Shown in pieces: positions 1 to 39,579 of a stretch of 39,579 nucleotides of DNA (within the stretch, counting starts at the first letter, position 1; every line of letters begins with the position of its first letter). The DNA comes from an uncultured Alphaproteobacteria bacterium. GTDB taxonomy: Bacteria > Pseudomonadota > Alphaproteobacteria > RF32 > CAG-239. The DNA lies in the NCBI GenBank assembly GCA_947588275.1, contig CANPYJ010000014.1, forward strand, positions 1 to 39,579. The letters are read 5' to 3'. Below the pieces are notes generated by a model that had not been told where the DNA came from, ran no database searches, and worked only from the letters and a program-made list of their open reading frames with translations. Made by a program: the position numbers and the translations under genes.

Positions 1-452
1 TTTATTTCAGAACGAAATAACGTCTTTCTTATATGTCTTATTTTGCAAAATGTCAAATATATTTAGAGAACAATATTTATCAACAGCCCCGCAGGGCCAA
101 ATATAATTTAAAAAATTCTTTTGTTGTTTATGAAACCTTGTGAACATTGTGGATTTTTTTTTATCCCGAAGTTATACCCTCAAACGGGGTTGTAGAAAAG
201 GTTTGTCATAAGTTCCGGGAAAAATAAAAGACTCGTTTTGAATCCTTTGAAAGTCAAAAATCAAGCGCTTGTGAATAAGACGGATTATACACAGGATGTG
301 TATAAGCAAATGGGCTGTGCGTAAGTTGAATGATTAAATTTGAATTAGGGATATAAAAATGTATAAAGACTAAATGAAGGCCAGATTATGCACAGATTTG
401 AGGCAATTTGTGGAAAAATCGGCAGAGGTTTGATTTTTTTTGGGAAAAACAT
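1..452. other. oriC: Candidate chromosomal replication origin (oriC), gene-free
   Basis: This 452-bp stretch has no credible gene and is AT-rich, especially over positions 1-180. It carries exact TTATNCACA DnaA boxes at 285-293 (plus), 297-305 (minus), 270-278 (minus) and 386-394 (plus). One-mismatch boxes lie at 77-85 and 316-324. A perfect IHF consensus (WATCAANNNNTTR) at 259-271 abuts one box. The AT-rich left part could be the unwinding element. In Caulobacter and other alphaproteobacteria, origins lie beside the maf/aroE/coaE/dnaQ cluster (established knowledge), and coaE-dnaQ follow directly here. A near-match to a CtrA site (TTAA-N7-TTAG) lies at 334-348. Origin function is inferred from sequence; the gene to the left is outside the window. 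Confidence 0.75.
259..394. promoter_or_regulatory. DnaA-box cluster with IHF site
   Basis: Four perfect TTATNCACA matches fall within 125 bp: 270-278 minus, 285-293 plus, 297-305 minus and 386-394 plus. The pair at 285-305 forms an inverted repeat separated by 3 bp. The IHF consensus at 259-271 overlaps the first box by 2 bp. A fifth, one-mismatch box lies at 316-324. This density is well above chance and is typical of oriC or a DnaA-regulated promoter; coaE transcription may also respond to it. Confidence 0.75.
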
Positions 453-1037
453 ATGATATTGGCGGCAATTACCGGTTCTATCGGCTGTGGCAAAACCACT
501 TTGGCTGCGCAGGCCAGAAGTTTGGGGTATGCGGTGTTTGATGTAGACGGCTGGGTGCGACGGCTTTATTTCGATCGTTTTTTTTTGCAAATACTCGAAA
601 AGCATTTTAAAGGAACGGTCAAAGACGGAACAGCCGACAAACGGCTGTTGCGGCAAATCGTTTTTACCGATCCCAAAAAACGTAAGCTTTTGGAAAGTCT
701 GATTCATCCGTTTTTGTTGGAAACCCTTAAAAAAACTATTCGTCGCAACGCGTACAGAAATGAAGTGTGTTTTATTGACGTGGCATTGTTGTTTGAAATG
801 GGCTGGGATAAATATGTCGATTTTATTATTGTGGTGGACGTGCCTTATGAAGTGCAAAAACAGCGCGTGATGGCGCGTGACAAGGTATCGGCGGAAGATT
901 TTGAAAACATAAACAAAGTGCAGTTGAACAACGAGCACAAAAAACAGCTGGCGGATGCGGTTATCGAAACCGATTGTTCGCAAAATCTGCTGCGCGTCCG
1001 ATTGGCAGAGCTGATCAGGGATTTGGAGGCCTCTTAA
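453..1037 (+). CDS. coaE: Dephospho-CoA kinase
   Basis: CoaE phosphorylates the ribose 3'-hydroxyl of dephospho-CoA, the last step of coenzyme A synthesis, in the cytosol. The protein of 194 aa starts MILAAITGSIGCGKTT, which contains the P-loop GSIGCGKT typical of the family. The later DVALLFEMG and VVVDVP segments also fit CoaE. I chose the ATG at 453 because the P-loop then falls near residue 8, as usual; an in-frame start at 408 would add an atypical 15-residue extension. The length matches the family (about 200 aa). The gene is followed after 1 nt by dnaQ, an arrangement common in alphaproteobacteria, and lies immediately right of the candidate oriC. Confidence 0.93.
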   Translation: MILAAITGSIGCGKTTLAAQARSLGYAVFDVDGWVRRLYFDRFFLQILEKHFKGTVKDGTADKRLLRQIVFTDPKKRKLLESLIHPFLLETLKKTIRRNAYRNEVCFIDVALLFEMGWDKYVDFIIVVDVPYEVQKQRVMARDKVSAEDFENINKVQLNNEHKKQLADAVIETDCSQNLLRVRLAELIRDLEAS

Positions 1038-1038
1038 A

Positions 1039-1725
1039 ATGACCAGAGAAATAGTTTTTGATACGGAAACAACGGGATTGGATTGTGCCAAAGGCGACCG
1101 TTTGGTGGAAATCGGAGCGGTGGAACTGATTAATCATATTCCGACGGGTGTAACTTATCATCAATATATCAATCCCGAGCGCGAAGTGCCCGAAGAAGTG
1201 GTCAAAGTCCACGGCCTGACTTATGATTATCTGAAAGATTTTCCGATTTTTGAAAAAGTGGCCGATGAGTGGATGGAATTTGTAGGCGATGCCACGCTGG
1301 TGGCTCATAACGCTTCGTTTGATATCAATTTTGTTAATTATGAACTCAAACAAATCGGTCGTCCGGAATATGAGTGGAGTCGCGTGGTCGATACTCTGGA
1401 AATTGCCCGCAATCTGTTTCCCGGCTCCAGATGCAGTCTTGACGCATTATGCAAAAGATTTGAAATTGACAACAGCAGCCGCGTTTTTCACGGGGCATTG
1501 TTGGACGCGCAGTTGCTGGCCGAAGTTTATTTGGAGCTTTTGGGAGGCAAGGAACCCAGTTTGCTGTTGGATCCGAAAAGGCAAAAAACAATCGAAAATG
1601 CCGCGGCGGACAATGTTCCCAAAAATATTCGGCCGGCGAGGGTGTTTGCCTTGAGTCCGGAAGAAGAACAGGCACATCGGGAATTTTTGCAAAACAAAAT
1701 TACCGACGCGGTATGGAATAATTGA
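1039..1725 (+). CDS. dnaQ: DNA polymerase III epsilon subunit (3'-5' exonuclease)
   Basis: DnaQ is the proofreading exonuclease of the replicative polymerase. The 228-aa protein shows the DEDDh exonuclease motifs in order: FDTETTG (ExoI, residues 6-12), HNASFDINF (ExoII, about residues 94-102) and HGALLDAQ (ExoIII with the H...D pair, near residue 150). The ATG is preceded by GGAGG at 1025-1029. The C-terminal tail is variable and would contact the alpha subunit. The coaE stop lies only 1 nt upstream, so the two are probably cotranscribed. Confidence 0.95.
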   Translation: MTREIVFDTETTGLDCAKGDRLVEIGAVELINHIPTGVTYHQYINPEREVPEEVVKVHGLTYDYLKDFPIFEKVADEWMEFVGDATLVAHNASFDINFVNYELKQIGRPEYEWSRVVDTLEIARNLFPGSRCSLDALCKRFEIDNSSRVFHGALLDAQLLAEVYLELLGGKEPSLLLDPKRQKTIENAAADNVPKNIRPARVFALSPEEEQAHREFLQNKITDAVWNN

Positions 1726-1731
1726 AATATC

Positions 1732-1760
1732 TTGACGTTGAGCAAAATTTGCGCCACAAT
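1732..1760 (+). promoter_or_regulatory. Possible sigma70-type promoter for the HAD gene
   Basis: TTGACG at 1732-1737 and CACAAT at 1755-1760 are separated by 17 bp. They lie in the gap between dnaQ and the HAD gene, about 36 bp before its GTG start. The -10 is weak. Found by eye only. Confidence 0.4.
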
Positions 1761-1795
1761 ACGGCGCTTGTGACAGAAAAGATAAGGAACGAACC

Positions 1796-2464
1796 GTGAT
1801 ATATGGTAAAAATGTCGTTATTTATGATTTGGACGATACGCTTTATAACAAAACGGAAGAATTTGCCGATTTGCTTGACAGTACAATGGCGAAGGCGCTG
1901 ATTGAAGATTTAGGGCTGAAAATGGATTTTGAAGAAGCCAAGCGTCTGGTTACCGAATCTTTCAGAATTTATCGTGACGGCGGCGAGATTTTTTATCGCG
2001 ATTACGGAATTAATCCCCGGGATTTGTTTATTGCTTATCATCGCCGCAAGCCGGTGGAAAAAATTGTTCCTTATGACAATCTGCTCGATAAGCTTAAAAA
2101 AGTGCCGGCGGATCAATATATTTTTACGGCCAGCGACCGTTATGCTTCGGATAAAATTCTCAAACATCTCGGATTGTGGACTTATTTTAAAGATCGCTGC
2201 TATTCGGTGGAAGATTTCGGCGTGTATAAGAAGAACGAAAACGCCAAGGTTTATCATCAATACTGCGATAAAATCAAAGTGAAGCCGCAAGACTGCGTAT
2301 TTGTCGACGACAGTTATTCGAATCTGGAATGTGCCAAAGCTGCCGGAATGACAACGGTGCGGATTTATTATAAAAATAATTCAGCCAAAGACAATCCGTA
2401 TATCGATTATGCCTACAAAGGGCTGATGAGTTTTTTGGATACGGCTTTAAGCGGCGCTATCTAA
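1796..2464 (+). CDS. HAD-superfamily hydrolase, pyrimidine 5'-nucleotidase type
   Basis: The 222-aa protein is a haloacid dehalogenase-type phosphatase. Motif I is DLDDTLYN (residues about 11-18, with the two catalytic aspartates), motif II is the FTASDR threonine/serine segment, and motif IV is VDDSYSNLECAKAAGM. The DDTLYN form and size match the SDT1/pyrimidine 5'-nucleotidase subgroup, which dephosphorylates UMP/CMP; the substrate here is inferred from that resemblance. The start is a GTG preceded by AAGGA near 1784-1788. The stop overlaps by 4 bp the stop of the convergent gene on the other strand, leaving no room for a terminator between them. Confidence 0.85.
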   Translation: MIYGKNVVIYDLDDTLYNKTEEFADLLDSTMAKALIEDLGLKMDFEEAKRLVTESFRIYRDGGEIFYRDYGINPRDLFIAYHRRKPVEKIVPYDNLLDKLKKVPADQYIFTASDRYASDKILKHLGLWTYFKDRCYSVEDFGVYKKNENAKVYHQYCDKIKVKPQDCVFVDDSYSNLECAKAAGMTTVRIYYKNNSAKDNPYIDYAYKGLMSFLDTALSGAI

Positions 2465-3120
2465 CGGCATAAAGAACTTTCAAATTGATAATTGACGGCG
2501 TTGTCTAGTTTGTGCTGCTCGGCCAACAGCTGTTGCTTAAAAAATTCAAAAAGCGGCGAGAATTTGCGGTTAAATTCTTGCGTAAAATTCTCTGACGCAC
2601 TGTCTATGTCTGAAATGTTGGCCACTAAAACCGGCCGCATGTCATCGGCAATATAATCCGCCGCTTCATAAAAAAGCGGCAGAAAATAATCAAGAGCTTT
2701 TTTATTGATTTGTTGGTGCGTTTGTTCGTGACGACGGACAACATTATAGAGGCAGGTTTGGGCGGCGAGGTTATTGGCAATGTAGATTACGGGGTCTCTG
2801 AAAGCCACCGTGATGTTGATGTTTTCAGGATAAATGCAAAAACCTTCTTCGCCGATAAGGCTGCCTGTCGTTTTGACGGAGATTTCCAAGTCAACGCTTA
2901 GAGTTGACAGTCCGCTGGCAAAAATTCCTCTTTCAACGGCTCCCTGCTTGGCGGCCAAACCGGTGATGTCTGCAACGGATTTAGACGTATCGTAAGTCAG
3001 TCGGCCATAAGACGAAAACAGGCTGATTTGCGGGCGCGGATAGTCGGCCGAACAGGAAGTCTGCGCTTGTGCCTGCATGGCAAACAGACTTAAAATTAAT
3101 ATAAAAAAAAGGTTTTTCAT
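2461..3120 (-). CDS. Exported protein with HEXXH motif, possible metallopeptidase-like (DUF922-like)
   Basis: The 219-aa protein begins with a signal peptide (MKNLFFILILSLFAMQAQAQ) and is probably periplasmic. Around residues 129-135 it has RRHEQTH, a HEXXH zinc-binding motif followed by a helix-like stretch. This arrangement recalls the uncharacterised DUF922 family, which has an HE-x-x-H core and no proven activity. Four cysteines suggest disulfides in the exported form. It is convergent with the HAD gene (4-bp stop overlap) and divergent from the next gene. The metal-binding role is inferred; no substrate can be proposed. Confidence 0.65.
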   Translation of the reverse strand: MKNLFFILILSLFAMQAQAQTSCSADYPRPQISLFSSYGRLTYDTSKSVADITGLAAKQGAVERGIFASGLSTLSVDLEISVKTTGSLIGEEGFCIYPENINITVAFRDPVIYIANNLAAQTCLYNVVRRHEQTHQQINKKALDYFLPLFYEAADYIADDMRPVLVANISDIDSASENFTQEFNRKFSPLFEFFKQQLLAEQHKLDNAVNYQFESSLCR

Positions 3121-3171
3121 ATAAACTATAATAAAACGGATTGGTTAAATTATGGTTGACGGAGAAAAACA

Positions 3172-3600
3172 TTGAAATTCAAAATGTTGTCTAGTATTGC
3201 GGGACTGGTTTTATGTTTTGGTGCCGCTCAGGCCAGATATGTGCGCAAACAGGTAGTGCCGGACTTTTTTATTCCGCCGAAAGATGCTTTTAATCAGCCG
3301 GAAAAACTGCCGCCGCTGCCCAAGATTCAGCCTGTGGAGCAAGAAGAGGATCTTGTCAGACCGGCCGAAAGCGAAATGAAGTCCGACATGCCGGAATATC
3401 AGCGAAAATTTGCCGTTTATAATTATCAGATGCAGCAAATGAGCCGCAATAAAATTTTGCCTGAGAATCCGGATCTTGACAAGGATTTGGCGCAAATGAA
3501 CAGCAACGAACTGTTTGAAGTGCCGCGAGAACCTTATCAGGACAGCGAAGTAACGCGAGCTTTTGGCAAAATATTGGAGCAGTCGTTGGAAAATTACTAA
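3172..3600 (+). CDS. Small exported protein, unknown function
   Basis: I do not recognise this 142-aa protein. It has a signal peptide: MKFKMLSSIAGLVLCFGAAQA, with a predicted cut after AQA. The mature part is proline- and charge-rich, without cysteines or clear repeats (PDFFIPPKDAF, LPPLPKIQPVEQ), and is probably largely disordered. I chose the TTG at 3172 because GGAG at 3161-3164 is well placed and the added MKFK gives a positive N-region; an ATG at 3184 is possible. The stop overlaps the stop of the convergent lipoprotein gene by 4 bp. Confidence 0.6.
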   Translation: MKFKMLSSIAGLVLCFGAAQARYVRKQVVPDFFIPPKDAFNQPEKLPPLPKIQPVEQEEDLVRPAESEMKSDMPEYQRKFAVYNYQMQQMSRNKILPENPDLDKDLAQMNSNELFEVPREPYQDSEVTRAFGKILEQSLENY

Positions 3601-4067
3601 ATTTCAACCGCGTAGATATCTTTAACGGCCCAATTGCCGTTTTGATTATCCATCACGTAAATGATATTGCCGTTGCACAAACCAAACCAGTTGCCGTTGC
3701 AGGTGCTTTGGGTATAAACCTCAAGGGTGCCGTCAGAAAGAGGTTTGATTTTGCTTATTTTATATGACTGAGAGGTCGGGCGCTGGAGGCTTTCGTCGCG
3801 CATAAAAACAAAGTTGGGCATAAAGGCCTTGAGTTCGGCGCATTCGGCAAAATCAGGATTGATTGTGCATTTGATGCTGGCATTAATGGCACAAATCATC
3901 TGACTTTCGCTGTTACAACCGGGGGTCAGGGTATTGATGTCAAAACTGAAGACGGTGTCTTTGTCTATATTCGTATTATCAGTCGGCGTGACAGGCTGGG
4001 TTTGACTTTCGGCCTTGGAGCAGGCGGCAATGAGAACAAACAGACAGACGGACAAAAATTTTTTCAT
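3597..4067 (-). CDS. Putative lipoprotein, unknown function
   Basis: This 156-aa protein starts MKKFLSVCLFVLIAACSKAES. The LIAAC lipobox predicts lipidation of the cysteine at residue 16. The mature part has several cysteines and a C-terminal segment (FGLCNGNIIYVMD...WAVKDIYAVEI) that looks beta-rich. I chose this ATG because AGGA lies just upstream on the minus strand and because a longer in-frame start would place 28 implausible residues before the signal peptide. No family is recognised. It lies downstream of the outer-membrane barrel gene but is separated from it by a terminator. Confidence 0.65.
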   Translation of the reverse strand: MKKFLSVCLFVLIAACSKAESQTQPVTPTDNTNIDKDTVFSFDINTLTPGCNSESQMICAINASIKCTINPDFAECAELKAFMPNFVFMRDESLQRPTSQSYKISKIKPLSDGTLEVYTQSTCNGNWFGLCNGNIIYVMDNQNGNWAVKDIYAVEI

Positions 4068-4131
4068 GACACGGAATCCTTTAGTTTTGTTGACAGAGTT
4101 CAATATAAAATATCGGCGCCGATTTTTCAAC

Positions 4132-4168
4132 CACAAAAAAAGAAGGGTCATAACCCTTCTTTTTTGTG
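4132..4168 (-). terminator. Hairpin terminator (works on either strand)
   Basis: The stem AGAAGGGT / ACCCTTCT has a CATA loop. It is flanked by an A-run (4135-4141) and a T-run (4160-4165), so it can form a rho-independent terminator in both directions. It lies just after the stop of the leftward barrel gene at 4184. Confidence 0.8.
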
Positions 4169-4183
4169 AGCAGTATTCTCAAA

Positions 4184-4720
4184 TTAGAAAGCGTATTTTA
4201 CGCCCAGAGAATATTCGTCGCTGTGATCCAAACCATTAACTTTATCCATGAAAGTATAACGGTACAAAGCTCTTACCGAGAGGTTGCTGGTCAGATCATA
4301 TTCGATGCCGGCGCCCAGACGATAGCCGTAACCATGTTCGGTTTTGCGGTTCATTTCTTCGAATTTGTATTTATAGTCTTCAAACGCAAAACCGGCGGTA
4401 CCAACCAGAGCAAATGTCTGCTCGCAGCCCAGAGGCAGATAGCCGTATGCGTCCAAACCATAAGACTGCAAAGAAAATTCATTGGTTCCATCCTCAGAAT
4501 GAATACGGTCAGAACCGGTGCGCTGATAAAAGACTTCGGTTCCGAAGTATTTGTTGTATTCGGTACCCAAAGCGACTTTGCCGCCGTTATATTCGCCGCC
4601 GGTGTGAGAATCGGTATAGGTATAGTCAGCAGCTACATAAGGTGTGTATTCCAAGGCTGAAGCGTTGGCAGCAAACGCAAAAGCCGAAACAGCAGCCATC
4701 AAAGCAAGAGTATTTTTCAT
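4184..4720 (-). CDS. Outer-membrane beta-barrel protein (opacity/OmpW-like)
   Basis: The 178-aa protein has a clear signal peptide (MKNTLALMAAVSAFAFAANASA). The mature part alternates short amphipathic strands rich in Tyr, Gly and charged residues (TPYVAADYTYTDSH, LSVRALYRYTF) and ends YSLGVKYAF. A terminal phenylalanine is the classical signal for BAM-dependent insertion. The size suits an eight-stranded barrel of the opacity/OMP_b-brl group. Its role may be structural or adhesive, which the sequence cannot settle. RBS-like AAGGAAG precedes the ATG, and a terminator follows the gene. Confidence 0.8.
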   Translation of the reverse strand: MKNTLALMAAVSAFAFAANASALEYTPYVAADYTYTDSHTGGEYNGGKVALGTEYNKYFGTEVFYQRTGSDRIHSEDGTNEFSLQSYGLDAYGYLPLGCEQTFALVGTAGFAFEDYKYKFEEMNRKTEHGYGYRLGAGIEYDLTSNLSVRALYRYTFMDKVNGLDHSDEYSLGVKYAF

Positions 4721-4841
4721 AAGTTCTTCCTTAAATTCAAGTTACAACTTTTTATGAAAGCCAAAAGGTCTGACTTTCAGTTACGGTCTATACTATAGTC
4801 GATAAAAAAATAAAAATAAAGTAAAAATATTTCAAAAATGA

Positions 4842-4870
4842 TTGTTTTGTGTAACTTTTGGTGATATTCT
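4842..4870 (+). promoter_or_regulatory. Possible promoter of the pilin-like gene
   Basis: TTGTTT at 4842-4847 and TATTCT at 4865-4870 are spaced 17 bp, 21 bp before the ATG at 4892. The surroundings are very AT-rich. Found by eye only. Confidence 0.4.
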
Positions 4871-4891
4871 GACTGCTACAGGGGAAATAAA

Positions 4892-5461
4892 ATGCAAAGT
4901 TCGCAGCAAAACGGCAATACCATGATAGAAGCTTTGTCCGCAATCGCGGTTGTTACAATGTTTACGATTGCCGGAATCGGACTCATAAGCAATATGATAA
5001 ACATGTTTCGAGAACAGGTGCTTATCGGACAGGTGCAGGATATCCAAAAAAAAGTGTCAGAAAGGTATCGGTTGGAAGGCAATTATGCCGATTTGTCCGG
5101 AAAAACGGCCGAACAGTTTGAAAAAGAACTGCTGATTCCCGCGCAGATGCGCTCGGGTAATGAAATATATCATCGCATGGGCGGGCCGGTCAAAATTGAG
5201 GTTTCAGACATGGGCAACCGTTATTTCAACATTACTTTTTCGGAACTGACGCAAAAAAACTGTTTTAATCTAAGCCAAATGACATGGAATAACACCAATA
5301 CGGTAGATTTGGTAAGAATTATCGTTAACGACAAACAATTTGATTTGCCGGTCAAAGGGCTGAAACCCGAAAACGACAAAGCGTTGCCGATTACGCTGAA
5401 AAAGGCCAGCGAATCATGCAAGTCTGGCGACGAAAACGAAATTGTGTGGACTTTTCAGTAG
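4892..5461 (+). CDS. Prepilin-like (type IV pilin/pseudopilin) protein
   Basis: The 189-aa protein begins with a short polar leader (MQSSQQNG) followed by NTMIEALSAIAVVTMF. This fits prepilin peptidase cleavage after the Gly, with the diagnostic Glu at mature position 5 and a hydrophobic helix to about residue 38. The rest is a globular head with two cysteines that could form the usual disulfide. It may be a minor pilin or pseudopilin; no assembly genes are nearby. RBS-like GGGG lies at 4881-4884. fliX follows after 9 nt, so the two are probably cotranscribed. Confidence 0.65.
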   Translation: MQSSQQNGNTMIEALSAIAVVTMFTIAGIGLISNMINMFREQVLIGQVQDIQKKVSERYRLEGNYADLSGKTAEQFEKELLIPAQMRSGNEIYHRMGGPVKIEVSDMGNRYFNITFSELTQKNCFNLSQMTWNNTNTVDLVRIIVNDKQFDLPVKGLKPENDKALPITLKKASESCKSGDENEIVWTFQ

Positions 5462-5470
5462 GAGCCGGAC

Positions 5471-5893
5471 ATGTTTAAGATTGGAGAAGTGAATAAAAAC
5501 AACGAACTTTCCGGCAGCAAAGGCGTCGCCAAAAAAAGCAACGGCGATTTTTCGGCCTATCTGCGTGAGACTTCGGCCGCGTCGCCGCGTCAGGAAGTGG
5601 AATCAACTTCGGGAATTTCGGTTACCAATGCAATTTTTGCCGCACAGATGGTTGACGGAGAAGAAGAACGCCAAATTCGCAAAAAACTGGTGAAACGGGG
5701 CTTTAATCTGATTGAAAAACTGGAAGAAATCCGCGATGGTTTGCTGGAGGGCAGATTGTCCAAAGACAAGCTTATCGAAACCGCGCGTATGGTCAAAGAA
5801 CATCAGGCCGAATCTTCAGATCCCAGACTGCAGGAAATTATGGCCGAAATAGAATTGCGCGTTGAGGTTGAACTGGCTAAGCTTACCAGTTGA
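5471..5893 (+). CDS. fliX: Flagellar assembly regulator FliX
   Basis: The 140-aa protein matches FliX in its C-terminal two-thirds. It has the helix LIEKLEEIRDGLLEGRLS, then DPRLQEIMAEIELRVEVELAKL, ending in the family's typical VELAKL. In Caulobacter, FliX acts with the activator FlbD to couple basal-body assembly to late flagellar gene expression (established knowledge). The N-terminal 45 residues are variable and polar. FliX often lies near dksA in alphaproteobacteria, as here. It implies that flagellar genes exist elsewhere in the genome. Confidence 0.8.
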   Translation: MFKIGEVNKNNELSGSKGVAKKSNGDFSAYLRETSAASPRQEVESTSGISVTNAIFAAQMVDGEEERQIRKKLVKRGFNLIEKLEEIRDGLLEGRLSKDKLIETARMVKEHQAESSDPRLQEIMAEIELRVEVELAKLTS

Positions 5894-5994
5894 CGGGACG
5901 GGTGATAAAACGTGAAAACAGCTTGCTTTTTACGCTGAATTTTATATTTTACCAGCTATATATGTACGCAAGCCCATTTTGAGGAGTAAAAATA

Positions 5995-6423
5995 ATGGAA
6001 AGCACAGTTATTTTGCCACCGGATTATAAGCCTTCGGCAGATGAAGAATATATGAACGAAATGCAGCTTGAATATTTCAGGCAAAAGCTCCTTAATTGGA
6101 AAAAGTCTCTTATCGGTCAGGCTACCGATACTCTGAACGATTTGCGTGAAGGCGGGCTCAATCGTCCTGACGAAATCGACCGCGCGTCGCTTGAAGCCGA
6201 CAAGGCGCTTGAACTGCGCACCCGCGACCGCGCTCGCAAGCTGATTTCCAAGATTGACGACGCACTGCGGCGGATTGAAGACGGCGTTTATGGTTATTGC
6301 GAAGAAACCGGTGATCCGATTGGCATTGAACGACTGGAAGTCCGGCCGGTGGCCACGCTTTCCATTGAGGCGCAGGAACGTCACGAACGCATGGAAAAAA
6401 CTTATGACGACGACGTCAAATAA
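5995..6423 (+). CDS. dksA: RNA polymerase-binding transcription factor DksA
   Basis: DksA binds the secondary channel of RNA polymerase and, with ppGpp, reshapes transcription during starvation. The 142-aa protein has the long coiled coil (about residues 25-95) with the acidic tip NRPDEIDRAS, including D59 and D62, which correspond to the catalytic tip aspartates. The zinc-finger region keeps only Cys102 (YCEETGDP); the other three positions are not cysteine, as in many alphaproteobacterial DksA proteins. The ATG at 5995 follows GAGGAG at 5980-5985. Confidence 0.93.
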   Translation: MESTVILPPDYKPSADEEYMNEMQLEYFRQKLLNWKKSLIGQATDTLNDLREGGLNRPDEIDRASLEADKALELRTRDRARKLISKIDDALRRIEDGVYGYCEETGDPIGIERLEVRPVATLSIEAQERHERMEKTYDDDVK

Positions 6424-6444
6424 ACATCTTTTTGAGATGTCTGA

Positions 6445-7014
6445 ATGACCAAAGATTTTATATTGGCTTCCGGTTCGGCACAGCGAATAGCCCTGTTGAA
6501 ACAAATAGGGTTTGAACCGGCGCTGACCGAGCCCGCCGACATAGACGAAACGCCTTTTGCCAATGAGCGTCCGGCGGCATATGTCAAGCGCATGGCCATA
6601 GAAAAAGCCCGTGCCGTGGCTCGCAAACATCCCAAGAAAGTGGTTTTGAGCGGTGATACAATTATTGTTGTCGGTTGCCGGATTGTTCAAAAATCACACA
6701 GCAGCGAAGAGCAAACCGAAGTTATGCGTCTGCTTTCGGGCAAAGCGCATCGCGTAATGAGCGCCGTTTGCGTGATTGACGCCGCGGGCAAAGAAACTTG
6801 GCGGCTCAATAAAACCAAAGTTCAAATGAAAAAAATGAGCGAAAGCGAAATTGCCGAATATGTGGCCGGTCGTGAATGGGTCGGTTGCGCCGGATATAAG
6901 ATTGAAGGCTGTCTGGCCGGATTTGTGCGCAAAATTATCGGCTCTTACAGCGGCGTTGTCGGATTGCCGCTGTTTGAAGCGCGCAATTTGCTGGTGGGTG
7001 CCGGAATTAAATAA
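6445..7014 (+). CDS. maf: Maf-family nucleotide pyrophosphatase
   Basis: Maf proteins hydrolyse non-canonical or modified NTPs to monophosphates. The 189-aa protein has the N-terminal LASGSAQRIALL motif (family LASxSPRR), SGDTIIV in place of the usual ADT segment, and WVGCAGYKIEG...GSYSGVVGLPL near the C-terminus, which matches the WxGKAGxYxIQG...GLPL block. The GDT and CAGYKIEG forms deviate from consensus but keep the charged residues. It is followed after 15 nt by rng, an arrangement widespread in alphaproteobacteria. Choice between the YhdE and YceF substrate classes is not possible by eye. Confidence 0.88.
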   Translation: MTKDFILASGSAQRIALLKQIGFEPALTEPADIDETPFANERPAAYVKRMAIEKARAVARKHPKKVVLSGDTIIVVGCRIVQKSHSSEEQTEVMRLLSGKAHRVMSAVCVIDAAGKETWRLNKTKVQMKKMSESEIAEYVAGREWVGCAGYKIEGCLAGFVRKIIGSYSGVVGLPLFEARNLLVGAGIK

Positions 7015-7029
7015 ATCGGGAGAATAACG

Positions 7030-8184
7030 ATGATTGATACATTAGTTTATGAAGCAAAAAATCAGATTATTCGTATTGCCGGATTGGAAAACGGCATATT
7101 GCAAAGTCTTGACATTTCAGATTTGTCGCGAGCGGCTGAAGGCAATATTTATCTGGGACGAATCAGCAAAAAAATTGAGCTTGCCAACGGCAAAACAGGC
7201 TATTTTGTGAATTTGGGCGATGTCAAAGAGGCCTTTATCAATGCGGAGGAATACGGCCGCGACGAACTTAATGCCAACGAAGGGCAGGAAGTGATTGTGC
7301 AGGTGGCGCAGGAACAACACGCTGAAAAAGGCGCCAAATTGGTGCGGTCGCTGCAATTTGTGGGCAAAAATCTGGTTTATTGCCCATATCGGATGAATAT
7401 TGAAATTTCGCAAAAAATTGATGACAAGCTTAAGGCCGAGGAACTCAAAAATCTGGTCTTGGACAACACAACTGGTCAGGAAGGCTGGATTGTGCGCACA
7501 TCGGCTGCTGCCGCCGACAAAGAAGAAATTACGGCAGAAATGGAAGTTTTGCGCGGTCGCTTTGATGATGTCCGGCGGCGGGCACAAACCGCCAAAGCAC
7601 CGGTGTTGCTGGCCGAACGCAATAATCTGGTAGTTGAAATTGTCAGCCGCAATGAACAGACGCTCAAAAAGATTGTGTTGAACGATCATAATCTGGAGAA
7701 GGCTTTCAAAGAAGATTTTGAGGTTGAATTCAGCGCTCAACCGTTTGCCGATTTTGGTTTGGATGAGCAAATCGTGGAAGCCCTGCAAAAGGAAATTCGT
7801 CTTAAAGACGGTGGGCGGATTTATATTGAACAAACCAGAGCCTGCACGGCTATTGACGTTGACAGCGGCGAAGATGACGGGCAGGGAAGCCTTGGCCGTC
7901 TTAATCATGAGGCGGCCAAAGAAATTGCACGGCAAATTAAAGTGCGCAATTTGTCGGGCAAAATTGTGATTGATTTTGCCGGTTCATCGGAATATCGCTT
8001 TTTGAAAGGCGCCATCGAAACCCTGATTTGTTCTCTTCACGGCGATACGGTGAAAGTTTCGGTTTATGGACTGAGCCGTGCCGGATTGGTGGAAGTGTTG
8101 CGCGCCAGACGGCGGCCGAGTTTGCAGGATCTGCTGAGTGTGGAATGTCCTACCTGCCGCGGCAGCGGAAGAGTCGAACCATGA
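7030..8184 (+). CDS. rng: Ribonuclease E/G family endoribonuclease, short form
   Basis: This 384-aa protein cleaves single-stranded AU-rich RNA in rRNA and mRNA processing. An S1-type domain lies at about residues 36-110 (GNIYLGRISKKIE...GYFVNLGDVKEAFI). The catalytic DNase-I-like part has the Mg-binding aspartates D276 (TAIDVDSG) and D315 (IVIDFAG). The C-terminal CPTCRGSGR provides the zinc-link cysteines. The lack of a long C-terminal scaffold makes it RNase G-like rather than a full RNase E. yacG begins in an ATGA overlap with its stop, so the two are translationally coupled. Confidence 0.92.
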   Translation: MIDTLVYEAKNQIIRIAGLENGILQSLDISDLSRAAEGNIYLGRISKKIELANGKTGYFVNLGDVKEAFINAEEYGRDELNANEGQEVIVQVAQEQHAEKGAKLVRSLQFVGKNLVYCPYRMNIEISQKIDDKLKAEELKNLVLDNTTGQEGWIVRTSAAAADKEEITAEMEVLRGRFDDVRRRAQTAKAPVLLAERNNLVVEIVSRNEQTLKKIVLNDHNLEKAFKEDFEVEFSAQPFADFGLDEQIVEALQKEIRLKDGGRIYIEQTRACTAIDVDSGEDDGQGSLGRLNHEAAKEIARQIKVRNLSGKIVIDFAGSSEYRFLKGAIETLICSLHGDTVKVSVYGLSRAGLVEVLRARRRPSLQDLLSVECPTCRGSGRVEP

Positions 8185-8366
8185 AGTGTCCGATTTGCAA
8201 GAAAGAATTCAGCGATTTGAAGTATCGTCCGTTTTGCAGCAAGCGGTGCGCAGATATAGACTTGGGAAATTGGTTTAACGAAAAATACAGCTTTGCCGCC
8301 ACTGAAGTCGACGAGGAAGACTTGCAGGCGTTGGAAGACGCCGCCAAGCAAAAGGCTGATGACTAA
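8181..8366 (+). CDS. yacG: DNA gyrase inhibitor YacG (zinc protein)
   Basis: This 61-aa protein begins MKCPICKKEF and continues FCSKRCADIDLGNWFNEKY, the complete C-x2-C...C-x3-C zinc-binding signature of YacG. The family binds GyrB and inhibits gyrase. The ATG at 8181 sits in a 4-bp ATGA overlap with the rng stop. An upstream in-frame start would run through rng and has no support. Its stop overlaps that of the convergent SUKH gene, so the two transcripts meet here. Confidence 0.93.
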   Translation: MKCPICKKEFSDLKYRPFCSKRCADIDLGNWFNEKYSFAATEVDEEDLQALEDAAKQKADD

Positions 8367-8809
8367 ACTGTGATGTTGCACAGGCGCAGCATGGCGGCCA
8401 ACAAGTCGTTGAAAGTTGAATATTCGGCTTGTGAGCACAAGTTTATGCGGTCAATAAGAACAAAAGCGTTTTTGCCGCCGTCGTAAGCGATAAAACATTC
8501 GGAAATTCGTCCGATTATTAGGCAGTTTTGAAAAAACTCGTATTCGACAAAGCCACCGTTTATTTCAGACATGTCCGGAAAGATATAATTTTTTGCCGGA
8601 CGCGGATGCGCCACGGCGCCCAAAAACTCCAGCCCGTCAAAATAAAGGCCGTCGGTAAGTTTGAGAAAATCGGCATAGTCCGGCGGAATTGGCGAAAATC
8701 CTCTTTGAGCCAAACGTTCGGACACGGCCTGAACGATCGAATCGGCAACCGGCGGAAACGAAATAAATCCGTCGGTGGCCAGGGCTTTTTGCAAAAACTC
8801 CCTACTCAT
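8363..8809 (-). CDS. SUKH/SMI1-KNR4-like protein, putative immunity protein
   Basis: The 148-aa protein has features of the SUKH superfamily: an N-terminal helix then FSPIPPDYADFLKLTDG (family 'lP.dY..fl...nG'), YFDGLEFLG, and a later LIIGRISECFIAYD segment. SUKH proteins often act as immunity proteins that neutralise nuclease toxins encoded just upstream (established knowledge). The upstream gene encodes a putative HNH-like protein, and the two overlap by 8 bp. I chose the ATG at 8809 because AAGGA lies 8 nt upstream on the minus strand; a TTG at 8827 is the alternative. The immunity role is inferred from context; some SUKH proteins have unrelated roles. Confidence 0.6.
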   Translation of the reverse strand: MSREFLQKALATDGFISFPPVADSIVQAVSERLAQRGFSPIPPDYADFLKLTDGLYFDGLEFLGAVAHPRPAKNYIFPDMSEINGGFVEYEFFQNCLIIGRISECFIAYDGGKNAFVLIDRINLCSQAEYSTFNDLLAAMLRLCNITV

Positions 8810-9356
8810 AGTAAAAATTTCCTTCAAACCAAGGAATATAAATGATTTTGTGCTTTTTCAGGAAGCCGCTGCCTATTTGATCTTCAATCAGGCGGTGAAT
8901 TTGATCGTGCGTCGGGTGGCTTTTTATCAGGCTCAAATTTTCCAAGCTCAGACTGCCGCCGAAATCAAGCGGGATTTTGATGTGAATATTGTAGTTTTCA
9001 GGAGAGCGCTTGTTTTTGAGAAGATTAATGTCTTCTTCGTCAAGGCCAATGCGCAGGCATTCGGCGCGGCGCGAATAACCGATAAGTTTTAGGAAACTTT
9101 TGCGAATGCGCTGGAGATTGTCGAAATCACGGCTCATTTCATCCCATGTATGAGGATGATAGGTGCATTGACGCAAAACGATATTTTTGAGATTTAAGCG
9201 GTCCAGACGCTTTTTTAACAGGGTTTGTATTTGTTCGGGCGAAGGAATGTTTTCGGCCGGATTGTCAGACGGCGAGGTTTTTTCGGAGAATCCCCGTTTG
9301 GGAGGCAGGGTTAGTCTGTCCAGAGGCTTGAGAGAAGATTTTGACCACTCCCACAT
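8802..9356 (-). CDS. Putative HNH-like nuclease, candidate toxin/effector
   Basis: The 184-aa protein has a polar, proline-containing N-terminus (residues 1-45) and a C-terminal segment that looks like an HNH/treble-clef nuclease. HIKIPLDFGG starts at about H125, ENLSLI carries N140, and SHPTHDQIH carries H147, H150 and H154. This gives the order H...GG...N...H seen in HNH endonucleases and polymorphic-toxin nucleases. No signal peptide or membrane segment is visible. It begins 12 nt after the coupling-protein stop and overlaps the SUKH gene by 8 bp, so it could be a substrate of the coupling protein. Toxicity and secretion are inference; a phage- or recombination-type nuclease is another option. 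Confidence 0.45.
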   Translation of the reverse strand: MWEWSKSSLKPLDRLTLPPKRGFSEKTSPSDNPAENIPSPEQIQTLLKKRLDRLNLKNIVLRQCTYHPHTWDEMSRDFDNLQRIRKSFLKLIGYSRRAECLRIGLDEEDINLLKNKRSPENYNIHIKIPLDFGGSLSLENLSLIKSHPTHDQIHRLIEDQIGSGFLKKHKIIYIPWFEGNFYYE

Positions 9357-9368
9357 TGTCTCAAACCT

Positions 9369-11618
9369 TTATTCTTCTGCCTGCGGAGCGGTTTCGTCTC
9401 CGGAAGCTTCTTCATCTTCCAAATCGTCAAATTCCGAATCGTCAAATTCTTCGTTCGGATCATAATCAATGCCGAGCTTGGCCAACATATCGTCGTTGAT
9501 GTCTTCGCGTTGCGCTACAATCCAGTCGGGCACGTTCGGCGCGGCCGGAAGCTTGCTCAGGGCGCGCATTTTTTTATCCAAATACCAACGCGGCGAATCT
9601 GCCATAATCGGGCGATCAATGTAGCCTTGCATCAGCACGACTTGTTTGAGCATGGGCAGGCTCAGCAGCTGAGTGGAAGAAATGACCGAAACGCCCTGCA
9701 TTTGATAGGAAACATTTTTGGCAAAAGGATTGACGCCTTTGCTGAAACCGCCTTCGTTTTTGGAATAAGAGGTGGTTTGGACGGTTTTGTTGCCAATCAT
9801 CTTGGAAAAACGCTGGGCGGTTTGTTCGTTGTTTTGTGACAAGATAACCTTGCAGGCGGTGGTGGAGATGACGGTTTCAAGGTCATCTTTGCCGTATTTT
9901 CCCGAGATTTGACCGAGGTCTTGGCCAATCAGCAGATAAGACACTTTTTGTCCTCGTCCGACCGCCGGTCCGTCGATAATGGCCTTAAGCTTGGGCATGG
10001 TCGGAAACTCGTCCAGCACAAACAGGCAGGAATAAGGACCCATTTGGCCGTCGGTGGGATTTTTGAACTTGGGCGGGTTGGCAATCAGGTAAGAAGACAT
10101 CAGGTCAATGAACGTGCCGGAAATGACACTCAGAGCGCGAGCGTCTACCTGATTGACCGACAAATAAACCGAAATCGGCTTGAATTCGCCGGTAATCGGG
10201 TCTTTGAGACCACGCAAATCCTTAAAGCTGATGTCACTGAAACTGGTGCGGGCCACGACGGCGGCGTTTTTGAAAATGCCGATGCCGGAAAAAGCGGTCG
10301 AAAGCACAGAGCCGCGCTCTTTGTCAGGCATGGAACTCAGTTGACTCAACTCAACGATACAGCGCTGCGAATAGCCGAATTTGCGCGCTTCGGTGATGGC
10401 CTCTTCCAACAAGTCGCGCATGGGATCGGCCATGGCCGCCATTTGGTCTCCTTCGTCCATGCGACGCTTGATGTCTTGCGACTGTTTAATTTGCGCTTCG
10501 GTAATCCATTCCAGAATCATCGCAATACAGGATTCGTGGCCAATCCATTTTTCGGGCAGAAGCGCCCAAGTGCCGATAGGCAGATAGTTCTCAATGTTGA
10601 GAGTGCCGGCGCGCAGGTTTTGCAAGGCGCGGGCAGCCATCGGGTCGTTCATTTCCAAATAATAGCCTTCAAGAACTTTTTTGTCTTCGTCATCAAGCTT
10701 GCCTTCATAGACGCGGCCTATGAAATAATCGTTGGCGCGGGCTTTTTCGCATTTGGAGACAATGAAGTGAATAAAGCCGGTGAGGGCGGCACGGCCGGTT
10801 TTTGACCAGTGCGGATCTGCGCCGCCTTTCGGGTCTTCAACCAGCACGTTGCACATGGAATCGACATACATATCGCGGCTCGGTCCCGGCGCCGGAACAG
10901 CTCCCGGCGACAGCGGATTCCAGCTCGGATAGTAAATGCCTTCGGCCGGGTTGTCTTCCATACCCCAGTTAATGACAAACACCGGACCGACCTTGGCGCG
11001 AGCGCCGGTGGTGTTGAAACACAGCTCAGGCTTGGGGTCGTTGACGATGATGCTCATGGTCGGCGAGTTAAAAATGGTGGGAATAACCACGCCGGCGGTT
11101 TTACCTGTGCCCGGAGGCGCACAGCAAAGCGTTGACAGTGTTTCTTTGAGGAGCAGCATTTTGCCGTTGAATTTGCCGACAACCTGACAAAAGCCATCAA
11201 AACCCAAAAGCTCCATTTTTTTGATGTCTTTTTCCGTGGCCAGCCGCGCCGCACCGTGAACATTGGATTGAAAACGGTAGGGGTTGGTAATCATGCCGAA
11301 AATAATGCCGCCGGGAAAGCTCAAAAACGGCAAAATCGGCACCCATAAGCTGAAAGAAAACGGCCCGTGATAGCTGAACAGCTGCTTAAACCAGGAAATA
11401 TAGCGCGAAGTCAGATAGTTCGGTCGGTTGAATACCAAGTCAAAAAAGCGTGAAACGTCGTCAATGGTGGCCTTGGAAATGCCCGAACCGATGAGATAGC
11501 CGAGCGGAATGGAAACCAACGCCAGAGCAACGGTTATCAAAAACGATATAAGAATCGTGATGGTCATCCAGCGGACAGCCTTGTTATATTCTTCCCATTC
11601 TTCACCTTTCTTTTCCAT
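9369..11618 (-). CDS. Type IV coupling protein (VirD4/TraG-family ATPase)
   Basis: The 749-aa protein is a membrane-anchored motor that delivers substrates to a type IV secretion channel. Two N-terminal membrane segments lie at about 18-45 and 88-110. Walker A is CAPPGTGKT (166-174), followed by VNDPKPEL. Walker B is CLFVLDEF (about 531-538), then LIGQDLGQISGKYG. The C-terminal tail (about 718-749) is strongly acidic, as in coupling proteins that bind adaptors. RBS GAGGAAAAA precedes the ATG. It lies 12 nt after the 404-aa membrane protein and 12 nt before the HNH-like gene. No VirB/Dot/Tra channel genes are in the window, so partners must be elsewhere or the system is minimal. Confidence 0.85.
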   Translation of the reverse strand: MEKKGEEWEEYNKAVRWMTITILISFLITVALALVSIPLGYLIGSGISKATIDDVSRFFDLVFNRPNYLTSRYISWFKQLFSYHGPFSFSLWVPILPFLSFPGGIIFGMITNPYRFQSNVHGAARLATEKDIKKMELLGFDGFCQVVGKFNGKMLLLKETLSTLCCAPPGTGKTAGVVIPTIFNSPTMSIIVNDPKPELCFNTTGARAKVGPVFVINWGMEDNPAEGIYYPSWNPLSPGAVPAPGPSRDMYVDSMCNVLVEDPKGGADPHWSKTGRAALTGFIHFIVSKCEKARANDYFIGRVYEGKLDDEDKKVLEGYYLEMNDPMAARALQNLRAGTLNIENYLPIGTWALLPEKWIGHESCIAMILEWITEAQIKQSQDIKRRMDEGDQMAAMADPMRDLLEEAITEARKFGYSQRCIVELSQLSSMPDKERGSVLSTAFSGIGIFKNAAVVARTSFSDISFKDLRGLKDPITGEFKPISVYLSVNQVDARALSVISGTFIDLMSSYLIANPPKFKNPTDGQMGPYSCLFVLDEFPTMPKLKAIIDGPAVGRGQKVSYLLIGQDLGQISGKYGKDDLETVISTTACKVILSQNNEQTAQRFSKMIGNKTVQTTSYSKNEGGFSKGVNPFAKNVSYQMQGVSVISSTQLLSLPMLKQVVLMQGYIDRPIMADSPRWYLDKKMRALSKLPAAPNVPDWIVAQREDINDDMLAKLGIDYDPNEEFDDSEFDDLEDEEASGDETAPQAEE

Positions 11619-11630
11619 TTTTTCCTCGGC

Positions 11631-12845
11631 TTACGCGATGCTGCGAATAAGTTTTTTAAGTTTTTCAAAGCGCTCTTTATCAATTTTTTCATCAACTTCT
11701 TCAAGCGCTTTGGCAAAAAGACGAATTTCTTTGGGCGTGCCGCGGTCAATGCGGGTGACGTTGATATTCATATTGCTCCATATGTCAAACATGTCTTCGG
11801 CGTTGATGATGTTGCCTATTTGTTCAATAACAAAAGCCTCAATCTTAAAATTCATATCGGCCGCAGACAGTTTGTCGGACAAAATGGTGCGGGCGACATC
11901 AATTTTGCGCACCGGTGAAATGCGATGCGAGCTCTCAGAAAACCATAACGGTTCTTCGTCGTTAAAGCGTTCCTCGTCGGCCAACCAGTCGCCGGGTTCT
12001 TTGTCGTTGAGGCAAAGGCAGATGGTGGAAGCCGAAACGCCGATAAAGTCAATGAGCGTGTTTTTGATGGTCGCGGCGGTAATAATTTCGTAACCGCGTT
12101 GTTTGAGTATTTCAAGCGTGGAATTTGACGAACCGCGCGGCGCCGCGGGTGGGGATTCGACTTTGCCGGCCGGCTTGGATTCCTTTTTAACCGGCTGGGA
12201 CGCCGGTTTGGATTCGGCGGATGCCGGAGTTTCGGTTTTGGGTTTGTCGTCAAACAAATCAAAGTCGAAATCCACGGGATCGGTATCAAGCTTAAACAAA
12301 GAATGCTCAAATTCTTTGGGTTTGGAAGGTTCAATCGGAATAGTGCGGGGAGCAGCGGATTTTTTGGCCGGCGCGCCGGTAAGAGCCGAGCGTTTGTCCG
12401 CCGGCAGAGTATAAGCGCTGTCTTCTAACGGCGGGCGGATACTGCGCGGGCGGATTTCCTTATAGGATTTTTTCTTTTTGACGGCTTTGACGCTGGCCGT
12501 GTCGGCAAGTTTTTTGACTTGTTTTTCAAAGGTTTTCTTAAGAATACCGAAGGGTAGACGCAGAATGATGCCGAAAATATGTCCCCATTTGACCAGACTA
12601 AGTCCTGTCCAGCCGGTGAGCCAGATTGGAATAAACGTGAGGATTATCAAGATAAAAGCCCATTCTTTCGGGGTATCGATAAGCCAGCCGGAAAGCCACA
12701 AATTCCAAGCATAAAGCCAATGTGCCGGTTGAAAGACGTCAAAATGCCAGTTGGTAAGCATGATAACGCGGATTCCCTCCAGAAACAAAATGCTCCAGAT
12801 GAGGCCGACAAAAACAATGCGTGACAAAATTATCAGCGGTTTCAA
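11631..12845 (-). CDS. Membrane protein of the coupling-protein operon, unknown family
   Basis: This 404-aa protein has two N-terminal membrane segments (about 4-29 and 62-95), a basic, proline-rich linker (about 110-245), and a cytosolic C-terminal domain starting near LEILKQRGYEIITAATIKNT. The N-terminal WHFDVFQPAHW...WLSGW...LTGW pattern resembles that of the 161-aa protein encoded upstream. The topology (membrane anchor plus soluble domain beside a coupling ATPase) recalls DotM/IcmP in Dot/Icm systems, but I see no firm homology. The start is a TTG with AGGA 6 nt upstream. The C-terminal domain has a TLIDFIGVSAS segment that could be a PDDEXK-like core; this is speculative. Confidence 0.6.
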   Translation of the reverse strand: MKPLIILSRIVFVGLIWSILFLEGIRVIMLTNWHFDVFQPAHWLYAWNLWLSGWLIDTPKEWAFILIILTFIPIWLTGWTGLSLVKWGHIFGIILRLPFGILKKTFEKQVKKLADTASVKAVKKKKSYKEIRPRSIRPPLEDSAYTLPADKRSALTGAPAKKSAAPRTIPIEPSKPKEFEHSLFKLDTDPVDFDFDLFDDKPKTETPASAESKPASQPVKKESKPAGKVESPPAAPRGSSNSTLEILKQRGYEIITAATIKNTLIDFIGVSASTICLCLNDKEPGDWLADEERFNDEEPLWFSESSHRISPVRKIDVARTILSDKLSAADMNFKIEAFVIEQIGNIINAEDMFDIWSNMNINVTRIDRGTPKEIRLFAKALEEVDEKIDKERFEKLKKLIRSIA

Positions 12846-12970
12846 AGGAAAATCCTCGTGTTAGTTCATTATGACGTATACTAACATAAATTGGTTAACA
12901 ACTGTTTTACTTTATATTTTTTGTTTTTGCAAGCAAAACGAATCGCCAAGAGGGCGCTTTGCCAAATCAA

Positions 12971-12988
12971 GATAATTATACAATTATC
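12971..12988. repeat. Small dyad in the intergenic region of the operon
   Basis: GATAATT (12971-12977) and AATTATC (12982-12988) form a 7-bp inverted repeat with a 4-bp centre. It lies in the 201-bp AT-rich gap (12846-13046), the only sizeable gap inside the operon. It could be an operator or a hairpin, or simply AT-rich chance. No convincing promoter is visible in the gap. Confidence 0.35.
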
Positions 12989-13046
12989 GTATTTTATATA
13001 TACATAAAGAGTTTTTATTTTTTGTTTGAATAAATTATAGTAAAAG

Positions 13047-13532
13047 TTATTTTTTGTTTATCTCGCCCAGTTTTTCAAAAACACCGTTGCGAATGTTGCC
13101 AACTTCTTTGCTTTTGGCCGGTTTTATTGAGTCCAGCTGGTCTTTGATTTCTTCAATGATTTTTTGGCTGGATTTTATGTTGCGCAAAATAATTCGCTTG
13201 GAATCCTGCCCGTATTTTTTGATGATATGGCGATTGTAGGCAGCGAGCGGCCACAACAGCACGGCTACATAGTCTGCGCGCAGCAGGAGACGCCAGCCCC
13301 AAACCCACAGAACAGGCACCATGAGCAACATCAGCAAAAAGATAAAATCTTTGCCGGTGTTGATGACGCCGCCACTTTCCCAAAAACGCGAAATCGTCTG
13401 CCAGCTGCGTGCCGACAGAAAGTTAAAATTCCACAGCAACTGCATAACAAAATCGGCGACGATGACGTAAACATATGTCCACAACGCGCCGATTAGCAGT
13501 CCGCGAAAAAAACGAAACAGCTTTCTTATCAA
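13047..13532 (-). CDS. Small membrane protein related to the N-terminus of the 404-aa protein
   Basis: The 161-aa protein has two membrane segments (about 12-35 and 62-92) and a charged C-terminal tail. Its WNFNFL...W...WESGGVINTGKDFIFLLMLL...WVWGW pattern lines up with the N-terminus of the 404-aa protein (WHFDVF...W...WLSGW...WAFILIIL...WLTGW). The two therefore probably share a membrane domain, one with an added cytosolic domain. The start is a TTG in a TTGA overlap with the upstream gene's stop, with GGAG 7 nt before it. No known family is recognised; a scaffold role in a coupling complex is inference. Confidence 0.6.
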   Translation of the reverse strand: MIRKLFRFFRGLLIGALWTYVYVIVADFVMQLLWNFNFLSARSWQTISRFWESGGVINTGKDFIFLLMLLMVPVLWVWGWRLLLRADYVAVLLWPLAAYNRHIIKKYGQDSKRIILRNIKSSQKIIEEIKDQLDSIKPAKSKEVGNIRNGVFEKLGEINKK

Positions 13533-15133
13533 CGGCTTTCTCCTTTGCCTTGACCGAAAGTAGCCATCTTTTTGCCGTCGATATTTTGTTTTTGGTTGTT
13601 TTGGCCGTTGGCTTTTTGACGGGTTTTTTTGATTTGTTCGCGTCTGTCGTCATTGGACGATTGTTCTCTTTCCAGCCCTTTGATTTTGTTGTTTACGTCT
13701 GCCAGAGTTTGTTGCGCTTCGACAACTTTGTTGTCTCCGGAAAGGGCAAAGGCCATCAGACTCTCTTCTTTGTTTTTGCGCGCTTCGCCTTCAAGCCCAT
13801 GGTTGCCCGCAGTTTTGACAATCGTGTCAATATTGACCAGATGATTGTTTATAAAATTGCCATTGGGATTTTTTGTGCGTTGTTCGTAGGAATATTTCAG
13901 CGCACTGCTACTTAAAGCCACAATGTCTTCGTTATTTTTAACCTCATTGTTGCCAACGGTCAAGGTTTCGCCGTTGCGCAGTTTTTGCATCATGGTCAGC
14001 GCCGACAGCCGGCCTTGGTCGCGATGCAGCGTGTAGGCGTCTTCATACGACACTCCTTCCGGTTTGCCGTTAGCCAGAAGCTGTGCCGCGGCATAGCTGG
14101 AGGCAAAAGTGGCGACTTGTGTCTGAAGCAAAAGTTCTTTGCCGTATTTCAGATTCATTGACGTGGAAATCTTTTCTTTGTAACGGGCGCCTTCTTCGGC
14201 CGACATTCCTTTGTCTTTGGTATATTTGTCAACGGCGTTAGCCAAGTTGATGATATTGAGAGCCATGTCTTTGGGTATGGTGATGCTGTGGTCGTCGTTT
14301 GTCCAGGTAACATTGTTGCCGTTGACGCTAACCGGAGGGTTGGCGCCGGAAAGGGCAGTCGTAATAAAGCTGCCGAGAGCTTCGGTGTCTTTTGAGATTC
14401 CGTTTAAGGAGTCAATTTCCCGGTTGTGGTTTTCCATAACCGCGCGCAGTTCCGGATCGGTGATTTTGCGGGGGTCAATCTTATGGTCGCCGGAAACGCT
14501 TTGCGTATATTGCACGTTTTCCTTATGTTTTTTGTAGTCCTCTTTAAGAGCTTCGTAACCTTTGTTTGTGAGTTTGCCGAGGCCGTGATAAGTGTATGAA
14601 CCGAGTTTATACAGGCCGTATCCGGCAACATTGGCGACTTTGTTTCCGACCCATGCGGCTGAAGCCAAAATGACGTCTTTCATCAAATATTCAATAATGT
14701 CGCCTTGTTCGATTTTGAAAGGGTCGTCATCTTTACGTTCGCTTTCCCAGTCTTTTTCTGCTTGGATTTTTGGGGTGTCGGCCTTATTATCGTTTCCTTG
14801 TTTGACTTTGGCCAAATCTCTGTATTTTTCGGCTTCGGCAGGGTCATTGGTTTTTTCGGAAATTAAGAGGCATTGATCGGAAGATAATTCGTCTATTTCC
14901 ATTGTCCGCAGGCGGTTGACTTCGTCGACCAGGAGCGTTTGCGCATCGGTTTTTTGGGGTTCCTGATTTACCGGAGGAATATCTTTGGTTACGGGACGAA
15001 AATCTTCCGGGCCTTTACGCTGCATGCCCGCATCAATTTGGTTGACAACGGTTTTCGGTTTGGCTTTTCCACTGTCAAAGCCTTTGCTGGCGGCGGCTTG
15101 TGCGGATGCTCTTGCAGAAGTTTCCTTAACCAT
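13529..15133 (-). CDS. Large hydrophilic protein of the coupling-protein operon, unknown
   Basis: I do not recognise this 534-aa protein. The first 150 residues are polar and low in complexity (Ala, Lys, Asp-rich), suggesting disorder. A short, moderately hydrophobic glycine-rich stretch (about 155-185, ASAAWVGNKVANVAGYGLYK) could touch membranes. The middle is helical. The C-terminal 60 residues are Lys/Asn/Gln-rich. I chose the ATG at 15133 because AGGA lies 7 nt upstream; a TTG two codons earlier is possible. Its stop overlaps the next start (TTGA). It may be an effector or structural partner of the coupling ATPase, but nothing in the sequence proves it. Confidence 0.55.
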   Translation of the reverse strand: MVKETSARASAQAAASKGFDSGKAKPKTVVNQIDAGMQRKGPEDFRPVTKDIPPVNQEPQKTDAQTLLVDEVNRLRTMEIDELSSDQCLLISEKTNDPAEAEKYRDLAKVKQGNDNKADTPKIQAEKDWESERKDDDPFKIEQGDIIEYLMKDVILASAAWVGNKVANVAGYGLYKLGSYTYHGLGKLTNKGYEALKEDYKKHKENVQYTQSVSGDHKIDPRKITDPELRAVMENHNREIDSLNGISKDTEALGSFITTALSGANPPVSVNGNNVTWTNDDHSITIPKDMALNIINLANAVDKYTKDKGMSAEEGARYKEKISTSMNLKYGKELLLQTQVATFASSYAAAQLLANGKPEGVSYEDAYTLHRDQGRLSALTMMQKLRNGETLTVGNNEVKNNEDIVALSSSALKYSYEQRTKNPNGNFINNHLVNIDTIVKTAGNHGLEGEARKNKEESLMAFALSGDNKVVEAQQTLADVNNKIKGLEREQSSNDDRREQIKKTRQKANGQNNQKQNIDGKKMATFGQGKGESR

Positions 15134-15210
15134 GGTCAAATCCTTTCTTTATGCGTGCGATATCTTTATAATAGCATTAAAAAGCTATTTTGTCTATATT
15201 TTTGTGCAAA

Positions 15211-16062
15211 TTATGCTTTCAGATGTTTCAAAAACTTTCCCAGTTCTTTATTGACGCGGATGCCGTCTTCGGGCTTGGCTTTGATGAGTCCAAAAAAGCG
15301 CGGCGGAATTTTGTCGGTTTGGATGGGGGCATAAGTTGCCGGATTGTTTTCCAAAATTGCTTGCGCGCCGTTTGGATCTTTGCGCGCGGTCTTGAAGAAG
15401 TTGTTGACCAGCCGTTCGGCGTCAACAGGAAAATTTTGTTGGCGGATAGCCTCAATGTAAAGTTTGATTTTTTCCTGCCGATGCAGGTGTTCTTCGTAGA
15501 GTTTGCGTTCGATTTTGCGTTTTTGGGCTTTGGCCTTGCGCAGATTGTAGGCGATTTCGCAGCCGTCGAGTTCAATTAAAACCTCGACATAAGAGATGAT
15601 GGCATTTTGCAGATTTGGATCGGTGGTCTTTTCGGCAAAAGACAGCAACTGTTCGTCGGTGGGGTTTGGGGGCAGAGAAGATAATCTGACCGGTTGTGCC
15701 GTGACCAAACATTCCCAAGAGTTGAAAATGTCGGCATAAAGGTTGTCAATTCGTCCGGGGCGAAACCGCGGGTAAATCTGGTCGGCCGCAAACGTGTATT
15801 TGGGCGCCGCCAGACCGGCCAGTCCGGCAACTTCGGATACGGCCTGACGAAAATTGCGAAACGCATCGTAAAGCCGGCGTTCTTCCGGATATAAGGTTTC
15901 GGCCGCCTGATCTTCGGGCAGAGTTACGGGTGGCAGGGGTTTATGGGCGCTGACGGCCTCTTTGTTTTCTTCTGCCGTTGTTTCGGTGTCGGCCAGCTGT
16001 TGAGCAATAAAGTCATCAAGCAGGCGGTCAAATTCATCGGATGTTGTTTCGTTGTCTGCCAT
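15211..16062 (-). CDS. Soluble protein of the coupling-protein operon, unknown
   Basis: This 283-aa cytosolic protein has an acidic N-terminus (residues 1-50, rich in Glu, Asp and Thr), a central helical domain, and a strongly charged helix at about 170-215 (LRKAKAQKRKIERKLYEEH) that may form a coiled coil. The C-terminus is basic (GKFLKHLKA). A GGAGG sequence lies just before the ATG on the minus strand. It follows the small membrane protein after 15 nt and precedes the 534-aa gene after a 77-bp gap. No family is recognised. Confidence 0.55.
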   Translation of the reverse strand: MADNETTSDEFDRLLDDFIAQQLADTETTAEENKEAVSAHKPLPPVTLPEDQAAETLYPEERRLYDAFRNFRQAVSEVAGLAGLAAPKYTFAADQIYPRFRPGRIDNLYADIFNSWECLVTAQPVRLSSLPPNPTDEQLLSFAEKTTDPNLQNAIISYVEVLIELDGCEIAYNLRKAKAQKRKIERKLYEEHLHRQEKIKLYIEAIRQQNFPVDAERLVNNFFKTARKDPNGAQAILENNPATYAPIQTDKIPPRFFGLIKAKPEDGIRVNKELGKFLKHLKA

Positions 16063-16077
16063 AAAACCTCCAAAAAG

Positions 16078-16362
16078 TCAGTCAATGTGAATTTCTGCCG
16101 GCGGATCCTGCGGACGAGCGGGATTGACGGCCAAAATACGATCGGGTTTGGCACCGCCTTTCACCAATATCCATAGGCGGCCGCCGTCAAGCTTGAAACT
16201 CTCAATGGTGCTTCCGTCCGGCTGGGCAAGGCTCATTGAAACCGGTTTCGGCGCCGATGCGGCAATTTTTTTATAAATGGTTCCGCCCGCCGCCAACAGC
16301 CCGAAAACCAACAAAAATGTAAGAATAACCACGATTGTTTTGACGATTTTCAACTTGTCCAT
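16078..16362 (-). CDS. Small single-pass membrane protein, first gene of the coupling-protein operon
   Basis: The 94-aa protein has a single N-terminal membrane segment (about 8-30, VKTIVVILTFLLVFGLLAAGG) and a periplasmic-type C-terminal part with beta character (LDGGRLWILVKGGAKPDRILAVN). The arrangement suggests an N-in/C-out anchor. It is divergent from rluD with only 68 bp between the starts, which must hold both promoters. No family is recognised. Its position makes it the probable promoter-proximal gene of the leftward operon. Confidence 0.55.
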   Translation of the reverse strand: MDKLKIVKTIVVILTFLLVFGLLAAGGTIYKKIAASAPKPVSMSLAQPDGSTIESFKLDGGRLWILVKGGAKPDRILAVNPARPQDPPAEIHID

Positions 16363-16430
16363 ATTCTAAGAATCCTGCTTGCAAGTTTCGGATTTCAAAT
16401 TTATTATCAGCTTATCCAACGGAGCGGCGG

Positions 16431-17402
16431 ATGGTTGATGGGAACATTTATACCACAAAAATAGTTAATAAAGATTATAAAGGCATGCGAGTTGACAGAT
16501 TTTTGGTGGAGAATCTGCCGCAGTTTTCTCGTGCGCAGCTGCAAAGGCTGGTGGCGCAGGGTATGCTCAGCTGCGATGATGACATTATCGTTGACAATGC
16601 CTATAAAGTGCGCGAGGGAGATTCCTATCAGCTTATTGTGCCGCCACCGGCGGCTGTGGCGCCGCAGCCGCAAGATCTGCCGATTGAGGTGGTGTATGAA
16701 GACGAAGACTTGATCGTGGTCAATAAAGCCGCGGGAATGACGGTTCATCCCGCACCGGGAGCTCCCGACAAGACTTTGGTGAACGCGTTGTTGTATCATT
16801 GTCGCGATTTGTCCGGAATCGGCGGTTATTTGCGTCCGGGAATCGTGCATCGGATAGACAAAGACACCAGCGGGCTTTTGGTAGCCGCCAAAAACGATGT
16901 TGCACATCGCGGTCTGAGCGAGCAGTTTGCCGAGCATTCAATAGAGCGCACTTATATGGCGGCGGTGCGGGGCGTGCCCAGTCCGGCCAAAGGCACCATA
17001 GATGCGGACATCGGGCGCAGTCCGTATGACCGCAAAAAAATGGCGGTGGTTCAAAAAGGAGGCAAACACGCAGTTACGCATTATGAACTGGTGGAGGCTT
17101 TTGGCGGGCAAGCGGCACTGGTAAAATGTAATTTGGAGACCGGTCGCACTCATCAAATCAGGGTGCATATGAGCCGAATCGGCCACAGTTTGATTGGTGA
17201 TCCGCTCTATGGCAAAGGTAAAATTTTGCCCGCCGTGCACGGCGACTCGGAAATCGTCGCCGCGGTCAACCAATTCGGGCGGCAGGCACTGCACGCCAAA
17301 AGTTTGGGTTTTGTGCATCCGCGGACACAACAACCGATGTCGTTTGATTCGGAACTTCCGACGGATTTCAAGCAGTTGCTCCAAAACTTGCGCCGGCTTT
17401 GA
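16431..17402 (+). CDS. rluD: 23S rRNA pseudouridine synthase, RluD type
   Basis: RluD makes pseudouridines in helix 69 of 23S rRNA. The 323-aa protein has an N-terminal S4 RNA-binding domain (about 15-75, MRVDRFLVENLPQFSRAQLQRLV). The catalytic domain has HRIDKDTSGLL (catalytic Asp143) and the later GRTHQIRVHMSRIGHSLIGDP block. GGAG at 16421-16424 supports the ATG at 16431. rpoH follows at 17555, an order common in alphaproteobacteria. Assignment to RluD rather than RluC/RluA is inferred from the S4 domain and context. Confidence 0.9.
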   Translation: MVDGNIYTTKIVNKDYKGMRVDRFLVENLPQFSRAQLQRLVAQGMLSCDDDIIVDNAYKVREGDSYQLIVPPPAAVAPQPQDLPIEVVYEDEDLIVVNKAAGMTVHPAPGAPDKTLVNALLYHCRDLSGIGGYLRPGIVHRIDKDTSGLLVAAKNDVAHRGLSEQFAEHSIERTYMAAVRGVPSPAKGTIDADIGRSPYDRKKMAVVQKGGKHAVTHYELVEAFGGQAALVKCNLETGRTHQIRVHMSRIGHSLIGDPLYGKGKILPAVHGDSEIVAAVNQFGRQALHAKSLGFVHPRTQQPMSFDSELPTDFKQLLQNLRRL

Positions 17403-17554
17403 GGCGTCTGGCCAAAAGGTATATACAACCAAAGGATAGGTTGCGCTTTAAATTTTTTTCATAAATTCTGTGTCAGTCGATTTTTTCTTTAGAACCTAGA
17501 CTTGAACCTGAACGTTGAACTACTGTGTCAAATTTTTATCAGGAGCGAAACGAA

Positions 17555-18430
17555 ATGGAAAATGTCTCTGTTTTGAACGGAATAGACTTCTCGCCGGAAA
17601 TAAACATGGTGAGATATTTGCAAAAAATTCGCCAATATCCCATCTTGGAGCAAGACGAAGAATATTTGCTGGCGGTCAAATATCAGCAAACCAAAGATCC
17701 CGAGATTGCCAAAATATTGGTTACCTCTCATTTGCGGTTAGTGGTAAAAGTGGTGTCCAAATACCGCGGATACGGGCTGTCGGCCGCCGAGATGATTTCA
17801 GAAGGCAATATAGGGTTATTGTATGCGATTGAAAAGTTTGAACCGGAAAAAGGGTTTCGGTTTTCAACTTATGCGCTGTGGTGGATTAAGGCTTCGGTGC
17901 AAAAATATATTCTCAATTCGTGGTCGCTGGTCAAAATCGGCACCACCGCCGCACAGAAAAAATTGTTTTTTAATCTGCGCAAAATCAAAAATAAGCTCAA
18001 TGTCGTCGACGACCGCGAGCTCTCGCCCAATTTGCTTAAAGGAATCGCCAAATCTCTTGACGTCAGCGTACAGGACGTGACGGATATGAATATGCGCCTT
18101 AAAGCGCATGACGGCTCGCTAAACACGCTTATTGACACTTCTTCCGACGGCGGCAGCGAATGGATGGATTTTATTGCCGACAACAAGCCTAATCAGGAAG
18201 AATCGCTGGCGTATTCCGAAACAATGAAATATCGCCGCGCTTTGTTTAACAAGGCTTTGGTTTGTTTGAACAAGCGCGAAAAAGACATTTTGTTCAAGCG
18301 CCGTCTGTATGAAAAAGCCGTGACTTTGGACGACCTCAGCAAGACTTATCATATTTCCAAAGAACGCGTGCGGCAGATAGAACTGAATTCTATCAAAAAA
18401 ATCAGTCGGACGATAGAATCTCTGATGTGA
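17555..18430 (+). CDS. rpoH: RNA polymerase sigma-32 factor (heat shock)
   Basis: RpoH directs transcription of heat-shock genes. The 291-aa protein has region 2 (SHLRLVVKVVSKYRGYG...EGNIGLLYAIEKFEPEKGFRFSTYALWWIKASVQ), the RpoH-box-like QKKLFFNLRKIK after region 2, and region 4 with a helix-turn-helix (TLDDLSKTYHISKERVRQIE). The RpoH box separates it from RpoD. I chose the ATG at 17555 because AGGAG lies at 17541-17545; a GTG at 17525 would add 10 residues. Its leader has repeated GAAC motifs, and a strong hairpin follows the stop. Confidence 0.93.
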   Translation: MENVSVLNGIDFSPEINMVRYLQKIRQYPILEQDEEYLLAVKYQQTKDPEIAKILVTSHLRLVVKVVSKYRGYGLSAAEMISEGNIGLLYAIEKFEPEKGFRFSTYALWWIKASVQKYILNSWSLVKIGTTAAQKKLFFNLRKIKNKLNVVDDRELSPNLLKGIAKSLDVSVQDVTDMNMRLKAHDGSLNTLIDTSSDGGSEWMDFIADNKPNQEESLAYSETMKYRRALFNKALVCLNKREKDILFKRRLYEKAVTLDDLSKTYHISKERVRQIELNSIKKISRTIESLM

Positions 18431-18490
18431 AACAAAGCCGGCGTTCGGACTTTCGGCGCTGAAAACGGGTTGCTTTGAGCTCTGGAGCTC

Positions 18491-18525
18491 TTGCGATGAC
18501 ATGGAGCAAAACAATGTCATTGCAA
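18491..18525 (+). terminator. Strong hairpin after rpoH, possible terminator or repeat element
   Basis: TTGCGATGACAT (18491-18502) and ATGTCATTGCAA (18514-18525) pair over 12 bp with one G-T, around an 11-nt loop. No T-run follows, so it is either a poor intrinsic terminator or a palindromic repeat that protects the rpoH mRNA end. Confidence 0.5.
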
Positions 18526-18540
18526 GAAAATCGCAGCTTT

Positions 18541-18652
<112 letters not shown>

Positions 18653-18705
18653 GCAAAAGGCGTGAGGGTTTTATTTTTTTTTTGATTTTTTCGAAAAACT
18701 TCATT

Positions 18706-20779
18706 TTACAATTCTCCGTCGATAAACAACTGTTTATAGTGTTTCTTTTTGGTTTTGTAATGAATTTTTTTGTTTTTTGAGCAAATAGCATATAAGATTT
18801 TGCATCTCAGATATTTGAGGTAATTTTTTATTCTTTTTGACAATATTAAAAAGCGAAGGCCACGCAAAAACGCCTGATTGTCAATTTTGTTTGCGGCGGC
18901 TTGAGGATTGTTGGAAAAGCCGTTGGCAAGGACGTTTTTAATCGTGTCAAGGTTCTTCTTGACTTGGTTTTCTATAAGTTTTGAAGCGTCATGCCCAAAA
19001 TCGCACTTTGAGTTTATGACTTCTTTTACTGAACACACGAAATTCTTTTTGAGATCAAACAGAGTGACCAGAGAATCGAATCGCGCGTTGCCTCTGAATC
19101 GGTTTCTGATACAAACAAACGGTTTATTAAAAATCAAAGCGAAGCACACGCCGTGGAAGGAATCCGTAACCAGCAGCTTGCAGTCTTTTATGCTTTTTAG
19201 CCAGTCTTCCACTTCGTAATTTTTGTTATTTATGGAAACGCATTCGGTTTTTTCGCGTTTTGACAAGTATTTATACAATTCGTCATATTCTTCCTTATCG
19301 TCGAGAATATAACAAACTATTTTGTTTTTATGATTTACGGAGGAGCATGAAATTATTTCGTCGTATTTTGACTTATCAATCAAAAATACCGGATCTATAA
19401 TGGTATCCGCCTCCAGACCGAACACGTTTTTATAAATGTCTTTGCCTGAAACTTCTCGACAAGAGAGGTAATCGAAACTTTTTAACGCTTTGGTCATGTA
19501 GTTTTTTACAAAAGGAGTAAATTTGTTTGATTTTTCAAACTCTGTTTGATCTATTCCGAAACTGGGCGATATGGCTATTTTTTTTGTATTTGCGTCGACC
19601 CAGTTCAATAAAAACTTGTATAACTGTGTGCTTATAAAATCCACCCGAAGGACTTGATCGGAGCCTAAGATTACGCCTTTGACGTTTTTGGACAATTTTG
19701 TTAGCTCTTTATAAGAATAAGATTGCGACACGTTTAAAAATTTGTCTCCGAAGCGCTTGGAAAAGCTCTTTTTAAATAAGTCCATATTATAAAAATTATG
19801 TTGATAAAGCGACAGACTGTCATAGCCGAGGCTTTTTAACAGTTCTTGCATTGCCCAAGCCGTCATGCAGGCGCCGTAATTTGCGGCCTGCCAAAAATTC
19901 ACGATAAGATAATCGCATTTTTCATAAGTCTTAAATCTTTTGTCGTTTTTGCCGATGGCGATTTCTTTGCTGATTGGCCAAGATATTTTTATGTCGTGCA
20001 AAATTGTTTTAATCTCATACTTGACCCTGTGTATGCAATCTTTACCCAACAGCAGTCTTCGGGGCAGTTTTTCGTTTTCGACGACGTCAATCAGCTTGTT
20101 CATCGCGATACAGGTGTCGTTGCGATATTTGCGAATGGTTTTTACGATGTCGATAAAGGGAAATTTGTACTCATCGTATGACGATTCGAATTTGTTTTTT
20201 TCGTTTTTGGAAATGTTGGTCGGATACAAGCCCGGCTCAAAAGCCATCACGCGACAATTGAAATTTTGTGTTTCTTTCCACAAAACGGCCGTAAGGCCTT
20301 CAACGGCGTGTTTTGATGAGCAGTATGCCGTGCCGAACGCTCTGGGGACAAGTCCCATGACGGAAGTGCAGTTTATTATTGTACCGTTATTTCGTTCTCT
20401 GAAATATTTTATTAACGAATGGCAGGTATTGAAAGTTCCGAAATAATTTGTTTCCATTACCCGCCTTACTTTTTGGGGAGATTCTTCTTCAAAGGTCACA
20501 TATGAGGAGATGCCGGCGACGTTTGCCAAAACGTCGATGCTTCCGAAACGTTTTATGCCTTTTTCTATTGCCGCTTTAACGCTCTCGACGTCAGTCACGT
20601 CAACGGATAAGCAAAGGGCGTTTTTTTCCTTAAACTCCGGTATTCTTCTGCTGACGGCCACCACGTTATACCCCCCCCCGGCCGAGCAACTGCGTGCACA
20701 GTTCTTTTCCTATTCCGCTGGAGGCGCCGGTGACAAACCAGGTTTGAATTTTTGATTTATCTATTTTTTTTGTAAACAT
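18706..20779 (-). pseudogene. SDR / polysaccharide pyruvyl transferase fusion, frameshifted at poly-G
   Basis: Read through, this encodes about 690 aa. Residues 1-240 are a short-chain dehydrogenase: TGASSGIG (17-24) for NAD(P), then NVAG and the YCSSK catalytic pair. Residues about 285-600 resemble polysaccharide pyruvyl transferase (PF04230-like: NFWQAANYGACM, GVILGSDQV, VTDSFHGVCFALIF), which adds pyruvate ketals to surface glycans. The C-terminal tail is basic. As written, a run of nine G (20671-20679) shifts the frame, giving 37 aa and then TAA; eight G would restore it. The downstream part could also start at a GTG at 20664. The ATG at 20779 lies 3 nt after the ThDP gene stop. It may be phase-variable rather than dead. 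Confidence 0.75.
20671..20679 (-). repeat. Poly-G(9) tract inside the SDR coding sequence
   Basis: Nine C on the plus strand (G on the coding strand) fall at codons 34-37 of the SDR. With nine, the frame reads GGG-GTA-TAA. With eight, it continues into YNVVAVSRR, the normal second strand of an SDR. Long G tracts slip during replication and underlie on/off switching of surface-glycan genes in several bacteria. Confidence 0.85.
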
Positions 20780-20782
20780 GGT

Positions 20783-21655
20783 TTACCGTCCTTTTTTTCT
20801 GTTGTGAGTTTGCATTAATTTCAGCCCGAGTTTTTCGTCCTCAGCGTTTGTAAAAACTTCAAAAAGCACGGGCTTGTCAAAGTCGTCGTTGCAAAAGCGG
20901 TTTATCTGAGCGTCAAAGGTTTGTTTTGAATCTGCCGTCAAATAACAAAACCCGCAGGATTCTGCCCAACCTTTGGCGCCGCCTTTGTTGTGTCCGTGGG
21001 CGGCTATCAATTGGTCGGTCTTTTCGCCGATGGTGTTTTCCAAGCCCGGGTTTAATCTGAATTCGACGCCGCGATTGTTGTTTATCAGGATTATTCGGAG
21101 ATTGTTGGATATGTCTTTTTGGCCGAGGGCGTTCATGTCGTAGAAAAATGCCAAGTCGCCGACAATGCCGAAAACTTTTTTGTTGTCTGCCACCAATGAT
21201 TGGCCCACCACGGTCGATACGGCGCCGTCAATGCCGCAGACGCCGATGTTGCAGCTGATGTCTATGGAATCGTCAAATTCTTGAAAATTCATATTTCTTT
21301 TGGTGTTGGAAACCGCATGGTGCAACGACGAACCCTGAGGGATATATTTTGCCAGACGTTGAACGACAAACGAATTGCACAGCGGCAGGTCCGGTTTTGT
21401 CAGGCTGTCCATTTCGGCTTTTACGAGGTCATAATATCCGTTGCGGCAATCTGATTTGTTGGTCAGAAGTTCAAAGAAATATTTTTCTTTGCAATCAAAC
21501 GTTTTGGCAACGGGAATGTTGAAACGGTATGTAAAGCTGCCGTTTTCGGAGATTCTCCATATTTCGGCGTTTTGAAACAGCGGCGCGGCATAATATTCGC
21601 CGGAAACGTCGCCGATATCAATGATTATCTCGGGCGTGTTTTTGAGTTTGCTCAT
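20783..21655 (-). CDS. MenD-like ThDP enzyme, C-terminal half (separate ORF)
   Basis: This 290-aa reading frame carries the second half of the central domain and the ThDP-pyrophosphate-binding domain of a MenD-like (SEPHCHC synthase family) enzyme. GIDGAVSTVVGQSL, then GDLAFFYDMNALG and ILINNNRGVEF match the family's GD...NN ThDP/Mg-binding block. The ATG at 21655 sits in an ATGA overlap with the stop of the N-terminal half. The same frame also stays open upstream to 21715, so a single added base near 21683-21687 would fuse the two. In a glycan island the true product may be a sugar precursor rather than menaquinone. It ends 3 nt before the SDR fusion. Confidence 0.65.
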   Translation of the reverse strand: MSKLKNTPEIIIDIGDVSGEYYAAPLFQNAEIWRISENGSFTYRFNIPVAKTFDCKEKYFFELLTNKSDCRNGYYDLVKAEMDSLTKPDLPLCNSFVVQRLAKYIPQGSSLHHAVSNTKRNMNFQEFDDSIDISCNIGVCGIDGAVSTVVGQSLVADNKKVFGIVGDLAFFYDMNALGQKDISNNLRIILINNNRGVEFRLNPGLENTIGEKTDQLIAAHGHNKGGAKGWAESCGFCYLTADSKQTFDAQINRFCNDDFDKPVLFEVFTNAEDEKLGLKLMQTHNRKKGR

Positions 21656-22524
21656 ACCGAAGGCCTGCGTATCATGATGCGGTTTTTGCCTTTGTAATGA
21701 GCCATATGGTCGCAAAATACGGGTATTGAATTTGACACGGCAAAGTTTGACAACGTTTCTTGTTCTTTGTCTGTAAATTTTTTGTGCGAACCGATATATA
21801 TCGCCGTTTTTTTGACCGAAACAACGTCTTTCAGATGCTCAAAGTCTTCCGAACAGTAGTCGTTTTTCCAAATGTCTTTGGGCAGATTTTTGATTTTTTC
21901 GACATCAAAATCAAAGAAAGACGGACAATTTATGTGAACCGGCAAATGTTTGTAAAACGCGGTCGACAAGGCGGCGTTTAAATATGTCAAACATCTGCGT
22001 TTGCCGGTTTCGTCAAATATGCGGGGCAATTCGACGCTGACATACTTGATGTCGTTTTGAGTGACGCTTCTGTCAACAAACTGAGGTCTTGCCGAATAAG
22101 GCGTGCTTTCATAGTCAAAAAAGGTTAGGGCAATGAGCGGAACTTTTCGACGATAGGCTTCACTCATGGCCGAAACGTAATTTCGGCTGGCGGAAGATCC
22201 CGTACACGTAATGATTACCGGCTCGTTTGTCTCGTTGCAGATTCCGTTGGCAACATAGGCGGCACTGCGCTCGTCGATAACGGAAAAACTTTTAATATTA
22301 CTGCTCTGCAACATAAAATTAAAGGTTGCATTTTGGGCGCCTGGACTACAAACAGCGTGTTTTAGCCCGTAGGCTTTTAACATCGCCAAAAGATAATGCT
22401 GCGTATTGTAGGTTTGGTTCGGAGCCAGGTCAGACTTGATTTTGCATTTTATGCCGCAAAACTGCACTTCCCTGTATTGTTTGTTGTCTTTAGTTTTTTT
22501 GGTGACGGAAAATATTTTGTTCAT
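21652..22524 (-). CDS. MenD-like ThDP enzyme, N-terminal half (separate ORF)
   Basis: This 290-aa frame carries the pyrimidine-binding domain of a MenD-like enzyme: CSPGAQNATFNF, then VIDERSAAYVANGI with the conserved glutamate that activates ThDP, then TCTGSSASRNYVSAMSEAYRRKVPLIALT. It runs into the start of the middle domain (IPVFCDHMAHYKGK) and then ends. The break falls inside a domain, not at a boundary, which favours a frameshift over a natural split. Adding one A to the A5 run (minus strand, 21683-21687) would give a single protein of about 580 aa. The ATG at 22524 is preferred; a TTG at 22548 would add 8 residues. Confidence 0.65.
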   Translation of the reverse strand: MNKIFSVTKKTKDNKQYREVQFCGIKCKIKSDLAPNQTYNTQHYLLAMLKAYGLKHAVCSPGAQNATFNFMLQSSNIKSFSVIDERSAAYVANGICNETNEPVIITCTGSSASRNYVSAMSEAYRRKVPLIALTFFDYESTPYSARPQFVDRSVTQNDIKYVSVELPRIFDETGKRRCLTYLNAALSTAFYKHLPVHINCPSFFDFDVEKIKNLPKDIWKNDYCSEDFEHLKDVVSVKKTAIYIGSHKKFTDKEQETLSNFAVSNSIPVFCDHMAHYKGKNRIMIRRPSV

Positions 22525-22629
22525 TTTACAACCTGTTGGATAGTTCAAACCCGAGTTCTGAAAGTCTTAAAAACCTTTTCTTTGCAATTTCCGTTTGGCT
22601 CTTTTTGGGGATAAGATTTTGCTCTAATG

Positions 22630-22646
22630 TTAACGGACGTTTAAAT
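22630..22646 (+). repeat. Left arm of 17-bp inverted repeat
   Basis: TTAACGGACGTTTAAAT here is exactly complementary to 22759-22775. The arms enclose 112 bp that include a promoter-like sequence and a third related core (AACGTTCGT at 22673-22681). Each arm is itself an imperfect dyad (TTAACG-GA-CGTTTAA), so it could be a recombination site or an operator. Confidence 0.7.
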
Positions 22647-22728
22647 GCCAACGACTTAGACAAATGCCGAAGAACGTTCGTCTTTTCTTGTTTTTCAAGA
22701 AAAAATAGAGGAGTAATCAAAATAAAGA

Positions 22729-22758
22729 TTGACTTTTGTGCGTGACCGAAAGTATAAA
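22729..22758 (+). promoter_or_regulatory. Sigma70-like promoter inside the inverted repeats, pointing away from the island genes
   Basis: TTGACT (22729-22734) and TATAAA (22753-22758) are separated by 18 bp and read rightward. The only thing downstream is about 130 bp and the bidirectional terminator at 22892-22919, with no gene. If the segment 22630-22775 were inverted, the promoter would face the MenD-like gene starting at 22524. The region 22549-22923 has no other convincing gene. Confidence 0.55.
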
Positions 22759-22775
22759 ATTTAAACGTCCGTTAA
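22759..22775 (-). repeat. Right arm of 17-bp inverted repeat
   Basis: ATTTAAACGTCCGTTAA is the exact reverse complement of 22630-22646. It starts directly after the -10-like TATAAA at 22753-22758. See the left arm for interpretation. Confidence 0.7.
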
Positions 22776-22888
22776 AACTTTAATTTGCGCAAAGAGGCGG
22801 ATAAACAAGCAAATCCAAGCGTTCATCGAATGTTGAAAAAATATGGCGGACCTCGTTGTCCGGTCAAATTCGGCGAAGAATAGGCATA

Positions 22889-23000
<112 letters not shown>

Positions 23001-23194
23001 AAAAGCTATTGTTGATTAACACATCATTTCGGCTTTGGCAAGATTTTTCCGCAAAGATTTTTATTTTTTTCGCTCGCGGAGGCAAAAAAACGGTGGCTGT
23101 CCGTTGCAATCGTCGCACTGTTTGCAGTTCGGGGTTGCCAAGCGCGGCAAAATGTCGTAAGCTGAAAGCGTTTTATAACAACAAGAGGCCAGAA

Positions 23195-23908
23195 ATGCGA
23201 CATTTTAATCGTCCTAACGACGCTTTGCGCCAAATAGAGCTTATTCCGAGTTTTAATCCTTATGCCGAAGGATCTTGTTTGGTTAAGTACGGCAATACGC
23301 ACGTTATCTGCACCGCCAGCGTGGATGAAAAATTGCCCGCCTGGCTTAAAGGTCAAAACAAGGGCTGGATTACCGCCGAATATGCCATGCTGCCGCGCTC
23401 GGCGCAAGTGAGAGTGCCGCGCGAATCCAAAAAACCTTCCGGCCGCACGCAGGAAATTCAGCGGCTTATCGGACGTTCTTTGCGCTCTGTGGTCGATTTG
23501 GAGCGGATGAAAGATTTTTCCATATGTATCGACTGCGACGTTTTGCAAGCTGACGGCGGCACCCGCGTGGCTTCCGTTACCGGCGGTTTTGTGGCGCTTT
23601 ATCAGGCGGTCGGCGGATTGCTGGCGCAGCGCAGAATCAAAGAAAATCCTATTCGCGAATTTGTGGCCGCGGTGTCGTGCGACATCTACAACGGGGAGGC
23701 CGTGCTTGACGTGGACTATGACGAAGATTCCAACTCGCAGGTGGATATGAACTTTGTGATGACCGAAAGCGGCAAACTGGTGGAAATTCAGGGCACGGCC
23801 GAAGGCGCGCCGTTTGACGAAGCGCAGTTTAATGCCATGCTCGCTCTCGGCAAAAAGGGAATCCAAGAAATTATCGCCAAACAAAAGAAAGCGCTGGGTG
23901 TAAAATAA
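23195..23908 (+). CDS. rph: Ribonuclease PH
   Basis: RNase PH trims the 3' ends of tRNA precursors by phosphorolysis. The 237-aa protein starts MRHFNRPNDALRQIELIP and contains ITAEYAMLPRSAQVR, SGRTQEIQRLIGRSLRSVVDL, DCDVLQADGGTRVASVTGGFVAL and DVDYDEDSNSQVDMNFVMT, all strongly conserved. I chose the ATG at 23195 because AGAGG lies at 23184-23188 and the N-terminus matches the family; an in-frame start at 23009 would add 62 unlikely residues. rdgB begins immediately after the stop, so the two are cotranscribed. Confidence 0.95.
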   Translation: MRHFNRPNDALRQIELIPSFNPYAEGSCLVKYGNTHVICTASVDEKLPAWLKGQNKGWITAEYAMLPRSAQVRVPRESKKPSGRTQEIQRLIGRSLRSVVDLERMKDFSICIDCDVLQADGGTRVASVTGGFVALYQAVGGLLAQRRIKENPIREFVAAVSCDIYNGEAVLDVDYDEDSNSQVDMNFVMTESGKLVEIQGTAEGAPFDEAQFNAMLALGKKGIQEIIAKQKKALGVK

Positions 23909-24496
23909 ATGAAAATTCAAAAACTCGTTTTGGCTTCGCATAATGCCGGAAAAATCAATGAAATGCGCCAAATTTTGGCACCCTACGGGGTGGAAATCGT
24001 GAGCGCGGCAGAGCTCAATTTGTCTGACGTGGAAGAAACCGGAACCACTTTTGCCGAAAATGCGGCGCTTAAGGCCGAGGCTCTGGCTGCACAGAGCGGG
24101 TTGCCGTGTCTGGCCGATGATTCCGGCTTGTGCGTGGCGGCACTTGACGGCCGGCCGGGAGTGTATTCGGCGCGCTATGCGGCCGACAACGAAACCCGCA
24201 TCAACAAGTTGTTGGCCGAGCTCAAGCAAAGCGGCCGCGCCGATCGGTCGGCGTATTTTGCCTGTGTGTTGGCGCTCAAGCTGCCCGCCGCGCCGATACG
24301 CTTTTTTGAGGGGCGCGTCAACGGGCGAATTATTGACGTCAGGCGCGGCAATATGGGTTTCGGCTATGATCCGGTATTTGTGCCGGACGGCGAAACTCGA
24401 ACCTTTGCCGAGATGACCAATGCCGAAAAATCGGCCATCTCTCACCGCGGCCGCGCATTGGCCCAGTTTGTTCGGGAGGTTTTTGAAACTGCATAA
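23909..24496 (+). CDS. rdgB: dITP/XTP pyrophosphatase (RdgB/HAM1)
   Basis: RdgB removes deaminated purine triphosphates (dITP, XTP) from the nucleotide pool. The 195-aa protein has the N-terminal LVLASHNAGKINEM motif, ETGTTFAENAALKAEALA, the catalytic LADDSGLCVAALDGRPGVYSARYA block, and GFGYDPVFVPDGETRTFAEM near the C-terminus. All match HAM1-family enzymes. It starts directly after the rph stop. The rph-rdgB pair is widely conserved. addB overlaps its end by 14 bp if the TTG at 24483 is used. Confidence 0.95.
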   Translation: MKIQKLVLASHNAGKINEMRQILAPYGVEIVSAAELNLSDVEETGTTFAENAALKAEALAAQSGLPCLADDSGLCVAALDGRPGVYSARYAADNETRINKLLAELKQSGRADRSAYFACVLALKLPAAPIRFFEGRVNGRIIDVRRGNMGFGYDPVFVPDGETRTFAEMTNAEKSAISHRGRALAQFVREVFETA

Positions 24497-27371
24497 GGTT
24501 TTTAACATATCCGCGACCAACAGCTTTGCCGACGCCTTGGCTCAAAAGCTGCTGGATGAATATGCCGACAATCGGCTTGAGTTGGCCGATATTCTGATTC
24601 TGCTGCCGAATCGGCGCGCCTGCAAAACGCTGGCCGAAGCTTTTGTCCGTCAGGGCGGCAATCGGCCGACTTTGCTGCCCCGTTTGTTGCCGATCGGTGA
24701 AATTGACGACAATGACTTGATGTTGAGCGGTATCGGCAGCGATGCCGGAATCGAGACTGTTTTGCCGGCAATAGAGCCGATGCAGCGGCTGTTGCTGCTT
24801 ATGAAGCTGATTGCCGCGCGGCCGCAGGTTTTTGGCGGCGGAAACGTGCCTCTTGATCAGGCTTGCATGCTGGCGGGAGATTTGGGACGGCTGATAGACG
24901 CTGCGCATTATGAAAATCTGGACTTTTCGCGTTTGGCCGATCTTGTGCCGGAAGAATATGCCGAACATTGGCAGAAAACACTCAAGTTTTTGGAAATTAT
25001 CACTCAAAACTGGCCGCAGATTTTGCAAGAATACGGGCGCACGGATTTGAGCGCGCGCAATCAGGCGCTGATTTTAAAACAGGCAAGCCTGTGGCGGCAA
25101 AATCCGCCCCGCCGCCGGGTGATTATGGCCGGTTCTACCGCCACTTATCCGGCTATGAGGGAGCTGGCAGGAGCGGTGGCTTCGCTGCCGCAAGGTTCTG
25201 TGGTACTGGGAGGACTGGACAGGAATTTGGACGATGAATCGTGGGCGGCGGTCGACGAAACTCATCCGCAGTTTGAGCTTAAACAGCTGCTGGAGTTTTT
25301 GCAGCTTGACCGCCGGCAGGTGCAAGAGCTGATTCCGCCGCGCAATCCGGCTCGTGAAAAGCTCATCAGTGAAACTATGCGGCCGGCGGCAACGACTGAC
25401 CGCTGGCGAAAGCTTCGTTTGTCGGAAGCCGACAAGGCTGTCGAGGGATTGCATATTGTTAACTGCCGCGATATTCGTCAGGAGGCGCTGGCCATCGCGC
25501 TGATTATGAGGCAGACTTTGGAAACTCCCGAAAAAACGGCGGCACTGGTTACGCCGGACAGAAATCTGGCTCGACGGACAGCGGCCGAACTGGAAAGGTG
25601 GAACATAAAAGTCGACGATTCCGCCGGGCGGCCTTTGGTATTGACACCGTGGGGAATCTTTATGCGACTGGTATGTGCGGCCGCCGCAAAAGATGCCAAG
25701 CGGACGGAAATTTTGGCGCTGCTCAAAAATCCGTTGTGCGGCATGGGATTTGACAGAGCCGAACTGCGGCGTCTGGCACGGAAAACGGAAAGAATTTTGT
25801 GGCGCGGACAGCGTGCGGACGAAGCCGGCGAACAGTTGTTGGAAGAGCTCAAACGCAGATTGACTCCTCTGAGCGAACTTTTGGCGCGGCCGCAGGCGGA
25901 TTTCAAAAAGCTTTTGCAAGCGCATATCGCGGTTGCCGAGGCGATGGCACAAACAAATATTGAAGACGGCGCGGCGGTTTTGTGGAAAGGCGATGCCGGC
26001 GCGGCCGGAGCAGGGCAAACCGGACAACTGCTGCAATATGCCGAAACTTTGGGCGACATTCGTTCGGAAGACTATCCGGCGCTGTTTCAGGTTTTGATGC
26101 GGGAAGTTATGGTGCGCCCCAAATACGGCACTCATCCGCGGCTTAAAATTTTGGGACCGATTGAAGCGCGCCTAAATCATTTTGACGTGATGATTCTGGG
26201 AGAGGTAAACGAGGGCGTTTGGCCTGCCGGCACCGCCGCCGATCCGTGGTTGTCACGACCGATGAAACGGGAGTTCGGACTGCCGCAGCCGGAAAAAGCC
26301 ATCGGTATTATGGGGCTGGACTTCGCCTCTTTTATGGGCGCCGAAGAAGTTTATTTGACCCGCGCCGACAAGGTTGAAGGCGCGCCGATGATAAAGTCAC
26401 GCTGGCAGATGCGCTTGGAAACCGTTTTGACGGCGCTTGATTTGACGCCCGAAAAAACAAATTCCGCTCTGATAGAGCATTGGGCACAACATATGGACAG
26501 GCCGTCCGTTTTCGCCAAAAGCCGCCCGCCGGCGCCGACGCCGCCGGTGTATGCGCGGCCGCGCGAACTTTCGGCCACGGCGATGGAGCATCTGATGCGT
26601 GATCCCTACGGCGTCTTTGCCAAGTATATCCTCAAACTTGAGAAACTTAAAGACATTGAGCCGGAACTGACCATGGCAGACTTCGGAAATCTGCTGCATA
26701 AAACGCTGGAAGCCTTTAACAATATGCATCCTGACGAATTTCCGGCCGATGCCGAAGAAGAACTGCTGCGCCTCGGTCGGCAGAAGTTTGAGGAAGATGA
26801 AGCGCTTAAAGATAAAAAAGCCTTTTGGCTGCCGAAGTTTGAAAAAATGATTGAATATCTGGCGACGTTGGAAAGGACTTACCGTCCGCAAATACGGCGT
26901 ATTCACAACGAAATCAAGGGCAGTTATAGTTTTGAGGCGGCTGCCGGAAATTTTGCGGTGACCGCCAAAGCTGACCGCATAGACGAAACCATTGACGGCA
27001 GAATCAACGTGATTGATTACAAAACCGGCAGAGCGCGTAGCTTAAAAGAAGTGAAATCCGGTTTGGCGCCGCAGCTGCCCATAGAGGCGCTGATTGCGCA
27101 AAAAGGCGGGTTTGCGGGGGTGGCGCCAAAACCAGCCGGCAAATTGATGTATTGGCAGCTCGGAAAAGGTAAAGAAATAAAGATAGACGCCGCTGACAGC
27201 AATATTTTGGAAGAAACCGAACAACACATAAGAGAACTGGTAACCCGCTATGATTTTGCGACTACGCCGTATCTTTGCCGGCCAAATCCCAAATGGCAGC
27301 CGGAATACTCGGACTACGAGCATTTGGAGCGGGTGAGCGAATGGTTTGTAAACGAGGACGGCGATGACTGA
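24483..27371 (+). CDS. addB: Double-strand break repair protein AddB
   Basis: AddB is the partner of AddA in the helicase-nuclease that resects double-strand breaks for RecA loading. The protein of about 962 aa has the N-terminal ILLPNRRACKTLAEAFVRQGG, the alphaproteobacterial-type DQACMLAGDLGRLIDAAHYE segment, and a C-terminal PDDEXK-type nuclease block with VIDYKTGRA. No four-cysteine iron-sulfur pattern is seen. The start is uncertain: GGGAGG at 24474-24479 is close to TTG 24483; CTG 24489 is an alternative, and an in-frame ATG at 24420 lies inside rdgB. Its stop overlaps the addA start by 8 bp, so the subunits are translationally coupled. Confidence 0.92.
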   Translation: MKLHKVFNISATNSFADALAQKLLDEYADNRLELADILILLPNRRACKTLAEAFVRQGGNRPTLLPRLLPIGEIDDNDLMLSGIGSDAGIETVLPAIEPMQRLLLLMKLIAARPQVFGGGNVPLDQACMLAGDLGRLIDAAHYENLDFSRLADLVPEEYAEHWQKTLKFLEIITQNWPQILQEYGRTDLSARNQALILKQASLWRQNPPRRRVIMAGSTATYPAMRELAGAVASLPQGSVVLGGLDRNLDDESWAAVDETHPQFELKQLLEFLQLDRRQVQELIPPRNPAREKLISETMRPAATTDRWRKLRLSEADKAVEGLHIVNCRDIRQEALAIALIMRQTLETPEKTAALVTPDRNLARRTAAELERWNIKVDDSAGRPLVLTPWGIFMRLVCAAAAKDAKRTEILALLKNPLCGMGFDRAELRRLARKTERILWRGQRADEAGEQLLEELKRRLTPLSELLARPQADFKKLLQAHIAVAEAMAQTNIEDGAAVLWKGDAGAAGAGQTGQLLQYAETLGDIRSEDYPALFQVLMREVMVRPKYGTHPRLKILGPIEARLNHFDVMILGEVNEGVWPAGTAADPWLSRPMKREFGLPQPEKAIGIMGLDFASFMGAEEVYLTRADKVEGAPMIKSRWQMRLETVLTALDLTPEKTNSALIEHWAQHMDRPSVFAKSRPPAPTPPVYARPRELSATAMEHLMRDPYGVFAKYILKLEKLKDIEPELTMADFGNLLHKTLEAFNNMHPDEFPADAEEELLRLGRQKFEEDEALKDKKAFWLPKFEKMIEYLATLERTYRPQIRRIHNEIKGSYSFEAAAGNFAVTAKADRIDETIDGRINVIDYKTGRARSLKEVKSGLAPQLPIEALIAQKGGFAGVAPKPAGKLMYWQLGKGKEIKIDAADSNILEETEQHIRELVTRYDFATTPYLCRPNPKWQPEYSDYEHLERVSEWFVNEDGDD

Positions 27372-30300
27372 TTGGGAAAAAGAAAAGCAAAATCGCTGCG
27401 CGCTGGCTACCGAACAGCAACGGCAGGCATCTGATCCGGCGGTTTCGGCATGGGTGGAGGCTTCGGCCGGAACCGGCAAAACCAAGGTGTTGTCCGATCG
27501 GGTGCTGCGGCTTTTGCTGAGCGGGGTGAAACCGGAAAAAATTTTGTGTCTGACCTATACCAAGGCGGCGGCGGTAAACATGAGCAACCGCATTGCCGGC
27601 CGGCTCAGCCGATGGGCGGTGACGGACGATGCAGAGCTGGCCAAACAAGTGCGGAGTTTGCTTGGGGAAGAGCCGACAGCCGAAACTTTGGCGCAGGCAC
27701 GGCGATTGTTTGCCATGCTGCTGGATACTCCCGGCGGAATGAAGATTCAAACCATTCACAGTTTTTATCAGGATATTTTGAAAAGGTTTCCGCTGGAAGC
27801 CGGTATTTCACCTTATTTTGAGGTCATGGACGACCGCACGGCGGCCGAAGCGCTGCAAAGCATTAAGGCGGCGCTGTTGGCCAAAATCGAAACCAAACCG
27901 GAGTGCGCAACAGCGCAAGCTTTGGCGTATATCACCACGCAGATGAGTGAACAGACTTTTCCCAAGTTGATGAATGTGCTGACGCAAAATCGCACCAAAA
28001 TTCTGAGTTTGCTTGATCGGAGCGGCGGCAGTCAGGCTTTGGCGCAGGCAGCGGCGGATCGGCTCGGACTGACGCTCGAATGTCGGGAAGAAGATATTGT
28101 CGCGGCATTTTGGGAGCAGACGGATTTGGCAACGGCCAAGCGTTTTTTGGCGGTGGAGGACGAAAAAGGCCGTAAACGAGATTCTGGGCGAGTTGAAGGT
28201 TTGCGTCAGGCGCTGGCGGACAAAAACACCGGTCTTTATATTAATGCGTTTTTCAAAGACGGAAAACGCTGGATTCCCATTAAGGCCGTCCTGGCCGCAG
28301 ATCCGGAAATAGAGGCGTGGTTTGATGCGGAAACGGAGCGAGTGCAGAAACTTCAGGCCAAATTGGCGGCGGTGCGGCTGCTTATGTCCACGCGCGCGGT
28401 TTTGGCACTGGCCGAAGATTTGTTGTACAGTTATAAGACCTACAAGCAGTGTCATGCCAAAGCCGACTATGAAGACCTGATTGTGCAAACCAAACATCTG
28501 CTCGAAAATCCGCAGGTGGCGCAATGGGTTTTGTTTAAGCTTGACGGCGGAATCGACAACGTGCTGATTGATGAGGCGCAAGACACCTCGCCCGACCAAT
28601 GGGCTATTATCAAAGCAATTAGCGACGAGTTTTTTTACGGTCGCGACGGGCAGGCAAAAAATCGCACGGTTTTTGCCGTGGGCGATTGCAAACAATCTAT
28701 ATATTCGTTTCAGGGCGCCGAACCGGCAGAATTTGCCGAAACGCGGAGGCATTTTGCAGAGTTTCGAAAACAGGGCGCGGAGTTCAGAGAAGTTAATCTG
28801 GACGTTTCTTTTCGCTCTACAGCCGCCGTTTTGGATGTGGTGAACGAAGTGTTCGCCGAGTTGCCGGCCAAGCAGGGATTGGCCGAGGAAGGGCAAACAA
28901 TCCGGCATATTCCGTCGCGCATCGGTGAGGCCGGCACAGTGGAATTATGGCCGTTGGTCGAACCTGAAAAAGACGAAAATTTGGAGAGTTGGCAGGTGCC
29001 TTTTGAACGGGTGACCAGCGAATCTTCATGCGCTCGGCTGGCCCGAATGATTGCCGAAAATATTCGACAACAGGTTGTTAACGGAGAAAAACTGGTTTCG
29101 CAAAATCGGCCGCTCAGATACAGCGACTTTATGATTTTGGTGCAACGGCGGCATCCGCTGGTTGAAGAACTGGTACGAGCCTGCAAAAACGTCGGCGTGA
29201 ATGTGACCGGCGCCGACAGAATTAAGCTTTCGGAACAGATTGCCGTCCAAGACTTGCTCTCGCTGGCAAAATTTTGTCTGCTGCCGGAAGATGATTTGAC
29301 TTTGGCCGAAGTTCTGAAGTCGCCGCTGTTCGGGTTGAATGATGACGATTTGTTTAAGTTGTGTTATCGGCGTGAAAAACAAAGTCTGTGGCAGCGGCTG
29401 CGCGAAAATCCGGAATATGCCGCAACGGCCGCGATTTTGCAAGAACTGCTGGCTCTGGCTGATGTGGCGCGGCCGTTTGAGTTTTTCGGCCATGTGCTCA
29501 ATACGCTCGGCGGACGCCAAAAGTTGGTGGCTCAAATCGGTTTGGAGGCAGAAGACGGGGTGGACGAGTTTGTAAACCTCAGCCTTTTGTTTGAACAGGA
29601 ACATACGCCGTCTTTGCAGCTGTTTGTCGAATATATGGAAGAAGACGACGTCGAAATCAAACGAGAGCTTGAAAACGATCAGAGCGATGCGGTGCGAATT
29701 ATGACCGTGCATGGTTCAAAAGGTTTGCAGGCACCGGTGGTGATTGTGCCGGATACCGTGCGGATTAAAAAGTTGTGCAGAGAGGCCGGCGCGTTGATGG
29801 ACAAGGAGCTGCTGTTTTATCCGTTCAGAGCCGACGATTATGACGAAAACTGCGTAAGAATCAAACAAAAAGAACAGCAAAGCCAACTGGAAGAATATCA
29901 TCGTCTGCTTTATGTGGCTTTGACTCGCGCCGAAGACAAACTGTGTATCTGCGGTTATGCCGGCAAAAACAAGATTGACGAAAGCTGTTGGTATGAGTTA
30001 TGTCGGCATGCTCTGCAAAAAATCGGCAGCGAAGAAGACGGCAAATGGGTTTATACGGTGAGAGGCGAAAAAGGAGCCGTTCAGCCGCCGGAAGAGAAAA
30101 AACAGCCGCAGACGACATGGTCAAAGCCGAACTGGATAGCCACGCCGGCGCCTGAAGAAGGACCTTTGGCCAAGCCGTTGGCGCCATCGCGGGCGGATGA
30201 TGCCGACGAGGTCTGCAACTCGCCGCTTGATGCCAAACATCCGGAATATTTTCGTCGCGGACTGATTATCCACAAGCTGTTGCAATTTTTGCCGGATTTG

Positions 30301-30711
30301 CCTCCGGACAAAAGACGTTCGGCGGCGGCAGAATATGTCGGCCGACAAGGCGCGGAGCTGCCGCCGGCCGAGCAACAACGGCTGGCGGAAGAAGTTTTGG
30401 GTTTGCTTGAGAATCCAAGGTTTGCGCCGTTGTTCGGTTCAGATTCAAAAGCGGAAGCAGCAATTATGGGAGAGGCCGAGGGACGAATCATCTCGGGACA
30501 AATCGATCGACTGGCGGTGTTGCCCGACAAAGTGATGATTGTGGACTACAAAACCAATCGTCCGGCGGCCGGCCGGCGTGAAGATGTGCCGGAATCTTAT
30601 GTGCGGCAGCTGCGGGCATATCGTCTGCTGGCCGAAAAAATATATGTCGGAAAACCGGTTGAAACCTATATTTTGTGGACGAATACCGCGCAAATGATGC
30701 AGATTGAATAA
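27364..30711 (+). CDS. addA: Double-strand break repair helicase AddA
   Basis: AddA is a UvrD-like helicase with a C-terminal nuclease. The 1115-aa protein has Walker A ASAGTGKT (33-40), LTYTKAAAVNM, the Walker B segment IDEAQDTSPDQW, SFRSTAAVLDVV, VRIMTVHGSKGLQAPVVI and LYVALTRAEDKLCI. Near the end, MIVDYKTNRP gives the nuclease motif. All the usual motifs are intact, so the enzyme should be active. It overlaps addB by 8 bp and is followed after 94 bp by trxA, a common alphaproteobacterial order. The 94-bp gap is AT-rich, without a clear promoter. Confidence 0.96.
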   Translation: MTDWEKEKQNRCALATEQQRQASDPAVSAWVEASAGTGKTKVLSDRVLRLLLSGVKPEKILCLTYTKAAAVNMSNRIAGRLSRWAVTDDAELAKQVRSLLGEEPTAETLAQARRLFAMLLDTPGGMKIQTIHSFYQDILKRFPLEAGISPYFEVMDDRTAAEALQSIKAALLAKIETKPECATAQALAYITTQMSEQTFPKLMNVLTQNRTKILSLLDRSGGSQALAQAAADRLGLTLECREEDIVAAFWEQTDLATAKRFLAVEDEKGRKRDSGRVEGLRQALADKNTGLYINAFFKDGKRWIPIKAVLAADPEIEAWFDAETERVQKLQAKLAAVRLLMSTRAVLALAEDLLYSYKTYKQCHAKADYEDLIVQTKHLLENPQVAQWVLFKLDGGIDNVLIDEAQDTSPDQWAIIKAISDEFFYGRDGQAKNRTVFAVGDCKQSIYSFQGAEPAEFAETRRHFAEFRKQGAEFREVNLDVSFRSTAAVLDVVNEVFAELPAKQGLAEEGQTIRHIPSRIGEAGTVELWPLVEPEKDENLESWQVPFERVTSESSCARLARMIAENIRQQVVNGEKLVSQNRPLRYSDFMILVQRRHPLVEELVRACKNVGVNVTGADRIKLSEQIAVQDLLSLAKFCLLPEDDLTLAEVLKSPLFGLNDDDLFKLCYRREKQSLWQRLRENPEYAATAAILQELLALADVARPFEFFGHVLNTLGGRQKLVAQIGLEAEDGVDEFVNLSLLFEQEHTPSLQLFVEYMEEDDVEIKRELENDQSDAVRIMTVHGSKGLQAPVVIVPDTVRIKKLCREAGALMDKELLFYPFRADDYDENCVRIKQKEQQSQLEEYHRLLYVALTRAEDKLCICGYAGKNKIDESCWYELCRHALQKIGSEEDGKWVYTVRGEKGAVQPPEEKKQPQTTWSKPNWIATPAPEEGPLAKPLAPSRADDADEVCNSPLDAKHPEYFRRGLIIHKLLQFLPDLPPDKRRSAAAEYVGRQGAELPPAEQQRLAEEVLGLLENPRFAPLFGSDSKAEAAIMGEAEGRIISGQIDRLAVLPDKVMIVDYKTNRPAAGRREDVPESYVRQLRAYRLLAEKIYVGKPVETYILWTNTAQMMQIE

Positions 30712-30805
30712 AAATAAAGAAAATGTGCAAAATACTCTTTAATTTAAAATAAATATCAATTATATTATAAGCATTGCATAAAAATATTTTTGGAAAGGGA
30801 AAACC

Positions 30806-31120
30806 ATGAAAGCGATTACCGATGCACAGTTTGAATCTGAAGTCCTTAAGGCCAAAGGATTGGTTCTGGTTGATTTTTGGGCCGAATGGTGCGGGCCGTG
30901 CCGGCAGCTGATTCCGGTGTTGGAAGAAGTTTCGAAAGAAATGTCAGACAAAGTCGAAATTTGCAAAATGAATGTCGATGAGTCGCCAAACACCGCCGCT
31001 CAGTATGGAATCCGCAGTATTCCGACGATGTTTTTGTTTAAGGACGGAAAACAGATTGACGTTAAGGTCGGGCTTAATTCAAAATCGACATTGGAGACAT
31101 GGATTAATTCCAATTTTTAA
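30806..31120 (+). CDS. trxA: Thioredoxin
   Basis: Thioredoxin is a small disulfide reductant for many cytosolic enzymes. The 104-aa protein has the active site WAEWCGPC (Cys29 and Cys32) and the cis-proline segment SIPTMFLFKDG, with the conserved VDFWAEW leading strand. GGAAAGGG precedes the ATG. It has no signal peptide, so it acts in the cytosol. A terminator follows at 31134-31165. The addA-trxA order is frequent in alphaproteobacteria. Confidence 0.97.
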   Translation: MKAITDAQFESEVLKAKGLVLVDFWAEWCGPCRQLIPVLEEVSKEMSDKVEICKMNVDESPNTAAQYGIRSIPTMFLFKDGKQIDVKVGLNSKSTLETWINSNF

Positions 31121-31133
31121 TTAAATCTTTTGC

Positions 31134-31165
31134 AAAAAAAGCGCCGCAAATACGGCGTTTTTTTT
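31134..31165 (+). terminator. Terminator after trxA
   Basis: The stem CGCCG (31142-31146) / CGGCG (31153-31157) encloses a 6-nt loop. It is preceded by an A-run and followed by eight T (31158-31165). It ends trxA and lies against the stop of the opposing gene. Confidence 0.85.
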
Positions 31166-31640
31166 ATTTTGAGGATTTGTCTTCCAGAACTTCCGGACCC
31201 CAGTCTTCGGTCAACCGCTCCAATTTGGAATTGATGCTGTGCAGACGGCGTTGCGCCGAAGCCGCCGAAATCCATACGAACAGATTAGGCAGTTCATAAT
31301 ACAAAATCATGCCTAAAGCGGCGGCACCCAGCATGATGATAATGTTGAACACATTGTCCAAAATAATGATGGAATGGCGGGCATTGTATTGGTTGAGCAA
31401 GTCGACAATACAAACAAAGACGCCGGCCAAATTGAAACAACCGACAATGGTCAACTGGCTGGCATTTTGTGAATTGGTCATCAGCGCGGTAATTGTCGGC
31501 AATGTGCCGATGAGCAGAATAATGGCGGTTGGCATGGAGATGAACATTAGGGTAATCATGCCGAACAACAGCACCAGCTTTTGCGCGACAGAGAGCTTAA
31601 AGACCGGAGTTTGTGAGGGGCGATGTATGGGTTTAATCAT
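31164..31640 (-). CDS. Small multi-pass membrane protein, partner of the pseudokinase
   Basis: I do not recognise a family. The 158-aa protein has a polar N-terminus, about four hydrophobic segments (about 18-36, 38-56, 62-84, 92-128, some possibly joined), and a charged C-terminal tail (SINSKLERLTEDWGPEVLEDKSSK) that should be cytosolic. The start overlaps the pseudokinase stop by 4 bp (ATGA type), so the two are coupled and may form a complex at the membrane. Confidence 0.55.
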   Translation of the reverse strand: MIKPIHRPSQTPVFKLSVAQKLVLLFGMITLMFISMPTAIILLIGTLPTITALMTNSQNASQLTIVGCFNLAGVFVCIVDLLNQYNARHSIIILDNVFNIIIMLGAAALGMILYYELPNLFVWISAASAQRRLHSINSKLERLTEDWGPEVLEDKSSK

Positions 31641-33649
31641 TTGATTATCCAGTATATGATGCTAAAGATTAATGATGCAAGCATGGTCAAAATAGACAGC
31701 ATTGAACCGAATTTTATGGCCAGGTTGCGCGCTTCTTCATCAAGTTTTTTGCTGCCCGAAAGCAGGAGGTTGCGTTCGGTCAGAAGCAGGTTGATGCGTT
31801 TGAGAGCCTCGGTGTAGTCGGTTCGGTCTTTGGTGCGGGCTTCATCGTTTTCCAAGATTTCGTAAAGGTCAATAATCCGTCCGTTTTTGGCCAGCTTGGA
31901 CAATTCCTGTTCCAAATATTTGCGATATTTGATATTGTGATAAGTTTCAATGACCGGACGAGAGCTTTTTATCAGCCAATGAGTCAAATTAAGCAACTGC
32001 ACGGGGCCGTTTTTGTTTTGGATGTTGGCATACAGACGGATAACCGCCGCAATTTGCAAGGCCTCTTGATGGGCGTTGATGTCAGTCAGAATGCCATCGA
32101 TTTTTTTGCCCATTTTACAACGCAGATAGGCTACGATGTTGCGATCAAAAGGCAGGCGTTCTTTATTGGCGGCATAAGCGTTGTCAAGCGCGCGCAAAAG
32201 CTTGGACGGAGAATTTACAAACTCTTTGCCCACCAGTTCGCTGATGCAGGGCAGATCTTCGTCAAAATCATACATAATGCGGTCCAGCCCGTAGCCATAA
32301 TCATTGCGCGCCAGATATACCCGAAACTCGCTGCTGCCGGCAGGCGCATGCGCATAGGGTTGTTCCTGATACCAATATTTGATAATGTCCGAGGACAGAA
32401 CGCTGCAAAAATCTTCTACCGACAAATGATTTTTTGTGTAGTAAAAGAGCGCTTTGGCTACGCCGTTGGGAAAGAAATAAATATCGCCGCATTTAATCGG
32501 CAACGTGTGATCCAGACAAATGCAAATTTGGGGGATAAGCAGGCGGTTTGAATCTTGCTCTTTGGCAATTTGAATGATTTTTTCGATTTTGGCGCAAAGT
32601 TTTTCGTTTTCCAGACCGTTTTTTATCCATTCCACCAGTTTGCCGTTTTTGATGACGGTGATGGCGTCTTCGGGGTGGTTGTACAACGCGAGCGCAGCGG
32701 ATTTAGGCGTATAAAATTTTTCTCCGGCGACGGTAAGGGCACGTATGGAACGTTCCTGATTTTCCGAAGCCGAAAAAGTCCCGGTTTTGCCGTCAAGAAA
32801 GTTGAACAACTGAATGCTTGACCAGCGAGTTTCGGAAGAATCGTCGAGCATGCCTTTGATGACGGGACTGAACTGGCTGTTTATTCTTTCGCCGTTGACC
32901 AAAGCGGCCAGAGAGCCTTTGGTCAGTTTGAGACGGGCATATTCCGGCGTGGCCAGCGAAGATTCGGGCTCATGCTGCAAAACAATGGAAAGCAATGCAA
33001 CGCCGGCGGCGTATATATCATCGGAGGTCTCGCCATTGCCCCGTCCCTGCGGCAGGCAAAGCAGGCTTTCGATAGTTTCGTAAATATCCGGTTGGTACAA
33101 AGCCGGAAAAGTTGCCGCGCAGTCACCCAAAACCAGTTCAGAACCTTCGGCGTCTTTATAAAATAAGTTGTTCAGGCGGATGGCGCGGTGAGTGATGTTA
33201 TAACTTTTTAGAGTTTCAAAAGCCGAAACCAACGACATTGCCAAAGTTTTGAATTTTTCGACGGTCAATTTGTCAGCCGGCGTAAAGTCGGAAACTTTCG
33301 GTCCGGTGGGGCGGTTGTAAATGAGCGCCATATTCATGGTTTTTTGGGGCAGATAGTCAATAATGCTGTATTCGACCAGTTTCAGGATATTGGGGTGGTC
33401 GATCGATTTCAGATAGGGCAAAACGGACAACCGCGGTGGAACGTTGTTGTCGCAGACCAGCGCAAACAGTTCTCTCTGCGGGTTGATTTTGTCTTTGGCC
33501 ACATAGGCGACAGCACCGTTGGCATCAAGCTCCGGCAGCGGCGAATCAAAATAAATCTCAAAACGCTCTTTTACCAGACAAATATTGTTGTCTAAAATTT
33601 GTGCAGACGTTTCTTCCGACTGCTGAGCGTTGGCAGGGGTTTCGGCCAT
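31637..33649 (-). CDS. Predicted pseudokinase (Ser/Thr kinase-like) with C-terminal membrane anchor
   Basis: The 670-aa protein has a protein-kinase-like fold in the first 300 residues: HPNILKLVEY, then ITHRAIRLNNLF (152-163) where the kinase catalytic loop HRDxKxxN is expected, and LVLGDCA (about 172-178) where DFG is expected. The catalytic Asp of HRD is Ala, and the DFG Asp position is altered, so phosphotransfer is unlikely. The middle and C-terminal parts are helical. A final membrane segment lies at about 650-668. It may act as a membrane-bound binding or signalling scaffold with its coupled partner. The function is inferred; a divergent active kinase is not excluded. Confidence 0.65.
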   Translation of the reverse strand: MAETPANAQQSEETSAQILDNNICLVKERFEIYFDSPLPELDANGAVAYVAKDKINPQRELFALVCDNNVPPRLSVLPYLKSIDHPNILKLVEYSIIDYLPQKTMNMALIYNRPTGPKVSDFTPADKLTVEKFKTLAMSLVSAFETLKSYNITHRAIRLNNLFYKDAEGSELVLGDCAATFPALYQPDIYETIESLLCLPQGRGNGETSDDIYAAGVALLSIVLQHEPESSLATPEYARLKLTKGSLAALVNGERINSQFSPVIKGMLDDSSETRWSSIQLFNFLDGKTGTFSASENQERSIRALTVAGEKFYTPKSAALALYNHPEDAITVIKNGKLVEWIKNGLENEKLCAKIEKIIQIAKEQDSNRLLIPQICICLDHTLPIKCGDIYFFPNGVAKALFYYTKNHLSVEDFCSVLSSDIIKYWYQEQPYAHAPAGSSEFRVYLARNDYGYGLDRIMYDFDEDLPCISELVGKEFVNSPSKLLRALDNAYAANKERLPFDRNIVAYLRCKMGKKIDGILTDINAHQEALQIAAVIRLYANIQNKNGPVQLLNLTHWLIKSSRPVIETYHNIKYRKYLEQELSKLAKNGRIIDLYEILENDEARTKDRTDYTEALKRINLLLTERNLLLSGSKKLDEEARNLAIKFGSMLSILTMLASLIFSIIYWIIK

Positions 33650-33778
33650 AATCGTAACTCTCTTTTATTTGCGGTCAAGCGTATTATAGCCGCAGATTAT
33701 TAATAAAATACAAAGATTTTACTATTGTTTTTTTGTAAAAACGATTCTAGCATACACGAAGAAAAGATTAGAAAAGCC

Positions 33779-34864
33779 ATGAGCAAAAAGACAACAGACT
33801 TTGATCCCGACGTTTGGGATAATAAAAACGCCGATCCTACCAAGCATGAGACGGATACTTCAATATTGTTGCGGGCGGCGGATTTCGGCGTGGATTTGGA
33901 AAGTCTTGAGCTTGTCGATGCGGCGCCGCCGACGGCCGAACTTCCGATGCAGAAAAAAGCCGAGCCCAAAGAGCACGACTTTTGGCAGGATATGGACATC
34001 AGCCTGAACGACATTATCAATGTCTTTATCAGCAATTCGGAGCGACCGGTTATCCTTGTCAGCAACGATAAAATAGCGTATTTGAACGATACGGCCAAGC
34101 ATATGTTGGAGATTGCCGATCTCAAACAAGTCAGAGAAGCGCCGTTTTTGCAGTTTGTCGACAAACGGGACTGGAATGTTCTGACCGCCAACATCGGCGA
34201 AATGCTGACTTCCGGCACAAAGCAAAAAATCAGACTGCGCAGCATGCTGAAAAAACAAGTCAATATGGAGTTTCAGGCGGTGTATCTGCCGGATTCTTCC
34301 AGATTTTCGTTTATTCTCGTCGGCAATCATTTTGAAAGCCGCTCCGAAGATCAGTCGCTGGACGGGCTGTATGATGAACTGACCGGCCTGCCGACCTTCT
34401 TTTTGTTTGAAGATCGCGTGCAAATGGCCATCAACAACGAAAACTACAAAGACGCGCGTTTGCAGAAAGACATGGTGGCGGTCGCGGCAATAGACATTGA
34501 TAACCTGGAGGTCTTTCAACAACTGAACATGGAAGACTTTGTGATGAAAAAACTGGCCGGAATCTTGGGGTTGAGCCTCAAGAAAAACTGTACCATTGCG
34601 CGCGGGTTGAAATATCCGTTTTGGGTGCTGATTTTCGGGTTGCGCTCGCGTTATGATTTGGAAGTCGAATTAAATAAAATTATCGGCATATTTAAACAGG
34701 GAATCAATGATAATTTTACCACGCACGAGATTTTTGCCAGCATCGGATGCAGCATTTATCCGGAATCGGCGCAGTCGGCCAAAAAAATCATTGAACAGAC
34801 AATTGCCGCGCTCAAAGAAGCCAAGGGCAAAGAGGGCAACGCGCTGGTGTTTTATCATTCATAA
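33779..34864 (+). CDS. PAS domain protein with degenerate GGDEF domain
   Basis: The protein of 361 aa (start ATG 33779) has a PAS-like region at about residues 80-182 (ERPVILVSNDKIAYLNDTAKHMLEI). A GGDEF-type domain follows, with YDELTGLPTFFLFEDRV (family DxLTGLxNR), AAIDIDNLEVFQQL, and RGLKYPFWVLIF where RxGGDEFxxL is expected. The active-site GGDEF is absent, so cyclic-di-GMP synthesis is very unlikely; it may bind nucleotide or another partner. The first 70 residues are charged and disordered. A TTG at 33725 would extend the protein by 18 residues. It is divergent from the pseudokinase gene, with 129 bp between them. Confidence 0.75.
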   Translation: MSKKTTDFDPDVWDNKNADPTKHETDTSILLRAADFGVDLESLELVDAAPPTAELPMQKKAEPKEHDFWQDMDISLNDIINVFISNSERPVILVSNDKIAYLNDTAKHMLEIADLKQVREAPFLQFVDKRDWNVLTANIGEMLTSGTKQKIRLRSMLKKQVNMEFQAVYLPDSSRFSFILVGNHFESRSEDQSLDGLYDELTGLPTFFLFEDRVQMAINNENYKDARLQKDMVAVAAIDIDNLEVFQQLNMEDFVMKKLAGILGLSLKKNCTIARGLKYPFWVLIFGLRSRYDLEVELNKIIGIFKQGINDNFTTHEIFASIGCSIYPESAQSAKKIIEQTIAALKEAKGKEGNALVFYHS

Positions 34865-34947
34865 TTGCGAATTGTTTCAAAAAAGTTTGGTTGACCGCTG
34901 CGGCGGCATGGCGGAGCGGATTTTTGTCCGGCGCGTGAAATAATATA

Positions 34948-34976
34948 TTGACTAATAATGACATTCTTGCTAAAAT
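34948..34976 (+). promoter_or_regulatory. Likely sigma70-type promoter for the cysteine-rich protein
   Basis: TTGACT at 34948-34953 and TAAAAT at 34971-34976 are spaced exactly 17 bp. They would start transcription about 20 nt before the ATG at 35005, and GGAGG at 34995-34999 is well placed. This is one of the best promoter matches in the window. Confidence 0.65.
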
Positions 34977-35004
34977 AAAAGAAAAGGCTTTTATGGAGGC
35001 AGGA

Positions 35005-35811
35005 ATGAAAAAGCTATCGTTTGCAGCGGCGTTAGGCATTGGAACAATGCTCGCAACTTCGGCTTTGGCGGCAAACTGTGTCAAGGCCGACTGCAATGGT
35101 TACAGCGCCACATTGCCCGAAAATTGCGACGAATACATAAGATGTCCGTTTGATACTTCTCAAAAAGCCTGCACCCACTATAAAGACGATTTGTTGGATT
35201 CCTGTCCTGCCGGCAAAACCTGCGTCAAAAAATATAAAGTGATTGAACAAACGGGAAGCTGTCCTGCCGGCAAAGCGCTATATTCCACGCTTGCCGAATG
35301 CGAGAGAACAAAAGGCTTTCTTGGGGAAGAAACCGAAGAAATCGGCGAGCCGGTTGTCGGATACAGGCGGGTCCGCAGTTTGCTGATGTTGACGGGAAAT
35401 GCAAAGATTCAAGATGAAGATAAAGATAAAGATGAAGACGTTTGGGTGACGCCGGAAACCCCGGAGATGGATGCCGAGATTCCTTATGGTTATCAGTGTT
35501 CCGGTTGCACAAATTCGCTTGGAGCCATGGTTTACTATCAGACGGGAGAGTGCAAAAGCGGATATGTTAAAGCAAGTATTCAGTCAGGAGTAACGTCCGT
35601 TGACGGAAGCGGCGGCTGTATATTGGCCAAATGCTTTGTTTTTCCCGAAAATCATACATCATATTGCCAGACTGGCGCATTATACAGCTCTGAGGTCGGA
35701 TATGGGTGCACGCAGTGTATTGAAAATACTTATATTCATCCTTCGTTTTTTGATGAAAACAGCGAATGTAAGGCATTTTTGCAAGAATGTGACTATTGGA
35801 CAGAACTGTAG
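35005..35811 (+). CDS. Secreted cysteine-rich protein, unknown function
   Basis: The 268-aa protein has a signal peptide (MKKLSFAAALGIGTMLATSALAAN). The mature part has 19 cysteines, spaced in small groups (SCPAGK twice, CSGC, CTQC), which suggests many disulfides and an extracellular or periplasmic location. A short acidic insert (EDKDKDED) lies near residue 140. The ATG at 35005 is supported by GGAGG and by the signal peptide; an in-frame start at 34948 would lie inside the promoter. No family is recognised. It has its own promoter and terminator, so it is a single-gene unit. Confidence 0.65.
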   Translation: MKKLSFAAALGIGTMLATSALAANCVKADCNGYSATLPENCDEYIRCPFDTSQKACTHYKDDLLDSCPAGKTCVKKYKVIEQTGSCPAGKALYSTLAECERTKGFLGEETEEIGEPVVGYRRVRSLLMLTGNAKIQDEDKDKDEDVWVTPETPEMDAEIPYGYQCSGCTNSLGAMVYYQTGECKSGYVKASIQSGVTSVDGSGGCILAKCFVFPENHTSYCQTGALYSSEVGYGCTQCIENTYIHPSFFDENSECKAFLQECDYWTEL

Positions 35812-35815
35812 CTCC

Positions 35816-35846
35816 AAAAAACCCGCTCGGTTGAGCGGGTTTTTTT
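35816..35846 (+). terminator. Bidirectional terminator between convergent genes
   Basis: The stem ACCCGCTC / GAGCGGGT with a 4-nt loop is flanked by A and T runs. It serves the cysteine-rich gene and the opposing BI-1 gene, which ends at 35862. Confidence 0.88.
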
Positions 35847-35861
35847 GCAAAGTGTCGAAAA

Positions 35862-36593
35862 TTAACGGCGATCGCCCATAAAGCGCAATAAGTATAAAAA
35901 CAGGTTGATAAAGTCCAAATACAAACTCAAAGCGCCGACAATGGCTTTTTTGGTGAAAGTGTCGGAACCGTCCTCGTCCAGATACATATTGCGGATTTTT
36001 TGAGTGTCATACGCGGTAAGACCGGTGAAGATAAACACCGCCAAAATCGAAATGGCAAAATCCATTCCGGTGCTCTTGAGGAAAATGTTGACAACAGAGG
36101 CCAGAATAATGCCGATCAGCCCCATAAATAAAAACGAGCCAAAAGCCGAAAGATCACGTTTGGTGGTATAGCCATAGAGGCTCATGGCGCCGAAGGTGCC
36201 GGCGGTAATCAGGAACACGCGCGCCAGGCTGGCTCCGGTATAAACCAAAAAAATCGGCGTGAACGAGATGCCCATAATTGCGGCATAGCTCCAAAACAGC
36301 ATTTGTACCTGCGTCGGCGTGCCGCGCGCCACAACCCAATAAAACGCAAAAACCATAATGAGCGGGGCAAGCAGCATAAGCCAGCCGAGACCGGACATTC
36401 CCATCAGTTGGCCGGCCGGACTGATGTTGAAAAACAGGCGCAAAATCGACTCGTTATTGGCGACAAACCATGCCGTGAGCGCCGTCAGGCAAAGGCCGGC
36501 AGCCATATAGTTATAAACTCTAATCATAAATTGGCGCAGTCCTTCGTTGAGGGCGGCGGCCGATGAAGTTTGCGTATAAATTCTGTTTTCCAT
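35862..36593 (-). CDS. Bax inhibitor-1 / YccA-family membrane protein
   Basis: The 243-aa protein has about seven membrane segments and the family hallmark near the C-terminus: FTGLTAYDTQKIR, then GALSLYLDFINLFLYLLR. BI-1/YccA proteins form pH- and calcium-sensitive channels, and YccA modulates the protease FtsH in E. coli (established knowledge); the role here is inferred. The N-terminal 25 residues are cytosolic. The ATG is preceded by AGAGGATACG on the minus strand. Confidence 0.9.
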   Translation of the reverse strand: MENRIYTQTSSAAALNEGLRQFMIRVYNYMAAGLCLTALTAWFVANNESILRLFFNISPAGQLMGMSGLGWLMLLAPLIMVFAFYWVVARGTPTQVQMLFWSYAAIMGISFTPIFLVYTGASLARVFLITAGTFGAMSLYGYTTKRDLSAFGSFLFMGLIGIILASVVNIFLKSTGMDFAISILAVFIFTGLTAYDTQKIRNMYLDEDGSDTFTKKAIVGALSLYLDFINLFLYLLRFMGDRR

Positions 36594-36668
36594 TAACGTA
36601 TCCTCTTTCAGTCGTTTATCCTGTTAAGCAATATAGGATAAAAAGGTTAAAAAATCAACTTTTTTGCC

Positions 36669-37376
36669 TTAGATATACCGATACAGTTCTTTGCCGCGGA
36701 CTTTGAGCCAGCGGCGGCCGTTTTCAAAATCGGGGCAGAGTTCGGCCACACATTGCCAAAAGGCCGGCGAATGATCCTGGTGCGCCAAATGCGCGACCTC
36801 GTGACTGACCAGATAATCGATGACATGGGCCGGCGCCAGCACAATCCGCCAGTTGTAGTTGATGTTGCGGTTGCTGGAACAGCTGCCCCAGCGCGAGCGG
36901 GTGTCTTTGAGGCTCACTTTGTGTACGGCGCAGCCGATGAGTCGGGCTTTTTCGACCGACAGGCGATACAGTTCGGCGGCCGCGTATTTTTTGATAAAGT
37001 CGCCAACCCGCCGATGCAGAAATTCCGCCCCGCCGCCGACCAGCAAAAAACCATCTTTGAGGCAGGTTCCACGTTGAGAGGGGGCATGCATGACAATCAG
37101 CTTTTGTCCCATCAGCGTAATGCTGTCGCCGTTTTCAAAGTGAGTTGCCGCCGGCAGTCTGGCCAACATATTGCGAATCCAGTCGCGGTGAGTTTCGACA
37201 AACGCTTCGGCTTTGCGCGCCGAACAATAACGCGGCAAAGTTAAAATCGGCAGACGGTTTTTGTCGTCTATGCGCAGAGTCAGACGTTTGGCTTGCGGCG
37301 ATTTGACAATTTTGATGTCAAAACCGAGCTTTTGCGAAAGCTCATAAGTCGGGCCAGTCAACAACGTAATCTTCAT
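36669..37376 (-). CDS. YgjP-like / SprT-type zinc metallopeptidase
   Basis: The 235-aa protein carries SRWGSCS (161-167), the zinc motif HEVAH (192-196) and a further DHSPAFW with a third ligand, the arrangement of the YgjP/DUF45 peptidases. It lacks a signal peptide and is probably cytosolic. The N-terminal part (IVKSPQAKRLTLRI) is also typical. Its start overlaps the upstream ycgN-like gene by 35 bp, so a later start is possible, but none is as convincing. Substrates are unknown in the family. Confidence 0.85.
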   Translation of the reverse strand: MKITLLTGPTYELSQKLGFDIKIVKSPQAKRLTLRIDDKNRLPILTLPRYCSARKAEAFVETHRDWIRNMLARLPAATHFENGDSITLMGQKLIVMHAPSQRGTCLKDGFLLVGGGAEFLHRRVGDFIKKYAAAELYRLSVEKARLIGCAVHKVSLKDTRSRWGSCSSNRNINYNWRIVLAPAHVIDYLVSHEVAHLAHQDHSPAFWQCVAELCPDFENGRRWLKVRGKELYRYI

Positions 37377-37848
37377 AATCTTTTACTCCGGATTCCGAAA
37401 CCGTGCCCCGCCCGCGAACCGACATTCCGGCTTCGTGTACGGAAGCGGCGCGTCCGGTTATCAGAGGGTGCCAGTCGGGCAGGGGCAGGCCGTTGTCAAG
37501 CCGCCAGTAAGCGCAGGTTTTGGGTAGCCAGCGCGGTTGTTCGCGCACGGCCTCAAGGGTAATGAGACGGCAGTCGGAAACTTTGTCAAAACGATGTTCG
37601 TAAATGCGGCAGAGTCCGCTCTCACAATCCAAAAAACGACACGCGGCGCGGGTAAATTTGACTTCGCGGCGAATTTCAATTTTGTTGAGGCAGCATTTGC
37701 CGCAGCCGTCGCACAAAAGTTCCCATTCGTCCGGCGTCATTTTTTCAAGTTTTTTGGTCTGCCAGAAATCGGGCGCAATGTTTTTGCCGCGGGCGGCGGC
37801 AAAACGCTGTTCGGCGTCATAAGGCTTGTCAATCCAATCATCAGACAT
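37342..37848 (-). CDS. YcgN-family cysteine-cluster protein (second copy)
   Basis: The 168-aa protein has CDGCGKCC (about 46-53) and then CRFLDCESGLCRIYEHR, the clustered cysteines of the UPF0260/YcgN family, which probably bind an iron-sulfur cluster or zinc. WLPKTCAYWRL and DWHPLITG are further family blocks. I chose the ATG at 37848; it overlaps the stop of the upstream paralogue by 8 bp. Family function is not established. It is paired with a diverged paralogue, so this may be an old tandem duplication. Confidence 0.85.
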   Translation of the reverse strand: MSDDWIDKPYDAEQRFAAARGKNIAPDFWQTKKLEKMTPDEWELLCDGCGKCCLNKIEIRREVKFTRAACRFLDCESGLCRIYEHRFDKVSDCRLITLEAVREQPRWLPKTCAYWRLDNGLPLPDWHPLITGRAASVHEAGMSVRGRGTVSESGVKDYEDYVVDWPDL

Positions 37849-38281
37849 TGTCGTCGTCCTCAACAATGTGGTCTTCAAGTTCGTCAAGAGGTACTAAAAG
37901 CTCGCTGACGACATGCGGCGAAACCTTAAACTCAGCGGGCAAAGGCTTGCCGCTGACCAGCGGATGCCACGGAGGCAAATCTCCGGTTTGAGCCAAGAAG
38001 GCATAAGCGCAGGTGTCGGGAATCCACGACAAGGCTCCGATATTTTGCGGAGTAAGACGCAGGCACTCGGGCACCAGCCGACAACGTTCGGCATAGCAGC
38101 GGCAGAGATGGGTTTGACAGTCGTGATAACGGCAGATTACGTCGGTTTCATAGACATCGGCACCGGCTTCGTCCTGAAGCCGGATAAGGCAGCATTTGCC
38201 GCAATGCATGCAGACAGATTCCCATTCTTCGGCGGTGAAAGAATCCGGTTTTTTGGTTTTCCAGAAAGGCGTGTGCGGCAT
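37841..38281 (-). CDS. YcgN-family cysteine-cluster protein (first copy)
   Basis: The 146-aa protein has CMHCGKCC, then CRYHDCQTHLCRCYAERC, and WIPDTCAY...WHPLVSGKP, so it belongs to the same UPF0260/YcgN family as its downstream neighbour. It has extra cysteines in the second cluster. I chose the ATG at 38281, with GAGGA just upstream; a TTG at 38302 would add 7 residues. It begins 82 bp from the end of dnaB, so it may be in the same transcript. The two copies share the cysteine layout but differ in most of the sequence. Confidence 0.85.
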   Translation of the reverse strand: MPHTPFWKTKKPDSFTAEEWESVCMHCGKCCLIRLQDEAGADVYETDVICRYHDCQTHLCRCYAERCRLVPECLRLTPQNIGALSWIPDTCAYAFLAQTGDLPPWHPLVSGKPLPAEFKVSPHVVSELLVPLDELEDHIVEDDDNV

Positions 38282-38362
38282 AAATCCTCGTTTTGTCGTC
38301 AAATTGCAAACAGAATCGATTGTAACACGGCAAATATTAAGGAGTGTTAAATTTTGCGCGGA

Positions 38363-39579
38363 TTATTCGCCGATGCGGTCAGGCAGATATTCGTCTTCGG
38401 TGCGGTTGTTAAACTGTGCATACTCGCCGTTCCACGAAAGTTTGACCGTGCCGGTGGGACCGTGACGTTGTTTGCCGATGATAATCTCGGCCAAATATTT
38501 GGTTTCGCGCAGGCGGGCTTCCCATTCTTCAAGGCGCTTTTGCAGGTGTTCCGCCGTTTCGGATGGCTTTTGCTGCGGTTCTTCGTTTTGCAGATAGTAA
38601 TGTTCGCGGTAGACAAACATTACTATATCGGCGTCTTGCTCAATGGAGCCGGATTCGCGCAGGTCGGACATCACGGGGCGTTTGTCGTCGCGGCTTTCGA
38701 CGCCGCGGTTGAGCTGCGACAAGGCAATTACCGGCACATTCAATTCTTTGGCCAAGATTTTGAGACCGCGCGAAATTTCAGAGAGTTCCTGCACACGGTT
38801 GCCTTCAGAACGCTTGGAGCCGGAGCCGGCAATAAGTTGAATATAGTCAATGACGATGAGTCCCAATCCTTTGGAACGTTTGAGCCGGCGGGCGCGGGTG
38901 CGGATGGTGTTGATGCTTAATCCGGGAGTGTCGTCAATATACAGCGGCAGCTTTTCTATACCGCGCATCACATCGGCAATTTTTTGAAATTCGGCGTTGT
39001 TGAGTTCTCCGGTGCGCATCAAGTGACCGCTGATTTGCGCTTCGGTCGAAAGTATGCGCGAGGCTAACTGGTCGGCCGACATTTCCAAAGAAAAGAAAGC
39101 CACGCCTTTGGACTTGGCGTCGATTTCTTTGGCGTGGGTCATATATTCGGCCACGTTGGACGCAATGTTGGTGGCCAGCGCGGTTTTGCCCATTGCCGGA
39201 CGTCCGGCAATGATAATCAGGTCCGAATCGTTTAAACCGCCGATTTTCTTGTCCAGAGCGTCAAGTCCGGTCGGCAGGCCGGAAACTTTACCGTCCTTTT
39301 GAAAGGCTGATTCGATGTGTGCCAAAGAAGATTCCAAGGCGTCGGAAAAATCCATAAATCCGCCGTTGACCTCGCCTTGATTTGAAAGTTCGTAAAGACG
39401 TCTTTCGGCTTCTTCTATCTGGTCGACGGCATCGGTTTCGGCGTCTTCTTTGGCGGCGTTGCTGACAATGTCATAGCCGGTGGAGATGAGCTCGCGGCGC
39501 AAATATTTGTCATAGATAAACTGCGCATAATATTCGGCGTTGGTCAGCGGCGTGGCCGAATCGGAGAGCCGCACTAGAT
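38363..39579 (-). CDS. dnaB: Replicative DNA helicase DnaB (5' end beyond the window)
   Basis: The visible 405 codons hold the linker and ATPase domain. Walker A is IIAGRPAMGKTALATNIA, then AFFSLEMSADQLASRIL, the Walker B segment GLIVIDYIQLIAGSG, and SDLRESGSIEQDADIVMFVYR (arginine finger and sensor region). The frame stays open to the window edge, and the residues there fit the end of the N-terminal domain (about 90 residues missing). It is the last feature and runs leftward. DnaB unwinds DNA at the replication fork. Confidence 0.95.
   Translation of the reverse strand, partial: LVRLSDSATPLTNAEYYAQFIYDKYLRRELISTGYDIVSNAAKEDAETDAVDQIEEAERRLYELSNQGEVNGGFMDFSDALESSLAHIESAFQKDGKVSGLPTGLDALDKKIGGLNDSDLIIIAGRPAMGKTALATNIASNVAEYMTHAKEIDAKSKGVAFFSLEMSADQLASRILSTEAQISGHLMRTGELNNAEFQKIADVMRGIEKLPLYIDDTPGLSINTIRTRARRLKRSKGLGLIVIDYIQLIAGSGSKRSEGNRVQELSEISRGLKILAKELNVPVIALSQLNRGVESRDDKRPVMSDLRESGSIEQDADIVMFVYREHYYLQNEEPQQKPSETAEHLQKRLEEWEARLRETKYLAEIIIGKQRHGPTGTVKLSWNGEYAQFNNRTEDEYLPDRIGE

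Follow-up and report, generated by a model that had tools for sequence, protein, structure and literature searches.

An inverted-repeat element upstream of a glycan operon

Could the short segment in front of a glycan operon in an uncultured alphaproteobacterium be a promoter that turns round, and which enzyme would turn it? The segment occupies positions 22630-22775 of the window, that is, of the whole stretch of DNA analysed (39,579 nucleotides). The alphaproteobacterial nature of its host agrees with an addB_alphas match of 860 bits, against a cut-off of 486.5. The evidence presented here makes it very probable that the segment is an invertible promoter (inverton), flipped in trans by one of five Mpi-family invertases encoded in the genome and captured in the OFF orientation in this assembly.

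The element is built on two arms. The left arm, TTAACGGACGTTTAAAT (22630-22646, plus strand), has its exact reverse complement in the right arm, ATTTAAACGTCCGTTAA (22759-22775, minus strand). The arms are complementary at 17 of 17 positions across a gap of 112 nt, just as the original prediction had claimed, and the whole element measures 146 bp. When the whole window was dinucleotide-shuffled 100 times and searched for exact arms separated by 20-300 nt, the longest inverted repeat reached 15, in one shuffle, and the observed 17 is therefore above all 100. Each arm contains the core dyad AACG-GA-CGTT (22632-22641 on the left and 22764-22773 on the right), and the arms are proposed as the left and right crossover sites for inversion of the 112-bp segment between them (22647-22758). 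The exact 17-mer is found in the genome at the two arms only. It is not enriched there when up to three mismatches are allowed (9 places, versus 13 for the control), and neither is the short dyad WWAACGNNCGTTWW alone (8 forward matches, versus 19 for the reversed control). The unit as a whole has one full copy in the genome, with none of the further copies that a transposon would be expected to leave.

The promoter-like sequence and its surroundings

A promoter-like TTGACT-N18-TATAAA lies inside the element on the plus strand, at 22729-22758, with the TTGACT box at 22729-22734 and the TATAAA box at 22753-22758, so that the −10 box abuts the right arm. It is aimed rightward, away from the minus-strand gene whose predicted start at 22524 is consistent with its frame; both the promoter and its direction had been foreseen. 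The standard promoter scan does not report this sequence because it requires T as the sixth −10 base. Our own scan, which has no rule on that base and scores out of 12, gives it 10/12; of 300 shuffled interiors, 10 score at least as high.

To the right of the element the original prediction had seen no gene, only a terminator, and this description holds. A 32-codon frame at 22785-22883 was considered as a gene and rejected, since none of the remaining 151 family genomes contains a match to it. Beyond it stands a hairpin with 15-nt arms (22890-22904/22907-22921), followed on either strand by T and read as a two-way terminator, which would halt the outward transcript. An intact tRNA-Val (cac) comes next, on the opposite, minus strand (22924-23000).

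Mpi-family invertases in the genome and in the family

The original prediction had also called for a recombinase search of the genome. Six resolvase-domain matches were obtained, five of which belong to small proteins whose reading frames stay open over about 200-240 codons. These five small serine recombinases all lie above the curated cut-off of 272 bits of NF009949 (NCBIfam, master DNA invertase Mpi family), with 275.5-311.4 bits, and all five keep the Arg and the Ser of R-x-S as well as the S-R-L-G-R motif. The best solved-structure matches of the invertase on contig C13 are chains named DNA-invertase, 4m6f (5.6e-09) and 3uj3 (1.6e-08). The five genes are located on contigs C1, C3, C5, C12 and C13. 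The resolvase-domain search of the genome placed no invertase on the contig of the window, and none of the three phage-integrase matches in the genome falls there either; lacking a recombinase on its contig, the element would be switched in trans. In the family, the Mpi model finds a match in 129 of the 152 genomes and exceeds the cut-off in 81, compared with none of 14 control genomes.

One of these invertases adjoins a sister element (G000:C13, G000 being the genome of the window). It has perfect 16-bp arms, ATAAATGTCCGTTTAT, spans 143 bp, and sits between the Mpi-type invertase and a gene run that opens with a hexapeptide-transferase-like protein. It holds a TTGACA-N17-TATAAA sequence scoring 11/12, reached by 8 of 300 shuffles, which is aimed at the invertase and away from the gene run. 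Adjacent arms were also looked for at the invertases on C12, C1 and C3, with none convincing. On the remaining contig (G000:C5; locus L030, 3045-6497), the Mpi-family invertase adjoins two hsdS genes and hsdM/hsdR-like frames, and the hsdS genes come with long inverted repeats of 76, 77 and 265 bp. This locus is probably a phase-variable type I restriction system organized as a DNA-inversion cassette.

The operon and its proposed tRNA-bounded island

The operon comprises, in order, a MenD-like thiamine-diphosphate enzyme, a short-chain dehydrogenase and a polysaccharide pyruvyl transferase, all on the minus strand. The pyruvyl transferase domain (PF04230, 116.4 bits) marks it as a predicted surface-polysaccharide operon, and to that extent the predicted position of the element upstream of glycan genes is confirmed; the first two genes, on the other hand, are frame-broken in this assembly. 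The N-terminal part of the MenD-like enzyme (21652-22524) is encoded in a frame that ends early, and its C-terminal part (20783-21715) in another frame. The dehydrogenase frame breaks off at nine consecutive G of the coding strand (20671-20679), after which a single frame (18706-20664) contains the dehydrogenase without its N terminus together with the pyruvyl transferase domain. The nine-G run is a candidate for a second, slippage-type switch acting on the operon.

The operon and the element are enclosed by a duplication of the tRNA-Val. A 74-bp exact second copy of the tRNA 3' end and terminator (22905-22978) is present at 18557-18630 on the minus strand, within a longer match of 108 nt that is 94% identical, and Rfam recognizes a tRNA on this far copy (18579-18644, 30.7 bits). 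These borders point to a 4.35-kb island that would begin at the tRNA-Val 3' end and end at the far copy, holding the inverton and the operon and no recombinase. An island-free tRNA-Val site was not found among the loci examined. Beyond the border of the proposed island, the window encodes a VirD4/TraG-type conjugative coupling protein (9369-11618; T4SS-DNA_transf, 195.5 bits).

The state of the operon bears on the rival explanation that survives best, in which the element is a fossil inverton that formerly switched and is now locked OFF within an island of decaying genes. The split MenD-like gene and the dehydrogenase frame broken at the nine-G run would both fit such decay, as would the narrow distribution of the first protein, whose relatives occur in only 3 of the 152 family genomes, its own included. 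Loss of switching is nevertheless judged unlikely, given that the arms are perfect and that the five Mpi-family invertases have unbroken frames. The broken frames themselves have other possible origins, as runs of nine G are also found in slippage-switched genes and assemblies may hold single-base errors. An intact homologue of the first protein is present in genome G086, and the homologous operon there has no such element within the 2.6 kb examined.

Paired-arm elements in related genomes

The strict paired pattern ACGRACGTTN{96,126}AACGTYCGT, searched in the 152 family genomes, was found at nine places in eight genomes, and its reversed control at none. When the pattern was drawn up, the window, the two G015 copies, G037 and G087 were already known; G050, G053 and G061 are new. 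At five of the nine places an Mpi-type invertase is 12-68 bp away (G015:C6, G037:C7, G053:C59, G061:C1 and G087:C12). At three others, the window, G015:C5 and G050:C72, no Mpi-type invertase gene occurs within the stretch examined, and the G016:C22 place falls inside a coding frame. A common promoter geometry, defined as a promoter of at least 9/12 whose −10 ends 4-9 nt from the core, is present at all of them except G037 and G016: in these seven of the nine, the distance from the end of the −10 to the repeat core is 5-8 bases. Among 300 shuffled sets, the number of places with this geometry averaged 0.29 and never exceeded 2. The sequence AAAGTATAA at the −10/arm position is common to the window, both G015 copies and G087.

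The association was also followed from the side of the enzymes, around 94 Mpi-type invertase genes (30 search-returned loci, the next 60 listed places and 4 loci of the own genome; gap 60-260). Of these loci, 23 have an exact repeat of 12 bp or longer, versus 5.5 on average and at most 11 over 20 rounds of shuffling. The ACG[AG]AC core, chosen once the window and several relatives were known, is present at 10 of the 94, and at 0 in the shuffles. The remaining 71 loci have no exact repeat passing the filter, so that adjacency of element and invertase is common but not general. The search for further copies that the original prediction had suggested was thus productive for elements of like build, which stand beside Mpi-type invertases in the own genome and in relatives, but not for the exact 17-mer, which is limited to the two arms. 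Together with the five invertases, these elements support the predicted reading of an invertible promoter with Mpi-like sites.

The two copies in G015 delimit the unit. The C5 copy, which is far from any invertase found, is identical to the invertase-adjacent C6 copy at 113 of 132 positions. Their 130-bp flanks agree at 75 of 130 on each side, and shuffled sequence gives a mean of 79 and a maximum of 86 of 132; as the flanks are alike at chance level only, the homologous unit ends at the arms. Judging by our reading of promoter calls and frame maps, the promoter would face the operon in G008 and G087 and face away from it in the window, G000:C13, G015:C5, G015:C6, G044 and G053. Its direction in G050 appears ambiguous, with a slightly better match facing the other way, and in G061 it is directed at the invertase. 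As the two directions are seen at different loci, they indicate that the architecture exists both ways, not that any one locus flips.

The G061:C1 inverton (L166:1501-1644) carries a 12/12 promoter, TTGACA-17-TATAAT, and lies between its Mpi-type invertase and a small hydrophobic protein that, by eye, seems pilin-like. In other relatives, a degenerate recombinase-like protein is the product of the gene that comes first after the inverton. This is the case in G008 (L172:2720-3307), G044 (L173:2787-3380) and G010 (L162:7085-7852) and, by eye, in G050 too (L164:321-1070). In the three aligned proteins the R-x-S Arg and both Arg residues of S-R-L-G-R are replaced, as is the Ser nucleophile in two of the three; Pfam Resolvase and helix-turn-helix domains are seen in the G010 protein alone, with none in G008 or G044. 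Such proteins are possibly regulators of the switch or of the operon.

Looser patterns were applied to the 35 genomes of the genus and are not enriched there. The pair AACGGACN{112,142}GTCCGTT gave 2 matches in 2 genomes versus 7 for its reversed control, and the pair GTCCGTTN{102,132}AACGGAC gave 6 matches in 6 genomes versus 5. Context gives meaning to the matches in the window, G015:C5, G000:C13 and G010; the others are in G006, G012, G016 and G024. Outside the family, the paired pattern has no match in the viral collection and hits two records of the bacterial one. In a Bacteroides sp. MAG (L052:299-452), the same arm core lies in 19-bp arms with a span of 154 bp, and in Paenibacillus (L053:90-271) the core occurs in paired inverted copies, four of them close together. 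This clustering of four copies in Paenibacillus means that the short motif alone is no proof of a switch.

The Mpi consensus and the internal dyad

The original prediction had suggested a likeness to Mpi-type promoter-inversion sites of Bacteroides, and the printed consensus comes close to the sequences of the element. The Mpi repeat consensus, given as ARACGTTCGTN in the available text of PMC8375218, is matched at 10 of 11 positions, with one mismatch each, by the left arm, the right arm and a third, internal dyad. The latter, GAACGTTCGTC (22672-22682, plus strand), contains the predicted recurrence of AACGTTCGT at 22673-22681. It has TT at its centre where the arms have GA/TC, and for this reason productive recombination with the arms would not be expected.

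Three similar dyads could also be three operators. According to this second alternative, a dimeric repressor bound to the AACGNNCGTT-like dyads at 22632, 22673 and 22764 would loop the DNA around a fixed outward promoter, and no inversion would take place. The palindromic core suits such a protein, as does the density of the sites, because only six sites of at least 10/11 to the consensus exist on both strands of the 39.6-kb window and three of them fall within these 142 bp of the element. Several observations nonetheless make a set of operators improbable. The identity of the arms spans all 17 bases, past the palindromic core; a fixed promoter would face a terminator without any conserved gene, away from the operon; and relatives carry the like geometry in both directions. 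Operators would, moreover, leave unexplained the link with invertases, as such pairs adjoin Mpi-type invertase genes in five of the nine places. Weakest of all is a small non-autonomous transposon with 17-bp terminal repeats, to which the terminal inverted repeats, the short AT-rich interior and the two similar units in unrelated flanks in G015 might lend themselves, but which can practically be set aside, as there is no second copy in the genome, as the 34 further genomes of the genus yield nothing longer than 90-bp fragments, and as it explains neither the promoter geometry nor the invertase adjacency.

Proposed model of the switch

The invertible promoter is retained as the preferred reading. 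On the other side stand the contig without an invertase, the unenriched looser patterns, the omission of the promoter by the standard scan, the broken frames of the operon and the element-free operon of G086. The proposed model is that an invertase binds to the AACG-GA-CGTT dyad in each arm, would cut at the central two bases and would rejoin the ends with the segment reversed, following the binding, cutting and rejoining scheme of serine invertases in general. The central GA/TC lacks self-complementarity and the arms stand in opposite directions; by established serine-invertase chemistry, this should lead to inversion rather than deletion. Once the segment is reversed, the −10 would come to lie against the left arm, and a transcript would run for about 115 nt before the ATG at 22524 and continue into the MenD-like, dehydrogenase and pyruvyl-transferase genes. 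In the present orientation, the transcript would instead meet the terminator at 22890-22921. Inversion, the choice of one of the five invertases, promoter activity and an effect on a surface glycan are what we infer from the DNA sequence.

A broader model can be put forward tentatively, as an idea that may well prove wrong. The family would run a trans-acting Mpi network, in which resident invertases switch both the promoters that adjoin them and those on incoming, recombinase-less, tRNA-bounded glycan islands that carry cognate arms only, so that a mobile cassette would arrive pre-wired into the phase variation of its host. The operon under the switch would begin, in several relatives, with a recombinase paralogue that has lost its catalytic activity and could feed back on the switch. 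If this is true, a mobile island can bring with it a switch worked by the recipient's own enzymes.

Comparison with known inversion systems

In the literature covered, which is partial (few subscription papers, with the 2019 inverton survey outside it), no earlier description of Mpi-type invertons in Alphaproteobacteria was found. According to the available text of one survey, its 4 alphaproteobacterial samples showed no inversion signature (PMC5903667), and in that of another study Alphaproteobacteria are used in simulations only (PMC10862772).

The Mpi-switched capsular loci of Bacteroides fragilis share with the present element the short inverted repeats round a promoter upstream of glycan genes. 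Bacteroides promoters are of the TAnnTTTG type, whereas the promoter described here is sigma-70-like, with its −10 set against the arm, and its host is alphaproteobacterial. The genome, furthermore, holds five Mpi-family genes instead of a single master invertase, and the element appears to lie inside a tRNA-bounded island. Further points of likeness are the presence of Mpi-family invertases and the proposed action at a distance; the arms come close to ARACGTTCGTN (PMC8375218, available text), at 10/11. In B. fragilis, according to the accessible part of PMC4747536, Mpi inverts 13 regions, seven of which are polysaccharide promoters. The PVR loci of Bacteroides intestinalis, as described in the available text of PMC8375218, consist of 183-186 bp segments flanked by GTTCGTTTAA repeats, in a genome with Mpi homologues. 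They differ in their longer segment, their 10-bp arms and their phylum, and inversion was seen there in reads, while the element described here is known from sequence.

The Hin and Gin systems are likewise driven by a small serine recombinase, and the structure matches of the C13 invertase are to chains named for this activity. Hin and Gin segments carry or border their invertase and need an enhancer; the element of the window, in contrast, has no invertase on its contig. The kind of switch proposed is one known from Bacteroides. What would be new is the alphaproteobacterial host, the sigma-70-like promoter placed right beside the arm, how many Mpi-type genes there are and the location in an island. 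The Mpi-type switching of surface glycans familiar from Bacteroides would be extended to an alphaproteobacterial family.
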